A DNA stretch of 64,000 bases from an uncultured Brachyspira sp. GTDB lineage: Bacteria; Spirochaetota; Brachyspiria; Brachyspirales; Brachyspiraceae. Position 1 is the first letter of the stretch. Every line of letters begins with the position of its first letter. The DNA lies in NCBI RefSeq assembly GCF_944388875.1, contig NZ_CALXKQ010000003.1, positions 1-64,000 on the forward strand, given 5' to 3'. The notes under the pieces were generated by a model. The model was not told the DNA's origin and searched no databases. It worked only from the letters and a program-made list of their open reading frames with translations. A program made the translations under genes and the position numbers. Shown one piece after another: positions 1 to 64,000 of the stretch.

Positions 1-1320
1 GATGAAGCCAACATCAAAGCTGTTTTACCATCATTATCTTTAGCATTTATGTCAGCACATTTATCCAGCAAATATTTTACTACTTCTAAATGCTCATTAG
101 ATGAAGCCAACATCAAAGCTGTTTTACCATCATTATCTTTAGCATTTATATCAGCACATTTATCTAGCAAATATTTTACTACTTCTAAATACACATTATC
201 TGAAGCCAACATCAAAGCTGTTTTACCATCATTATCTTTAGCATTTATGTCAGCACATTTATCCAGCAAATATTTGACTACTTCTAAATGCTCATTAGAT
301 GAAGCCAACATCAAAGCTGTTCTATTATAATTATCTTTGGCATTTACATCAGCACCTTTATCTAGCAAATATTTTACTACTTCTAAATGCCCATTATATG
401 AAGCCAACATCAAAGCTGTTCTATTATAATCATCTTTAGCATTTACATCAGCTCCTTTATCTATCAAAAGTTTTACTACTTCTAAATGCCCATTTCTTGA
501 AGCCTCCATCAAAGCTGTACAATTATAATAATATTTAGCATTTACATCAGTTACTTTATCTAATAAATATTTTACTACTTCCAAATACCCATTAGATGAA
601 GCCAAAATAAAAGCTGTATTATTATAATCATCTTTAGCATTTACATCGGCTCCCTTATCCAGCAAATATTTTACTACTTCTAAATGCCCATTTCTTGAAG
701 CATAAATCAAAGCTGTTTCATTATATTTATTTTTAGCATTTACATCGGCTCCTTTATCTAGCAAATATTTTACTACTTCTAAATGCCCATTTCTTGAAGC
801 ATCCATCAAAGCTGTTCTATTATATTTATATTTAGCATTTACATCGGCTCCCTTATCCAGCAAATATTTTACTACTTCTAAATGCCCATTTCTTGAAGCA
901 TAAATCAAAGCTGTTTCATTATATTTATTTTTAGCATTTACACCGGCTCCTTTATCTAGCAAATATTTTACTACTTCTAAATGCCCATTATATGAAGCAT
1001 TCATCAAAGCCATATTTAAATAAACAGATCCTGAATCTATTAAAAGTTTTACTACTTCTAAATACCCATTATATGAAGCATAAATCAAAGCTGCCCAATT
1101 ATGACTATCTTTAGCATTTACATCAGCACCTTTATCTAGCAAATATTTTACTACTTCCAAATGCCCATTACCTGAAGCCTTCATCAAAGCTGTTATATTA
1201 TGTTTATTTTTAGCATTTACATCGGCTCCTTTATCCAGCAAATATTTTACTACTTCTAAATGCCCATTACCTGAAGCCTTCATCAAAGCTGTTTTACCAT
1301 CATTATCTTTAGCATTTATA
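1..1320 (-). repeat. Tandem 99-bp ankyrin-coding repeats
   Basis: A repeat unit containing a GAAGCC landmark recurs at positions 1, 100, 199, 298, 397, 496, 595, 694, 793, 892, 991, 1072, 1171 and 1270. The spacing is 99 bp except for one 81-bp step (991 to 1072). The units are nearly identical in nucleotides as well as in protein. Variants such as the DKCADINAKDNDGK type are clustered at the left end, while alternating GADVNAKNKY types lie in the middle. This suggests recent unit duplication and makes length change by recombination likely. Similar units recur in the gene at 2094-2714. Confidence 0.95.
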
Positions 1321-1670
1321 TCATCCTCTTTTATTCTATAGCTGTCTATCAAAGGATTAGTATGTACAAACGATTCGGATTTTAATTTTACCTCTTCAAA
1401 TATAGTATCTTCTTTCAATAAATTTTCCATCTTATCCCCCTTAAAAAATTTTAACCAAGATAAAAATTTCTTCTCTGCTTCATCATAACTTGAATTAAAA
1501 TTAAATTTAGGAAGTTCTATATAATGAAGCTGACAATGATTAGTAAGTATTATGTTATATTTAATCTCTTTCAAAACATAACAGGTATGAATATCATTTA
1601 TATCATACATCAAATTAAAATTTAAAATATTTATGCTTATTACAGGACATAAATTATTATAATTATCACC
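1..1670 (-). CDS. Ankyrin-repeat protein fused to the tail of an Rpn-type nuclease (partial)
   Basis: The minus-strand frame is open from the left window edge to about 1670, so the C-terminus is missing. The upstream part (about 1670-1325) reads GDNYNNLCPVISINI, then LTNHCQLHYIELPKF, then a WLKFFKGD stretch, which resembles the C-terminal half of Rpn/PDDEXK_2 nucleases. It passes straight into at least 13 ankyrin units of 33 residues (KGADVNAKDN, TALMxAS, NGHLEVVKYLLDK). One unit, around 991-1071, is 6 residues short. The N-terminal nuclease half lies upstream in another frame (1666-2010). Internal ATGs at 1610 and 1430 could start a shortened protein; the one at 1430 opens MENLLKEDTIFEEV. 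No signal peptide is visible. Ankyrin arrays bind proteins; the target is unknown. Confidence 0.75.
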
Positions 1671-2010
1671 CAACAGCATAACCATTAGCCCAATAAAACA
1701 AACTCCTATAAATAAACTCAATATTTCCCTGGGACTGTATCTTTATAATAACAATTTCTCCGCTCCTTATATCCATAACAGACTCTTTAGATTCTAAATA
1801 TTTGCTTAGGTTAAACGGATTAAGAATCTCAGCTTTTACAAAAGTTATGAAATGCATATTTTTCATAACAGAATTTATAAAACTAAGTATTATTCTCTCA
1901 TTACCTTTCTCTGAAAATAAATACCTTATATAGCAGTCATTTATTCTGTTAATATTATCAACAGTGATAATTTCTTTTTTAAGTTTTTCAAGATATTCTG
2001 AATATTCCAT
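1666..2010 (-). pseudogene. Rpn-family recombination-promoting nuclease, N-terminal fragment (frameshifted)
   Basis: The start chosen is ATG 2010 (MEYSEYLEKL), with AAAGG five bases upstream; an earlier ATG at 2067 lacks such a site. The text INDCYIRYLFSEKGNERII, then ILNPFNLSKYLESKESVMDI, then RSLFYWANGY matches the N-terminal half of the Rpn/PDDEXK_2 (TIGR01784-like) family of putative transposases and nucleases. The family motif is an Asp followed by ExQ. Here the Asp is present (VMDI), the usual ExQ reads IKIQ (Glu to Lys), and a few residues between them are missing. The frame ends at a TGA at 1666-1668, just after YWANGYAVG, while the rest of the family sequence continues one base out of phase (GDNYNN, from 1670). 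This is a decayed nuclease that shares a locus with the ankyrin array downstream. Confidence 0.75.
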
Positions 2011-2093
2011 ACCAGCCTTTAAAAATAATTGTATGTTTATTATACTAATATTAAAGTAAATTGTCAAAGAACAAAAATTTTAAATATATTTTA

Positions 2094-2714
2094 TTATTCA
2101 GCCCCTTTTGATTTTAAAAATTCAGCTACTTCCAAATGCCCATTTATTGAAGCATAAATCAAAGCTGTTTTACCATAATTATCTTTGGCATTTATATCGG
2201 CCCCTTTACCTATTAAATATTTTACTACTTCTAAATGCCCATTAGATGAAGCCTCCATCAAAGCTGTCCAATTATCTTTAGCATTTACATCGGCTCCTTT
2301 ATCTAGCAAATATTTTACTACTTCTAAATGCCCATTAGATGAAGCCTCCATCAAAGCTGTTGCATTATCTATAGCATTTACATCAGCTCCTGAGTCTATT
2401 AAAAGCTCAGCCATTTCTAAATCCCCAATATAAGAATAATAAATTAGCATTAATTCATATATGCATTGTATATCATTTATTAATTCTTTATAAAATGAAA
2501 CATTATTATAATTTAATCTTAATTTAGTTTCTGTATTATAAGCACCAGCTATAATAAGCTCTTTTACTATATCTCTATGACCTTTTAATAATGCATATTC
2601 TAACGCTATATTAAGTTCATTATGTCTAAACTCTTCTGTTGTTTCTAATATGTTTTTTACTTTCTCTAAATCTCCAAGTCTGGCTGCTTTTACTAATTCT
2701 ATATTTCTTTTCAT
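2094..2714 (-). CDS. Ankyrin-repeat protein, 206 residues
   Basis: The start is ATG 2714 (MKRNIELVKAARLGDLEKV), with AGGAAG upstream. An N-terminal helical ankyrin-like part (residues 1-90) has diverged. Residues 90-206 hold three to four clear ankyrin units of the GADVNAKDN / TALMEASSNGHLEVVKYLLDKGAD type. Their DNA (about 2100-2400) is almost the same as the array at 1-1320. There is no signal peptide, so a cytoplasmic location is inferred. It lies just upstream, in transcription order, of the Rpn/ankyrin locus and downstream of dnaK with a terminator-like hairpin between. Function unknown. Confidence 0.85.
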   Translation of the reverse strand: MKRNIELVKAARLGDLEKVKNILETTEEFRHNELNIALEYALLKGHRDIVKELIIAGAYNTETKLRLNYNNVSFYKELINDIQCIYELMLIYYSYIGDLEMAELLIDSGADVNAIDNATALMEASSNGHLEVVKYLLDKGADVNAKDNWTALMEASSNGHLEVVKYLIGKGADINAKDNYGKTALIYASINGHLEVAEFLKSKGAE

Positions 2715-2745
2715 AAATTACTTCCTAATAAACATTAAAAATATA

Positions 2746-2790
2746 GGCGATTGAAAATCAACACTTTCAAAAAATTAACTTCCAATCGCC
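2746..2790 (-). terminator. Probable rho-independent terminator after dnaK
   Basis: The arms GGCGATTG (2746-2753) and CAATCGCC (2783-2790) are perfect inverted repeats. Reading the minus strand, the stem is followed by TATATTTTT. The loop is long (29 nt), which lowers confidence. The site sits between dnaK and the ankyrin gene. Confidence 0.5.
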
Positions 2791-2833
2791 CATTAGACTT
2801 TATATATTCAACTTTTACTTTTTATCTATTTTA

Positions 2834-4747
2834 TTATTTATTATCATCAACAACTTCATAATCAGCATCAACTACGCCGTCATCTTTTCTGCCTGATGAT
2901 TCTCCGCCTGATGATGACTGACTGCCTGCATCAGCTTGTCCCTGCTGTGCACCTGCTTGTTTATAAAGTGCCTCAGAAGCTTTGCTCCATGCTGCTTGTA
3001 AATCGTCTGTAGCTCTTTTAATACTGTCTGTATTATTAGATTCTACTGCTGATTTCAATGAAGCCATTTTTGACTCAATTTCTGATTTGTCAGATGGCTG
3101 TAATTTATCGCCGTTTTCTTTTAATAATTTTTCTGTCTGATAAATCATGTGGTCAGCATTGTTTTTAGCTTCAACTTCTTCTTTTTTCTTTTTATCTTCT
3201 TCAGCATGTTTTTCAGCATCCTGAACCATTCTGTTTATTTCATCTTCGCTTAATCCGCTTGAAGATTCTATTCTTATTTTTTGTTCTTTACCAGTACCCA
3301 AATCTTTAGCTGTAACATGTACTATACCGTTTGCGTCTATATCAAATGATACTTCTATTTGAGGAACTCCTCTTGGTGCAGGAGGTATGCCTACCAAGTC
3401 AAATCTTCCAAGCTCTCTGTTGTCATTAGCCATTTTTCTTTCACCTTGTAATACTCTGATAGTTACAGATGACTGATTGTCTGCTGCTGTAGAGAATACT
3501 TGTTTTTTGTTTGTAGGTATAGTAGTGTTTCTGTTGATTAAAACAGTCATTACTGAACCTTCTGTTTCAATACCAAGTGAAAGCGGAGTAACGTCAAGAA
3601 GAAGTACATCTTTAACATCACCTTTGATAATACCGCCTTGTACAGCTGCTCCCATTGCTACTGCTTCATCTGGGTTTACGCTTTTGTTTGGTTCTTTATT
3701 AAATATGTTTTTAACTGTTTCCTGAACCATAGGTATTCTTGTAGAACCTCCTACAAGTATTACCTCATCTATATCGCCTATAGAAAGTCCTGCATCTTTC
3801 AATGCTTTTTCACATGGGATGCGTGTTTTTTCTACCAAATCTCTGATTAAATCTTCAAATTTAGCTCTTGTCAAAGATACATTCAAGTGTTTAGGACCTG
3901 ATGCATCTGCTGTAAGATAAGGCAAGTTAATATCTGTTTGTAATGAGCTTGAAAGTTCTTTTTTAGCTTTCTCGCCTGCTTCTTTTAATCTTTGTAAAGC
4001 CATTTTATCATTATTCAAATCAACACCTGTATCTTTTTTGAACTCATCTATAAGCCAATTAATTATAGCTTGGTCAAAGTCATCACCGCCCAAGTGAGTA
4101 TCTCCGTTTGTACTTTTTACTTCAAATACTCCGTCAGCCAATTCAAGTATAGATATATCGAAAGTACCGCCGCCCAAGTCATAAACTGCGATTTTTTCAT
4201 CTTTCTTTTTTTCCATACCATAAGCTAATGCTGCTGCTGTAGGTTCATTTATTATTCTTAATACATTAAGTCCAGCAATACGTCCTGCATCTTTAGTAGA
4301 CTGTCTTTGGCTGTCATTAAAGTATGCAGGTACTGTAATAATAGCGTCAGTTACTGTTTCGCCTAAATACTCTTCTGCTGTTTGTTTCATCTTTTGAAGT
4401 ATTCTAGCACTTATCTCTTGAGGAGTGAAATTTCCTTCCAAAGTTTTGATTTTTACTTTACCACCGTCTTCTATAACTGTATAAGGCATTCTAGCACGTT
4501 CTTCTGTTACTTCAGCATAAGTGTTTCCCATAAAACGTTTAATAGAAAATATTGTATTTTCTGGGTTAGTTACCATTTGGTTTTTAGCAGGCTGTCCTAC
4601 TAATATTTCGCCTTTATTTGTAAATGCTACTATAGAAGGTGTTGTTCTGTTTCCCTCTGCATTTGTTATTACTACAGGTTTTCCGCCTTCCATTACTGAT
4701 ACGCATGAATTTGTTGTTCCTAAATCTATTCCAATTATTTTACTCAT
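2834..4747 (-). CDS. dnaK: Molecular chaperone DnaK (Hsp70)
   Basis: 637 residues, full length. The N-terminal ATPase starts with the phosphate-binding loop [24 protein letters not shown], the adenosine-binding segment VGGSTRIP and [11 protein letters not shown] are all present. The substrate-binding beta domain, lid helices and a Gly/Ser/Gln-rich tail ending in DADYEVVDD follow, as in canonical DnaK. It acts in the cytosol as an ATP-driven chaperone with GrpE as exchange factor and a DnaJ partner. AAGGAG lies upstream of ATG 4747. Gene order is grpE, a 69-codon gene, then dnaK. dnaJ does not follow: ankyrin genes do. Confidence 0.99.
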
Positions 4748-4825
4748 TATAAATTTCTCCTTTTGATTATTAATTAATATTATTAGTTAATATTAGTATA
4801 AATATTTTTTATTTATATTTTGTTA

Positions 4826-5035
4826 TTAGTCTTTTGTCAGAACACTAACAACATATTCTGTATGACCATTACCCAAATGTGAAGTAGTAAGGTCAACATT
4901 AATTACTTCTTTGTCTTTAATGTGATTGTTTATCGCATCTGTTAAATCTTGTAATACACCATTTATATGCTGTATACTTTCCTTCTTATCTGCCTTAGGC
5001 TCATAATAAGCCCTAAAAAGTTGAATATGTGCCAT
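4826..5035 (-). CDS. Small conserved-looking protein between grpE and dnaK
   Basis: 69 residues beginning MAHIQLFRAYYEPK and ending VVSVLTKD. I do not recognise the family. It is acidic/basic mixed and soluble, with no membrane segment, no Cys and no zinc motif. The centre (ESIQHINGVLQDLTDAINNH) looks helical. The end (EVINVDLTTSHLGNGHTEYVVSVL) looks like beta strands, a pattern that would fit a small dimeric alpha/beta fold. AGGAG lies just upstream of ATG 5035. The gap to grpE is 27 bp and to dnaK 78 bp, so it is almost surely in the heat-shock operon. A role alongside the DnaK machine is inference from position only. Confidence 0.8.
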   Translation of the reverse strand: MAHIQLFRAYYEPKADKKESIQHINGVLQDLTDAINNHIKDKEVINVDLTTSHLGNGHTEYVVSVLTKD

Positions 5036-5062
5036 AAAATCTCCTAGTTAATTTATTTATTC

Positions 5063-5674
5063 TTATTGGGCAGCTTTCGGTTTTCCTACTACTACCTTAG
5101 CTGTTCTCAAAAGTTCATCATTCAATTTATACCCTTTAGCATAAATCTCAACAACCTGCTCTTTATCTATATCAGGAACTTCCATCATAGTTAATGCCTC
5201 ATGTACATTAGGATCAAACTCATCGCCTTTTTCAAGCTCTATTTCAGAAACTCCATGATCATGCATAAAGTCTATAAATTGTTTATGTATAAGTTCTATT
5301 CCTTTGTAATATTCAGTACCTTGAATATTAGCATCCTGCTCTCCTGCTTTTAATGCTCTCTCAAAATTATCCATAAATGTTAAAAGGGATAATAACAAAT
5401 CTTTATTCGCTCTCTTTATACCATCTATTTTTTCTTTAGCTGTTCTTTTTCTGATATTTTCAGCCTCAGCCATAGCATACATATATTTATTTTTCATATC
5501 AGAAGCTTCATTTTCTAACTCTTCTATTCTTTTCTTTAAAGCTGTTATTTCATCCTCTTCATTATTAGTTTTATTCTCTACATCTTCATTTGAAGTATCT
5601 ATATCTTTTTCATTGTTATTAATCTCTTCATTACTGTTACCGCTTTCATTTGTTTCTTTTATTTCTTCTTCCAT
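5063..5674 (-). CDS. grpE: Nucleotide exchange factor GrpE
   Basis: 203 residues. An acidic, Asn/Glu-rich disordered N-terminus (1-45) is followed by a long coiled coil (about 45-115; ITALKKRIEELENEASDMKNK and AEAENIRKRTAKE). The C-terminal beta domain includes GVSEIELEKGDEFDPNVHEA and ends with KGYKLNDELLRTAKVVV, the usual GrpE signature. It releases ADP from DnaK. It is the first gene of the operon: AAGGAG precedes ATG 5674, and a sigma-54-type site lies 48 bp before the start. Confidence 0.97.
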   Translation of the reverse strand: MEEEIKETNESGNSNEEINNNEKDIDTSNEDVENKTNNEEDEITALKKRIEELENEASDMKNKYMYAMAEAENIRKRTAKEKIDGIKRANKDLLLSLLTFMDNFERALKAGEQDANIQGTEYYKGIELIHKQFIDFMHDHGVSEIELEKGDEFDPNVHEALTMMEVPDIDKEQVVEIYAKGYKLNDELLRTAKVVVGKPKAAQ

Positions 5675-5721
5675 TTATTCTCCTTGTAACGGATATTTAT
5701 TTTATCGCACACTTATATATA

Positions 5722-5738
5722 TGCAAAAAACATGCCAA
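5722..5738 (-). promoter_or_regulatory. Sigma-54-type -24/-12 promoter upstream of grpE
   Basis: On the minus strand the 17-mer TTGGCATGTTTTTTGCA has GG and GC dinucleotides exactly 10 nt apart. It fits YTGGCACG-N4-TTGCW with one difference (TGGCAT for TGGCAC). The expected start of transcription is near 5711, giving a leader of about 37 nt to ATG 5674. No CIRCE operator (TTAGCACTC-N9-GAGTGCTAA) is visible. Use by RpoN is inferred from sequence alone; an NtrC-type activator gene is present elsewhere in the window (48412-49755). Confidence 0.6.
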
Positions 5739-5944
5739 TTATTTTTTTAATAATACTATAAATTTAGCCTATATTAATATATTATAATAAAAATATGCTG
5801 TAAAATATATATGTAATTTTGAAAAAACGATATTTATGTATAGTTTTTATACATCAAAAATAATATATTTTGTATAATTTTAATACATTTAATTAGGACT
5901 TTAACACATTTAAGATATAAATTATAAAAAACCGTTAAAAAAGC

Positions 5945-5973
5945 ATCACCCTGAGAAAACACTGCAGGGTGAT
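5945..5973 (-). terminator. Rho-independent terminator of dnaA
   Basis: The arms ATCACCCTG (5945-5953) and CAGGGTGAT (5965-5973) form a perfect 9-bp stem with an 11-nt loop. Reading the minus strand, the stem is followed by GCTTTTTT. It lies 92 bp past the dnaA stop. The rest of 5739-6064 is AT-rich with no gene I can support. Confidence 0.8.
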
Positions 5974-6064
5974 AAGGAGGTTTATGAAAAATTGTATTAA
6001 TTTAACAATACCTTCAAATTATATAAAAAATCACATAAAAGTCAATGGTTTTTTTTCAATTTTT

Positions 6065-7462
6065 TTAAGAAATACTAGATATTATATCATTAATTTCTAA
6101 AGATATATGAGATCCGCTCCTTAATTCATCTTTTACCTTATCTCTAGCATGTATAATAGAAGCATGATCTCTATTAAATTCAAGCCCTATCTCTGTAACA
6201 GACTTCTTAGAATACTCGCATGCCAAATATATAGCCACATGTCTTGCTTTTGCTATAAATTTAGTTCTGTCCCTGCTTTCAAATAAAGACATCTCTATTC
6301 CGTAATAATCAGAAACTAACTTTTTTATCTCTTTAATAGTAGCATTTTTCAATTTAGGCTTATTCGTAAAATAATCTTTAAATATCCCCATTTTATCGCA
6401 TTGCTCAACATTAGGAGTTATCTTCATTATATCTCTTACGGATAAATACGCCCTTATAGCACCCTCTATTTTTCTAACATCTGTTGTAATATTCTCAGCC
6501 ATATACTTCATAACATCATCATCCATAGAAGTATGCAAATCTATTAATTTTCTTTCTATAATAGCAAGCCTCGTTTCATACTGAGGAGGCTCTATTGAAA
6601 GAATAAGACTTTTTTCAAATCTATTCTTTAATCTTGATTCTATATTTCTAAGTTCTTTAGGAGGCTTATCGCTTACAAAAACCATCTGCTTTCCTGCATT
6701 ATCCAATGCTTGGAAAATTTCAAATAATTCCTTAGAAGTTTCCTGAGCACTTTCAAGCAGCTGCAAATCATCAAGTAAAAGCATATCTAAAGATTTATAT
6801 TTTCTTTTAAATATTTCAGGCTTCTTATTCTGAAGACTGTATACATATTCATCTCTGAATCCGCTTCCGTCTATATAAAATACTTTTGAATCAGGATTTG
6901 AATCTATATAACTATTTCCTATAGCCTGAAGTAAATGCGTCTTACCTATACCAACACTTCCGTATATATAAAGAGGATTATATTCCTTTCCAGGATTAGA
7001 TGATACATATTTTGCCGCCTCAAATACATATCTGTTATTATTGCCCTGAATAAAATTATCAAATCTAAAATATTCATTTAAATTTGATTTTTTTCTATTA
7101 TCAGTATTATTTATATTTGAATTAGCATTATCTTTTTTATCAGTTTTTCCAATATCTGCTTTTTCATTATCCGAAGCATTTATATCATCAATCTCATTAA
7201 TATAATCTTTTACAAGCTCAGCATCAACTTTAACATCTATATCAATATTAATTCCAGCCTTATTAGATATGAATTCCTTTATTCTAGGCAGGAAATCTTT
7301 TTTTATATGTGTAGAAGCAAAATCTCCAGAACATACTATTGTAGCCTTATTATTATTATCAACTATAAAAGCAGAACCTTTAAGTAAAGCTACAGCTGTA
7401 AACTCATTATCCTCGCTTATAATATCTAAAAATTCATTCCAATATTGCTTTATATTTTCCAT
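6065..7462 (-). CDS. dnaA: Chromosomal replication initiator DnaA
   Basis: 465 residues with the four DnaA domains. Domain I is at 1-90. A low-complexity Asn/Asp/Lys linker follows (about 94-126). The AAA+ domain has Walker A GSVGIGKTH (168-176) and Walker B LLLDDLQLL. The C-terminal DNA-binding domain has FNRDHASIIHARDKV, the DnaA signature in a slightly diverged form. It binds DnaA boxes at oriC and opens the duplex. The start is ATG 7462. It stands alone, with neither dnaN nor gyrB beside it (gyrB is 48 kb away). The gap to murF (7463-7666) is AT-rich; the only box-like word I see is TTATTTACA near 7594, two mismatches from TTATCCACA, which is not enough to call an origin. Confidence 0.96.
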   Translation of the reverse strand: MENIKQYWNEFLDIISEDNEFTAVALLKGSAFIVDNNNKATIVCSGDFASTHIKKDFLPRIKEFISNKAGINIDIDVKVDAELVKDYINEIDDINASDNEKADIGKTDKKDNANSNINNTDNRKKSNLNEYFRFDNFIQGNNNRYVFEAAKYVSSNPGKEYNPLYIYGSVGIGKTHLLQAIGNSYIDSNPDSKVFYIDGSGFRDEYVYSLQNKKPEIFKRKYKSLDMLLLDDLQLLESAQETSKELFEIFQALDNAGKQMVFVSDKPPKELRNIESRLKNRFEKSLILSIEPPQYETRLAIIERKLIDLHTSMDDDVMKYMAENITTDVRKIEGAIRAYLSVRDIMKITPNVEQCDKMGIFKDYFTNKPKLKNATIKEIKKLVSDYYGIEMSLFESRDRTKFIAKARHVAIYLACEYSKKSVTEIGLEFNRDHASIIHARDKVKDELRSGSHISLEINDIISSIS

Positions 7463-7666
7463 CTTATCATCTTTAAATATGTATTTTAACTCTTCTATAA
7501 TCGGTATTTATATTATAAAAAATAATACTGTAAATATTACAATTACGGCTTAGTATAAATAACAATATAAGTATACATAATACAATGATAAAATTATACT
7601 TATTTACAATTTTTTATTTATATGGTTTAATTATGTTAACAATATTAATTGATTGGAAATATTATC

Positions 7667-9022
7667 ATGGGTAAAACTTCATTAAAAGATATAATAAAAG
7701 TAAGCAGAGAATTAAACTCAAAATGCAATAAAAATATAGAAGAATTAGATATAAGCAAAGAATTAGAAATATCAACTGACAGCAGAGATGATTTTGATGA
7801 CAGCAAATTATTTTTAGCAATAAAGGGAGAAAAGTTTGACGGAAATAAGTTTGCATTAGAAACATACAATAAAGGATGCAGATATTTTATTTTAAGCGAT
7901 GAAACTATAAATATGCCTGATGATGCTTTTATTTTTTATGTCGAAGATACAATACTTTTTTTTATAAAGCTTGCAAGAGAATACAGAAGAAGATTTGATA
8001 TACCTATAATATCAATGACTGGAAGCTGCGGAAAAACAACTGCTAAAGAATTAACTCATCTATTTTTATCTACAAAATATAAAGCATTAAAAACAGAAGG
8101 AAATTTTAATAATGAGATAGGCGTACCTAAAACAATATTTAATTTAGATGACAGTTATGAAATAGCAGTCATTGAAGCTGGAATGAATCATAAAAATGAA
8201 CTGCTAAGAATATCAGAGTGTATAGAGGCAAATACTGTCATAATAAATAATGTAGAGCCTGTACATATTGCTCATCTCGGTTCTATAGAAAATATTGCTT
8301 ATGCTAAAGCAGAACTTTTTAATCATACTAGAGAAAATGCCAATGCTGTAATAAATAAAAATACTAATTGTACTGATATATTAAAAAAAGAAGCTGAAAA
8401 AAACAATATAAAAAATATAATAGAAGCTGATATAAAAGATATAACAAAAAAAGATGATAATAGTTTTGAATATAAAGGAATAATTTTTAAGCATAATTTA
8501 ATAGGAGATTTTAATTTACGTAATGTATTATCTGCATTAAAGGCTGCAGAAATTTATAATATAGACTTAAAAAAATGTGCTGATATTTTAGTAACTTATG
8601 AATCACAAAAAAACAGAATGCAGATAATTAATATAAAAGGCTGTAATGTAATTAATGACTGCTATAATTCCAATCCTGCAGCATTAAAAAATATGCTTAA
8701 ATATTTATCGCAAAGAAATGAATCTAAAAAAATTGCTGTAATAGGAGATATGCTTGAAACAGAAACTGAAAACTCATCTTATCACAAAGAAATAGGAAAT
8801 ACTATAAATGAATTAAAAAATATTAATACTGTTATAGCAGTTGGAAAGCATTCAAAAGATATTTATAATACCGTTAATTGTGAGAAATATTATTTTGAAA
8901 ATTCCAAAAGTGCCGTAGAAAAAGTAAAAGAGTTTTTGAAAGAAGATACGGCAATGCTCATAAAAGCTTCACTTGGCATGGGCTTTGCTGTAATAATAGA
9001 TAATATAAAAGAGAATAATTAA
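7667..9022 (+). CDS. murF: UDP-N-acetylmuramoyl-tripeptide--D-alanyl-D-alanine ligase MurF
   Basis: About 451 residues from ATG 7667 (MGKTSLKDI); a TTG at 7649 would add six residues but has no better ribosome site. It has the Mur ligase layout: an N-terminal substrate domain (ISTDSRDDFDDSKLFLAIKGEKFDG), the ATP loop SMTGSCGKTTAKE, the KTEGNFNNEIGVP motif, a central domain with VIEAGMNH, and a C-terminal domain with NDCYNSNPAALKNML and IGDMLE. It adds D-Ala-D-Ala to the UDP-MurNAc tripeptide in the cytosol, the last cytosolic peptide step of peptidoglycan synthesis. The next gene starts 2 bp after its stop. Confidence 0.95.
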   Translation: MGKTSLKDIIKVSRELNSKCNKNIEELDISKELEISTDSRDDFDDSKLFLAIKGEKFDGNKFALETYNKGCRYFILSDETINMPDDAFIFYVEDTILFFIKLAREYRRRFDIPIISMTGSCGKTTAKELTHLFLSTKYKALKTEGNFNNEIGVPKTIFNLDDSYEIAVIEAGMNHKNELLRISECIEANTVIINNVEPVHIAHLGSIENIAYAKAELFNHTRENANAVINKNTNCTDILKKEAEKNNIKNIIEADIKDITKKDDNSFEYKGIIFKHNLIGDFNLRNVLSALKAAEIYNIDLKKCADILVTYESQKNRMQIINIKGCNVINDCYNSNPAALKNMLKYLSQRNESKKIAVIGDMLETETENSSYHKEIGNTINELKNINTVIAVGKHSKDIYNTVNCEKYYFENSKSAVEKVKEFLKEDTAMLIKASLGMGFAVIIDNIKENN

Positions 9023-9024
9023 AA

Positions 9025-9786
9025 ATGAGCAGCTTAATTCAGAATAATTCAATAATAGCTTTTATTTTATTAGATGATAAAAATTTCAATAGCTTTTCAA
9101 ATCAATTAAAAGAAGATTGGAGCATAGATATAACAATAGTTTCTCATAAAAATAAAGATACATTTACTATTGATAATATAGATTTTGAATATGAACTAGC
9201 TCCTTTTAAAGTGCCTGATAAAGAAGCTGAAATATTAATCAACTATAATGATATAGATACTCAGACAAGAGAAAAAATATTGAATCATAAATCGTTTTTA
9301 TCTATTAAAGCTAATTCTTCTAATGCCAATTTTAAAGATATAGCTTTAACATTTAGTAAAGTATGCTATTCCATAATAAAAACAAATAATGTATCAGCCG
9401 TTTTAATAGGGGATATTAATCTTATTATTTCTAAAGATACTTATATATCAGAAATAAATGAATGCATAAAAAATGAAAAATACTTCCCTACACGCTTATG
9501 GGTTAGAGTTGATATTTTCTCAGATAATAACGGCAATCATGCATTTACTGAAGGACTTAAAAATTTCGGTAAATATGAGATTATGGCTTATAAAACTGCA
9601 AGAGAAGCAGAAAGCATAATAAATCTATTAACTATATTATCAAGAAGCGTAATAGAAAACGATTTCAATATTAAAGACGGAAACACTATGCAGACTGATG
9701 ATGATTATATAGGAATGTTTAAATTCTTCGACAATAAATTCATAATGCTTGAAAAAAACTTAAAAGACATAAATAAAAATCAGTAA
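9025..9786 (+). CDS. DUF4261 domain protein
   Basis: 253 residues from ATG 9025, two bases after murF, so probably translated from the same message. The C-terminal part has the pattern I associate with DUF4261: PTRLWVRVDIF, then HAFTEGLKNFGKYEIMAYKT, then a helix of the form INLLTILSRSVIEN. The N-terminal half (1-130) is an alpha/beta region beginning AFILLDDKNFNSF. No catalytic motif, signal peptide or membrane segment is seen. The function of the family is unknown. Confidence 0.75.
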   Translation: MSSLIQNNSIIAFILLDDKNFNSFSNQLKEDWSIDITIVSHKNKDTFTIDNIDFEYELAPFKVPDKEAEILINYNDIDTQTREKILNHKSFLSIKANSSNANFKDIALTFSKVCYSIIKTNNVSAVLIGDINLIISKDTYISEINECIKNEKYFPTRLWVRVDIFSDNNGNHAFTEGLKNFGKYEIMAYKTAREAESIINLLTILSRSVIENDFNIKDGNTMQTDDDYIGMFKFFDNKFIMLEKNLKDINKNQ

Positions 9787-9797
9787 ATCTTTAAAAT

Positions 9798-9826
9798 TTG
9801 ACAATACAAATTTTTTAAGATATACT
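9798..9826 (+). promoter_or_regulatory. Sigma-70-type promoter for the 9856 lipoprotein gene
   Basis: TTGACA (9798-9803), a 17-nt spacer and TATACT (9821-9826). A GATGAGG ribosome site at 9841-9847 precedes ATG 9856. Confidence 0.7.
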
Positions 9827-9855
9827 TAAAAAATTATATAGATGAGGCAGGTATA

Positions 9856-11430
9856 ATGAAATTTGTATTAATTATAATAAGTTTAATGATTTTTATAAGC
9901 TGTAATAATAAAGAAACTAACAACAGCCAAATAAATACTAACATAACATCAAATAATAATAACACCCAAAATACAAATCAAATAGTCAGCTCTCAAACAA
10001 CTGAAGTAAGAAAGAAAAAAACAGAATTTAAAAATATATATCCTATCAAATCATATACAGAAGAAGAAATCGATGAGATATTATACAAAACCATTGACTC
10101 AGAATTAGCAGATTATGGAATATCCGATAATTCCAAAAAAGAAAGAAGAGAAGAAGAAAAACAAAGAATGCAGAATATTAAAGATTTACTTTTGGAAGGG
10201 ATAAACAGTAAAGATGAAAATGGAAACAGTATATTGACTCTAATGCAGAAACTTGATTATAGAAATTATGCTTATAATAATTTAGTGAAATGGCTTGTTG
10301 AACATGGCATTAGTTTAGATGATACTGAAATACTAAATTATGATTATACTGATAATACGATAGATTATTTATTAGAATCAGGAGTTAATTTTGATTACAA
10401 AACAATATATAATAAAATTGACTTAAACAATAATAATTATAATTTAATATCAAAATTAATTAAAAAGTTAGAATCTGCAGGTTATTATTTTTTTGATATA
10501 GATTATCAATTACAAAGCGACTTATTATTTCAGTCCATTTTAGCTGATAATTTGGATTTAGTAATATTATTTTTAAAACTTGGTTCTGATATTAATTCCA
10601 TAAACAGAATGAGTGATGGTTATGTGGGAACTCCTTTAATGTATAGTGTATATTATGAAAAGTACGATATTATGGATTATTTAAAAGAGAAAAATGCGGA
10701 TATTACTATTCACTGCTTTCAAGATACAGAAGAATTAGAAAGTATTCATACTTATGATGGCCATATATCTTTTGTATTGATGGAAAATTTTCCTGTTTTA
10801 AGTCCTACAAATTTAATTAATACTGTTATCACTGGAAATAATAATGAAGATTTGATGATAAGAATATTAAATAAAATATCTCAAACTTTTAAATTTGCAG
10901 ATACTAGCTATATTTATTCACCGGCATCACAAACTGAATTTACAAACAATAATGAAAAATATATTTTAATACAAACTCATATATTAAATGAAGAATATGT
11001 AGAAAATCTTATATCAATGGAAAAATATGTACATGATTTTGAAGTAAACGATAAATATTTTAATTATGTAACTGTATGGAAAAGAGATAAAAACGATGAA
11101 AATAAAGCACAGTTTATAACAGGCTTTTATCCAATGCAAAATGATGACTACTCACAAACTTATGATATTGCTTCATCAGGAAATTACGTTACAATAGAAG
11201 CAACAGATGACGGTACATATTATTATACATTCATAATAGAAAATAGTGATTTTTATTTAGATAAATTTTCTTTCTCTAAGTATAATATATCAGACAATAA
11301 CAAAAAAGAAGAAGAGCATTATTATAATTACAAAACAGATGCTGCTAAATTTAATCAAACCAGCAGAATAAAAGCTATTGATTTAGAAAGAGATTTCTTT
11401 AGTAAGTTAATAGAAGAATACAATAAATAA
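9856..11430 (+). CDS. Lipoprotein with weak ankyrin-like repeats
   Basis: 524 residues. A short signal peptide ends in a lipobox (IFISCNNKE, Cys about 16), so it should be lipid-anchored in the envelope. An Asn/Thr/Gln-rich tether (17-50) follows. Residues 85-290 hold ankyrin-like helices (DENGNSILTLMQ, VKWLVEHGISLDD, LDLVILFLKLGSDINSIN, GTPLMYSVYYEKYDIMDYL). The C-terminal 230 residues are probably mostly beta strands and match no family I know. It has its own promoter (9798-9826) and is monocistronic by spacing. The function is unknown; protein binding at the cell surface or periplasm is inference. Confidence 0.85.
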   Translation: MKFVLIIISLMIFISCNNKETNNSQINTNITSNNNNTQNTNQIVSSQTTEVRKKKTEFKNIYPIKSYTEEEIDEILYKTIDSELADYGISDNSKKERREEEKQRMQNIKDLLLEGINSKDENGNSILTLMQKLDYRNYAYNNLVKWLVEHGISLDDTEILNYDYTDNTIDYLLESGVNFDYKTIYNKIDLNNNNYNLISKLIKKLESAGYYFFDIDYQLQSDLLFQSILADNLDLVILFLKLGSDINSINRMSDGYVGTPLMYSVYYEKYDIMDYLKEKNADITIHCFQDTEELESIHTYDGHISFVLMENFPVLSPTNLINTVITGNNNEDLMIRILNKISQTFKFADTSYIYSPASQTEFTNNNEKYILIQTHILNEEYVENLISMEKYVHDFEVNDKYFNYVTVWKRDKNDENKAQFITGFYPMQNDDYSQTYDIASSGNYVTIEATDDGTYYYTFIIENSDFYLDKFSFSKYNISDNNKKEEEHYYNYKTDAAKFNQTSRIKAIDLERDFFSKLIEEYNK

Positions 11431-11476
11431 AAAAATAATAAAGAGCTTTAATTTTTACATTAATAATAGAGTATAC

Positions 11477-11664
11477 ATTATACTTGTTTCAAAACTAATT
11501 TCATTTATAATTGCAGCTGTAAGTAGGTGTTTGCAATTATAAATACTGCATATTTATATATTAAAACAACGAATTATACAACATATAAAACATTGCTTTT
11601 ATAATTGATAAATTACTAAAATTTCATATATAATCCCCTCAAGTACTATCAAAACAAGTATAAT
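11477..11664. repeat. MITE-like dispersed repeat, copy A
   Basis: 188 bp bounded by 13-bp inverted ends: ATTATACTTGTTT (11477-11489) and AAACAAGTATAAT (11652-11664). A second copy lies at 41920-42117, with long shared blocks such as ACATATAAAA, CATTGCTTTTATAATTGATA and AATTACTAAAATT. Inside, ATAATTGCA (11507-11515) and TGCAATTAT (11532-11540) form a perfect 9-bp stem around a loop containing GTAAGTAGGTGTT. It has no coding capacity. The rest of the gap 11431-11804 is AT-rich and holds the cheX promoter. Confidence 0.7.
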
Positions 11665-11740
11665 AAATAATTTTATAATTTATATCAAAATTTGACAATT
11701 TTAAATTTATTCTTATATTTAAAATATAAAATATTATACA

Positions 11741-11769
11741 TTGAAAATAAAAATTAACTATGTTATAAT
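11741..11769 (+). promoter_or_regulatory. Sigma-70-type promoter for cheX
   Basis: TTGAAA (11741-11746), a 17-nt spacer and TATAAT (11764-11769). AAAGAGG precedes ATG 11805. A second TTGACA at 11692-11697 with TATATT 16 nt downstream could be a further start. Confidence 0.7.
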
Positions 11770-11804
11770 ATATTTTAATATTAAAAATTAAAGAGGAATA
11801 TAAA

Positions 11805-12305
11805 ATGGCTACAACTCCAATAAAATTTATGGACGTTAGATTCATAAATCCGTTCATAGTGTCTTTAGTATCTATATTTAAGGAAATGGCTGGTCTTACA
11901 ATGGAAAAAGGTACTCTTGTAAAAGGTCAGGGACGTAAATTATTTTCTGGATATGGTGTTGCTATAGGAATTGTTGGAGATGTTAATGGACAGGTATTAT
12001 ATGAATTTCCTGAAAATTTCTCTCAGCTTTTAACCGAAACCCTAACAGAGAAAAAGAGAGGAGAATATGATTCTGAAGATGATTTTGAAGAAATGATGAG
12101 AAGTGTTATAAATGAGATGGGAAATACTATAAGCGGTCTTGCTATAACTAAATTAGCGGAAGAAGGAATAAGCTGCGATATTACTCCTCCTATACTTTAT
12201 TTCGGTAAAGAAATTCAAATTATACCGAAAAACTTACAGACTATAATCATACCATTCCAATCTTCACTTGGTTTTGTCAGTGTTAATATTGCTATGGATG
12301 CATAA
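11805..12305 (+). CDS. cheX: Chemotaxis phosphatase CheX
   Basis: 166 residues. It matches CheX: DVRFINPFIVSLVSIFKEMAG at the N-terminus and the phosphatase motif E104-M-G-N107 in the helix SVINEMGNTISGLA. CheX dimers dephosphorylate CheY-P and so control flagellar rotation bias; it is common in spirochaetes. It has its own strong promoter and no other chemotaxis gene nearby. The amidase gene follows after 7 bp and may be co-transcribed. Confidence 0.88.
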   Translation: MATTPIKFMDVRFINPFIVSLVSIFKEMAGLTMEKGTLVKGQGRKLFSGYGVAIGIVGDVNGQVLYEFPENFSQLLTETLTEKKRGEYDSEDDFEEMMRSVINEMGNTISGLAITKLAEEGISCDITPPILYFGKEIQIIPKNLQTIIIPFQSSLGFVSVNIAMDA

Positions 12306-12312
12306 TGTTTAA

Positions 12313-12999
12313 ATGCTGAAAAATACTATTATTTTATTGCCAATAATAATCTCATTATTATCATGCAGTTATACTGCAAAAGGCGGTATTCTGCAAACTA
12401 ATATTGTGAATACTAATCAATCAATAAATATAGATATTAATGATAAATATAAATTGACTCCTAACTCATTAAAATTAAATTTAATGTCAAAATATTCAAA
12501 AGAGCATTACGGAGAACCTCTTATATATTTGGATAATCCTCAAATAATAGTTGTTCATTCAACAGAAACACCGAATCTTGCTATAGCTGTAAATATATTT
12601 AAAAATGACATTCTAATAGGAAGACCCGATATAGAATCAGGAGGCGAAGTTAATGTAGGGACACACTTTTTAGTTGATTTTGACGGCACTATATATGCAA
12701 ACACTCCGCTTGATTATATAGCAAGACATACTGTTGGATTTAATTATACAGCCATTAGTATTGAAAACATAGGTTATGCTGATAAATTAACTGAAGATCA
12801 GCTTGAAGCAAATGTAAAATTAATAAAATATCTAAAAAGCAAATATAAAAGCATTAAATATATTATAGCACATTATGAATATAAAGATAAAAACTCTGAG
12901 CATTATTCTCTATATAAAGAATTGAATACTAAATATATAAATCCGATAAAAACAGACCCCGGAAAAAACTTCATGGAAGAATTGAGAAAAAGAATATAA
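12313..12999 (+). CDS. N-acetylmuramoyl-L-alanine amidase lipoprotein (Amidase_2/PGRP fold)
   Basis: 228 residues. The N-terminal lipoprotein signal ends LLSCSY (Cys 18). The amidase domain follows: VVHSTETPNLA with the first zinc His (82), a GTHFLVDFDGTIY strand, ARHTVGFNYTAISIENIG with the second His, and TDPGKNF supplying the third ligand. It should cleave the MurNAc-L-Ala bond of peptidoglycan from the periplasmic face. ATG 12313 has no clear ribosome site and sits 7 bp after cheX, so coupling is likely. Confidence 0.88.
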   Translation: MLKNTIILLPIIISLLSCSYTAKGGILQTNIVNTNQSINIDINDKYKLTPNSLKLNLMSKYSKEHYGEPLIYLDNPQIIVVHSTETPNLAIAVNIFKNDILIGRPDIESGGEVNVGTHFLVDFDGTIYANTPLDYIARHTVGFNYTAISIENIGYADKLTEDQLEANVKLIKYLKSKYKSIKYIIAHYEYKDKNSEHYSLYKELNTKYINPIKTDPGKNFMEELRKRI

Positions 13000-13018
13000 T
13001 ATAAGGTTTAATTAGATT

Positions 13019-14410
13019 ATGGAAATTATATTAGTTTATTTATTTGAAATATCAATTATTATCATTCTTATAATGTTATCGGCATTATTTTCAGGAAGCG
13101 AAACGGCATATACTTCTATAGATGATGTTACATTAATGCGTTTGGTTAGAGAGAAAAAAATAAAAGAAGAAGATACTAAATATTGGGGAAAATCTAGTTC
13201 AATGATTCCTACCCTTTTAGTAGGAAATAATATAGTTAATATCACAGCAAGCTCCATAATAACAGTATTTGCTATAAGGCTTGCCTCTGCACTGCCTCAT
13301 ATATCTGAAAGTGTAATGGTTACTATATCTACAGCAACTATAACTATATTAATTATAATATTTGGTGAAATACTTCCTAAAGTTCTTATGAGAGTAAATG
13401 CTGAAAAGATGATGCCTTATCTTCTATATTTTATGAAATTTTGTCATTTTCTTTTCAAGCCTATAACATTTTTAATGGATAAAATAACTACTTTCATAAT
13501 GAATTATTTTGTACCAAAAAAATTAAGAAATACTGAAAAGAGAAGTGCTTTATCAAGTATGGATGATATAACAACAATTATTCATTTGGGACATAAGGAA
13601 GGTATAATAAAAGAATCCACTCATGAACTTCTTACCGGAGTAATTGATTTTAGAAATAAAACCGTAGAAGAAATTATGACTCCGCGTGTTGATATGGTTT
13701 GCATAGAGGCAGAAACGGATGTAAATGAGATAATAAAATTAACAGTAGAAACTGGTCTTTCAAGATTTCCTGTATATGAAGAAACAGTAGACCATATAAT
13801 TGGAATATTTCATACTAGGGCATTATTTAAAGAATATGTTAAAGGCTCTGGAAAATTAAATAAAATAAAAAAGAAAGCCATTGATTATATAATGCTTCCG
13901 TATTTTGTTCCTGAAACTAGAACTATAAGCAGCTTATTTAATGACATGCAGAAAAAAAAGCTTCAAATGGTTATTACTATTGACGAATACGGCGGAACAG
14001 CTGGGCTTGTTACTATGGAAGATATAATAGAAGAAATAATGGGGGATATTGAGGATGAAAGCGATAAGAGAGAAGAAGAATTAATAAAAATAAAAGGCAA
14101 AAGAAGAATAATAAATGGAACTGCTTCTATAGAAGAAGTTAATAAAACTCTTAAATTAGAATTGGAGCATGAGGAATATCAAACTATAGCAGGATATGTT
14201 ATTGATATGCTTGATCATATACCTGAAACTAATGAGCGTTTTATATTGAAAGGATACAGAGGAAGAATAATGAAAGTAGAGGACAGAAGAATAATAGAAA
14301 TGGAATTTACTCCTCTAAAATATACTAGAACAAATGATGGCAATGATAATACAGAAATGCAGAATTTACATGATATAGAAAAAAATGATCTAGAAATTGC
14401 AAATGAATAA
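13019..14410 (+). CDS. CNNM/CBS-pair membrane protein of the HlyC/CorC hemolysin-like family
   Basis: 463 residues. An N-terminal CNNM (DUF21) domain has three to four membrane segments and the typical FSGSETAYTS and GNNIVNI motifs (1-190). Two CBS motifs follow (EEIMTPRVDMVCIEAETDV and DYIMLPYFVPETRT). DEYGGTAGLVTMEDIIEEI closes the CBS pair, and a C-terminal CorC/HlyC transporter-associated domain ends at about 430. Relatives are linked to Mg2+ or Co2+ transport. The hemolysin name is historical and no toxin role is implied. It sits between two envelope genes transcribed in the same direction. Confidence 0.92.
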   Translation: MEIILVYLFEISIIIILIMLSALFSGSETAYTSIDDVTLMRLVREKKIKEEDTKYWGKSSSMIPTLLVGNNIVNITASSIITVFAIRLASALPHISESVMVTISTATITILIIIFGEILPKVLMRVNAEKMMPYLLYFMKFCHFLFKPITFLMDKITTFIMNYFVPKKLRNTEKRSALSSMDDITTIIHLGHKEGIIKESTHELLTGVIDFRNKTVEEIMTPRVDMVCIEAETDVNEIIKLTVETGLSRFPVYEETVDHIIGIFHTRALFKEYVKGSGKLNKIKKKAIDYIMLPYFVPETRTISSLFNDMQKKKLQMVITIDEYGGTAGLVTMEDIIEEIMGDIEDESDKREEELIKIKGKRRIINGTASIEEVNKTLKLELEHEEYQTIAGYVIDMLDHIPETNERFILKGYRGRIMKVEDRRIIEMEFTPLKYTRTNDGNDNTEMQNLHDIEKNDLEIANE

Positions 14411-14437
14411 GATAATTAAATAAATTATAAAAAATAA

Positions 14438-15622
14438 ATGGATGAAGATATGATAAAAATTATGACAATTATTGCAGTATTAATAGCATTATTAACATCA
14501 TGCTCTGAAAAAAAAGAAACAGAAGAAAAAATACCAGAACCTCCTAAAAGCATTCAGCTGGTATTTACGGGCGATATAATGACTCATCCTACTATTGTAA
14601 ATGCATTTCAAAGCAATGATGTATTAATAGATTTAAAAGACTATTTTAAGGGAGATATAGTATTTGCCAATTTAGAGTTCGTGGTAAATACAAATAAGCC
14701 TCCTATGCCGTATCCTGAATTCAACGGATCATTAGAATATTTAAAGTATTTCTTCAAATATTTTAATGCTTTCTCAATAGCAAATAATCATGCCTATGAT
14801 CAAGGAGCACAGGCTGAAGCAGAAACAGTAGCAGAACTTCACAGGAATAATAAATTAACTTTGGGAGGCTCTACCAATTCTTCAAGCATAGCACCAATTA
14901 TAACTAATATTAATAATATACCTCTTTTTATATCAGCATATACAATGCTTGATAACGGACTTAGCCATAAAACTAATAAAAATGATTATTTCTACTTTAT
15001 GAATTTCTTTCCGAAACAGGAAGATTTGATAGAAAAAGTAAAATCTGATTTAACACTTGCTACAAACAATGAAATAAAAATTATATCGCTTCATTTCGGT
15101 TTAGAGTATACAACAGCACCCGAAAAAGCAACAATAGAAACGGCAAGAGCATTAATAGAAAATGGAGTTGACATAATAATAGGACATCATCCTCATGTTC
15201 CAAGACCTGCTGAAGTTTATGAGGGAACTAATCATAGCGGAATAATAATATATTCTCTTGGAAATTTCATTGCAAATCACAAAGGAAGATATCCCTATCT
15301 CGATATAGGAACAGTTGTTACATTAAATATTAATGAAAATAAGGAAATAAGTTTCTCTTATGTTCCTACATACTATGCTTTTTTTAAAAAGAACGGATTT
15401 GAAGTTATAATGAAGCCTATAAAAGAAGACCCTAATATTAATATGCCTGTTCTATCAAGCAATTATGTTTATAGTGCTTATGATACTAATGCTATAAAAA
15501 AAGGTTATGAACTTATACATGATTTTTACTCGCCTCTGACTAATGAAAAAGTAAGAACAATGTTTTCTGAAAATATAAGCAGTAATAATATGGTTTCCAA
15601 TAATAGTTTAGCTCATAATTAA
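14438..15622 (+). CDS. CapA-family metallophosphatase-like lipoprotein
   Basis: About 390 residues. The start is ATG 14438 or ATG 14450 (MIKIMTIIAV); the latter gives a tidier lipoprotein signal ending LLTSCSEKK. The body matches the PGA_cap/CapA fold: FTGDIMTHPTI, FANLEFVVN, SIANNHAYDQG, IIGHHPHVPRP and IIIYSLGNFI, which carry the metal ligands Asp, Asn and His. The family is named after poly-gamma-glutamate capsule synthesis, but most members in other bacteria have no known substrate. No other capsule genes are near. Confidence 0.85.
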   Translation: MDEDMIKIMTIIAVLIALLTSCSEKKETEEKIPEPPKSIQLVFTGDIMTHPTIVNAFQSNDVLIDLKDYFKGDIVFANLEFVVNTNKPPMPYPEFNGSLEYLKYFFKYFNAFSIANNHAYDQGAQAEAETVAELHRNNKLTLGGSTNSSSIAPIITNINNIPLFISAYTMLDNGLSHKTNKNDYFYFMNFFPKQEDLIEKVKSDLTLATNNEIKIISLHFGLEYTTAPEKATIETARALIENGVDIIIGHHPHVPRPAEVYEGTNHSGIIIYSLGNFIANHKGRYPYLDIGTVVTLNINENKEISFSYVPTYYAFFKKNGFEVIMKPIKEDPNINMPVLSSNYVYSAYDTNAIKKGYELIHDFYSPLTNEKVRTMFSENISSNNMVSNNSLAHN

Positions 15623-15647
15623 ATTTTTAATAAAACTATAAAAATCA

Positions 15648-15676
15648 TTGACAAAGATTTCAATATATACTATATT
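15648..15676 (+). promoter_or_regulatory. Strong sigma-70-type promoter, leaderless context
   Basis: TTGACA (15648-15653), a 17-nt spacer and TATATT (15671-15676). The start codon at 15688 is only 11 nt past the -10 box, so the predicted transcript begins about 5 nt before ATG. No purine-rich ribosome site is present. Confidence 0.7.
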
Positions 15677-15687
15677 ATTGTACTAAT

Positions 15688-18228
15688 ATGAGTAATAATT
15701 ATGCAAAAGAAATAGACAATGTATTTTCCATAGATGCAATTAATTATATGAGAAAAGCAATAGTAGATGCTTATGGAAATGAAGTATATTTTGGAATAAA
15801 TTTTAATGCTTATGGTATACTAGATTATATAGAGGTAATGGCCAGAGGCAATAAAGATTCAGTACCTGCTATAATATCATTGTCATTGGAATTCGATGCT
15901 GTTATTCATAATCATCCTTCAGGACAGCTTACTCCATCAAGAGCAGATTTAGCAATAGCAAGCGAATTAGGAAATAATGCTGGTGTAGGATTTTATATAG
16001 TAAATAATGATGTTGATGAATATTATGAAGTAGTTAAGCCTATAAAATCAGAAAGTATTAAAACAATAGATGCTCCTGATGCTTTATATATGTTTACAGA
16101 AAATGGTACTCTAAGTCAGGTTTTAAAAAAATATGAATACAGACAGGAACAAACGGAACTTGTTGAAGCTACTATAGAGGCTTTTAACAATAATAAGCAT
16201 TTAATATCTGAAGCTGGTACTGGTATAGGAAAATCATTTGCATATTTAGTTCCTGCCCTATTATGGCTTAAAGAAAATAAAACCAGAATAGTAATATCCA
16301 CTAATACAATTAATTTACAAGAACAGATTATTTCAAAGGATATACCTTCTATTATAGGGGCAATAGCACCGAGTGTAAAATATGCTTTGGTTAAAGGAAG
16401 AAATAATTATGTATGTATCAAAAAAGTAAAAGAAGCATTAAATGACGTTAATATGCTTGATATTGGAGAACAGCTTAATTTCTTTGAAGATATTGATAAT
16501 TGGCTTAATATAACAAAAGACGGTTCTATAACAGATTTGGGGTATAAACCTAAAGCTGAATTATGGGAAATGGTTTGCTGTGATACAGACACTTGCACTC
16601 ATAGAAAATGCGAATATTTAGAGGACTGCTATTTTTATAGGATGCGTAAACAGTTAAATGCCGCTCAGTTATTAATAGTTAATCATCATATACTTTGTGC
16701 TGATTTATCTTTGTATGCTGAAACAGCAGGAAGATACAGCCTTCTTCCAAGATACACAAAAGTTTTAATTGATGAGGCTCATAATTTTGAAAACTCAGCA
16801 TCCAGCTATTTTGGAGATGAGGGAAGCAAAAACGGTATATTAAAAGCACTTTTTTATATTTCAAGAATTAAAAAAAATGAAAAACTTGGAATTATAAAAA
16901 GTATTAATAATATGCTTAATGAAAAAAAATCATCAATAGAAAAACATGAATATGATGAAATAATAAATCTAATAAATCAGGCACATGATTCAACATCCAG
17001 AGTTAGAAATGTTGTTGATGAAAAATCAAAAGAGTTTATAAATTACTGTCATAAAAACATACAAACTAAAGAAGGCTTAGGCTATAAATTTAGAATAAGT
17101 CCTGAACTAGTTATGACAAATCATTGGCAAAATGAGGGATTAAAACCGCTTAGAGAAATAGTGCTTTCAATGACTTCTCTTGTTAATATATGCGATAAAT
17201 TATATAAAAAATTCTTTGACATTGCTATAGATAAGAATTTCGATTATGAAGAAATAGCTCAAATGTCGAATGCATATTTAGAAAGATTAAAAAGGCAATT
17301 AGTATCTTTAAATTCAACTATAGATTATAAAAAAGATGAATATATTAGATGGATAGAAACTAAGCTCACAAAAAAAGGAAATCTTATACTTAATTGGCAT
17401 CTGACACCAGTAACAGTTGCAAAAAATTTAAATGACTTTTTATATTCAAGATTCGATACTGTTGCAATGTATTCAGCTACTCTAACCGTTTCAAAAAGCT
17501 TTAACTTCTTCTCAAACAGATTGGGATTCGACTATATAGAAAAGAATAAAAAGATAGAAATATATTTGGAATCGCCATTCAATTATGAAGATAATGCAAG
17601 ACTGTATATAGCAACCGATATGCCTGATGCTGCCTCAGATACATTTAATGATTTTACATCAAAAGTATTATTGAATGTATGCGATATAACAGGAGGAAGA
17701 GCCTTCATATTATTTACTTCTTTTTCATCTCTTATGAGTGTTTATGAAAGCACATCAGAAAAACTGAAAAAGAAAAATATAAATGCTCTAGCACAAACTG
17801 CCTCCGTTCATAGGCATACTTTACTTGATATGTTTAAATCATCATCAAATAATGTGCTTTACGGAGTTGATTCATTTTGGGAAGGTGTTGATGTTGCTGG
17901 AAAAAATTTAGAAGTGGTTATAATACCAAAACTTCCATTCGCCGTGCCTACAGATCCAATAAGCGAAGGAAGATACAGATACATTGAAGAAAATGGAGGA
18001 AATGCATTTTTAGATTATGCCCTTCCTTTTGCTGTTATAAAATTCAAACAAGGATTCGGACGCCTTATAAGAAGTAAAGATGACAGAGGGGTTGTATTTG
18101 TTTTAGATAAAAGATTATATACTAAAACTTACGGAACTCAATTTATACAATCTCTTCCAAATGCTAAAATTCTAAGAGGAAGCATGAGAGAAATTTTTAA
18201 TGACATGAATAATTTTTTTGATTATTAA
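15688..18228 (+). CDS. DinG/XPD-type helicase with N-terminal JAMM (RadC/JAB-like) domain
   Basis: 846 residues. Residues 1-120 form a JAMM domain: Glu32 (NEVYFG), then HNHPSGQLTPSRAD with His74, His76, Ser84-region and Asp87, the RadC-type metal site. From about 145 comes a superfamily 2 helicase of the DinG/XPD group. It has Walker A SEAGTGIGKS (Lys182) and a four-Cys cluster (CCDTDTCTHRKC, then EDCYFY) of the iron-sulphur kind. DEAH box LIDEAHNFENSAS and C-terminal motifs SFWEGVDVAGK and QGFGRLIRS follow. It should unwind 5'-3', for example R-loops or forks. The JAMM part could be a peptidase or a binding module. Its message looks leaderless, and a terminator follows. Confidence 0.9.
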   Translation: MSNNYAKEIDNVFSIDAINYMRKAIVDAYGNEVYFGINFNAYGILDYIEVMARGNKDSVPAIISLSLEFDAVIHNHPSGQLTPSRADLAIASELGNNAGVGFYIVNNDVDEYYEVVKPIKSESIKTIDAPDALYMFTENGTLSQVLKKYEYRQEQTELVEATIEAFNNNKHLISEAGTGIGKSFAYLVPALLWLKENKTRIVISTNTINLQEQIISKDIPSIIGAIAPSVKYALVKGRNNYVCIKKVKEALNDVNMLDIGEQLNFFEDIDNWLNITKDGSITDLGYKPKAELWEMVCCDTDTCTHRKCEYLEDCYFYRMRKQLNAAQLLIVNHHILCADLSLYAETAGRYSLLPRYTKVLIDEAHNFENSASSYFGDEGSKNGILKALFYISRIKKNEKLGIIKSINNMLNEKKSSIEKHEYDEIINLINQAHDSTSRVRNVVDEKSKEFINYCHKNIQTKEGLGYKFRISPELVMTNHWQNEGLKPLREIVLSMTSLVNICDKLYKKFFDIAIDKNFDYEEIAQMSNAYLERLKRQLVSLNSTIDYKKDEYIRWIETKLTKKGNLILNWHLTPVTVAKNLNDFLYSRFDTVAMYSATLTVSKSFNFFSNRLGFDYIEKNKKIEIYLESPFNYEDNARLYIATDMPDAASDTFNDFTSKVLLNVCDITGGRAFILFTSFSSLMSVYESTSEKLKKKNINALAQTASVHRHTLLDMFKSSSNNVLYGVDSFWEGVDVAGKNLEVVIIPKLPFAVPTDPISEGRYRYIEENGGNAFLDYALPFAVIKFKQGFGRLIRSKDDRGVVFVLDKRLYTKTYGTQFIQSLPNAKILRGSMREIFNDMNNFFDY

Positions 18229-18229
18229 A

Positions 18230-18263
18230 AAAGAAACAGCAATTAAAAAATCACTGTTTCTTT
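18230..18263. terminator. Bidirectional terminator between helicase and propeller genes
   Basis: The arms AAAGAAACAG (18230-18239) and CTGTTTCTTT (18254-18263) are perfect inverted repeats with a 14-nt loop. The gene pair is convergent, and the stem has A-rich and T-rich flanks. Confidence 0.65.
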
Positions 18264-18288
18264 AATAGTCTAATTATATTATTATATT

Positions 18289-20340
18289 TTATATTAAGAA
18301 TGAATAATATTTAGTATTTCCTTCCGTATCCATAACCTCAATAGTAACAGAACCTGCCTCAGCATCTTCTATATTCACGGTAAAAGTTTCATTTGTAGAA
18401 TCAAGCATTCCGTCATCAGGAACTATATATGCCCATTCTCCAGTTATAGTAGAATATCTAACTGTTTTGATAAAAGAAAGTTTATCTTCTATTCTAAAAG
18501 TTATTTTTCTATTAGCACCATCTCCTGTTACATTAAAATCAAATATTTCAGGAGGATCATTATCATATTTAACATTAAATACTTCTAAACTTTTTGTTTT
18601 TATTGCTCCTACAGGATTATCATATTTATCGCTTGCTGTGATTTTGAAATCATATATTCCAGAAGGCATCAAATATGAATTAAATTTATAATATGATGTT
18701 TCTAAATTATTGGCTAATTTTCTGTAATTTTTTTCACCTTTTAATCTGTATTCCAAATCATATATCAATTTATCTCCATTAGGATCGGAACCTTTCCAAT
18801 ATACCATAGATTCATTTTCTTCTAATTGAGGACTTTTAGCTGTTTCAGAAGAATCATTTTGCTGACGGTAGCGTGTGGTAAGTCCTCCATTCAAAACTTC
18901 AGGTGCTAAATTATTTTCAACATAAGTGAAATCCACAGAATTTAATATAGGCGTAATCTCTGTATCTGATGTTTCCATTGTAACTTTGAACTGCATGAAT
19001 CTTCCATTAGGAACATCAACTTTTCCATTAGCAGCAACAGCAGTAAAATCACTCCAAGTATCATCCACACGTGCAGCATTTCCAGTTCTAACCTCTATAG
19101 ATATATTGGCTCCGTCTGGTATGCTTCCCATAGCACTTAAACTTCCTAATTTGCTTAAAAGTTTCAAATCCAAAGTATCGCTTGTGAAACTGCCCTTTTG
19201 AGGATAACCATGTTTTATTTTGTATATTTCACCAGTTTTTGATATGGCAAAATAAAGTCCGTCATCAGAAACAGCAAAAGTTGAAAGTATTTTATTTTTC
19301 AAACCGCCTATATATGATAATAAGCCGTCATCACCATTTATTTTATATATATCAGCAGTATCTCCTGTTACAAAATAGACATTATTATTATTATCGCTGC
19401 TCATAGCAAATACAAGCATCTGATTCAAAAAGAATAATCTTTGAACTGTTCCGCTAGGATCTGCTTTATATAATGAATTTCTAAACTCTTTATCGCTTTC
19501 ATCAGGTCTTTTATCCCCGTCAATTATAGAAGGAAGAAGCAAATAAGCAGGTTCTCTTGTAGCAGTGCCGAAATATAAATTACCTGTATTATCCATAGTT
19601 ATAGCATAAACTTCGCTCTCAGCAGTGTCATAAACAACATTGTATGAAGGGCTTTCTAAATTAGTTGATAAATCTATACATAGAACAAGTCCTCTTCCAG
19701 CAGTTCCTACATAGATTTTATTTCCTTTTTTATCAAAATATAATGACATAGCATGCTGTTCATCTGTTTTTAATATTTCAGATACATTCCCATCAGGAGA
19801 AACTCTTAATACTCTGGCATTATTACCGCCTGCAGCAAGAAATAAATTACCATTATTGTCAAATTTCATATCCCATACATAAGTATCATTCAAGTCCTTT
19901 GACCAAATCTCATTTCCCTGACTGTCATACTTTCTTATTTTGGCATAAGGACCAGTTGCCGCATAAACATTTCCAGCATCATCAGAAATAACAGCAGTAA
20001 AGGCACTTTCATTTTCAGCCGTTAAAAAATGCGTAAAATTTGTTTCCCCTGCATTTCTTTTATATAGTTCAGCACCGCTTCCGCTTATAGCAGCAAACAT
20101 ACTTCCGTCATTTGCAGGATAAATCTTCCATATATCTTTTCCAGCAATAGCTCCATTCTGCTCTATAACTGGGGCTAAAGTTAAAGCACCTTGTTCTGTA
20201 AGCATTATACCGTCATAAATTCCATTATCATAAAATCCTCTTCTGCTGCTTGAAAATGTTCTTGTAACAACACCAAAAACCATATTGGAAGATAATATTA
20301 ATATTAATTGTAATATAAAAACAATCTTAGCGATTCTCAT
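18289..20340 (-). CDS. Exported beta-propeller protein with C-terminal Fn3-like modules
   Basis: About 683 residues from ATG 20340 (MRIAKIVFILQLILILSS), which overlaps the last codons of the upstream S55 peptidase gene in a different frame; an in-frame ATG at 20358 is less likely. A signal peptide ends near VFG. Residues 50-390 are repeated blades of the type DDAGNVYAATG, DNNGNLFLAAGG, DKKGNKIYVGTAG and DNTGNLYFGTA (NHL/PQQ-like). A probable carbohydrate-binding or discoidin-like segment follows (about 400-500), then an Fn3-like domain (DPNGDKLIYDLEYRLKGEKNY). A periplasmic or surface scaffold role is inferred. It is translated together with the peptidase. Confidence 0.85.
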   Translation of the reverse strand: MRIAKIVFILQLILILSSNMVFGVVTRTFSSSRRGFYDNGIYDGIMLTEQGALTLAPVIEQNGAIAGKDIWKIYPANDGSMFAAISGSGAELYKRNAGETNFTHFLTAENESAFTAVISDDAGNVYAATGPYAKIRKYDSQGNEIWSKDLNDTYVWDMKFDNNGNLFLAAGGNNARVLRVSPDGNVSEILKTDEQHAMSLYFDKKGNKIYVGTAGRGLVLCIDLSTNLESPSYNVVYDTAESEVYAITMDNTGNLYFGTATREPAYLLLPSIIDGDKRPDESDKEFRNSLYKADPSGTVQRLFFLNQMLVFAMSSDNNNNVYFVTGDTADIYKINGDDGLLSYIGGLKNKILSTFAVSDDGLYFAISKTGEIYKIKHGYPQKGSFTSDTLDLKLLSKLGSLSAMGSIPDGANISIEVRTGNAARVDDTWSDFTAVAANGKVDVPNGRFMQFKVTMETSDTEITPILNSVDFTYVENNLAPEVLNGGLTTRYRQQNDSSETAKSPQLEENESMVYWKGSDPNGDKLIYDLEYRLKGEKNYRKLANNLETSYYKFNSYLMPSGIYDFKITASDKYDNPVGAIKTKSLEVFNVKYDNDPPEIFDFNVTGDGANRKITFRIEDKLSFIKTVRYSTITGEWAYIVPDDGMLDSTNETFTVNIEDAEAGSVTIEVMDTEGNTKYYSFLI

Positions 20341-22072
20341 ATTTTTTAGCCCCTTCAATTATTATATCTAATTTCATTAAACCAAGTATAGAATACGGCA
20401 TTTGATAATCTCCGTCAACAGCAGTTATAACGGCAGCTTTATCAGATGTAGCATTCTTTGCCATAATACCATATTTTGATGGAGGAAGCGTAGGATATAA
20501 ATCCTTACCTATCTGCACTCCCCTTGATGATGAATAAAGCCATACTTTTATATCACTGTCATCATAAGATTTACCGTAAATACGCATAACATCATCTAAA
20601 CTTCTAATCTCATATTTATTAGGCATAAACAACTGTTCTGCATAATTATAAATATACTCATTAGCAGCATAAATACTGTATTTATCTGTTTTCAAATTAA
20701 CAGGAAGTTTAACTGGTATATCTATATATTGCTTCTCCTGTCCGTAAGGAGTAAATCCTACTCTTAAATGTATAGTTTCGCCTGCTACAGCTCTAGGTTC
20801 TACTAATGTTATATCATTTAAGAATGCATATTCAAGATTATTTCTTTTAATAGATAATTTCACAGATTTTATGCCTACTCTGTTAAAATTATTATATATA
20901 AAGAAATCAACAGGTGCTATTAATTGTTTTATGGCAGATTTGAAAGCATCAGTAGAAGAATAAGCAAGTATTCTGTCATCTACTTTATAAGGTTCATTAA
21001 AATAATCAGTTTCTATTTCATAGCTTATACTAAATACTCCTTCCTCATCTCCGCCTGCAGTAGAACTTATAGCACTGTATATTGCCATTGAGAGTATATC
21101 AGAAAAATATGTAGGATCATTCAATACTCTAAAATTATAATCTCTAGTAAGGAAAGTTTGATCTTCTATCTCCAATTTTACAGGAACCATAGTATTTTCA
21201 GGAACCTCTCCATAAACTCCAGAAACCCCGAAAACTCCGTCATAAACTGTATATCCTAAATAATTGGAATAAGCAGCACCTAATTTGAATGAAGAGTCCA
21301 CGGAGGCAACTATATGATTAATATATGCCCTTGATACAGGGGCTCTTAATCTTCCTTTAGACCACATAGAGTGTCCGAAAAGAAGGAATTTCTCATCATC
21401 AGTATGTGAAACTGTACCAATACCTGCCATTGAAACATCTCCGTCAGCTAAAACTATGGCAACAGAATCTCCAAATAGGAATTTCATTGATTGATTAGTA
21501 TCTGAAACGGAGCCTCCAGCCTGCATAGGAAAAAATCCGCCTTTTTTGAAAATACTTGAATATTCATTAAATGCTTTTCCGCTTATGCCAGAAAATATTA
21601 ATGGAGTTTGAAGCGAATTATTATCTGTGAAAGCTAATGCAGGAGATTTAGCATTAGTATCATCATACAGTTTATACATTTCTTCTATTGGAGTAACGCC
21701 TGCTATAGGGTCTTTGGCATAATTCCATCCGAAAGCCAATGCTCCAGCTATTTTGCCATTAAAATATATAGGAGAACCGCTCATTCCTGCAACCGTACCT
21801 GAATGTTCTAAATCAAGTCCTTCGCATCGTATGAGTATAGCATCACTGTTATGCCATCTTTTTCTCAAAATGGATAAAACCTTCACTTTGAATGGTTCTA
21901 CATTCGTTCCATGTATAACAGTGTATCCAACGCCCTCCATTCCCTCATAAATTTCGCTTATAGGTATAACTTCAGGATTCTCAGGCGGATAAGGAGGTAG
22001 TTCTTCTGTCTGTGAAAATAAATTTAAAGTTAATAATAATAGTGTAATAATTAAAAATATCTTTTTTCTCAT
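20327..22072 (-). CDS. Exported S55-type (SpoIVB-like) serine peptidase
   Basis: 581 residues with a signal peptide ending near LNLFSQ. The S55 domain starts with IYEGMEGVGYTVIHG, the EGMxG(V/L)G motif seen in SpoIVB. The nucleophile motif SGTVAGMSGSPIY lies at 91-103, followed by GKIAGALAFGW, and the segment FLLFGHSMW may carry a further catalytic His. The C-terminal 300 residues look like beta-rich domains. No PDZ is obvious. In non-sporulating bacteria this family has no assigned substrate. The downstream propeller gene starts inside its 3' end, so the two are likely partners. Confidence 0.85.
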   Translation of the reverse strand: MRKKIFLIITLLLLTLNLFSQTEELPPYPPENPEVIPISEIYEGMEGVGYTVIHGTNVEPFKVKVLSILRKRWHNSDAILIRCEGLDLEHSGTVAGMSGSPIYFNGKIAGALAFGWNYAKDPIAGVTPIEEMYKLYDDTNAKSPALAFTDNNSLQTPLIFSGISGKAFNEYSSIFKKGGFFPMQAGGSVSDTNQSMKFLFGDSVAIVLADGDVSMAGIGTVSHTDDEKFLLFGHSMWSKGRLRAPVSRAYINHIVASVDSSFKLGAAYSNYLGYTVYDGVFGVSGVYGEVPENTMVPVKLEIEDQTFLTRDYNFRVLNDPTYFSDILSMAIYSAISSTAGGDEEGVFSISYEIETDYFNEPYKVDDRILAYSSTDAFKSAIKQLIAPVDFFIYNNFNRVGIKSVKLSIKRNNLEYAFLNDITLVEPRAVAGETIHLRVGFTPYGQEKQYIDIPVKLPVNLKTDKYSIYAANEYIYNYAEQLFMPNKYEIRSLDDVMRIYGKSYDDSDIKVWLYSSSRGVQIGKDLYPTLPPSKYGIMAKNATSDKAAVITAVDGDYQMPYSILGLMKLDIIIEGAKKYENR

Positions 22073-22230
22073 AGTTCCATATTATAAAATATTATATTTT
22101 TTTCAAGTAATTATAATTAATAATTAAACTATATCAATATAAAATTAGTAAAATATTAATACAAATTTAATTACTTATCGGAAAAATAATTATAAATAAA
22201 ATATGATATGGGATTTATAAAAAATTTACC

Positions 22231-22258
22231 TTGACAAATAATATATATATATTAATAT
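22231..22258 (+). promoter_or_regulatory. Sigma-70-type promoter for the 22299 operon
   Basis: TTGACA (22231-22236), a 16-nt spacer and TAATAT (22253-22258), 40 bp before the GTG at 22299. Confidence 0.55.
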
Positions 22259-22298
22259 TATATAACTATATAATAGGTTTATAAAGAGGTTTATTAAA

Positions 22299-22958
22299 GT
22301 GGTTGAAGCAAAGATACTTAATTTAGCAATTACGGATAAAGGTTTTGCAGTCATATTAAAGCCGATAAAATTAGAAAAAGTAGTTCCTATATCAATAGCA
22401 TATTTAGAAGCACAGTCTATAATGTCAAGTCTAATTGGATATAAGATAGAAAGACCTCTTACACATGATATAGTAAACAGTATTTTTCAAAACTGCGGTA
22501 TTAGATTGATAAATGTTATAATAGATAATGTACATATAGATACATTCTTTTCAAAATTGGTTATAGAACATAATGGAAAAAATATTTTTATCGATTCAAG
22601 ACCTTCTGATGCTATAGCCCTTTCATTAAAATCAAAAGCTCCTATTTTTATAGAAGAGCATGTTATAGAAAAAGCTGGAATAATACTTGAAAACAGTGAA
22701 GGATTAATGAAAGTTAAGGACAGTATACCTTTTACATATCAAAGATTTGATAGAGAAGATATTAAAGAGAATAATGAAGAAAGTTTAATAATTCAAAATG
22801 ATAATTCTGTAAACGAAGATAATCTTGATAAAGACATACCAAAGGATAATAATAAAAAAAATAAAGAAGAGTTACAGAAATTATTAGATCAGGCTGTTAA
22901 AGAAGAAAGATACGAAGATGCAGCTAGATATAGAGATGAGCTGGATAATTTAAAATAA
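22299..22958 (+). CDS. Bifunctional-nuclease (DUF151) domain protein with C-terminal UVR motif
   Basis: 219 residues starting at GTG 22299, with AGAGG upstream. Residues 1-140 match the BFN/DUF151 fold: VPISIAYLEAQSIMSSLIG, RPLTHDIVNSIF, then FIDSRPSDAIALSLKSKAPIF. An acidic Asn/Asp linker follows. Residues 185-219 are a UvrB/UvrC (UVR) helix pair: LQKLLDQAVKEERYEDAARY. BFN proteins have been reported to have RNase and DNase activity. The UVR end suggests binding to another protein, as in UvrB-UvrC or McsA. It is the first gene of a short operon. Confidence 0.9.
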   Translation: MVEAKILNLAITDKGFAVILKPIKLEKVVPISIAYLEAQSIMSSLIGYKIERPLTHDIVNSIFQNCGIRLINVIIDNVHIDTFFSKLVIEHNGKNIFIDSRPSDAIALSLKSKAPIFIEEHVIEKAGIILENSEGLMKVKDSIPFTYQRFDREDIKENNEESLIIQNDNSVNEDNLDKDIPKDNNKKNKEELQKLLDQAVKEERYEDAARYRDELDNLK

Positions 22959-22976
22959 TATAGCTTTAGAGGTTAT

Positions 22977-24149
22977 ATGAAACACTATATTAAAATTACT
23001 TTTTTTATTATAATAATGCTATCCAATTTAATATATGCTAAGCCTTCAGACAAAATAAGATTTGAGGCAAGCGAACTTACAAAATTGGAATATGATTTCT
23101 TTACAAAAATAGATAACGGCGAAACTAATGATATAGAAATACATTATGATGGGTTTATAATAGCATCAGGAATTACAGATGAAGAAGAATTTAAATTCTA
23201 CAGAGGCAAATTAAATGATATAAGGAATTTAGCAAAAAATGAATTATCTCAATATGTTGAAAAAGGTCCTTATGAATTTGGAAAAATACTTCTGAATTGG
23301 ATGTATTCCAGCGGAGTATTAAAAAAATATTTTGAAACCTCTACCCTATTTCAGGATTTAATATATAAAGGTGAATATAACTGCTTAACTTCAAGTATAT
23401 TATATTCGCTATTATATAAAGAATTCGGATTTGAAGTTGTAGGAGTACTCACTTCAAGCCATGCTTTCTGCACAGTATCCACAGAAAAGGGAGATATAGA
23501 TGTAGAAACTACAGTATCAAAAGGATTTAATCCTGGTCAGAAAGAAATAAGAAATACAGGAAACTCCACAATAGTTACATTTGTTCCTCAAGGAAATTAC
23601 AGAAACAGAAATGAAGCTGATATATTTACACTAATAGCTACATTATATCCAAATTCAATTTCATTAAAAAAAATAGAAAAAGATTTGGAAAAGCAGCTTG
23701 TTATGGCTAAAAAAGCATATTATCTTTCTCCAAATACGAAAATGTATAATGATAATTTGGTGAATGCATACAACAGACTTGCATTAGACTATCTTAAAAA
23801 CAATAATTATGAATCTGCATATAAAACATTGGGAGAAGCATTGGCATTTAATCCTTCAAGTCCTATGACAAAAAATAATAGAATACATTATTATAATACT
23901 ATGGGTACTTCATATTTAAGCCAAAAAGATTATCCTAGTGCAATAAAAGTATATAAAATGGGAATATCCGATATAGGCGATGATGCTGATGTTTTAAAAA
24001 GAAATTTAAAAGTGTCTTACTATAATTATGCTGTTACTGAATATAATGAGAGAAGATATAACAATGCTAATACTATATCAGAAGAAGCGTTAAAATTATT
24101 CCCAAATGACAGAGATTTTATAAGATTACTATCGTCAATACCGAAATAA
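22977..24149 (+). CDS. Exported transglutaminase-like protein with TPR repeats
   Basis: 390 residues. A signal peptide ends near NLIYAKP. Residues 90-220 carry a transglutaminase-like core: a Cys in YNCLTSSILYSLL, a His in SSHAFCTV and an Asp in GDIDVETT, spaced as in bacterial members of the fold. Residues 245-390 hold about four TPR units (AYNRLALDYLKNNNYESAY, TMGTSYLSQKDYPSAIKVY, YNYAVTEYNERRYNNA). Whether it cleaves or crosslinks is unknown. The next small exported gene starts 28 bp on. Confidence 0.82.
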   Translation: MKHYIKITFFIIIMLSNLIYAKPSDKIRFEASELTKLEYDFFTKIDNGETNDIEIHYDGFIIASGITDEEEFKFYRGKLNDIRNLAKNELSQYVEKGPYEFGKILLNWMYSSGVLKKYFETSTLFQDLIYKGEYNCLTSSILYSLLYKEFGFEVVGVLTSSHAFCTVSTEKGDIDVETTVSKGFNPGQKEIRNTGNSTIVTFVPQGNYRNRNEADIFTLIATLYPNSISLKKIEKDLEKQLVMAKKAYYLSPNTKMYNDNLVNAYNRLALDYLKNNNYESAYKTLGEALAFNPSSPMTKNNRIHYYNTMGTSYLSQKDYPSAIKVYKMGISDIGDDADVLKRNLKVSYYNYAVTEYNERRYNNANTISEEALKLFPNDRDFIRLLSSIPK

Positions 24150-24176
24150 TAAAAAAATAATTCCGAATAATATAAT

Positions 24177-24734
24177 ATGAAAAAGATATTTATTATTTTA
24201 TTATTAATTACCATATTAAGCGGATTATTATTAGCCGAAAATAGTTTTAATTATAATTTAAATATTAGATTTAGAGTAATAGAAAAATTTGATAAAATAA
24301 TATCTTCAGATAATAAAGAATATATATTTTATATAGATGCCAATTATATTTTCAGCGATGAAGGTAAAAATATATACAGCAATAATATATATAATATTAA
24401 TAATACTTTAGCAGACTTAGAAAAACAAGAAAAAGAAGCACAAAGCCAAGAAGAAAAAATGACATTAAATCAAAATATAAGAATATATAAAGGACTTCTA
24501 GCTTATAATACTCCTCCTTCTAAATTTATTTCTCTATTGATTAACAGACAAATACATCAGTATATTTCAAAATATCCTTCAAGCTATATAGACAATATGA
24601 TGCAGAATAACTTGCAGTTATTATATGACAATATAAGAAATTCAATCATAACAAATGAAAATTATACAGGAAATTTCACATCTATAAGATTTTTAACGAA
24701 AGAGAAATTTAAATACTATACAGGAAGAACTTAA
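24177..24734 (+). CDS. Small exported protein of unknown function
   Basis: 185 residues. A clear signal peptide (MKKIFIILLLITILSGLLLAE) comes first. A beta-rich region (YNLNIRFRVIEKF, EYIFYIDANYIF) and a charged helix with coiled-coil character (LADLEKQEKEAQSQEEKM) follow. I recognise no family. It probably lies in an operon with the TPR/transglutaminase gene and ends 5 bp before the convergent PfkB kinase gene. Confidence 0.75.
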   Translation: MKKIFIILLLITILSGLLLAENSFNYNLNIRFRVIEKFDKIISSDNKEYIFYIDANYIFSDEGKNIYSNNIYNINNTLADLEKQEKEAQSQEEKMTLNQNIRIYKGLLAYNTPPSKFISLLINRQIHQYISKYPSSYIDNMMQNNLQLLYDNIRNSIITNENYTGNFTSIRFLTKEKFKYYTGRT

Positions 24735-24738
24735 ATAA

Positions 24739-25641
24739 TTATAAATTAAACTTAGCCTTAACAGCATTAACATTATATCTAGCAGTTCCGCCTTTAACTT
24801 GAACCATTTCCTCAGAAACAGCAGAAGCAAATTTCAATATATTATTAATATCAAGTTTTTTTAATATAGCATAGCTCAAAGCAGCACAAAATGAATCTCC
24901 TGCTCCTACTGTATCAATAACATCTATTTTGCTGGACGGATTAAATATATACTCATTACCATAAAATACACTTGCCCCGTCTTTACCTAATGTAAGAAAT
25001 ATATAATCTATATTAAAATCTTTATTAAGTTCTTTTAATAATATCTCATTATCATTTTTTAAGGAAGGATAAAATAAGCCTTTTATTACAGCAAGTTCAT
25101 CATCATTAATTTTTAATACATTTACAAACTCTAAAGCCTCTTTTATTTTTTCTTTTGTATAATAATTCTTTCTAAATGTTACATCGCATACTCTATAATC
25201 AGCATTTATATTTTTGCATATTTGCTTCAGAGTACTGTATGATTTTTCATTTCTTTGTGAAAGTATATTGAAATAAAATATATCATATTTTTCTTTCAAG
25301 GCACTATTTATATTCTCAGTGTATTCTATATTATCCCAAGCAGCATTTTCATGTATTATATAATCAGGAACCTTATTTTCATTTAAAAATACTGTAGCTT
25401 TACCTGTTTCATAATTATCTAATATTTGTATCAAAGACGAATCTATATTTTCATTACTTATAAACTTTAATGCATCTTTAGAATAATCATCATTACCTAA
25501 AGCTGTTATAAACTTTAATTTATCATCGCTTCCAATAAGTCTTGATAATTGAAGGCTGTAATTAAAAGGTGCTCCTCCAATAACTGCTGTATTGTCATAT
25601 ACATCATATAAAAGTTCTCCGAAACTAAGTATATTGCTCAT
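24739..25641 (-). CDS. PfkB-family carbohydrate kinase (fructokinase-like)
   Basis: 300 residues. The N-terminal substrate motif is NILSFGELLYDVY with GGAPFNYSLQLSRL. The ATP/anion-hole motif DTVGAGDSFCAALSYAIL carries the catalytic Asp. It phosphorylates a sugar, most likely fructose, in the cytosol. The length is normal. It ends 5 bp from the convergent 24177 gene. The PBP gene lies 24 bp upstream on the same strand, so transcription may run from tRNA-Cys through the PBP into this gene. Confidence 0.9.
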   Translation of the reverse strand: MSNILSFGELLYDVYDNTAVIGGAPFNYSLQLSRLIGSDDKLKFITALGNDDYSKDALKFISNENIDSSLIQILDNYETGKATVFLNENKVPDYIIHENAAWDNIEYTENINSALKEKYDIFYFNILSQRNEKSYSTLKQICKNINADYRVCDVTFRKNYYTKEKIKEALEFVNVLKINDDELAVIKGLFYPSLKNDNEILLKELNKDFNIDYIFLTLGKDGASVFYGNEYIFNPSSKIDVIDTVGAGDSFCAALSYAILKKLDINNILKFASAVSEEMVQVKGGTARYNVNAVKAKFNL

Positions 25642-25665
25642 AGTATAAAACCCCGAAAAATTAAA

Positions 25666-27564
25666 TTATTCCTTAACAGGTGCCTTTAATAATAGCCTTA
25701 TTATAGAATTATTTGTAACCGTACTTCCATAAGCAGGTGAAAAATCAGAAACATATCCTTCGCCTTGTATAGCTATCTTGGCATTATTATTAGAAACAAT
25801 ATATGATATACTGTTCAAAGCATCTCTTAAAGAAAGACCTGATATATTAGGCATAATATTGTTTGTAATTCCATAATTATTGGAAGGCGGAACCAAAGAA
25901 AGAAACTCATTAGTATTTATAGTATATATTTCCCCATCAACCAAACCTAAATAAGGTATAATTTGATTAGCAATTTTTGCAAAAAGAGGAGCCGCTACCC
26001 TTCCTGCTGCCTGATTGCCAGCACCTTGCGGATCATCCAATAATACAAGTATGGATATCTTTGGATCTTCAAGAGGAAAACCGCCTATAAATATAGATTG
26101 ATAATATTTTTCAGGTTTATCATCAGCATTATCTCTGTAAACCTCAGTTATAGCTGTACCAGTTTTGCCTACAACATCTATATTAAGAAGATTAGCTCTG
26201 TATCCTGTAGAGCCTGATTCAACGCCTTTTCTAAGCAAAACTCTAGCTATCTGCGAATACTGTTCATCTATTATTCTTACCTTTTTTAGATTGTTAGTAG
26301 CACTTATTTTTTCAATACCATTATAAAAATAATCAACAACATGCATAGGAACTTTCCATCCGCCATTCAAAAGAGGCAAATAAGAAGCTGCTATCTGCAT
26401 AGGCGTAACGCTTAAATCATAGCCTATAGATAAATATCCTCGTGAAAATCTATGCCATTTATTTAAAGGGTGATATATTCCGCTCCATTCATTCTTGTAA
26501 GGTCCTACCCCTGTAGGTTCTCCGAAACCAAATCTTTTCAAATAATCATAAAAAAACTGCCTATCTATTCTTTCAGCTATAGTTACAATAGCATAGTTGC
26601 AGCTGTATTTTAATATATCATTAAAAGAAACATCCCCATGAGGATAATCGCAGTGTATTCTAGTTTGTCTGCTGTAGTCATAATAGCCTTTGCAATGAAA
26701 AACCTCATCACTATTAACAACGCCCTGTTCTATGGCGGCAAGCTCTGCAAATATTTTCATTGTACTTCCTGGATATATAGTACTCATTATACTTCTATCC
26801 ATCCTTTCATTATTAACATAATCAAAAGGATTATTAGGATCAAAAGAAGGATATGAATAATTTGCTATTATTGCTCCAGTATTAACATCAGAAACTATAA
26901 CGGTTACAGACTGAGGAGATTTTTCTGCAACCGTTTTCAATACTTCATTTCGCACTATAGTTTGAACATCTCTGTCTAAAGTAAGTACTATATCTTTAGG
27001 ATTATCATTTTCTGATGAAAGCATGTACTCATAAGTTGCCTCAAGTCCTGCATATCCTTCCGTTTCAGTTCTATTCATATAGCCTATAACATGAGCAAAA
27101 ACATCCTCATAGGGATAAAATCTCTTATAACTTTCTATACCGTATATACTTCTTACATTATACTTATCTTTAATATTTTTTATTTTCTTATATGAATCCA
27201 AATTTATATTCTGAGCAAGCATTATAGTTCTTCTTTTAGTATTAAGAAGTTCTGAAAATTTTTCTTTGGTTATCCCTATAATATTAAATATTTGACTGTA
27301 GGCTTCATTTATGTCGGTTTCTTCATTTCCGTCTAATGAAACTGATTCTGTATCAAGATATATTGTATATGCTGGTATATTTATAGTAAGAGGACGCATT
27401 TTAGAATCATATATTGTCCCTCTAGGTTTATCCAGTCCGTTTAATGAAGATATGGATTTTCTATTTTTTATAGTTAAATTAAATAGCTGTATAAGTATAG
27501 CTATAGTTCCTATTCCAAAACATACAAGGAACAAATATAATCTTTTAACTCTGCTGTCATTCAT
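25666..27564 (-). CDS. Penicillin-binding protein (FtsI/PBP2 transpeptidase) with one PASTA domain
   Basis: About 632 residues from ATG 27564 (MNDSRVKRLYLF). A longer open frame to 27633 is false because it runs through the tRNA-Cys gene. One membrane anchor (11-32) comes first, then the PBP dimerisation domain (RGTIYDSKMRPL). The transpeptidase follows with SxxK in YPGSTMKIF, SxN in KYSCNYAI and KTG in VVGKTGTAI, and a single C-terminal PASTA domain (MPNISGLSLRDALNSI). It crosslinks peptidoglycan in the periplasm and could be the septal enzyme. No dcw-cluster genes are beside it. Only 12 bp separate its start from the 3' end of the tRNA, with no ribosome site visible. Confidence 0.93.
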   Translation of the reverse strand: MNDSRVKRLYLFLVCFGIGTIAILIQLFNLTIKNRKSISSLNGLDKPRGTIYDSKMRPLTINIPAYTIYLDTESVSLDGNEETDINEAYSQIFNIIGITKEKFSELLNTKRRTIMLAQNINLDSYKKIKNIKDKYNVRSIYGIESYKRFYPYEDVFAHVIGYMNRTETEGYAGLEATYEYMLSSENDNPKDIVLTLDRDVQTIVRNEVLKTVAEKSPQSVTVIVSDVNTGAIIANYSYPSFDPNNPFDYVNNERMDRSIMSTIYPGSTMKIFAELAAIEQGVVNSDEVFHCKGYYDYSRQTRIHCDYPHGDVSFNDILKYSCNYAIVTIAERIDRQFFYDYLKRFGFGEPTGVGPYKNEWSGIYHPLNKWHRFSRGYLSIGYDLSVTPMQIAASYLPLLNGGWKVPMHVVDYFYNGIEKISATNNLKKVRIIDEQYSQIARVLLRKGVESGSTGYRANLLNIDVVGKTGTAITEVYRDNADDKPEKYYQSIFIGGFPLEDPKISILVLLDDPQGAGNQAAGRVAAPLFAKIANQIIPYLGLVDGEIYTINTNEFLSLVPPSNNYGITNNIMPNISGLSLRDALNSISYIVSNNNAKIAIQGEGYVSDFSPAYGSTVTNNSIIRLLLKAPVKE

Positions 27565-27576
27565 AGTTAGAAAATG

Positions 27577-27647
27577 AGGCGGCGAACGGATTTGAACCGA
27601 TGATAAGAGTTTTGCAGACTCCTGCCTTACCACTTGGCGACGCCGCC
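27577..27647 (-). tRNA. tRNA-Cys (GCA)
   Basis: 71 nt. Acceptor arms GGCGGCG and CGCCGCC pair fully. The D-arm is GCC-AAGTGGTAA-GGC, the anticodon loop CTGCAAA has anticodon GCA, and the T-loop is GGTTCAAATCC. Discriminator base U73 is as expected for tRNA-Cys. CCA is not encoded (the following bases are CA by chance). Confidence 0.96.
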
Positions 27648-27666
27648 ATACTTATAGATGTCATTA

Positions 27667-27695
27667 ATAATATATTAAAACAAATAAAAAGTCAA
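27667..27695 (-). promoter_or_regulatory. Promoter of tRNA-Cys (and probably the PBP gene)
   Basis: On the minus strand: TTGACT (27695-27690), a 17-nt spacer and TATTAT (27672-27667), 20 bp before the tRNA 5' end. Confidence 0.6.
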
Positions 27696-28010
27696 TATAT
27701 TAAAAAAATATATTTTGTTTAGTAGTATAAGTTTTTATACATCTTGAAAAATAAAAAAGCAGTATCATTGTTATAATTTTTTTACTAGAAAACAAATAAA
27801 ATCACACTGCTATTAAGTAAAAATTGTATTTTCAAATTTATAGCATATATGGTCATCACAATTAATAAGATTAGTTTTGAATCAAGTATAATATATTTTA
27901 TTAATAGTTATATTTATAGCTTCACTAAAAGTTAGTTTCTAACATTTTTGTTCGTACTTGTTTTTTAGGATGAAGTTATTATAATTTTTAATAACAACAA
28001 GGAGCATTTC
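27696..28010. other. Gap with a degenerate repeat end and an imperfect inverted repeat
   Basis: AGTTTTGAATCAAGTATAAT at 27873-27892 matches, in reverse orientation, the end of the 11477 repeat with one change. The 20 bases before it are also similar (CACAATTAATAAGATT). An imperfect stem with AAGCAGTATCATT (near 27758) and AATCACACTGCTATT (near 27800) has a long loop. No gene is supported here. Confidence 0.4.
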
Positions 28011-28501
28011 ATGGAAAAAATAAATTTGGCAAAAGCATCAAAAATTACTTCTCCAAATCCTGTTGCAATAGTATGCACTCAGAAACCTGACAGAAGTACA
28101 AATCTAGTAACTGTATCTTGGTATACTTATCTATCTTATAACCCAAATATGATAGCTTATGCTATGGCTAAAAGTTCTTATAGCGGTGAATTAGTTAGAG
28201 AAAATAAAAAAGTTATAATTACTATTCCAAGTGAAAATATTAAAAAAATAGTAATGGAATGCGGTATACATAGCGGAAGAGATATAGACAAAATAGAAAA
28301 ATTTGAAATAAAAATGCAAGATATTCCTACAAGCGATATAAAAATTCCTCTTTATAGTGCAGCAGCTATACAATGCAATTTGAAAGAATTTATTGAAACA
28401 GGAGATCATTATTTATATATATGCATGTTGAAGAAGTATATGCTGATGATAAAGTAGAGGCTGAAGGTTATGGAAAAATAGCATCAGCTAAAGAATCATA
28501 A
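28011..28501 (+). pseudogene. Flavin reductase family protein, frameshifted near its 3' end
   Basis: The start is ATG 28011 with AAGGAGC upstream. Residues 1-138 match the FMN-binding flavin reductase domain (SPNPVAIVCTQKPD, TNLVTVSWYTYLSYNP, PLYSAAAIQC, ETGDHYLYIC). After TGC at about 28424 the frame becomes KKYMLMIK and stops at 28457. If one base is restored there, the text becomes HVEEVYADDKVEAEGYGKIA and ends at 28501, which is the family ending. So a single-base loss truncates the last 25 or so residues. It is either a recent mutation or a sequencing error. Relatives use FMN to reduce flavins or act as redox proteins. Confidence 0.8.
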
Positions 28502-28504
28502 TTA

Positions 28505-28651
28505 TTACAATATATCTGTTGAAATTTTGTACTTGTATATATTTGTATTATTAATTTTGATAATTTTGGCTTTGCTGTAAATCATAAATTCATACCGCTC
28601 TGTGTGCCGAAGTAGTCCATCTTTGATATTGGCGGGTAAAAGGCTGTATAT
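28505..28651 (-). other. Gap with a possible gene remnant
   Basis: The minus strand is open for 49 codons without a start: SLLPANIKDGLLRHTER, then YEFMIYSKAKIIKIN. It is less AT-rich than its surroundings. The PANIKDGLLRHTERYEF segment loosely recalls the conserved PxSVKDRxTRxHEY stretch of site-specific DNA methyltransferases, so this may be a methylase relic. The evidence is weak. The remainder of 28502-28817 shows no gene. Confidence 0.3.
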
Positions 28652-28817
28652 TTATATCTTATTTTATATAATATTATATTACATTTAAAACAATAATATA
28701 TAAAAACACTATATATATCTTTAATGCTAATCCTATAAAATACAAAATTATAACACCTATAATATTTTTATGTATACTGAAATGATGCTGTAAACAAAAA
28801 GCTAAATATTAAAAAAT

Positions 28818-28851
28818 AATGCCATTAGTAATATTTCATACTAATGGCATT
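28818..28851 (-). terminator. Rho-independent terminator of gdhA
   Basis: The arms AATGCCATTAGTA (28818-28830) and TACTAATGGCATT (28839-28851) form a perfect 13-bp stem with an 8-nt loop. On the minus strand a T tract follows (28816-28811). Confidence 0.9.
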
Positions 28852-28872
28852 TACAGAAAACTACATAAAGTA

Positions 28873-30240
<1,368 letters not shown>

Positions 30241-30265
30241 TTATTAATTTTTATTTGCTGAAAAT

Positions 30266-30293
30266 ATTATACACTAAATAGTATTATTGTCAA
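30266..30293 (-). promoter_or_regulatory. Consensus sigma-70-type promoter of gdhA
   Basis: On the minus strand: TTGACA (30293-30288), a 16-nt spacer and TATAAT (30271-30266). Both boxes are perfect. The start of gdhA is 41 bp on. Confidence 0.8.
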
Positions 30294-30576
30294 TAGTAAT
30301 GTTATCGGTTTTTTATTAAATTATTATTTTTTTTTATAAAAAATTTAAAAATAGTTTTAAAATACTGCATTTTATAAAATAAATTTAAGTATACTCTATT
30401 ACTAAAGAAAAATATAAATCAAAAACAAAATAAGAATTTATAGGTTAATATATAAAAAGTACAATTCGCATGAATATATATTTTTTCCAATATCAGAAAT
30501 TTATTTAAACAAATTAAAAAATAATATTAATCAATATAAACTTAATATATCTAAATATTAAGTTAAGCTTAATACA
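30294..30576. other. Gene-free AT-rich gap
   Basis: I see no gene, strong hairpin or repeat between the gdhA promoter and the end of rnr. Confidence 0.6.
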
Positions 30577-32544
30577 TTATCTTCTCTTTTTATTTTTTTT
30601 TCTTTCTTTTTTATTAGATGAATTTCTTTTTTTATCTTTAGATGATTTAGATTTTCTTGAATATATTTCTTTTTTGTTTTTCTTTTTTAAGAAATCTCTG
30701 CTGTCTATTATATCTCTGTCATCAAAACTATTATCAAATTCGCTTGCAGGCATAAAGTCAATAAATAATTCTTTAATATCAACCTTATAAACTACTATTC
30801 TTATTCTGTCGCCTAATGTGTACCATTTAGCATCTTCTTCGCTGTATGCTGCCTGTTCATTTTCATCATAATGATAATGAGATTTTAATAGAGCATATCT
30901 TATTAAGCCTTCTATTCCTCTATCTTCTATTTCTACAAATATTCCGAAGTTTGTAACTCCGCTTATTATTCCATTATATTCATTTCCTACCTTGTCTTTC
31001 ATAAATCTAGCAGCTTTTACTTTAGCTAAAATTCTCTCGCATTCAACTGCAATTCTTTCAGTTTTTGAACACCACTGTGCCGAATTGGTATAAAACTGCT
31101 GCATAGTAGGTTTTAAATTATTTATACCTTCTAAAGAAAGTTTTAAAAGTCTATGAGTAAGCAGGTCGGTATATCTTCTTATAGGCGAAGTAAAATGAGT
31201 GTAGCATTCAAAACCAAGCCCAAAATGCCCTATATTATTAACATCGTATATTGCCTGTTTCATAGAACGAAGAAGCAGTGTAAGAAGCAATTTTTCGTCT
31301 GGCTTTCCCATTATCGATTCTATAAATGAATGAAAATCCAAATTCCCTTCAGCATCTCTTGTAATTCTATATCCTCTATTAAATGCTATTCTTGTAAAAG
31401 TATCCAGCTTTTCCGTATCTGGACTGTCATGCACTCTGTAAATAGAACCTTTTATATTTTGTAATCTTTTAGCTACTTCACAGTTTGCAATAAGCATTAA
31501 TTCTTCTATTATTTTATGGCTTTCTTTTCTCTCTCCTATAAAAAAGTCTTTAGGGTTTCCGCCTTTATCTAATATTATCTGAGTTTCATTAAGATTAAAC
31601 TCTATACTTCCGTTTTCTATTCTCTTTTGAAGAAGTATTTTTTTTACATCATCAGCATTTTTTAATAATTCTACAAGCCAATCTTCATCTTCTTCTATGC
31701 CGTCCAAAACATCCTGAGCATAATCATAAGTTAGCCTTCTGCTTGATTTTATAACGCTTTTATGAAAACTGCTTTCTTTAACATCGCCTTTATTATCTAT
31801 TGTTATAAATACCGTCATAGTAAATCTGCTAACACCTTCATTTAAAGAACATATACCGTTTGACAGTTCATGAGGAAACATCGGATAAACTGTATCTATT
31901 AAATAAACACTGTTTCCTCTTTTTCTAGCTTCTCTGTCTAAAGAACTTCCCATTACTACAAAATGGCTTACATCAGCAATATGAATGCCTAATTTATATC
32001 CGTCATTTAATTTTTCTATACTTATAGCATCATCAAAATCTTTTGAATCTGCTCCGTCTATTGTAACAGTTCTTATATCTCTTAAATCTATTCTGTCGAA
32101 CTCTAATTCTACATTTTCCATGCTGTCTGGCAGTAGTTTAGCCTCTTCCAAACATTTTTTTGGAAAATCTGTGGGTACATTATATGCTTTTGCTATTATC
32201 TCAGCATCTTTTTTGGCATTGTTAACATCTATTTTTATTTCAGGCTTTGGTATGCTTGTTTTTTTGCCAGCCCTATCATCATTTTTATTTTTACTTAACT
32301 TTCTATTTTTTGATACATCTTTTTCATTTATTCTTTTTAATTCTTTTTCTAAATACGTTTTGCCTTCTTTAGTTAGTTTTAAAAAATTTCCTTTTCTCAT
32401 TACTAATCCCATAGATACAGACTTTTGAAGCATTTTTTCAAAACGTAATTTATCTTTTTTATTTTCTATATGTTCTTTTTTGTATAGTTCTATATTTAAT
32501 TCTCTGTTTTTATCAATTCTCTTTAGTAATTTTATTATCTTCAT
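30577..32544 (-). CDS. rnr: Ribonuclease R (RNB-family 3'-5' exoribonuclease)
   Basis: 655 residues from ATG 32544 (MKIIKLLKRIDKNREL); an in-frame ATG at 32586 adds 14 residues of unlikely sequence. An N-terminal winged-helix-like part (to about 70) and a Lys-rich linker come first. The RNB catalytic domain has TIDGADSKDFDDAISIE with the metal-binding Asp residues and the FTSPIRRYTDLLTHR motif. An S1 domain (YNGIISGVTNFGIFVEIED) and a very basic Lys/Arg/Ser tail follow. The family digests structured RNA in the cytosol. It is shorter than the roughly 800-residue norm because I cannot find the two cold-shock OB domains before RNB. Confidence 0.92.
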   Translation of the reverse strand: MKIIKLLKRIDKNRELNIELYKKEHIENKKDKLRFEKMLQKSVSMGLVMRKGNFLKLTKEGKTYLEKELKRINEKDVSKNRKLSKNKNDDRAGKKTSIPKPEIKIDVNNAKKDAEIIAKAYNVPTDFPKKCLEEAKLLPDSMENVELEFDRIDLRDIRTVTIDGADSKDFDDAISIEKLNDGYKLGIHIADVSHFVVMGSSLDREARKRGNSVYLIDTVYPMFPHELSNGICSLNEGVSRFTMTVFITIDNKGDVKESSFHKSVIKSSRRLTYDYAQDVLDGIEEDEDWLVELLKNADDVKKILLQKRIENGSIEFNLNETQIILDKGGNPKDFFIGERKESHKIIEELMLIANCEVAKRLQNIKGSIYRVHDSPDTEKLDTFTRIAFNRGYRITRDAEGNLDFHSFIESIMGKPDEKLLLTLLLRSMKQAIYDVNNIGHFGLGFECYTHFTSPIRRYTDLLTHRLLKLSLEGINNLKPTMQQFYTNSAQWCSKTERIAVECERILAKVKAARFMKDKVGNEYNGIISGVTNFGIFVEIEDRGIEGLIRYALLKSHYHYDENEQAAYSEEDAKWYTLGDRIRIVVYKVDIKELFIDFMPASEFDNSFDDRDIIDSRDFLKKKNKKEIYSRKSKSSKDKKRNSSNKKERKKNKKRR

Positions 32545-32719
32545 AACTTGGATTAACCCTAAATATAGTATTATATGTCTTATCATAAAAAAGATAATTG
32601 CATTTTTTATGATAATATTTTCATTATAGCAGTATTATTTATAATGTCAAACTAGTTTATTTTTACAAGTTCATATATATGCGGTTTTTATTTAAGAAAG
32701 CATTTATTTATTTTTTTAG

Positions 32720-32745
32720 TCCCCCCTAACTTTAATTGGGGGGGA
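32720..32745. repeat. Homopolymeric G/C hairpin between tyrA and rnr
   Basis: TCCCCCC (32720-32726) and GGGGGGGA (32738-32745) can pair around TAACTTTAATT. Runs of six C and seven G stand out in DNA this AT-rich. A T run lies on the wrong side for a tyrA terminator. Such runs are prone to length change. Confidence 0.6.
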
Positions 32746-32783
32746 TATAATTATTAAGTATATATTACTTTTGTTAGTATATT

Positions 32784-33638
32784 CTAATATTTAATATTTT
32801 TTCTATTAAGCCATTCATTTTTTACATTATTTGAATTGATCATTAAATTTTTTAATTCATCAATATCTTTATCATCAAGTGCTTTTTTAAAGTCGTTTAA
32901 GCATTTTATATATTTAGAAAGTGAATCAGATAAATATGTACTATTATACATGAATAATTCACTCCACATATTAGCATCTATTGTACCAACTCTAGTATGA
33001 TCTCCCAAACTGTTACCTTCATAACCCAAAGAATTCAAAAAACTTTCATGATTTACAATTGAGCATGCTATTATATGCATAAGCTGGCTTGTAAATGCTA
33101 TCATTTCATCATGTTTATTTGCTGATGATACAATAATATTTGCACATCCTATATCATTTGCCATGTTCTCTATTATTTTTATATCATTTTCATAAGCATT
33201 TTCATTATGCGTAATAATGGCATTGGAGTTTTTAAACAGGTTTTCAGAAGAGTTTAAATAACCTCCTTTTTCCTTTCCAGCCATAGTATGAAGACCTACG
33301 TACTTTTTATCTTTTGTATTATTAAATATATCTGTTTTTACTCCGCAAAAGTCAGAAAGTATTTTATTATTATCAATTAATGGTTTATATTTATTTATTA
33401 TCTCCAACGCTATAGAAGGCAATGTGCATATCATAATAATATCCGCCCATTTAATAGCATTCTCTATATTATCATAATTAAAATCACCTTTTAAAATATA
33501 TTTATCTTTCAATGCTGAATCTATATTATCTTTATTAGTATCTATAGCCCATATATTATAATTTTTATTACAGCACTTTAATGCTTTTATTAAAGAGCCT
33601 CCCATTAAACCCATTCCTATAACAGTTATATTTGACAT
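32784..33638 (-). CDS. tyrA: Prephenate dehydrogenase
   Basis: 284 residues. The NAD-binding fold starts ITVIGMGLMGGSLIKAL. The catalytic-region motif GLHTMAGKEKGGY corresponds to the HPMAG motif of TyrA. A helical C-terminal dimer domain (AFTSQLMHIIACSIVN, NMWSELFMYNS) completes the family length. It makes 4-hydroxyphenylpyruvate for tyrosine in the cytosol. No chorismate mutase or ACT domain is attached and no other aromatic gene is near. It lies in a same-strand run with the NYN-LOTUS gene 34 bp upstream. Confidence 0.92.
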   Translation of the reverse strand: MSNITVIGMGLMGGSLIKALKCCNKNYNIWAIDTNKDNIDSALKDKYILKGDFNYDNIENAIKWADIIMICTLPSIALEIINKYKPLIDNNKILSDFCGVKTDIFNNTKDKKYVGLHTMAGKEKGGYLNSSENLFKNSNAIITHNENAYENDIKIIENMANDIGCANIIVSSANKHDEMIAFTSQLMHIIACSIVNHESFLNSLGYEGNSLGDHTRVGTIDANMWSELFMYNSTYLSDSLSKYIKCLNDFKKALDDKDIDELKNLMINSNNVKNEWLNRKNIKY

Positions 33639-33671
33639 ATTATTTCCTTATAGTAAAAATTAAATTATTTT

Positions 33672-34772
33672 TTATTGTTCATCTTCTATGTTTTCAAGAA
33701 TCTCTAATACTTTATTTTTATCTTTCATAATAAAGCTGTTTCCCTTATTGGTTAATTCAATAGGAGTATCTTTTTTTATTATATAATCTATGAATTTACT
33801 AGGTCTTTTAAACTTAGTATGTTTTATTGCACTAGAACCATTGCCTATATTAAATTTTTTATTTATTTCATTCATGGCATTGGCTAATGGTATCTCTTTA
33901 TTTTCTTCATGATTACTCAATATGTCTTTAAATGATGCAATTAAATCTTTTTTAGTTATTTCATAAATGCTTAAGTTTAAAATATTTGACATTATATTTT
34001 TGAAAATATTTATATCATCTATATAAAAGTCATCTCCGTCAGTTTTTGCCTCTATTCCATTATTATTTAAATATTTTAGTACATTTTTAATTTTTTTAAA
34101 TTGTGTCTGTTCTATAGCACTTTTTCCTTTTTTTAAATTAAAATCTTCATTTATTTTATTGCATATATCAGAAGTAGAAATTTTTATATTTTCAGTATTA
34201 CTGCTGATATTATATATTTCAATAACCCTATTATAAAAACATTGCAAAAAATCATTCTTTTCTATTTTGTTTTCTGCTTTTATATCCTTTTCTTCTTTTT
34301 CATTTATTTTATAATCTTCTATTTTAAATATATGATCGCATGAGTTTCTAAATATATCTCTTTTAGCATTATCAAAAATAGTAACAATTGAAGTTAAAGC
34401 TCCATATCTGTTTAATCTTTCCATAATAACACTATAATCAACATCTCTAGTTACAAATACAATTATATCAATTTTTTTATATATTACAAAATCCTCAAAT
34501 GCATCTATTGAAGATATCATATCAGCCATGTTTTTAGCTTTATTTACAGGTACAGAATAAATAATGTCTATGTGTAAGTCCCTTAATTTTTTTGAGTACT
34601 TTTTTATTGACTTGGCATCACCATAAGATTTTTTTACAGAAAAGTAAATATCTTTATCTTTTAAATTATTTTTATAAAAAGAAAATATATTATTAAGCAT
34701 TAACTCAAAATTAATATCATAACTTAAATGACATATATTTTCTAAGTCTATATAAATACCTATTTTTTTCAT
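33672..34772 (-). CDS. NYN-domain putative ribonuclease with two LOTUS/OST-HTH domains
   Basis: About 366 residues from ATG 34772 (MKKIGIYIDLENI); an earlier in-frame ATG at 34829 is less likely. The NYN (PIN-like) domain covers 1-150 with acidic residues in IYIDLENI, NMADMISSIDAF and VTRDVDYSVIMERL, the usual metal-binding triad. A charged linker precedes two LOTUS-like winged helices at about 195-270 (ISTSDICNKINEDFN, LNNNGIEAKTDGDDFYI) and 290-360 (IPLANAMNEINKKFN, ELTNKGNSFIM). LOTUS domains bind RNA, including G-rich RNA in studied cases, so it is probably an RNA-targeted nuclease. It lies in a same-strand run between tyrA and an M23 peptidase gene. Confidence 0.83.
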   Translation of the reverse strand: MKKIGIYIDLENICHLSYDINFELMLNNIFSFYKNNLKDKDIYFSVKKSYGDAKSIKKYSKKLRDLHIDIIYSVPVNKAKNMADMISSIDAFEDFVIYKKIDIIVFVTRDVDYSVIMERLNRYGALTSIVTIFDNAKRDIFRNSCDHIFKIEDYKINEKEEKDIKAENKIEKNDFLQCFYNRVIEIYNISSNTENIKISTSDICNKINEDFNLKKGKSAIEQTQFKKIKNVLKYLNNNGIEAKTDGDDFYIDDINIFKNIMSNILNLSIYEITKKDLIASFKDILSNHEENKEIPLANAMNEINKKFNIGNGSSAIKHTKFKRPSKFIDYIIKKDTPIELTNKGNSFIMKDKNKVLEILENIEDEQ

Positions 34773-34881
34773 AATATTATCTCTGTATTTTTTATAATAT
34801 ATTTTACAGAAAAACCTGCAAAAATACAATAAATAATTTTGATGATAATTATTAATATTTTATTTATGGTTAAAAATATTT

Positions 34882-35736
34882 TTAATAGAAATTAACAGTT
34901 CTGGTTAGTACAACTGATTTATTATCAAAATCTGTAACTTCTGCTTTAAATGTATATTTTCCTCTTTTAGGGATAAAAACACCTCCTCTATAAAAATGCG
35001 AATCTACTCCGTAAACTTCTTCAAAAGTATATTTTGGAGATATATAATATACATTATCCCTTTTTATAAAATATGTAAAATCATAATCACGTACTAATTC
35101 ATCATTCATATATATTTTAACTCTTTTAAGTCCCATTGGTATACTTCCAAGCAAATCGTATGCTTTTACAAATAATTTTATCTCTCCGTTGTATCTCATG
35201 GACATTTTATCTTTTATTTGTATTAATCTGTTTTCTGTTCTTAAATATATACCATGAATTAATGGGGCCTGATCAGAACCTTTAGTTATTTTTAAATATT
35301 CTAATGGATCTATAACCAAACCTTCTTTCATATTTTCTATAGTTAAATGCAAATGTGCTCCTCCTGATCTTCCGCTGTTTCCAGTAAGTGCCACAACATC
35401 TTTTTCTGTTACTTTAGCGTAAGACTTTTCTATTGTGCCCGGTTCTATATGATAATAATAACTTCTAACACTGTCAGGATGCTCTATCATAAGTATATTT
35501 CCTACTCCGTATACAGGTCTTGTAGGGTCTTCATATTCATCATGGTAATAAACTATTTCTCCATCCTCTATAGGATAAATTTCCATTCTGTTTCCCCCGA
35601 AATCTACACCGTTATGGAAGTGATCTGTTCTGAATTCTCCAAATGTACTTGTTATTCTTATTCTTGTATTATCAATAGGAATTCTAGCAAACAAAAATGA
35701 TGATAAAATAAATAATATTAATATATATTTTTTCAT
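34882..35736 (-). CDS. Exported M23 (LytM) peptidase-like protein
   Basis: 284 residues with a signal peptide ending FLFA. The M23 core has HFHNGVDFGG (first His and Asp) and the second pair in GGAHLHLTIEN, which together form the zinc site. A beta-rich C-terminal extension (165-284) follows. It should cut or bind peptidoglycan peptides in the periplasm. Its ATG overlaps the stop of the upstream propeller gene by 4 bp, so the two are translationally coupled. Confidence 0.9.
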   Translation of the reverse strand: MKKYILILFILSSFLFARIPIDNTRIRITSTFGEFRTDHFHNGVDFGGNRMEIYPIEDGEIVYYHDEYEDPTRPVYGVGNILMIEHPDSVRSYYYHIEPGTIEKSYAKVTEKDVVALTGNSGRSGGAHLHLTIENMKEGLVIDPLEYLKITKGSDQAPLIHGIYLRTENRLIQIKDKMSMRYNGEIKLFVKAYDLLGSIPMGLKRVKIYMNDELVRDYDFTYFIKRDNVYYISPKYTFEEVYGVDSHFYRGGVFIPKRGKYTFKAEVTDFDNKSVVLTRTVNFY

Positions 35737-36908
35737 AGTTTAACCCTCTTGTATGTATAAATCATTTTATCACTTACAATCATATATTCATTTTGTAAAT
35801 TTGATATATCAAGGTAATATACCCATCCATTTATATGTTTTTCAAATACTATTTCTTTGTATTGATTATTATATATAAAAACAATACTTTCGGCATCTTT
35901 TGAAACACTCATAATTGTTGAATTAGTTTCGCTGTTTAATTTCATATTAATAGCATTCTGCATATTATATTTTTCTAAATTAATTCGGTCTGTTTCTTTT
36001 CCCCTGTTTAAAGAATATAAAATAATATCTCTGTCAGCAAGCATAAAAGCTGTCATAGATCTTTCACTTACATAAGATGATACATGACGTCTTCTGTTTA
36101 ATTGCGTATCGGAATACCATACAGTGCTTCCTTTAGCATCATATAGAGTAATATATTCTGGTCTTATTCCGCTTACAGATAATGCAAAACTTCCATATTC
36201 ACTTATTGCAACTGATTTTACTATATTTATTTCGCTTAATATTGCTGATATAGAAAAATCCAAATTGCCGTTTCTATTTATATATGCAATATCTCCGCTT
36301 GAGAAACCTGCAATATAATCTCCTGTATTAAGAGCAAATGCACCATCTGTTATAATTTCTCCATACTGAATATGTCTGCTTAATGGATTATTATTAAAAT
36401 CAAACATTTGTATCTTTGAATTATCGCTTGAATGATATATAGTTCTTTTAGCATAAGGAGCTATTTCAGGATAAACGGATGTATTTGTACGCCATATAAT
36501 TATACCCATATTATTATAGGCATCTATATAATTTCCATATCTTTTATACACAATAAAGTTTTCGTTGTTTAATGTTGCCAATTCACCCCTTGACAAATTT
36601 GTGCTGTATATAGTATCGCCATTAAAATCAAAATAGTGTATTATACCTTCAGGCTTGCTGAAAAAATTATGCTTGAATATACCATCTATATTAAAATTAT
36701 TATCATGCGATGGGGATTCTATTGATGAAACAGATTTATTCCAAATATTGATGGTATTATATTCTTCATTTAATCTATTTGTACCAAAGAAAAAAATAAA
36801 TAGTACTATAATAGTTATTGAACTTATTATAGTAAGGTACCTAATAAAAAACGGTTCTATTTTATGTATATTTTCTGAATTTATTATTGATTTATCTTTT
36901 ATTTTCAT
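35733..36908 (-). CDS. Membrane-anchored beta-propeller-like protein
   Basis: 391 residues. The cytosolic N-terminus has 1-25, followed by one membrane helix (YLTIISSITIIVLFIFFF). The extracytoplasmic part has repeated strands typical of a WD40/PQQ-like propeller (YFDFNGDTIYSTN, AYNNMGIIIWRTN, AYINRNGNLDF, LYDAKGSTVWYSD). I know no exact family. It lies between two M23 peptidase genes, overlapping the downstream one by 4 bp and following the upstream one after 21 bp. A scaffold or regulator of these peptidases is inferred. Confidence 0.8.
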   Translation of the reverse strand: MKIKDKSIINSENIHKIEPFFIRYLTIISSITIIVLFIFFFGTNRLNEEYNTINIWNKSVSSIESPSHDNNFNIDGIFKHNFFSKPEGIIHYFDFNGDTIYSTNLSRGELATLNNENFIVYKRYGNYIDAYNNMGIIIWRTNTSVYPEIAPYAKRTIYHSSDNSKIQMFDFNNNPLSRHIQYGEIITDGAFALNTGDYIAGFSSGDIAYINRNGNLDFSISAILSEINIVKSVAISEYGSFALSVSGIRPEYITLYDAKGSTVWYSDTQLNRRRHVSSYVSERSMTAFMLADRDIILYSLNRGKETDRINLEKYNMQNAINMKLNSETNSTIMSVSKDAESIVFIYNNQYKEIVFEKHINGWVYYLDISNLQNEYMIVSDKMIYTYKRVKL

Positions 36909-36929
36909 TTATTTTTTGTTAATCCTAAA

Positions 36930-38111
36930 CTACTTTATTTTAGTTAGAACTTTAGTATTAAATGAAACAGGTTTTTCCAATATACTTAGAGGATCAAAAG
37001 TCATGTTTCCAGCTCTCATTTCCCAATGACAATGAGGTCCTGTAGACATTCCTGTAGAACCTATTAAACCTATAACATCTCCTTTTTTTACATACTGTCC
37101 TTCTTTGGCTATTAATTTGGACATGTGGAAATATGAACTATAAACACCTTCTCCATGATCTATAACAACACAGTTGCCTCTGACAAATAACTCTCTTGAT
37201 ACTCTTACAACTCCGTTATTTGCTGCAATTATAGGTGTGCCGTTAGTATTTGCTATATCGAAGCCTTGATGATATCTTGCATAGTCCTTTGTATATCCTC
37301 TAAAAGCACCGAAACCAGACGAGTATCTTCCCTGAGAAGGCATTATATAAACTTTATCAGCATAATTAGTAGGAGTATAGCTGACATAGATTTTACCATT
37401 CAATAATTCTCTTTCCTCTCTTGATTTTTGAGGGTTGCTTATAATATTTTTCATAGTGGAAGTAACACCAGGAATTTGCTTAGGTTTAGGAGGAGGAGGA
37501 GTAAAATCTAATTTTATATTTAAAGCTACATCAAGAATAGTTTTATCATTCAATTCAATATTTGAAACAAATTGATATTTTTCATCCTGAGCACCTACAT
37601 ATATACCGAATATGCTTTTATATACTTTCATATTTGCATCAGCATCTTTCATTTCAAAAAATTTAACTATAGGTCTTGCACTTCCTAACAGCTTGGAAGA
37701 TTTTATTTTTATATCATCTTTAGAAGTTATGAATATAGTTGAAACTTTTCCTGCATAAAATGGGAAAGGATCAGCATATATTTGCAAATTATTATCATAA
37801 ACTTCAAAATCTTTTAAAGAATCAAAACCGCTGTTTCTTGTATATACTGCCCCATTTATAAGTTCTGTACCTTTAGATGTTACTTTTACTTTACTGTTTT
37901 GGGCTATATAATAATATTTATTATTTATTTTTATTTCTGCATAGGCATTTTTTTTAGTTTCTATTATATCATTTTCATTTACTTCTTGTAATGCTTTTGT
38001 ATTAATATCTTTTCCATCTCTGTTTACTATAATGCTTCCGCTGTATTGAAAATTGTATTGTGAATATAAAGATAGTGAAATTAAAAAAATGATAGTTATA
38101 ATATATTTCAT
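36930..38111 (-). CDS. Exported M23 (LytM) peptidase with N-terminal FecR-like region
   Basis: 393 residues with a signal peptide ending LYSQ. Residues 25-110 (GKDINTKALQEVNENDIIET, KNAYAEIKINNKYYYI) look like a FecR-type beta domain. The C-terminal M23 domain has YHQGFDIANTNGTPIIAA, VVIDHGEGVYSSYFHMSKL and GPHCHWEMR with the zinc residues His, Asp, His. A Pro-rich hinge (FTPPPPKPKQIPG) separates them. It is likely a peptidoglycan endopeptidase. It is the second gene of the envelope cluster, 20 bp after the TPR gene. Confidence 0.9.
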   Translation of the reverse strand: MKYIITIIFLISLSLYSQYNFQYSGSIIVNRDGKDINTKALQEVNENDIIETKKNAYAEIKINNKYYYIAQNSKVKVTSKGTELINGAVYTRNSGFDSLKDFEVYDNNLQIYADPFPFYAGKVSTIFITSKDDIKIKSSKLLGSARPIVKFFEMKDADANMKVYKSIFGIYVGAQDEKYQFVSNIELNDKTILDVALNIKLDFTPPPPKPKQIPGVTSTMKNIISNPQKSREERELLNGKIYVSYTPTNYADKVYIMPSQGRYSSGFGAFRGYTKDYARYHQGFDIANTNGTPIIAANNGVVRVSRELFVRGNCVVIDHGEGVYSSYFHMSKLIAKEGQYVKKGDVIGLIGSTGMSTGPHCHWEMRAGNMTFDPLSILEKPVSFNTKVLTKIK

Positions 38112-38131
38112 AGACTTCCTTTAAATTAAAT

Positions 38132-38821
38132 TTATTTTTTATATGATGCTTGATCTAATTGCAGTAAATGCTCTTTAATATCTCTGTTTGTAGGAGCAAG
38201 TTCAAATGCTTTTGTAAGGAATTCTTTAGCATGTTCTAAATCATTTTTTTTAAGAAAAGCCCATCCTAAAGAATCTAAATATGCAGGATTATTAGGGTCT
38301 ATTGATATAGCTTTTTTTATCTCTTCAATTCCTTCATCTATATCAGTACCAGTATCAGCTAGAATGAAACCAAGCGAGTTTCTGGCATTAGCACTTTTAG
38401 GATCAAGAGTTACAGCTTTTTTTAGATGATCTATTGCTTTTCTTATATTCCCTTTTTTATAATAAACATATCCCAATGCAGCATGTATTTGAGTATTTTC
38501 TACACCTGATGATAAAGCATCTATAAGTTCAAATTCGGCAAGATCATACATTTCTTTTACCGCATAAATATAGCCTACAATAATATGTGCCTGCATAAGC
38601 CTAAGAGGATTATCCAATCTTCTCATAATCTTATCAAATACTTCAAGCGTATTGTCATAATCCTGAATTTGGGCATAGGCTAATGCTAAATGATATCCTG
38701 ATTCTACATCATTTTTCTCTGAGAAAATTTTTTCTAATGAATCTATGGCTTCTTTATAATTCTCATTTCTAAAGAATTTAATTCCATCTTCTAATTTGCT
38801 TCTGCTAGAGCCTATACTCAT
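38132..38821 (-). CDS. TPR-repeat protein
   Basis: 229 residues made almost wholly of about six tetratricopeptide units (GYHLALAYAQIQDYDNTLEV, ALGYVYYKKGNIRKAIDHL, DSLGWAFLKKNDLEHAKEFL). No signal peptide or anchor is seen. It starts at ATG 38821 and is first in the minus-strand envelope cluster. It is presumably an adaptor for the peptidase and propeller proteins encoded downstream; that is inference. Confidence 0.88.
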   Translation of the reverse strand: MSIGSSRSKLEDGIKFFRNENYKEAIDSLEKIFSEKNDVESGYHLALAYAQIQDYDNTLEVFDKIMRRLDNPLRLMQAHIIVGYIYAVKEMYDLAEFELIDALSSGVENTQIHAALGYVYYKKGNIRKAIDHLKKAVTLDPKSANARNSLGFILADTGTDIDEGIEEIKKAISIDPNNPAYLDSLGWAFLKKNDLEHAKEFLTKAFELAPTNRDIKEHLLQLDQASYKK

Positions 38822-39237
38822 ATATACTCCTGATTTTATTATGTATAATTATATTGTATATTTAAATGTAAAAATCTCAATATATTTTAATAAAACTTTT
38901 AATAAAAAAAATATGTAAAGTTTTTTATAAATCAGCACTAATTAATAATTTTTTATGTTTAAAATATTATACTATTTAATTTTTCAGTATTTAAATTATT
39001 ATAAATAATAGTAAATATAGTTTTGAAACAAGTATAATAATCATATAACACTAACTTCAATCATGAAAATAGTTAAACATGATAATTAGTATAAATAGTA
39101 AAAGTAATTAAATAGATTAAGAACATAAAGTATTACAATCATAAATAAAATTATATTTTATATAGAAATTTACAGTATATATATTATACTGCATATATAA
39201 TTTGAAATTATGTAAACTTATTAAGGAGCATATTATT
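38822..39237. other. Gene-free gap with an isolated repeat end
   Basis: AGTTTTGAAACAAGTATAAT (39019-39038) is an exact reverse copy of the left end of the repeat at 11477. No matching other end is found within a few hundred bases. The rest is AT-rich with no gene seen. AAGGAG at 39223-39228 belongs to the next gene. Confidence 0.5.
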
Positions 39238-41811
39238 ATGAAGAAATATAAACCATCAACAAAAGAAGAATTAGAAAAATTAGTATACACTGACGGAATA
39301 AAACTTTACGATGTAGATACAAGCCTTATTACTGATATGAGCGAGCTTTTTTATAAAAGTGAAAGAAAAGATTTTGAAGGCATAGAAGATTGGGACGTTT
39401 CTAATGTTGAGGATATGTCATATATGTTTGCATATATGAGTTATGATAGTTTTGAAAGCCGTTCTAAAGCTAAGTTTAATCGTAATCTTAATAATTGGAA
39501 TGTATCCAAAGTTAAGCATATGAGATTCATGTTTTATTATTGTCAGGATTTTAATCAGCCTTTAGATAAATGGGACGTTTCTAATGTTGAGGATATGTTT
39601 AGAATGTTTGATAATTGTAAAAAATTCAATCAGCCTCTAAATAGTTGGAATGTATCTAATGTCACAAATATGAGCGGTATGTTTCAGGTAGCAGAAAGTT
39701 TTAATCAGCCTTTAGACAAATGGGATGTTTCTAATGTTACAACTATGAGGGCTATGTTTAATTATGCTAAAGCATTTAATCAAGATATAAGTAATTGGGA
39801 TGTTAGTAAAGTTGAAGATATGGGGTATATGTTTAGTATATGTGTTAATTTTAATCAGCCTCTTAATGATTGGGATGTGTCTAAAGTAAAAACTATGGAG
39901 GGTATGTTTAGAAGTGCTTTTGTATTCAATCAGCCGCTTGACAAATGGAATACTTCAAAAGTTGAAAATATGAATGAGATGTTTAATGAAAGTTTAAAAT
40001 TTAATCAGCCTTTAAATAGCTGGAATGTATCTAATGTAAAAACTATGGAAGCTATGTTTCGCGGTACTGAATCTTTTAATCAGCCTTTGGATAAATGGGA
40101 TACAAAAAAATTAAAAACAATGTTTGGAATGTTTGACTTTGCCGAAGGTTATAATAGTTTTGACTCATTAGCAAACTGGGATTTAAATAAAGTATCAGAA
40201 ATGAGTAATTTATGTTTTAAAAGGTATGAAGAACTTCCTTTAAGAATTAAAGCATATCTTCAGGCATTTTATGGTTCTTATAAAGATTATTTAACTGTTA
40301 CAAAAGATAATGTCAAAGAAATATATGATCTTATTTCAAAAGACACAAATAAAAAAGTTTTGTCATTTAAAAAGAGATTAGAAAGCGAGTTTAGCGAAGA
40401 ACTTTCATCTGTTACAGATAATTATAATTTCAAAACTATAGAAGAAGCAGAAAAGTATGTTGAAGATAATTATAATAAAAAAGATGATAAGAAAGTTAGC
40501 TTTATAAATGATTATAAAGTTTTAATAAAAGATAAATCAAGAGAAGTTGCAAATAAAGTTTTAAAATATATATATTTGGAATATTTGCTTCTTAAAAGAG
40601 ATGTAAAAAAATTAATTCAGATTGATAATATAGTTAATTTGCTTGATAAAGAATCTTTTATAAATTTTGCTAAAAATATTTATAATGAAACTAATAAAGA
40701 AACTGCTGCTTTTATATATGCTATATACGGAGGAGATGAGGCTGTAAAAAATATATATAAAAAAGAACATGACACAAAACTATCGCTTTTAATAATTAAA
40801 TTAAATATAGAAAGTAAATATGTATTAAGAGTATTATACGAAATATATTCAAATACAAAAAAATCTGAAGTTCGTTATGAAGCGGATAAGTTGATTGATG
40901 AAGTTATGGAAAAAATGGATATCAGCTATAATGAATTCAAATTAAGATATTCATCTGATTTCGGATTTAATTCTAAAGGTGAAAGAGTATTAAATGAAGA
41001 TTATAAATTAATTTTGAATAGTGATTATTCTTTAATGTTGTATGATATAAAAAATAACAAAGAATTAAAAAAGATTCCTCAAAACTTTGATGAAGATTTA
41101 AAAGATGAAGTAACAAAATTGAGAAAAGAGATTCCTTCTTTTATGAAAAATACTTCTTCTCTTTTGGCTGTTTTATTAGCAAGCGGAGAGAAATACAGTT
41201 ATGATATATTCAAAGATATTTTTATTGATAATGCTATGATGAATAGATTTGCTTCATCTTTGATATGGAATTTATATGATAAAGATTCTAATTTTATAAC
41301 TACTTTCAGATATTCAGGCGACGGAAGTTATTCAAACTGTGAAGATGAAGAAGTAAAAATTGATGATAATACTTTTATAAGTTTGTCAAGCCCTATAGAA
41401 ATGGACGATAACACTATAAATAAATGGAGAAAGCAGCTTGAAGATTATGAAATATCACAGGCTTTACAGCAATTAACTGTTATAAAATTAGACAAAGATA
41501 ATTTAAAAAGCGAAATAGAAAAAATAGATAATTCAGAAATAGCTTATGGTACTTTCAAGGCTTTTGGGGCAAGATATGAAATGTATTCTGAATATATAGG
41601 ATACGATGTCGTTAAAAATTATTCATTAAAATCAAAGAATGGAGATACTTTTACTATAGAGGCAGATGTTAATTCTAAAACTGATTTTCATGACAGAGTA
41701 AGAATTAATATTTATTTTGATAATGAAAATGGTAAAGAAGTAAGTAACAGATTTATTTATACTTTGTTAGTATTGATGATTTGGGATTTTAGACTTACAG
41801 ATTTATTTTGA
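39238..41811 (+). CDS. BspA/DUF285 repeat protein fused to a DUF4132 (MolR-like) domain
   Basis: 857 residues from ATG 39238 (MKKYKPSTKEELEKL), with AAGGAG nine bases upstream; an earlier in-frame ATG at 39202 lacks this. Residues 35-330 are about ten DUF285-type units (WDVSNVxxMxxMF, FNQPLDKWD). Residues 340-590 are helical, possibly HEAT-like. Residues 596-780 resemble DUF4132: ILNSDYSLMLYDIKNNKELKKIP and the SPIEM / INKWRKQLEDYEISQALQQL stretch. There is no signal peptide, so unlike BspA surface proteins it should be cytosolic. The function is unknown. It is flanked by long gene-free stretches on both sides and is probably an accessory gene. Confidence 0.8.
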   Translation: MKKYKPSTKEELEKLVYTDGIKLYDVDTSLITDMSELFYKSERKDFEGIEDWDVSNVEDMSYMFAYMSYDSFESRSKAKFNRNLNNWNVSKVKHMRFMFYYCQDFNQPLDKWDVSNVEDMFRMFDNCKKFNQPLNSWNVSNVTNMSGMFQVAESFNQPLDKWDVSNVTTMRAMFNYAKAFNQDISNWDVSKVEDMGYMFSICVNFNQPLNDWDVSKVKTMEGMFRSAFVFNQPLDKWNTSKVENMNEMFNESLKFNQPLNSWNVSNVKTMEAMFRGTESFNQPLDKWDTKKLKTMFGMFDFAEGYNSFDSLANWDLNKVSEMSNLCFKRYEELPLRIKAYLQAFYGSYKDYLTVTKDNVKEIYDLISKDTNKKVLSFKKRLESEFSEELSSVTDNYNFKTIEEAEKYVEDNYNKKDDKKVSFINDYKVLIKDKSREVANKVLKYIYLEYLLLKRDVKKLIQIDNIVNLLDKESFINFAKNIYNETNKETAAFIYAIYGGDEAVKNIYKKEHDTKLSLLIIKLNIESKYVLRVLYEIYSNTKKSEVRYEADKLIDEVMEKMDISYNEFKLRYSSDFGFNSKGERVLNEDYKLILNSDYSLMLYDIKNNKELKKIPQNFDEDLKDEVTKLRKEIPSFMKNTSSLLAVLLASGEKYSYDIFKDIFIDNAMMNRFASSLIWNLYDKDSNFITTFRYSGDGSYSNCEDEEVKIDDNTFISLSSPIEMDDNTINKWRKQLEDYEISQALQQLTVIKLDKDNLKSEIEKIDNSEIAYGTFKAFGARYEMYSEYIGYDVVKNYSLKSKNGDTFTIEADVNSKTDFHDRVRINIYFDNENGKEVSNRFIYTLLVLMIWDFRLTDLF

Positions 41812-41881
41812 TTATATAAGATTATAACTGTTATAGAACTATATATGTTCTACTTTTTTCTTAATGACTTTATTGTCATAT

Positions 41882-41903
41882 TTTTATTTAATCTTAAATA
41901 AAA
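41882..41903. repeat. Dispersed palindrome, copy 1
   Basis: TTTTATTTAA (41882-41891), TC, then TTAAATAAAA (41894-41903). The preceding GTCATA and following TTC are shared with the copy at 58226-58249, so about 30 bp are common to both. Confidence 0.6.
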
Positions 41904-41919
41904 TTCTTTTTCATATATA

Positions 41920-42117
41920 TGCTTATTTCAAAACTAATTTTATTTATAATTGCAACTCCATGCGTGCAGTAAGAAGGTGTTTGCATGCGAAATACTGCAC
42001 GTTTATATATAAAAAATAACAAAATTACACAACATATAAAAACATTGCTTTTATAATTGATAAATTACTAAAATTGCATATATAATCTTGTCAAGTACTT
42101 TCAAAACAAGTATATTA
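41920..42117. repeat. MITE-like dispersed repeat, copy B
   Basis: It aligns over its length with 11477-11664. The right end CAAAACAAGTATA is conserved, while the left end has drifted (GCTTATTTCAAAAC for ACTTGTTTCAAAAC). Here the internal hairpin has different arms, CGTGCAGTA (41963-41971) and TACTGCACG (41993-42001), around the conserved GAAGGTGTTTG segment. Confidence 0.65.
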
Positions 42118-42342
42118 TAATTTATGAATATACAATCCTTTCATTGATGAGGAGAAAATATATACACTTTTAAAATTTTTATATTAGAATCAAGCATTAA
42201 GTCAAGCAGTATTAAATTACTGTATGATGATTAGAAAAGATATCTCACAAAATAGTCATTTAAAACATTAATATTTCTCATGACTTTATTATACCTAAAC
42301 AATTATAGTTTGTCAAAAAATAAATTTTTAAATTTTAGTATT

Positions 42343-42429
42343 TGTGGGGACTAGCCCCCACACCCCAAGTTCTTTTGTTGGCACAAAGAACCAAAAAGAC
42401 TGCATTTGACGAAGTCCGCCTCTAGGCGT
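42343..42429. other. GC-rich multi-hairpin island
   Basis: Three successive inverted repeats occur: TGTGGGG/CCCCACA (42343-42349, 42356-42362), GTTCTTT/AAAGAAC (42369-42375, 42385-42391) and CGCC/GGCG (42417-42420, 42425-42428). Base composition is far above the surroundings. No reading frame or known RNA family is recognised. It could be a structured RNA or a dispersed repeat. Confidence 0.55.
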
Positions 42430-42621
42430 AGCCCAAATTTTAGGTATTGTCATACGTTTAATACATATCTTTAAAATATAAAGTTCTAGCAATTGCGTTT
42501 TTCACTAAGTGTGTGCGGCAAAAAAGTTGATAATTCTGTATAATATGTACTAATTGACAAAATAAAATTGTTCAAGTATATACTAAATTAAATATAAAGT
42601 TACAAGTTTAACTATAAAAAT

Positions 42622-44781
42622 TTAGTTTCTATTTCTTTGGGCTTTTTTTAGAATACCTGCAATTTTTCTAAGTTTAAGATTCTCTGCTATATCTAAAGCA
42701 GTATCTCCATGGTCATCTTCTATATTTACATCGGCTCCTTTTTCTACTAGAAATTTAACATATGGTTCAGCAAACCTTGACCCTGATGATGCACAAGCCC
42801 AAATTAAAGAAGTGTATCCTTCATAATCTTGAGCATTAATATCTGCACCTTTTTCTAATAAAACTTCAGCTAATTTTATGCGATATTCCTGAAAACTTTT
42901 ATTATTAAAATTACCTTCACCCATACCAAGATATATCAAAGGAGTATATTGGTATTTATTCTTTATGTTTACATCAGCACCTTGCTCTATTAAAAAATTA
43001 GCTATTTCAAAGTCTAATATATCAATACTGCCTTCATCTGAAGTATCAAGAGTTTTATTTAAAGCTGTGTCTCCTTCATTATCTTGGGCATTTATATTAG
43101 CATTTTTTGAAACTAAATATTTTATTACATCTATATTTCTTTCATGACTATACTCACATGCTGATATTAAAGCAGTACTTCCTCCTTTATAAAAGTTTAC
43201 ATCAGCACCGTTTTCAACTAATAATTTTACTGTTTCTAAATTATTTACACCATATATTAAGGCTGTATTTCCATAATTATCGAAAGCATTTATATCAGCA
43301 CCTTTTTGTATTAGAAGTTCTATCACTTTTATATTATGAAGTTTGGAAGCATACATTAAAGGTGTCTCTCCATGATTATTTTTTACATTTATATCAGCAC
43401 CGTTATTTATTAAATATTCTGCAACAGATGAATTTTCATCATATCTAGATTCAATATGTTCATAATCTAATGAGAGTAATAGTGGAGTTACTACTGAGCT
43501 ATATTCAGAATGTGTTTTGGCATTTACATCGGCACCTTTTTCAACTAAAAATTTAACCATATCATAGTCATTTCTTAAAGCTGCTATCATTAAAGGAGTA
43601 TAATCATAATCTTCAGGATAATGCTCCCCAGCCTTTATTCTTGATTCTAAGTCAAAACCATTTTCTACTAATACTTTAAACATTTCTCTATTTTGTGCCA
43701 ATGCTGTTGAAGCTCTATAAGATTTATTAAGAAGTGATGCTCCATCATTGTCTTTAGTATTTACATCAGCACCGTATTTTATTAATAAATTAAATATTTT
43801 TTTAGCATTTTCTAGCATTTCTTCTTTTCCATAATGATCATAGCAAATATTATAATATAATACAGTGTTTCCATCATTGTCTTTAGTATTTATATTGGCA
43901 CCATTTTCTAATAAAAATTTAACCATTTCATAGTCTCCGCTTAAAGCAGCGTTCATTAATGCTGTACAGCCGTATTCATCTTGTGCGTTTATATTGGCAC
44001 CTTGTTGTATAAGTAATTTTGAAATATCAAATTTTCCATAATTATTAGCAATTGTTAAAGCTGTTTTGTTTTCATTATTTGCTGTATTAGGATTGGCACC
44101 TTTATCAAGCAAATATTTAACCATATCATAGTCATTTCTTAAAGCTGCTATCATTAAAGGAGTATAATCATAATCAGATATACCCGTTTTTATTCCTGAC
44201 TCTAAATCAAAACCATTTTCAACTAATATTTTAAACATTTCTTTATTTTTATCAAAAGATTCTGAAATTCTATAGGATACATCAAGGAGAGATGCTCCAT
44301 CATTGTCTTTAGTATTTACATCAGCACCGTATTTTATTAATAAATTAAGTATTTTTATAGCATTTTCTGTTTCATTTTCTTGTCCGAAACTATTATGCTC
44401 AATACTATAATATAATGCAGTTTCTCCTGTTATATCTCTAATGTTTACATCGGCACCATTTTTTAATAAAACTTCAACCATTTCATAATTTGTATTTCTA
44501 GCAGTATACATTAATGCTGTAGCACCTGCTTTATCTTGAATATTGACATCAGTACCTTCTTCTATTAGCAGTTTTGCTATATCATCATATCCGCTTACAG
44601 AAGCATTTATTAAAGCCGTTCTATTATAAGAATCTAATGCATTACAGTTTGCACCTTGCTCTAAATATGATTTAACTTTTTTTATATTATTATCTTCTAC
44701 AGCGGAAAATAACGATTCATCTAAAGTTTTAGAATATAAAAGAATATTAAACAATAATAATATAATAAATACTTTTTTCAT
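42622..44781 (-). CDS. Exported ankyrin-repeat protein, 719 residues
   Basis: A signal peptide (MKKVFIILLLFNILLYSKT) makes it periplasmic or surface-exposed. The rest (20-715) is about 18 ankyrin units (GADVNTKDNDGASLL, DYTPLMIAALRNDYDMVKYL, GADINVKNNHGETPLMYAS). Residues 139-230 and 324-417 are near copies of each other, each with a longer unit of the form REMFKVLVENGFDLES, so the gene grew by duplication of a multi-unit block. It is unlike the 99-bp arrays at 1-2714 in sequence. The gap to dus (44782-45003) holds the dus promoter. Confidence 0.9.
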   Translation of the reverse strand: MKKVFIILLLFNILLYSKTLDESLFSAVEDNNIKKVKSYLEQGANCNALDSYNRTALINASVSGYDDIAKLLIEEGTDVNIQDKAGATALMYTARNTNYEMVEVLLKNGADVNIRDITGETALYYSIEHNSFGQENETENAIKILNLLIKYGADVNTKDNDGASLLDVSYRISESFDKNKEMFKILVENGFDLESGIKTGISDYDYTPLMIAALRNDYDMVKYLLDKGANPNTANNENKTALTIANNYGKFDISKLLIQQGANINAQDEYGCTALMNAALSGDYEMVKFLLENGANINTKDNDGNTVLYYNICYDHYGKEEMLENAKKIFNLLIKYGADVNTKDNDGASLLNKSYRASTALAQNREMFKVLVENGFDLESRIKAGEHYPEDYDYTPLMIAALRNDYDMVKFLVEKGADVNAKTHSEYSSVVTPLLLSLDYEHIESRYDENSSVAEYLINNGADINVKNNHGETPLMYASKLHNIKVIELLIQKGADINAFDNYGNTALIYGVNNLETVKLLVENGADVNFYKGGSTALISACEYSHERNIDVIKYLVSKNANINAQDNEGDTALNKTLDTSDEGSIDILDFEIANFLIEQGADVNIKNKYQYTPLIYLGMGEGNFNNKSFQEYRIKLAEVLLEKGADINAQDYEGYTSLIWACASSGSRFAEPYVKFLVEKGADVNIEDDHGDTALDIAENLKLRKIAGILKKAQRNRN

Positions 44782-44948
44782 ATATACCCTTCCATGCCTA
44801 TTGCATATAATTGGATTATATAGTCATAATTGTTCTGTGTCAAGTTATTGTAATTTATTATAATTTTATGATGAGGCATGCAATAGAAAATACCAAATTA
44901 TATAAAAATAAAATATTAATTTAGTTTAAAAACAATAATATTATATTA

Positions 44949-44977
44949 TTGAACTTTTTTACTAATTATTATATTAT
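44949..44977 (+). promoter_or_regulatory. Sigma-70-type promoter of dus
   Basis: TTGAAC (44949-44954), a 17-nt spacer and TATTAT (44972-44977), 26 bp before ATG 45004. Confidence 0.6.
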
Positions 44978-45003
44978 ATCGGACAAATTAATTGGAATAA
45001 AAT

Positions 45004-45990
45004 ATGAACAGAAGCATTGTAATAGAAAACATAAATATACCTTCAAGATTCTTTTTGGCACCAATGGCAGGGTATACTGATTATGTATTCAGAAGACTGT
45101 CAAGAAGATTCGGAGCAGGACTTCTTATAACAGAATTAGTGAGTGCTGCTGCTTTAGCTAGAAGAGTAAAAAAGACATACAGATATATGGAGCATAAAGA
45201 AGATGAGTACCCTATATCGCTTCAATTATTCGGGGCAAATGAAGATGATTATAAAAAGGCTATAGAAATAACAGATTTAAGCGGATTTTCATTTATAGAT
45301 ATTAATATGGGATGTCCTACAAAGAAAGTAGTAAAAAATAACGGAGGGGCTGGATTATTATCTGATACTGATAAAATGGTGTCAATATTAAAAGCGGTAA
45401 AAAGTGTTTCAAAACTTCCTGTAAGCGTAAAAATAAGATTAGGACTTAAAAGAGGAGAAGGCGGAGAAATAGAAAGAGCATTAGCATTAAAAGAAAACGG
45501 AGCATGCTTTCTTACACTGCATGGAAGATATGCAAGCGACTTATACAGAGGAACTGCTGATTGGGAGGCTATAGCAAGAGTAAAAGAGGCATTAGGTAAA
45601 AATTATATATTAATAGGTAATGGAGATATAAAAAACAAAGAGGATGCTTTAAAAGCCTTTAAAATATCAAATTCTGATGGAATAATGGTTGGGCGGGCTG
45701 CTATTGGAAATCCATGGATATTCAGAGAGCTTAATACAATATTTGATGATAATGATAATTATAATAATAAAATCAATGAAAATGATAATCTAATAAACAT
45801 TATGAAAGAACATATAAACGGATGCTGCGAACTTTACGGAGAAATAAGCGGTATACATTTTATGCGTAAATTCATTATGAAATATCTTACTGGATACAAA
45901 ATGGAAAATAAAATAGAACTTATGAAATGCGAAAGTAAAGATGAATTATTTACAATGCTGGATAATATAATAAAAAATGACTTGCAGTAA
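45004..45990 (+). CDS. tRNA-dihydrouridine synthase (DusB-like)
   Basis: 328 residues. The FMN-binding TIM barrel begins FFLAPMAGYTDYVFRRLSRR. The catalytic Cys lies in INMGCPTKKVVKNNGGAGLL, and the phosphate site includes LTLHGR, GNGDI and GIMVGRAAIGNPW. It reduces uridines in tRNA D-loops using NADPH. The length and the CPTKKV form fit the bacterial DusB group. It is monocistronic, with its own promoter, and convergent with the PTS gene. Confidence 0.93.
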   Translation: MNRSIVIENINIPSRFFLAPMAGYTDYVFRRLSRRFGAGLLITELVSAAALARRVKKTYRYMEHKEDEYPISLQLFGANEDDYKKAIEITDLSGFSFIDINMGCPTKKVVKNNGGAGLLSDTDKMVSILKAVKSVSKLPVSVKIRLGLKRGEGGEIERALALKENGACFLTLHGRYASDLYRGTADWEAIARVKEALGKNYILIGNGDIKNKEDALKAFKISNSDGIMVGRAAIGNPWIFRELNTIFDDNDNYNNKINENDNLINIMKEHINGCCELYGEISGIHFMRKFIMKYLTGYKMENKIELMKCESKDELFTMLDNIIKNDLQ

Positions 45991-46004
45991 ATTAATACCG
46001 CAAG
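45981..46004 (-). terminator. Terminator of the PTS IICB gene
   Basis: CTTGCAGTA (45981-45989) and TACCGCAAG (45996-46004) pair with one A-C mismatch around a 6-nt loop. On the minus strand TCATTTTTT follows. It overlaps the last codons of the convergent dus gene. Confidence 0.6.
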
Positions 46005-46020
46005 CCATAAATAATTATAA

Positions 46021-47496
46021 CTATTCTTTTTTAACTAATTTCTTAAACTCATCAGCTAAAAATTGAACATCTGTACCAACTATAACTTGAACTGATGTTT
46101 TACCTGGTTTTAATACTCCAGGGAAGTTCCTTTTTATTTCAGCATCATTAATTATACTATTATCTTTAACTTCCAATCTTAATCTAGTTGCACAGTTATC
46201 TATATCAACTATATTTTCTGCTCCGCCTAATAAAGGAAGTAAAAGTATAGCTTTATCAGCATAAGATTTATTAGAAGAAGCACCTACTGATATTTCTCTT
46301 TCATCAGCATCTGCATCATCATCTTCTCTTCCTGGTGTTTTAAGATTGAATTTTCTAATAGCAAAATCAAATATAACAAAATATAATATAAAGAATACTA
46401 TACCTTGTAAAATAAGCATATACCAATGAGTAGCTAATGGGTTTTTAGTTGATAAAAGCAAATCAATAAAACCTGCAGAGAATCCGAAGCCAGCCATCCA
46501 TTTAAAGCTTGCAGAAATAATCAAAGATATACAAGTTAATATGGCATGTATAAGATATAGTACAGGAGCTACAAACATAAATGAAAACTCTATAGGTTCA
46601 GTAACGCCAGTGAAGAAACTTGCAAAAGCAGCTGCTAACATTATAGACTTAATTTTGTTTTTATTTTCAGGCTTAGCATTTTTTATGAAAGCTAAACAAG
46701 CACCAACCAGTCCGAACATCATTATAGGGAAAAATCCTGCCTGATACATACCAGTAACACCTACAGTAGCAGTACCTGCATCTATAGAAGCCTGACCGCC
46801 TAAGAAATTAGGTATATCATTAATACCAGCAACGTCAAACCAAAATACTGAGTTAAGAGCATGGTGCAAACCAACAGGAATTAAAAGTCTGTTAAAGAAT
46901 CCGTATATACCAGCACCTATAGGACCAAGACCTATTATAGCTTCGCCAAATGCTACTAAAGCATTATAAATAACAGGCCAAATAACCATTAGTATGAAAG
47001 ATACTATCATCATAACTACAGAAGTTATTATTGGAACAAATCTTCTTCCGCTGAAAAATGCTAAAAATTCAGGTAATTTTACCTCAGCAAATTTATTATA
47101 TAAACCTCCTGCTATAACACCGCAAAGTATTCCTATAAATTGGTTATTAATTTTAGCAAAACCAGCAGGTACTTCAGCAGCATCTTTACTTTGAATCATA
47201 GCAACCGTAGCAGGAGCTAAAAGAGTTGTTACAACCAAAAAAGCAACTAATCCAGCCAAAGCAGCAGCTCCGTTTCTATCCTTAGACATACCAAATGCAA
47301 CACCGATAGCAAATAGTATAGGCATATTATCAATAATAGCTCCGCCTGCCTTAATAAAGAATGCCGCAACAGGACTTCCGCCTCCCCATCCATTTGGGTC
47401 AATCCAATAACCAATACCTAAAAGAATAGCAGCCGCAGGAAGTACAGCTACTGGAACCATTAAGGATTTACCTATCCTTTGTAGATAATTAAACAT
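46021..47496 (-). CDS. nagE: PTS system IICB component, N-acetylglucosamine/glucose family
   Basis: 491 residues. The IIC membrane domain (1-385) has about ten helices and the family signatures GVTEPIEFSFMFVAPVLY and GLHHALNSVFWF. The AGINDIPNFLGG loop is typical of GlcNAc permeases. A linker rich in Asp leads to IIB (about 410-490) with the phosphorylated Cys in DIDNCATRLRLEV. It imports and phosphorylates the sugar, taking phosphate from a separate IIA. The crr-type gene at 47890 is divergent and adjacent, so they form one system. IIA is not fused here. GlcNAc rather than glucose specificity is likely but unproven. Confidence 0.88.
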   Translation of the reverse strand: MFNYLQRIGKSLMVPVAVLPAAAILLGIGYWIDPNGWGGGSPVAAFFIKAGGAIIDNMPILFAIGVAFGMSKDRNGAAALAGLVAFLVVTTLLAPATVAMIQSKDAAEVPAGFAKINNQFIGILCGVIAGGLYNKFAEVKLPEFLAFFSGRRFVPIITSVVMMIVSFILMVIWPVIYNALVAFGEAIIGLGPIGAGIYGFFNRLLIPVGLHHALNSVFWFDVAGINDIPNFLGGQASIDAGTATVGVTGMYQAGFFPIMMFGLVGACLAFIKNAKPENKNKIKSIMLAAAFASFFTGVTEPIEFSFMFVAPVLYLIHAILTCISLIISASFKWMAGFGFSAGFIDLLLSTKNPLATHWYMLILQGIVFFILYFVIFDFAIRKFNLKTPGREDDDADADEREISVGASSNKSYADKAILLLPLLGGAENIVDIDNCATRLRLEVKDNSIINDAEIKRNFPGVLKPGKTSVQVIVGTDVQFLADEFKKLVKKE

Positions 47497-47514
47497 ATGT
47501 CCTCCGTTAAAAAT

Positions 47515-47530
47515 TATAAAAATTTTTATA
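47515..47530. promoter_or_regulatory. Palindrome in the nagE leader
   Basis: TATAAAAATTTTTATA is a perfect 16-bp palindrome, 18 bp before the nagE start and between its promoter and ribosome site. It could be an operator, but an AT-only palindrome may also arise by chance. Confidence 0.3.
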
Positions 47531-47568
47531 TATTTACATGTTATATAAAATTTTTCTCTCTATATATA

Positions 47569-47596
47569 ATTATAGTACTTATTTTTTTATAATCAA
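47569..47596 (-). promoter_or_regulatory. Sigma-70-type promoter of nagE
   Basis: On the minus strand: TTGATT (47596-47591), a 16-nt spacer and TATAAT (47574-47569). The remainder of the 393-bp gap to crr is AT-rich and gene-free. Confidence 0.55.
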
Positions 47597-47889
47597 GTAT
47601 TATACGATGTATAAAAATATTTTTTTTATATTTTTCTAATCTTTAGGTAAATTATTATTACAAACTTAAACAATTTTTAATATATCAAGTATTTTATATA
47701 TTTTATTTTACAATAAAATATAAATAAAAATAATTTTTAATAAATACAATAAATATATTTAAACTAATTTAAAATTGTACGATAACAATACTTAAATAAA
47801 CACGATTAATAAAATTTTAGTATATAAAGTTATTTACTTTATAAATGTTTATGTTAAAATCGTAACATAAAGAAATATTGGAGGCATAT

Positions 47890-48354
47890 ATGGGTTTATT
47901 CTCTAAAAAAATAGAAATAAAAAGTCCTATCAAAGGCAAATTAGTAGATGTTTCAGAAGTAAAAGATGAAGCTTTTTCAAGCAAAGCACTTGGAGATGGA
48001 ATGGCTATTATTCCTGAGGATGGAAAAGTTTACTCCCCTGTAGACGGAGAAGTTGTTACAATGGTAGATACTAATCATGCTATAGGACTATCATCTAAAG
48101 GAATAGAGATACTTGTGCATATAGGAATGGACACTGTAAAATTAGGCGGCAAACACTTCAAAGCTCATGTAAAAGAAGGAGATAAAGTAAAGGCAGGTAC
48201 TTTATTAATAGAATTTGATAAATATGAAGTTGAAAAAGAATATGATATTACTTCTCCAATAATTATACCAAATTTTTCTGAATTGAAATCATTAGATAAA
48301 ACAGAACCAAGAAGCGTATCAGTAGGCGATACTATAATGATTGCTGTAAAATAA
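47890..48354 (+). CDS. crr: PTS IIA component, glucose family (Crr-like)
   Basis: 154 residues from ATG 47890 (MGLFSKKIEIKSPIKG), with GGAGG five bases upstream; an upstream TTG would place codons through that site. It matches glucose-type IIA: SPVDGEVV, NHAIGLSSKG with the first active-site His, and ILVHIGMDTVKLGGKHF with the phosphorylated His. It passes phosphate from HPr to IIB. It stands alone, divergent from nagE, so it may serve several sugars and also regulate, as Crr does in other bacteria. Confidence 0.93.
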   Translation: MGLFSKKIEIKSPIKGKLVDVSEVKDEAFSSKALGDGMAIIPEDGKVYSPVDGEVVTMVDTNHAIGLSSKGIEILVHIGMDTVKLGGKHFKAHVKEGDKVKAGTLLIEFDKYEVEKEYDITSPIIIPNFSELKSLDKTEPRSVSVGDTIMIAVK

Positions 48355-48370
48355 TATTTGATAAATAAAA

Positions 48371-48394
48371 AAAGAGGGATTTTATTCCCTCTTT
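48371..48394. terminator. Terminator between crr and the response regulator gene
   Basis: The arms AAAGAGGGA (48371-48379) and TCCCTCTTT (48386-48394) form a perfect 9-bp stem with a 6-nt loop. The T tract is best on the minus strand (TTTTTTTATTTAT), so it mainly ends the two-component operon. It can also stop crr. Confidence 0.85.
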
Positions 48395-48411
48395 AAAAAA
48401 TATATTTACTG

Positions 48412-49755
48412 TCAATCTTTAATATCTTCTTTTAATTTTCTATAAAGCGTAGCTCTTTCTATACCTAATATTTTAGCAACCTGTGCTTTATTAAAATTGT
48501 TTCGACCTAATAAATAATTTATATACATCTTTTCAAGCTCTTCCAAAGTAACATTTCCTTCTACCACAAAATCATCATCATTATTTCCTTTCAATGCCCA
48601 GTCAGGTATATTACTCTCGTCAATTTTACCATCCCTACTCATAACAACCATAGTTTCTATTGTGTTTCTAAGCTCTCTTACATTTCCTTCCCATTGTAAT
48701 GATGATAATATCTTATAAACTTTTTTATCAATAGAATTTATCTCTATGGAATGAACCTTTGAAAACTCTTTAATGAAATTATCTATCAAAAGAGGTATAT
48801 CTTCTCTTCTTTCTCTAAGCGGAGGCATTTCTATCTTTATAACATTAAGCCTATAATATAAATCCTCTCTAAACTTACCTTCTTTAATTTCTTCAGATAA
48901 TTTTTTATTTGTAGCAGCAATTACTCTTATATCAACATCAATAGGAGTATTAGAACCTACCCTCTCAATAACTCTCTCTTCAAGAACTCTTAAAAGTTTA
49001 ACCTGCACAGCCTGATTAATTTCACCTATCTCATCAAGAAATATTGTACCCTTATTAGCAGCCTCAAATCTTCCAATCTTTTTATCTATAGCTCCTGTAA
49101 AAGCTCCCTTTTCATGTCCGAATAATTCGCTTTCAAGCACACCTTCAGAAAGTGCCGCACAGTTTACTGTAATATAAGGCTGTTTTGCTCTGTCTGACAT
49201 TTGATGAATTGCACTTGCTACTAATTCCTTACCTGTTCCGCTTTCGCCTTCTATCAATACTGTAGCTTTAGTTCTTGCCACCTGCTTTACAGCTTCATAA
49301 ACCTTAAGAATCTTAGGGCTATGACCTATCATTCCGTAAAAACTTTCATGGTAATCTACACGCTTTTCAAGTGTTTCATTTGTCTTTTTTATATTTTTAC
49401 TTTCTAATGCTCTAGCTATTATCAAAAGCATTTTATCGAGATTGAAAGGCTTTGTCATAAAATCATAAGCACCTAATCTCATCATTTCCACAGCAGTTTC
49501 CACATTGCCGTGTCCTGTTAAAACTATTACAGGTATATGCTTATCGAACTCCAAAATTTCTTTTAAAAACTCTTCGCCAGTTTTTTCAGGCATTTTTAAA
49601 TCTGTTATAACTAAATCTATTCCGCCCTTATAAACTGTTTCTATTCCTTTTTCTCCATTTTCTGCAGTTACTACTTCATAACCTTCAAACTCTAATGATT
49701 TTTTAATACCATCTCTTATATTTTTTTCATCGTCTATTACTAATATCTTAGGCAT
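48412..49755 (-). CDS. NtrC-family sigma-54-dependent response regulator
   Basis: 447 residues. The receiver domain (1-120) has the phosphorylated Asp52 in [13 protein letters not shown]. The AAA+ domain has Walker [10 protein letters not shown], the sigma-54 contact loop [15 protein letters not shown], Walker [11 protein letters not shown] and RREDIPLLI. The C-terminal Fis-type helix-turn-helix is [20 protein letters not shown]. It activates RpoN promoters after phosphorylation. Its start overlaps the end of the histidine kinase gene by 8 bp, so the two are a pair. The signal sensed is unknown. Confidence 0.95.
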
Positions 49756-50941
49756 AATCTAATAAATCCGTTTTTAAAAATTTTTGATTTTCCTGCTGCA
49801 ATGGAAGTTTTATTATAAACTCGCTTCCCTTGCCGTATTCGCTTTCTATTGAAACATTGCCATTATGGGCTTCTATTATACGAACTACATTTGTAAGTCC
49901 TAATCCTGTACCATGTCTTTTGGTTGTGAAATAAGGCTCAAATATTTTATTTAAAGTTTCATCTTCCATTCCAATTCCTGTATCTTTTATACTTATAACA
50001 GCATAATTATCAATAGTCTTCAATTTGATATAAATCTCTTTTTTCTTATCAGCAGAATTTTCGCTCATAGCATCTATTGCATTTTGTATTATATTAATTA
50101 ATGACTGTTTTATGTATTTAGCATCTAATTTTAATATTAAATTATCCTTATCAAATTTTATATCTATATTAACATTATTCTTTTCTATTTCATATTTCAA
50201 AAATGAAACTGTAGAAAGAATAAGCTCATTTATATTAACATCTTCAATATCCAATTCTAATTTGCGTACAGAAAATAAAAATGAATTAATAGTATCTTCA
50301 AGCCTAGCTATTTCTTCTTTGATTATATCAGAATATTCTCTAAAATCCTTATAACATTGACAGTCATTGTCCATATTCTTTTTTATTATTTTTTCTATAA
50401 GCTGAACATATATTGAAATAGAACCTAAAGGATTTTTTATCTCATGTGCAACGCCTGCTGCTAATGTTGTAAGAGATGCTAACTGTTCTGCCCTTTTAAG
50501 TTTATGAGTGCTTTCATAAGTTTTTGTTATATCAAATGCTTTTATAAGAGTTCCTATTATTCTTCCGCTGTCCCCTATAGGAAGTATATTTATCTGAAGT
50601 ATTCTTTCATTGTCATTATCTTTTAATAATTTAGTTTCTGAATCATTGATGTTTATAAGCTCTAATATTGTTTTTCCTATATCATTAGTATGCATGTATT
50701 TTGAAAGAAATTTGCCTTCAGAATTTCTAGGTATTGAAAATAAGAAACAAGCCTTTTTATTTATCTCCTGTATTATGCCTTTATTATCTATTGCAATTAT
50801 ACCTTCTTCAAGATTTTCTATGATTATGTTTTGAGAGTATAAAAGAGTGGTAAGTCTTTTAAATACCTTTTTCTTTTCAATGTCAGAAACTTTATCGAAA
50901 TTCTGCAGAATTTTATCAAAAAACTGATTAGTCCTATTCAT
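49748..50941 (-). CDS. PAS-containing sensor histidine kinase (NtrB/AtoS-like)
   Basis: 397 residues with no membrane segment, so cytosolic. A PAS domain (about 35-140; NLEEGIIAIDNKGIIQEIN) comes first. HisKA has His166 in AAGVAHEIKNPLG. HATPase_c has an N box INIIQNAIDAM, a G1 box DTGIGM, and GTGLGLTNV. CQCY in the middle of HisKA is an unusual Cys pair. It phosphorylates the NtrC-type regulator encoded downstream. It is the first gene of the operon. Confidence 0.93.
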   Translation of the reverse strand: MNRTNQFFDKILQNFDKVSDIEKKKVFKRLTTLLYSQNIIIENLEEGIIAIDNKGIIQEINKKACFLFSIPRNSEGKFLSKYMHTNDIGKTILELININDSETKLLKDNDNERILQINILPIGDSGRIIGTLIKAFDITKTYESTHKLKRAEQLASLTTLAAGVAHEIKNPLGSISIYVQLIEKIIKKNMDNDCQCYKDFREYSDIIKEEIARLEDTINSFLFSVRKLELDIEDVNINELILSTVSFLKYEIEKNNVNIDIKFDKDNLILKLDAKYIKQSLINIIQNAIDAMSENSADKKKEIYIKLKTIDNYAVISIKDTGIGMEDETLNKIFEPYFTTKRHGTGLGLTNVVRIIEAHNGNVSIESEYGKGSEFIIKLPLQQENQKFLKTDLLDYA

Positions 50942-51064
50942 TCACTAAAGTATAATAAAAAATATAAAAAACTTCAATAGTAAAAAATTATATAACAGCA
51001 TTCTAAATATTTATATTAGTTAAAAATTTTTTATATAATTTTTGCTATTATAAATATAATTAAT

Positions 51065-52237
51065 TTAATTAGCATTATCCTTATTTATAGCCAGCCTAAT
51101 TACTACTGATATAAATGTTAATATCAAAAACATTATTCCGCATAATATTATATTTTTTATTCCTATTTTTGAAATAAATAAACCTCCTATAGAAGTGCCT
51201 ATAGTTATTCCTAAATTTCCAAATGATATAAAAAGCCCATTTGAAAATTCTGGTGCCTGAGGAAGTGCTGATGTAATCCAATACTGCTGTATATTATTTC
51301 CCATTCCATATACCATTCCCCACACAAATGCTAAAGCAAACATCATAGAAAATAATCCTCCGAATATAAATACTAAAATATATACTGCTGTAAATACAAA
51401 AGGATAAATACCTACAAATTTTAATGCATTCTTTGATAAAAATTTACCCGCTAAAAAATTGCCTATTATACTTGATATGCCGAATAAAAATAGTATAATA
51501 CTTGAATATTTACAAGTAATATTTGATACTGTTCTAATATATTGAGCAAAATAACTGTAAACCGATGACATTGATGCTGCAATCAAAGCTACAGTTGATA
51601 ATGATATCCAAGTTATAGGAAATTTTAATACAGAAAGCTGATAGCCATAAGAAAGTTTTTTAACTGCAGGCATCGAAGGAACTATAAATAATATTCCAAT
51701 GAATGATATAATGTTTAAAAAAGCAGCGAAAAGCATTGAAGCCCTATAGGAATATGTTTCAGCAATAAAATTAGAAGCTGGTGTTCCTATAACTATTCCT
51801 GCCGAAACTCCCATCATTATAAAAGCAACTACTTTAGGTATATCTTTTTCTTCCGCTGTTTCTGAAGCTATAATAAATGACATTGAGCAATAAATAGGAT
51901 GAAAAATAGCTGGTATTATTCTAAATATCAAAAGCACATTAAAACTATTTGTAAATGCTGATACTATATTGCTTATTATAAACACAGCAATTACTATTAA
52001 CATTGATATTTTTTTATTTATTCCAGAGAATAATAAAGGCATTATTATTCCTGATATTGCTATTGTTAAAGCAAAAGCACTAACCAATATTCCTGCTTTA
52101 TCTATAGTTATATTAAAAGTGTTAGAAATTATAGGAAGAACACCAACTATTCCTATTTCTGTATTTAATATTGAGAATATTGCAAATGACAATACCAATA
52201 CTAGAATATTATTGTTTTGTTTTAACATAAAAATCAT
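51065..52237 (-). CDS. MFS transporter (arabinose-efflux/YdhP-like)
   Basis: 390 residues with 12 predicted membrane helices. It begins MIFMLKQNNNILVLVLSF; ATG 52228 (MLKQNN) is an alternative start. The sequence NTEIGIVGVLPIISNTFNIT followed by AGILVSAFALTIAISGIIMPL is typical of the sugar or drug efflux DHA1 group. Substrate unknown. It is monocistronic and divergent from the cytidylyltransferase gene. Confidence 0.9.
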   Translation of the reverse strand: MIFMLKQNNNILVLVLSFAIFSILNTEIGIVGVLPIISNTFNITIDKAGILVSAFALTIAISGIIMPLLFSGINKKISMLIVIAVFIISNIVSAFTNSFNVLLIFRIIPAIFHPIYCSMSFIIASETAEEKDIPKVVAFIMMGVSAGIVIGTPASNFIAETYSYRASMLFAAFLNIISFIGILFIVPSMPAVKKLSYGYQLSVLKFPITWISLSTVALIAASMSSVYSYFAQYIRTVSNITCKYSSIILFLFGISSIIGNFLAGKFLSKNALKFVGIYPFVFTAVYILVFIFGGLFSMMFALAFVWGMVYGMGNNIQQYWITSALPQAPEFSNGLFISFGNLGITIGTSIGGLFISKIGIKNIILCGIMFLILTFISVVIRLAINKDNAN

Positions 52238-52324
52238 TCTCCTTATTAATTTTTATTGGATTATACCATTTTAGTTAACTCCAGAATCAATATGTAATTT
52301 TACAAAAAATTAATTTTTTACAAA

Positions 52325-52352
52325 TTGACAATACTAATTATTACATTATAAT
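52325..52352 (+). promoter_or_regulatory. Sigma-70-type promoter for the 52388 operon
   Basis: TTGACA (52325-52330), a 16-nt spacer and TATAAT (52347-52352). Both boxes are perfect, 35 bp before the start codon. Confidence 0.8.
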
Positions 52353-52387
52353 TAAAAAACTTTTAATAAAAAAATATAGGTATTATT

Positions 52388-53071
52388 ATGATGAAAAAAA
52401 TAGTTATTATACTAGCTTCAAGAATAGGCTCAACAAGACTTCCAAATAAAGCATTAAAACCGATGTCTGAATGCAGCAGCATGCTTGAACTTATTATTAA
52501 AAGACTAAGAAGCTCCAAAATAGCAGATGATGTAATTGTTGCCACTGAAGAAAAATCATTAGATGCTTTTAAAAACATATTTGATAATCTTAAATGCAGT
52601 TATTTTGTAGGAAGTGAAGAGGATGTTTTAAACAGATATACAAAAGCAGCTGAACAATTCAATGCTGATATTATCGTACGTGCTACAGGTGATAATCCAT
52701 TAGTAAGCATAAAAGCATTGGACATGATAGTAGATTATCATATAGAAAAAAATGCTGATTTAAGCCATTATGATTTACTTCCTTACGGCAGCGGAGTTGA
52801 GGTTATAAATTATGATGCTTTAAAATATGCTGATGATAATTCTAATGATAAATTTGAACATGAACATATAACACAGTATCATTACAGAAATGCTGATAAG
52901 TTCAAAATAGAAAATCCAAAAGTTAATAATGATTTTGCTATGCCTGAATTAAGAACAACCGTTGATACTTTAGAAGATTATAATAATGTATGCAGTATAT
53001 TCAAAAAATATAATAATAATATATATATAGATGTTGATACTATAATAAGCGATATACGAAATGGAAGATGA
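52388..53071 (+). CDS. SpsF-like cytidylyltransferase family protein
   Basis: 227 residues. The nucleotide-binding start is IVIILASRIGSTRLPNKAL, the CMP-sugar synthetase signature. DVIVATEEKS, EEDVLNRYTKAAE and RATGDNPLVS follow. This is the SpsF/NeuA-like group that activates sugars for surface glycans or flagellin decoration. The exact sugar cannot be told, and no other glycan genes are adjacent. Its end overlaps the next gene by 11 bp in another frame. AUG 52388 or 52391 can serve. Confidence 0.85.
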   Translation: MMKKIVIILASRIGSTRLPNKALKPMSECSSMLELIIKRLRSSKIADDVIVATEEKSLDAFKNIFDNLKCSYFVGSEEDVLNRYTKAAEQFNADIIVRATGDNPLVSIKALDMIVDYHIEKNADLSHYDLLPYGSGVEVINYDALKYADDNSNDKFEHEHITQYHYRNADKFKIENPKVNNDFAMPELRTTVDTLEDYNNVCSIFKKYNNNIYIDVDTIISDIRNGR

Positions 53072-53441
53072 TAAAAATAAATATTATGTTTACATAATAC
53101 TTTGCGAAGATAATTCATATTATACAGGCATCACAAATAATCTTATTAACAGATTTAAAAAACATCAAAAAGGAAAAGGTGCTAATTATACAAAATTTCA
53201 TAAGCCTATGAAATTTCTCTCTGCTTGGGAAGTTGATAATGTTAATATTGCTTTGAGTATAGAATATTATATAAAAAGCATGGACAAAAAAACAAAAATA
53301 TTATTTACAGAAAATAACAGACTTCTTAAAAGTTATTATACAAAAGAGATGAAAAATAAAAAAAATTATAAAATAAAAATCAGAGTAAGAAGCATAAGTA
53401 AAAAAAATATAGAAAAAATTAATAGTATATTACAAAATTAA
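53061..53441 (+). CDS. GIY-YIG domain protein (YhbQ/UPF0213-like)
   Basis: 126 residues. The GIY-YIG core has YYVYIILCEDNSYYTGIT and NLINRFKKHQKGKGANYTKFH with the Arg and His of the active site, and an acidic residue in ALSIEYYIKSM. A Lys-rich tail beyond residue 90 is longer than usual. Small members of this group are thought to act on DNA, but most are uncharacterised. It starts inside the previous gene and is convergent with tsaD, overlapping its last 4 bp. Confidence 0.88.
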   Translation: MEDDKNKYYVYIILCEDNSYYTGITNNLINRFKKHQKGKGANYTKFHKPMKFLSAWEVDNVNIALSIEYYIKSMDKKTKILFTENNRLLKSYYTKEMKNKKNYKIKIRVRSISKKNIEKINSILQN

Positions 53442-54460
53442 ACTTTACCTTTGTTTTTATTATATTTTTTATTTAAAACTCTTGAAGCACAATCCAAACT
53501 ATAATCAGCATAATCCTGCTTATCCTTCATATAGTATGCAAGTCCTCCAACCATAGCCGCATTGTCTGTTGTATATTTCAATGCTGGAAGATAGCATTCA
53601 AAATCTTTAGAATTTCCGAATCTTTCACGCAGATAACTATTGCAGGCAACTCCTCCTGAAAGAGTAACCCTTTTTATTCCTGTTTTTTCAACATATTTCT
53701 GAGTTTTTATATACAAAGGTTCTATTGCACTTACTTGAAATGCCGCTGCTATATTTTCATTAGTAGCTTCATATCCGTTTTTTAAATATTTTTTTGTAGA
53801 ATAAACACATGCAGTTTTAAGTCCGCTGTATGAAAAATTAAACTCATCTGCTCCGTTTAAAAGTATAATAGGATATTTTATAGCATCTTTGTTTCCATCT
53901 TTTGCCATCTTATCTATTATAGGTCCGCCAGGATAGCCTAGATTTAAAAACTTTGAAACCTTATCATAAGCCTCTCCTACGGCATCATCCAATGTAGTAC
54001 CTACAACCTTATATTCTCCATGGTCATAAACTTCTGTTATTATTGTATGCCCGCCTGATACAACTAAGGCAATATACGGAAACTCAATTTTATTTGTAAG
54101 ATGAGGAGAGTATATATGTGCTGCTATATGATCCAATGCTATTAAAGGCTTATTCAATGAAAATGCTAATGCTTTGGCAGAACATACTCCTACAAGCAAT
54201 GAACCTAAAAGTCCTGGTCTGTTGGTTACAGCAAATAAATCTATATCATCCAATGTAAGATTAGCATCTTTTAATGCTTTATCTACTACATAAATAATAG
54301 CCTCTAAATGCTTTCTTGCCGCTATTTCTGGTACAACTCCTTGAAAGTCTTTATGAGCATCTATTGATGAACTCAATACAGATGATAAAACATTATTTCC
54401 ATTCTCTACTACAGCAGCCGATGTATCATCGCATGAAGTATCTATAGCCAATATTTTCAT
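53438..54460 (-). CDS. tsaD: tRNA N6-threonylcarbamoyladenosine synthase subunit TsaD
   Basis: 340 residues. The ASKHA fold begins ILAIDTSCDDTSAAVV. Metal-binding HIAAHIYSPHL, PYIALVVSGGHT and the C-terminal LSGGVACNSYLRE with YTTDNAAMVGGLAYY are all present. With TsaB and TsaE it transfers threonylcarbamoyl to A37 of ANN-decoding tRNAs. The length is normal. It is monocistronic by layout. Confidence 0.97.
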   Translation of the reverse strand: MKILAIDTSCDDTSAAVVENGNNVLSSVLSSSIDAHKDFQGVVPEIAARKHLEAIIYVVDKALKDANLTLDDIDLFAVTNRPGLLGSLLVGVCSAKALAFSLNKPLIALDHIAAHIYSPHLTNKIEFPYIALVVSGGHTIITEVYDHGEYKVVGTTLDDAVGEAYDKVSKFLNLGYPGGPIIDKMAKDGNKDAIKYPIILLNGADEFNFSYSGLKTACVYSTKKYLKNGYEATNENIAAAFQVSAIEPLYIKTQKYVEKTGIKRVTLSGGVACNSYLRERFGNSKDFECYLPALKYTTDNAAMVGGLAYYMKDKQDYADYSLDCASRVLNKKYNKNKGKV

Positions 54461-54541
54461 ATATTCTCCAATTATAATTTACAGCATTGATAATATATTC
54501 TTTATAATCATTTGTAAATACTAATAATGTATATAAAAATA

Positions 54542-54566
54542 ATGACAGGCTGTATAAACCTGTCAT
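54542..54566 (-). terminator. Terminator of the PTS IIB gene
   Basis: The arms ATGACAGG (54542-54549) and CCTGTCAT (54559-54566) form a perfect 8-bp stem with a 9-nt loop. TATTTTTATA follows on the minus strand. Confidence 0.75.
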
Positions 54567-54586
54567 CAATATCAATATATAATTTA

Positions 54587-54889
54587 TTATTTATTTTTTA
54601 ATTCTTCTACATATCCTGAAGTTTCTAATTTTTCTTTAAACTCTTCCTCTGATAATATATTTTTTATGCCAATAACTTTTATTCCTTTTTCAGATGCATG
54701 ACTAAAATGATTTAAAAAGTTGAAAGGGCAGAAAATCAAATCATAATCTTCCATTTTGCAGCTTTTTAAATCGCAATGGCTTAAATCAAAATTTTCTATG
54801 CCAACTTCTTTTAAAGCTTTTGAAACTTTATCTTTCATCATCAAGCTAGTACCAGCACCGCTTGCACAAGCAACTAATACTTTTAACAT
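54587..54889 (-). CDS. PTS IIB component, ascorbate (SgaB)-like, orphan
   Basis: 100 residues. VLVACASGAGTSLMMKDKVSKAL has the phosphorylated Cys8 and the SGAGTS phosphate loop of the lactose/ascorbate IIB superfamily. No IIC or IIA gene is beside it. It lies 19 bp after an FAD oxidoreductase gene in the same direction. It may be a partner of a transporter elsewhere or a regulatory IIB. Confidence 0.85.
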   Translation of the reverse strand: MLKVLVACASGAGTSLMMKDKVSKALKEVGIENFDLSHCDLKSCKMEDYDLIFCPFNFLNHFSHASEKGIKVIGIKNILSEEEFKEKLETSGYVEELKNK

Positions 54890-54908
54890 ATATGTTTACT
54901 CCTTCATT

Positions 54909-55871
54909 TTATTTATTAATTAAATCATGAATATGTTTTACTATATCAAAACCAGCATTCAAAGCCTTAGCTATAGAACCGCCAGATTTATATAATATAT
55001 CTCCTGCAATATATAGATTTTCAACTGAGCTTTCATGATTATCTTTTACTATAGGAACTCCGCTTTCATCTAATTCTATATCGCATCTTTTTAGGAAATC
55101 TACAGGAGCAACTCCTCCTAAAGCATATATAACTCTGTCATAAGTATCTTCTGTATCATCAGTATAATGAACAAGTACTTTTCCACCTTTATCCTCTATT
55201 GATTTAATATCAATACCCAATTTAGCCTTTACTTTTCCGCTTGCAATATCTTCTTTTATAGTTTCTAAATTCTTTTCATTAGGTCTTGTAAACTCAGCTT
55301 TTCTGTAATTGATAGTAACATCATTATCCTTTCCTAAAAGGTAAGCGTACTCAACAGCAGAGTTTCCGCCGCCTACAACTAATATTTTCTCATTTTCTTT
55401 GCATTTATATATGTTAAAATTTACAACAGCATTCAAGCTTGCAGGTATGGCATAATCAGGTTTATTAGGTCTTCCCATTTTACCTATTGAAGCTACAACG
55501 TATTTAGAAATATATTTTTTATTATCAGCAGTATTTACTTCTAAATATTCTCCATTTCTTTTGATAGATTCTACTTCAGTATTGAACATTGCTTCTATAT
55601 AATTTCCAAATAAGCATTGACTGAACAAATCCAATACATCGCCTTTAGTTGCAGTTTCAAATTTAATATTTCCTTTCAGGTCTAAAGCTTCGCCTTTATA
55701 ATCTTTATCAACTCTTTTGTCATCTTTATAGAATTTTCTAATAGTAGTAGAGTGGTTATCACCTTTCTCCAATAAAAGTACTTTAGGCATCTCTAATATG
55801 GCAGCCTCAACTGCAGAAGCTATGCCTCCAGGACCGCCGCCTACTATAATTAAATCATATTTATTATCCAT
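54909..55871 (-). CDS. FAD-dependent pyridine nucleotide oxidoreductase (YpdA/thioredoxin-reductase-like)
   Basis: 320 residues. FAD motif LIIVGGGPGGIASAVEA, NAD(P) motif ILVVGGGNSAVEYAYLL and the FAD-closing motif NLYIAGDI with GGSIAKALNAGFD are present. There is no CxxC redox pair, so it is not a true thioredoxin reductase; it resembles the YpdA (bacillithiol disulfide reductase-like) or putative ferredoxin-NADP reductase groups. It lies between gyrB and a PTS IIB gene in a probable operon. Confidence 0.88.
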   Translation of the reverse strand: MDNKYDLIIVGGGPGGIASAVEAAILEMPKVLLLEKGDNHSTTIRKFYKDDKRVDKDYKGEALDLKGNIKFETATKGDVLDLFSQCLFGNYIEAMFNTEVESIKRNGEYLEVNTADNKKYISKYVVASIGKMGRPNKPDYAIPASLNAVVNFNIYKCKENEKILVVGGGNSAVEYAYLLGKDNDVTINYRKAEFTRPNEKNLETIKEDIASGKVKAKLGIDIKSIEDKGGKVLVHYTDDTEDTYDRVIYALGGVAPVDFLKRCDIELDESGVPIVKDNHESSVENLYIAGDILYKSGGSIAKALNAGFDIVKHIHDLINK

Positions 55872-55967
55872 ATTTTTTACTCCTTCTTAAAATTATACAA
55901 TTATCTTTATTATAAAATAAAACAATATTTAAGAAAAATACAAATATAAAAAATACAAAATTACAGA

Positions 55968-57905
<1,938 letters not shown>

Positions 57906-57930
57906 TTAATTTTCAAATTTTAATGTAAAT

Positions 57931-57959
57931 ATTATACAATGAATATAGAAATATTACAA
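57931..57959 (-). promoter_or_regulatory. Sigma-70-type promoter of gyrB
   Basis: On the minus strand: TTGTAA (57959-57954), a 17-nt spacer and TATAAT (57936-57931). AAGAGG lies before ATG 57881. Confidence 0.65.
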
Positions 57960-58377
57960 ATTTAAATTACAGTATTTTTTATAAAAAATGTTAGAATATT
58001 CTAAAATATTTATATTTTTTATATATCAATAATTAAAAGATTTTCATGTATTTTTTATTATTATTTTTAATACTTAATATTAAATACAATTATTATACAT
58101 ATTTCAAAATGTCATATAGCTATATATGTTTAACTTTACTTGATACAATATTTTTGATTGTGATATGTATTATCTAAGAAATCAATCTATGATTATTGTA
58201 TCAACATGTATAATATTACTGTCATATTTTATTTAATCTTAAATAAAATTCATTTTAATCTAATGCTGTAAACTATTTCTGCTGCTTCAGTAATATATAT
58301 TCTTTCTAATTTATTTTTAAGATAGCATTCATCAAAATATTAGTTATACCCATCAAAAGAAAATAATTATAAAATTA
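57960..58377. other. Gene-free gap between gyrB and arg operon promoters
   Basis: AT-rich with no reading frame I can support. The only structure seen is the dispersed palindrome at 58226-58249. Confidence 0.6.
58226..58249. repeat. Dispersed palindrome, copy 2
   Basis: ATTTTATTTAA (58226-58236), TC, then TTAAATAAAAT (58239-58249), an 11-bp perfect inverted repeat. It shares about 30 bp including flanks with 41882-41903. Confidence 0.6.
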
Positions 58378-58406
58378 TTGACATTTTTAAAAAAATAAAA
58401 TATTAT
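58378..58406 (+). promoter_or_regulatory. Sigma-70-type promoter of the arg operon
   Basis: TTGACA (58378-58383), a 17-nt spacer and TATTAT (58401-58406). The predicted start near 58413 gives a leader of about 145 nt before argC. Confidence 0.7.
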
Positions 58407-58440
58407 TATTGGCAACAGTAAATAGATTAGGATTATCGCT

Positions 58441-58482
58441 ATGTATATATTCATTGCTACATTATTTGTTCATACCAGGTAA
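58441..58482 (+). CDS. Short upstream ORF in the arg leader
   Basis: 13 codons (MYIFIATLFVHTR) ending with an AGG arginine codon just before TAA. AGGA at 58429-58432 is eight bases before the ATG. It lies inside the predicted argC leader. It could be a leader peptide that senses arginine supply; no terminator/antiterminator pair is visible, and chance cannot be excluded. Confidence 0.35.
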   Translation: MYIFIATLFVHTR

Positions 58483-58557
58483 TTCTTTAGTTTAATTCAT
58501 ATTTCAGTTCAAATCATTCTACTTATTAATTACAAATCTTTATTATGGAGTTTATCA

Positions 58558-59616
58558 ATGATAAGAGTTTCAGTTATAGGAGCAACAGGGTACGCAGGTG
58601 TAGAGTTAATCAGACTTCTATTATCACATCCAAAAGTTAAATTACAAAATTTATCTTCAAAAAGTTTTATTGGCAAAACAATAGATGAAATATACGCAAA
58701 TCTAAATAAAAATTGCAGTAAAACTTTAATAGATGAAAATAGTATTTTTGAAGAAACAGACGCAGTATTTGCATCATTGCCGCATGGCTTAAGCGAAGAA
58801 ATAGCAAATAAATGTTATGAAAAAAATATTCTATTTATAGATTTAGGTGCTGACTTCAGACTTAGCAATGAAGAAGATTATAAAAATTGGTATAAAAAAG
58901 AATACAAATATAAAAATCTGCATGATATTGCTGTTTATTCAATACCAGAAATAATTAAATATGATAATGTATATAACAAAAAAGATTTAAAAAATGCTAA
59001 AATCATAGGAAATCCAGGATGCTATCCAACATCTATAGCTTTGGCATTGACTCCTGCATTAGTTAATAAATTAGTAGAAAAAGATGATATAATAATAGAC
59101 TCTAAATCAGGAGCTACTGGAGCAGGACGCGAATTAACATTAAATACTCATTTCACAGAATGTAATGAAGCATTTGCCCCATATAAAATAGCTGAACATA
59201 GACATACACCTGAAATAGAACAAACTTTATCAAACATATATGGAGAAAATATAAAAGTAACTTTTGTACCTCATTTGCTGCCTCTTAATAGAGGAATAGT
59301 TTCAACAATATATACTAAGTTAAAAGATAAAAATATTTCATTAGAAAATATACATAAAGTTTATACTGAGTTCTATAAGGATTCAAAGTTTGTACGTGTA
59401 CTTAATATAGGAAATATTGCTAATTTAAAAAACGTAAAATACTCAAATTACTGTGATATATCATTACATATAGATAAAAGGACAAACAAGCTGATAATAG
59501 TATCAACCATAGATAATATGGTAAAAGGAGCTGCAGGACAGGCTATTCAAAATATGAACATAGCATTAGGGTTAGATGAAGACACTGGATTAAATATGAT
59601 TCCTCCAGCGTTTTAA
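58558..59616 (+). CDS. argC: N-acetyl-gamma-glutamyl-phosphate reductase
   Basis: 352 residues. NADP fold VSVIGATGYAGVELIRLL, catalytic Cys155 in IIGNPGCYPTSIALAL, the KSGATGAGR motif, and FVPHLLPLNRGI near the end. It reduces N-acetylglutamyl phosphate in arginine synthesis. It is the first gene of argCJBD. TGGAG precedes ATG 58558. Confidence 0.97.
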   Translation: MIRVSVIGATGYAGVELIRLLLSHPKVKLQNLSSKSFIGKTIDEIYANLNKNCSKTLIDENSIFEETDAVFASLPHGLSEEIANKCYEKNILFIDLGADFRLSNEEDYKNWYKKEYKYKNLHDIAVYSIPEIIKYDNVYNKKDLKNAKIIGNPGCYPTSIALALTPALVNKLVEKDDIIIDSKSGATGAGRELTLNTHFTECNEAFAPYKIAEHRHTPEIEQTLSNIYGENIKVTFVPHLLPLNRGIVSTIYTKLKDKNISLENIHKVYTEFYKDSKFVRVLNIGNIANLKNVKYSNYCDISLHIDKRTNKLIIVSTIDNMVKGAAGQAIQNMNIALGLDEDTGLNMIPPAF

Positions 59617-59645
59617 GATTTAAAAATTTATTTGGGAGAGTAAGA

Positions 59646-60899
59646 ATGACAGAAAATAATGATAACATAAAAAAAGTTGAAGGCGGCGTATGTGCTGCTA
59701 AAGGTTTTTTTGCAAACGGAGTATATGCGGGAATAAAAAAGAAAAAAGAAAAAAAAGATTTAGGTGTCATATACAGCAAAAGTATGTGTTCTGCTGCTGC
59801 TGTATATACAAAAAATAAGGTATGCGGAGCAAATATTATAGTAAGCAGAGAACATTTAAAAAATGGTCATGCTAAAGCTATTATATGTAATTCTGGAAAT
59901 GCCAATACATGTAATAAGGACGGAGTTGAAGTAGCAAAAGAAATGTGTAAATATACTGCTATGCATTTGAATATAGATGAACAGGATGTTGCTGTAGCTT
60001 CAACTGGCGTTATAGGTATGCCTCTTTCTATAGAGCCTATAAAAAATAATATCAGAACTTTAATAGATAATGCACAAAATACTGCTGAATATTCTAAAAA
60101 TGCAGCATTGGCTATATTAACAACTGACACATTTACAAAAGAATCAGCATATTCTTTTGAATTGGATGGTAAAACAATCAGTATAGGCGGTATAGCAAAA
60201 GGAAGCGGTATGATTCATCCTAATATGGCTACAATGCTTTCTTTTATTACAACAGACATTAATATAACCCCTCAAATGCTTCAAAAGGCTTTAAGTGAAG
60301 ATGTTGTAAATACATATAATATGATTAGTATTGATGGAGATTCATCAACAAATGATATGTGTGTAATACTTGCTAACGGTGAGGCTAATAATAAATTAAT
60401 AGACTCTGATAATGATGATTATAAACTATTCTGCCGTGCTTTAAATAAGTTAAATATGCATCTTTCAAAACTTATAGCAAAAGACGGAGAAGGTGCTACA
60501 AAACTAATAGAATGCGAAGTTATAAATGCTTATGATTTAGATACTGCAAGAAAAATAGCTAAATCTGTTATACAGTCAAGTCTTGTAAAATCTGCTATAT
60601 TTGGATGCGATATGAACTGGGGAAGAATATTATGTGCTATAGGATACACTGAAGCTGATAATATTGAAATAGATAAAATTATAGTAACGATTGCATCCAG
60701 CTTCGGTTCTATAGAGGTATTCAGAAATGGATACGGATTAGAATTTGATGAAGATGAGGCTCTAAAAATACTTAAAGAAAATGAAATAAAAATAATGATT
60801 AATATGAACAGTCAAAAAGATAATGGTGTAAAATCCGTTTCTTGGGGATGCGATTTAACTTATGATTATGTAAAAATTAATAGTGCCTACAGAAGCTAA
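59646..60899 (+). CDS. argJ: Ornithine acetyltransferase ArgJ
   Basis: 417 residues. The self-cleavage site is in KGSGMIHPNMATMLSF with nucleophile Thr196, which splits the precursor into alpha and beta chains. SIDGDSSTNDMC and the ending DLTYDYVKINSAYRS are typical. It moves the acetyl group from N-acetylornithine to glutamate, recycling it. Whether it can also use acetyl-CoA (bifunctional form) is not clear from sequence; no argA gene is present here. A TTGGGAG ribosome site precedes ATG 59646. Confidence 0.97.
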   Translation: MTENNDNIKKVEGGVCAAKGFFANGVYAGIKKKKEKKDLGVIYSKSMCSAAAVYTKNKVCGANIIVSREHLKNGHAKAIICNSGNANTCNKDGVEVAKEMCKYTAMHLNIDEQDVAVASTGVIGMPLSIEPIKNNIRTLIDNAQNTAEYSKNAALAILTTDTFTKESAYSFELDGKTISIGGIAKGSGMIHPNMATMLSFITTDINITPQMLQKALSEDVVNTYNMISIDGDSSTNDMCVILANGEANNKLIDSDNDDYKLFCRALNKLNMHLSKLIAKDGEGATKLIECEVINAYDLDTARKIAKSVIQSSLVKSAIFGCDMNWGRILCAIGYTEADNIEIDKIIVTIASSFGSIEVFRNGYGLEFDEDEALKILKENEIKIMINMNSQKDNGVKSVSWGCDLTYDYVKINSAYRS

Positions 60900-60915
60900 A
60901 ATAGGGATAAATATT

Positions 60916-61782
60916 ATGAGTATTACAAATATATCAAATAAAGATAAGGCATATATTTTAAATCAGGCATTGCCTTATATACAAAAATACCAGCATAAAA
61001 CTATCGTTGTAAAATACGGCGGAAGTGTTATGGAAAACAATGAATTGAAAGAATCTGTTATGAGCGATATTGCTCTGCTATCAACATTAGGAATAAGAGT
61101 AATAGTTGTTCATGGCGGCGGAAAAGAAATAACAGAAATGCTAAAAAGAGTCAGTATAGAATCAAAGTTTATAAACGGGCTTAGATATACTGATAAAGAA
61201 ACGGCTGAAATAGTAAAAATGGTGCTTGCTGGAAAAGTAAATAAGGAACTTGTAGGGATACTTAACAGTTGCGGAGGCAAATCCCTTGGTATATGCGGTA
61301 TAGATGGAAATATGTTTAAAATAAAAAAATATGAATCTAATGATGATTTAGGTTTTGTAGGAGATGTTGAAGAAGTAGACTCTCATTTATTAGAAACTAT
61401 TATAACGAATAAATATACACCGATAGTTGCAACTATTGGATGCGACAGTGAAGGCAATGTATACAATATAAATGCTGATACAGCTGCTGCCAAAATAGCT
61501 GAAAGCCTTAAAGCCGAAACTTTAATGTTTATGACTGATACACCTGGATTATTGAAAGATAAGGATGATGAATCAACTTTAATACAAAGAATAAAAGTTG
61601 ATGATTTAGATAAATTGTTAAAAGACGGAACTATTTCAGGAGGTATGATACCTAAAGTTAAACATTGTATTAATGCTGTACAAAACGGTGTAAAAAAAGT
61701 ATTTATAATGGATGGAAGAGTGCCTCATTCTATGATAATACAAATGTTTACCGATGAAGGTATAGGTACAATGTTCTATTAA
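60916..61782 (+). CDS. argB: Acetylglutamate kinase
   Basis: 288 residues from ATG 60916 (MSITNISNKDKAYIL), 16 bp after argJ, with AGGG upstream; an in-frame GTG at 60883 lies inside argJ. Motifs are VVKYGGSVMEN, VVHGGGKEITEML, NINADTAAAKIAE and the C-terminal ISGGMIPKVKHC. An extended N-terminal helix (KAYILNQALPYIQKY) is of the kind found in hexameric, arginine-inhibited enzymes, so feedback by arginine is plausible. Confidence 0.97.
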   Translation: MSITNISNKDKAYILNQALPYIQKYQHKTIVVKYGGSVMENNELKESVMSDIALLSTLGIRVIVVHGGGKEITEMLKRVSIESKFINGLRYTDKETAEIVKMVLAGKVNKELVGILNSCGGKSLGICGIDGNMFKIKKYESNDDLGFVGDVEEVDSHLLETIITNKYTPIVATIGCDSEGNVYNINADTAAAKIAESLKAETLMFMTDTPGLLKDKDDESTLIQRIKVDDLDKLLKDGTISGGMIPKVKHCINAVQNGVKKVFIMDGRVPHSMIIQMFTDEGIGTMFY

Positions 61783-61820
61783 TAAATAATTAAAAATAAT
61801 ATAAAAAATTGGAGAATAAA

Positions 61821-63053
61821 ATGCCTGCAAAAAAATCTGTAAAATCTGTTAATAAAAAAAAGGAATCTAAAAGAAAAAAAGAATGTATTAACAATAGTAA
61901 AAAATATGTAGCAAATACCTATGCTAGATTTGATTTGGTACTAGCATCAGGAAAAGATGCAAAATTAAAAGATATTGATGGTAAGGAGTATATAGATTTA
62001 GGAAGCGGTATAGGTGTTAATAGTATAGGATATGGAAATAAAAAATGGATTAATACTGTTACTAAACAGCTAAAAACATTACAGCATACTTCAAATCTTT
62101 ATTATAACAAACCATACATAGAATTAGCTAAAAAACTATGCACTATGACTAAATACGATAAAGTATTCTTTGCCAATTCAGGTGCTGAGGCTAATGAGTC
62201 TGCTATAAAATGTGCAAGAAAATATTCATTTAATAAATACGGAAAGAATGCTGATTATAAAAGATATAATATAGTAACATTAAAAAATTCTTTTCATGGA
62301 AGAACTATGGCTACAATTTCTGCAACCGGTCAGGAAGTTTTTCATAATTTCTTTTTCCCATTTTTGGAAGGATTTTTATTTGCTGAAGCTAATAATTATG
62401 AAGATACTGTATCAAAGCTCAAAAATAATGCTTGTGCTATAATGATGGAGCTTGTACAGGGAGAAGGAGGAGTTATACCTCTCAATAAGGAGTATGTACA
62501 AAATGTAAGAAAATATTGCGAAAAAAATGATATACTTTTTATAATCGATGAAGTTCAAACTGGAGTTGGAAGAACAGGTAAATTTCTGTGTTCGGAACAT
62601 TTCAATATCAAACCTGATATAACAACATTAGCAAAAGGTTTAGGCGGAGGACTTCCAATAGGAGCAATGCTCATGAATAAAAAATGCTCTGATGTATTTG
62701 TAGCTGGGGATCATGCTTCAACATTCGGTGCTAATCCTGTAGTTTGCAGCGGAGCTTTGGAGGTGCTAAAGATAATAGATAAAAAACTGCTTAAAAGTGT
62801 AGAAAAGAAATCTAAATATATAAAAAGCAAATTATTAAAATTAGATAATGTAGTAAGTGTGGACGGAATTGGTTTAATGCTTGGAATCGGTCTTAAAGAG
62901 AATTTAAATGCAAGAGAAATAGTAGAAAAATGTATAGAAAAAGGTGTTGTACCTTTAACTGCTAAAAATAAAATAAGACTTCTTCCTCCTCTAACTATTA
63001 CAGATAAAGAATTAAAAAAAGCTGTTGATGTACTTTGCGAATGCATAGGTTAA
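61821..63053 (+). CDS. argD: Acetylornithine aminotransferase
   Basis: 410 residues from ATG 61821, with GGAG six bases upstream. An odd Lys/Ser-rich N-terminal extension (MPAKKSVKSVNKKKESKRKK) precedes the normal fold. Class III PLP enzyme: YIDLGSGIGVNSIGY, FANSGAEANESAIKCAR, FIIDEVQTGVGRTG and the PLP Lys in TTLAKGLGGGLPIG. It makes N-acetylornithine. It is the last gene of the operon, followed by a strong terminator. Confidence 0.96.
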   Translation: MPAKKSVKSVNKKKESKRKKECINNSKKYVANTYARFDLVLASGKDAKLKDIDGKEYIDLGSGIGVNSIGYGNKKWINTVTKQLKTLQHTSNLYYNKPYIELAKKLCTMTKYDKVFFANSGAEANESAIKCARKYSFNKYGKNADYKRYNIVTLKNSFHGRTMATISATGQEVFHNFFFPFLEGFLFAEANNYEDTVSKLKNNACAIMMELVQGEGGVIPLNKEYVQNVRKYCEKNDILFIIDEVQTGVGRTGKFLCSEHFNIKPDITTLAKGLGGGLPIGAMLMNKKCSDVFVAGDHASTFGANPVVCSGALEVLKIIDKKLLKSVEKKSKYIKSKLLKLDNVVSVDGIGLMLGIGLKENLNAREIVEKCIEKGVVPLTAKNKIRLLPPLTITDKELKKAVDVLCECIG

Positions 63054-63071
63054 AATAATTATAAAAATTAC

Positions 63072-63104
63072 GGCTTTGCTTTTAATTAAAAGCAAAGCCT
63101 TTTT
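63072..63104. terminator. Terminator of the arg operon
   Basis: The arms GGCTTTGCTTTT (63072-63083) and AAAAGCAAAGCC (63088-63099) are perfect, with an AATT loop and a T tract at 63100-63104. The convergent GNAT gene ends at 63103, so the T tract overlaps its stop codon. Confidence 0.95.
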
Positions 63105-63657
63105 AAATTTCATCATTTAATATAGTCATGTGAATATGATCTTCCCATTTGCCGTTTATTTTTAAATACTTTTTAGCAAGCCCCTCATATTCAAAACCTA
63201 ATCTTTTAACAAGATCTATTGAAGGTTTATTATGCGGCATTATATTAGCCTCTATTCTGTGAAGCTTAATTTCCTTAAATACTATTACTATTGCTGCATG
63301 CAAGGCTTCTGTCATATATCCTTTATGCTGTTCATACTCATCTAATTTATAGCCTACTGTAGATGATAAAAAAGCACCCTTAAAAATATTTGCAAAGTTA
63401 ATCATTCCTATGATTCTATTTTTATCTTCTATTTTGTATATCCAAAATTTTAACATTCTTCCGCATTTAATTTCTTCAAGCTCTCTTTTAATAATATCTC
63501 TATGAGTAGAAACTTTATAAAATGCATCTGCTCTGTAAGGATCAAAATCTATAAAAAAATCTTTATTTCTGCTGTAAAAATTAACTATTTCTTCAGCCAT
63601 ATTAATATTAGGCTGTACAAGAAATAGTCTGTTAGTTTTATAAGTTTTTTTAAGCAT
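63103..63657 (-). CDS. GNAT acetyltransferase (RimJ/RimL-like)
   Basis: 184 residues. YKTNRLFLVQPNINMAEEIVNFY at the start, IIGMINFANIFKGAF, the acetyl-CoA region YEQHKGYMTEALHAAI, and HRIEANIMPHNKPSIDLVKRLGFEYEG. This is the protein N-terminal acetyltransferase type that modifies ribosomal proteins, but the substrate is unproven. It follows the methyltransferase gene by 8 bp on the same strand. Confidence 0.9.
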   Translation of the reverse strand: MLKKTYKTNRLFLVQPNINMAEEIVNFYSRNKDFFIDFDPYRADAFYKVSTHRDIIKRELEEIKCGRMLKFWIYKIEDKNRIIGMINFANIFKGAFLSSTVGYKLDEYEQHKGYMTEALHAAIVIVFKEIKLHRIEANIMPHNKPSIDLVKRLGFEYEGLAKKYLKINGKWEDHIHMTILNDEI

Positions 63658-63665
63658 ATAAAAAC

Positions 63666-64000
63666 CTATTTAATTTTAGAATTTATAATATTAAAGCCTT
63701 CATGCCTTAATAAATATTCTTTCTTATCCAATCCGCCTGCATATCCTGTTAATTTTTTATTTGCCCCCACTACCCTATGACAAGGTATTATTATAGCTAT
63801 ATTATTTTTTCCTTCAGCATTTCCAACAGCACGCGATATGCTTCCCCTGCTATCAGAAACTTTTTTGGATATATCAGAATAAGTTACAATATTTCCAAAA
63901 GGTATTTTATAAGTTTCAAGCCAAACATTATATTGAAAATCTGTTCCGTACAATGCTAAAGGAATAGAAAATAGTTTCAATCTTTTTGAAAAATACCCAT
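63666..64000 (-). CDS. O6-alkylguanine-DNA alkyltransferase, N-terminus cut by window edge
   Basis: At least 111 residues. IPLALYGTDFQYNVWLETYKIPFGNIVTYSDIS is the start of the DNA-binding domain. The acceptor Cys lies in IIIPCHRVVGANKKLTGYAGGL, and KKEYLLRHEG ends it. The frame stays open to position 64000 (GYFSKRLKLF), which matches the family text before the domain, so the gene continues beyond the window. It removes alkyl groups from guanine by a suicide reaction. Confidence 0.92.
   Translation of the reverse strand, partial: GYFSKRLKLFSIPLALYGTDFQYNVWLETYKIPFGNIVTYSDISKKVSDSRGSISRAVGNAEGKNNIAIIIPCHRVVGANKKLTGYAGGLDKKEYLLRHEGFNIINSKIK

Follow-up and report, generated by a model that had tools for sequence, protein, structure and literature searches.

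The Rrp2/Hk2–RpoN system of the spirochaete Borrelia combines RpoN with only one NtrC-type activator and its partner PAS kinase, and its main known output is RpoS together with its regulon. Single heat-shock genes under sigma-54 are known already, as is control of a heat-shock lon gene by a two-component system. In Myxococcus xanthus, the two-component phosphorelay HsfA/HsfB activates the heat-shock gene lonD (Ueki & Inouye 2002, as cited in PMC9548883), and in E. coli the small heat-shock gene ibpB has a sigma-54 promoter (Kuczynska-Wisnik 2001, as cited in PMC8155344). Moreover, according to a 2025 survey, chaperone genes of Bacteroidota and Planctomycetota show sigma-54 enrichment, and the grpE of two Bacteroidota species is described there as sigma-54-dependent (PMC12316311). 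Our literature search found no paper on sigma-54/RpoN, HrcA or dnaK heat shock in Brachyspira.

The locus analyzed here lies in a 64-kb window (the whole stretch of DNA that was analyzed) of a Brachyspira genome, in which a first-pass annotation had pointed to a GG-N10-GC element, one base from the RpoN consensus, on the minus strand in front of grpE and dnaK. The operon and its immediate surroundings comprise the following features.

2834–4747, minus strand: dnaK, 637 aa (Pfam HSP70, 898 bits)
4826–5035, minus strand: 69-aa ORF between grpE and dnaK
5063–5674, minus strand: grpE, 203 aa, first gene downstream of the site (Pfam GrpE, 162 bits)
5722–5738, minus strand: predicted sigma-54 -24/-12 core promoter TTGGCATGTTTTTTGCA, GG/GC unchanged in 27/27 grpE loci
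5937–5973, minus strand: intrinsic terminator ATCACCCTG...CAGGGTGAT followed by a T-run, conserved, parting grpE from the dnaA-like gene (named by inspection) that lies upstream

The element is indeed present: TTGGCATGTTTTTTGCA, read on the minus strand from 5738 to 5722, has its GG at 5736–5735 and its GC at 5724–5723 with N10 between them, and departs at one base from TGGCACG-N4-TTGCA, which makes it a near-consensus -24/-12 sigma-54 element. The predicted +1 for grpE falls at about 5711, leaving a 37-nt leader that contains AAGGAG ahead of the ATG at 5674. Given that the 69-aa ORF is on the same strand as grpE and dnaK and between them, it is probably co-transcribed with both. We regard TTGGCATGTTTTTTGCA as very probably the core of a sigma-54 promoter for grpE, the 69-aa ORF and dnaK, and as belonging to a small proteostasis regulon.

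A bare GG-N10-GC is frequent by chance, and TGG-N10-GC has 43 matches in the window. A genome scan for such sites, as the first-pass annotation had advised, gave a single match to the strict pattern TTGGCAYR-N4-TTGCWT in the window and two genome-wide; the reversed control had no match. The core is found upstream of grpE at all 25 Brachyspira grpE loci (recovered among 26 genomes) and at the grpE of both genomes of a sister genus in the same family, counts that are not independent since the sampled species are related. When these 27 grpE promoters were aligned at the site, the columns TTGGCA, TT, TTGC and the last T proved invariant, and the flanking columns upstream had drifted to AT background; the comparison across Brachyspira that had been proposed thus reveals no loss of the GG/GC pair. 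It is mainly this conservation (25/25 plus 2/2) that rules out a chance origin of the grpE site. Sigma-70-like pairs around grpE are no commoner than in shuffled sequence (30 found versus 30.3 expected between 3000 and 8000); the best one nearby is TTTACA-17-TATATT at 5804–5776. The grpE gene could have a basal sigma-70 promoter as well.

Upstream of the sigma-54 sites we found a 17-bp palindrome, TGTATA-N5-TATACA. A two-fold architecture of 17 bp is typical of NtrC-type sites. At grpE the palindrome occurs twice, so that the enhancer-like repeats for which a search had been suggested do exist.

5837–5853, minus strand: predicted enhancer (UAS) copy 1, TGTATAAAAACTATACA, 18.4 bits, second-best in the 64-kb window, centered at about -134 from the predicted +1
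5871–5887, minus strand: predicted enhancer (UAS) copy 2, TGTATTAAAATTATACA, 18.7 bits, best in the 64-kb window

The two palindromes of grpE keep a spacing of 34 bp at every one of the 25 Brachyspira loci (32 bp in the sister genus), and lie anywhere from 105 to 344 bp from the promoter; a pair with fixed 34-bp spacing at a variable distance from the promoter is as expected for enhancers. Using a matrix trained on grpE only, with a threshold of at least 10 bits, we found sites upstream of 22/22 clpB, 22/23 hsp20 and 17/18 lon genes, compared with 1–3% of dinucleotide shuffles and 0/24 groES regions used as controls. The copies at clpB and hsp20 tend to precede the core by about 32, 95 and 128 bp, near multiples of three helical turns. 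A further enhancer-like match in the window, at 61666, lies within an argB-like ORF and was discarded as chance.

The first-pass annotation had made its proposal depend on an rpoN gene, and RpoN (PF04552) is present in 26/26 genomes. The RpoN box of our genome is intact (SRRTVAKYRK), and its rpoN adjoins hpf-, ptsN- and hprK-like genes, as judged by inspection of the neighbors. The activator that had been put forward and the gene next to it are encoded in the window.

48412–49755, minus strand: NtrC-type response regulator, 447 aa, with REC, AAA+ (GAFTGA) and Fis-type HTH domains (Pfam), the sole sigma-54 activator
49748–50941, minus strand: histidine kinase, PAS-HisKA-HATPase (Pfam), with no membrane segment and an 8-bp overlap with the activator gene

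A PF00158 search returned one true sigma-54 activator per genome in 26/26 genomes (243–249 bits), which bears out the choice of the protein at 48412–49755; the runners-up, at or below 35 bits, are other AAA+ proteins including ClpB, identified from length and position. Within the genus the activator keeps 83% identity or more, and it falls below the curated NCBIfam cut-offs for AtoC (463/714 bits), ntrC (431/559) and ZraR (387/760). Its contact loop reads GAFTGA in our genome and three divergent ones, and GSFTGA in the other 22 (L156–L181). As it is the only sigma-54 activator in the genome, binding of the palindromes may be assigned to it by elimination. The kinase gene overlaps or abuts the activator gene in 26/26 genomes, and its product would be the partner of the activator.

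Beyond the earlier annotation, we found that clpB, hsp20 and lon have the same promoter and enhancer as grpE. The pattern TGGYAYR-N4-TTGCAT occurs four times and no more in our own genome, ahead of grpE, lon (C9:64279), clpB (C14:542) and the hsp20 pair (C17:26609). Across 26 genomes, the strict 18-mer has 60 matches and its reversed control none, and all but one of the strict matches read precede grpE, clpB, hsp20 or lon, counting two to three at contig ends for which the downstream gene was inferred (clpB in the case of L151). The matches not at grpE are followed after 64–131 nt by clpB, lon or the first of the two tandem hsp20 genes, the one exception (L144) being at an 83-codon ORF in the divergent genome G019. 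The additional relaxed matches that we retrieved in the genus are within open reading frames, and the sigma-54-like matches L144, L304–L314 and L316–L317, inside open reading frames, were set aside as chance. Strict matches in two genomes outside the family (G027 and G028) precede other genes. By the strict pattern, the regulon thus appears to consist of protein-quality-control genes only, namely grpE-dnaK, clpB and hsp20, joined by lon in most species; such whole-genome statements come from pattern searches, and degenerate sigma-54 sites lie outside the reach of the strict pattern.

Membership varies between genomes. The hsp20 site is found in 24/24 genomes, with one changed outer base in the G019 copy. 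At clpB the site was seen directly in 20 genomes and at contig ends in 2 more; three divergent genomes (G001, G003 and G019) have clpB without it, and G023 is undecidable. At lon it is present in 18/25, so that regulon membership differs by the loss or lack of the clpB site in three divergent genomes and of the lon site in seven. In the clade formed by G011–G014 and G017, lon carries TTGACA...TATAAT instead; at these lon loci (L188–L191 and L193) a sigma-70-like promoter, TTGACAAAATAATTAGTTTGTTTATAAT, replaces the sigma-54 site, in an apparent natural promoter swap. By comparison, groES has a conserved sigma-70 promoter, TTGACTTTT...TATAGAAT, throughout, and groESL was rejected as a member of the regulon, having neither a conserved sigma-54 site nor an enhancer. 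As a separate observation, the start of our own contig C14 (L015/L154, positions 1–80), upstream of clpB, carries the short tandem repeat AGAGTTT.

The neighborhood of grpE holds another element of its own. Between the dnaA-like gene and grpE, on the minus strand from 6045 to 5937, we noted an unlisted, probable small RNA of about 75 nt, with a strong sigma-70 promoter (TTGACT-16-TATAAT), a 5′ hairpin and a terminator hairpin. Its predicted single-stranded segment CAUAAACCUCCUUAUC contains ACCUCCUUA, which is the anti-Shine-Dalgarno tail of 16S rRNA. The element recurs in the same context at 22/25 Brachyspira loci, in an altered context in L063, and also at both sister-genus loci; the terminator stems vary compensatorily, the fold has z = -3.3, and Rfam gave no match for the putative RNA. 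Elsewhere in the window, highly repetitive proteins that look ankyrin-repeat-like by inspection are encoded at 2094–2714 and 42622–44781, on the minus strand.

We then considered whether the promoter could be read differently. Control of these genes by HrcA/CIRCE or by an RpoH-type factor, with the sigma-54-like sequence being incidental, would be in line with the usual arrangement in other bacteria, and HrcA does occur in 30/110 genomes of our phylum sample. It is nevertheless very unlikely here: HrcA was found neither in our own genome nor in any of the 14 Brachyspira (0/14) and 2 sister-genus (0/2) genomes searched, CIRCE was found neither in the window nor upstream of groES or, as had been noted before, of grpE, and chance cannot yield conservation in 27/27 loci along with paired enhancers. 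With both HrcA and CIRCE missing from these searches, an HrcA/CIRCE heat-shock regulon was rejected. Harder still to credit is a sigma-70 promoter in which TTGGCA would serve as the -35 and a TATAAG-like sequence as the -10, the GG/GC spacing being a coincidence. TTGGCA does resemble TTGACA, and a TATA-rich stretch follows it in our genome, but the columns that would form the -10 (21–26 from the start of the site) are unconserved while TTGC at -12 is invariant in 27/27, the -35/-10 spacing would be 15, and clpB, hsp20 and lon are preceded by the same GG-N10-GC element. TTGGCA was therefore rejected as a sigma-70 -35 because no conserved -10 accompanies it.

A different kind of alternative retains the sigma-54 regulon and changes the signal, which would be redox, nutrient, envelope or oxygen stress rather than heat, chaperones being induced within that response. 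A soluble kinase with a PAS domain would be open to many cytoplasmic signals, groES, a classic heat-shock gene, is outside the regulon, and the closest named models (AtoC/AtoS, NtrC and ZraR) are all far under their cut-offs. On the other hand, the four target operons all consist of genes for general protein repair, and we saw no metabolic or envelope gene with a strict site upstream. We hold a non-heat signal to be possible but somewhat doubtful. The preferred reading, that the signal to the sigma-54 regulon would be heat or protein damage, is drawn from the nature of the target genes.

Based on these observations, we propose a model in which RpoN holoenzyme would be poised at the GG/GC element as a closed complex, the soluble PAS kinase (49748–50941) would sense cytoplasmic stress and phosphorylate the NtrC-type regulator (48412–49755), and the regulator would bind the paired 17-bp palindromes 100–340 bp upstream, loop to the promoter and open the RpoN complex via its AAA+ domain. 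The sequence-level basis of this model lies in the predicted promoter and enhancers, RpoN, the single activator, the adjacent kinase, and the absence of HrcA and CIRCE from the searches described above. The RpoN control of grpE-dnaK first suggested from a single site is supported, at the level of sequence, by the conserved GG/GC, by rpoN in 26/26 genomes and by the sole activator. In Brachyspira, sigma-54 and one activator thus appear to turn on grpE-dnaK, clpB, Hsp20 and usually Lon, in place of the usual heat-shock switches. We lean, with modest confidence, toward a broader view in which sigma-54 would be a dedicated proteostasis sigma factor in Brachyspira, with a conserved regulon made up entirely of chaperone and protease genes, the single activator acting as the heat-shock factor, and stepwise growth from grpE-dnaK, shared with the sister genus, to hsp20, clpB and lon.

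Placing the DnaK system under sigma-54 would be an unusual design, because such promoters are silent without their activator. If the model is true, a kinase would exert tight on/off control over these genes, as opposed to their relief from a repressor or the freeing of a sigma factor by DnaK. A genus with animal gut pathogens among its members would then provide a working model for heat-shock responses of the two-component type, built from one sigma factor, one activator, one kinase and four operons. Moreover, it makes testable how bacteria replace HrcA/CIRCE, as well as how a regulon gains or loses genes via promoter conversion, given that 18 genomes have a sigma-54 site before lon and a clade of five has a sigma-70-like promoter there.

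Among the known systems, the Brachyspira one resembles Borrelia Rrp2/Hk2 in its RpoN, lone NtrC-type activator and PAS kinase. It resembles enterobacterial nitrogen control by NtrB/NtrC in having a REC/AAA+/Fis-type HTH regulator with a putative soluble PAS kinase partner, and a -24/-12 promoter preceded by paired palindromic enhancers of 17 bp. Unlike NtrB/NtrC, it is predicted to act on chaperone and protease genes rather than nitrogen genes, its palindrome is TGTATA-N5-TATACA, and the genome has one activator only, which scores below the ntrC, atoC and zraR cut-offs. With M. xanthus HsfA/HsfB it would share two-component control of a lon-type heat-shock protease (PMC9548883); the title cited there documents one target gene, whereas in Brachyspira the core chaperone genes share the promoter. 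At E. coli ibpB (as cited in PMC8155344), sigma-54 adds to sigma-32 control, whereas for the Brachyspira chaperones our search for HrcA/CIRCE found no other control. The 2025 survey is a broad statistical one dealing in predicted clusters, and its available text has no mention of Brachyspira and, in contrast to the present analysis, no description of a single activator, an enhancer or genus-wide conservation (PMC12316311). Taken together, what is new in our judgement is a compact regulon in which one activator is associated with four proteostasis operons and which is conserved genus-wide.
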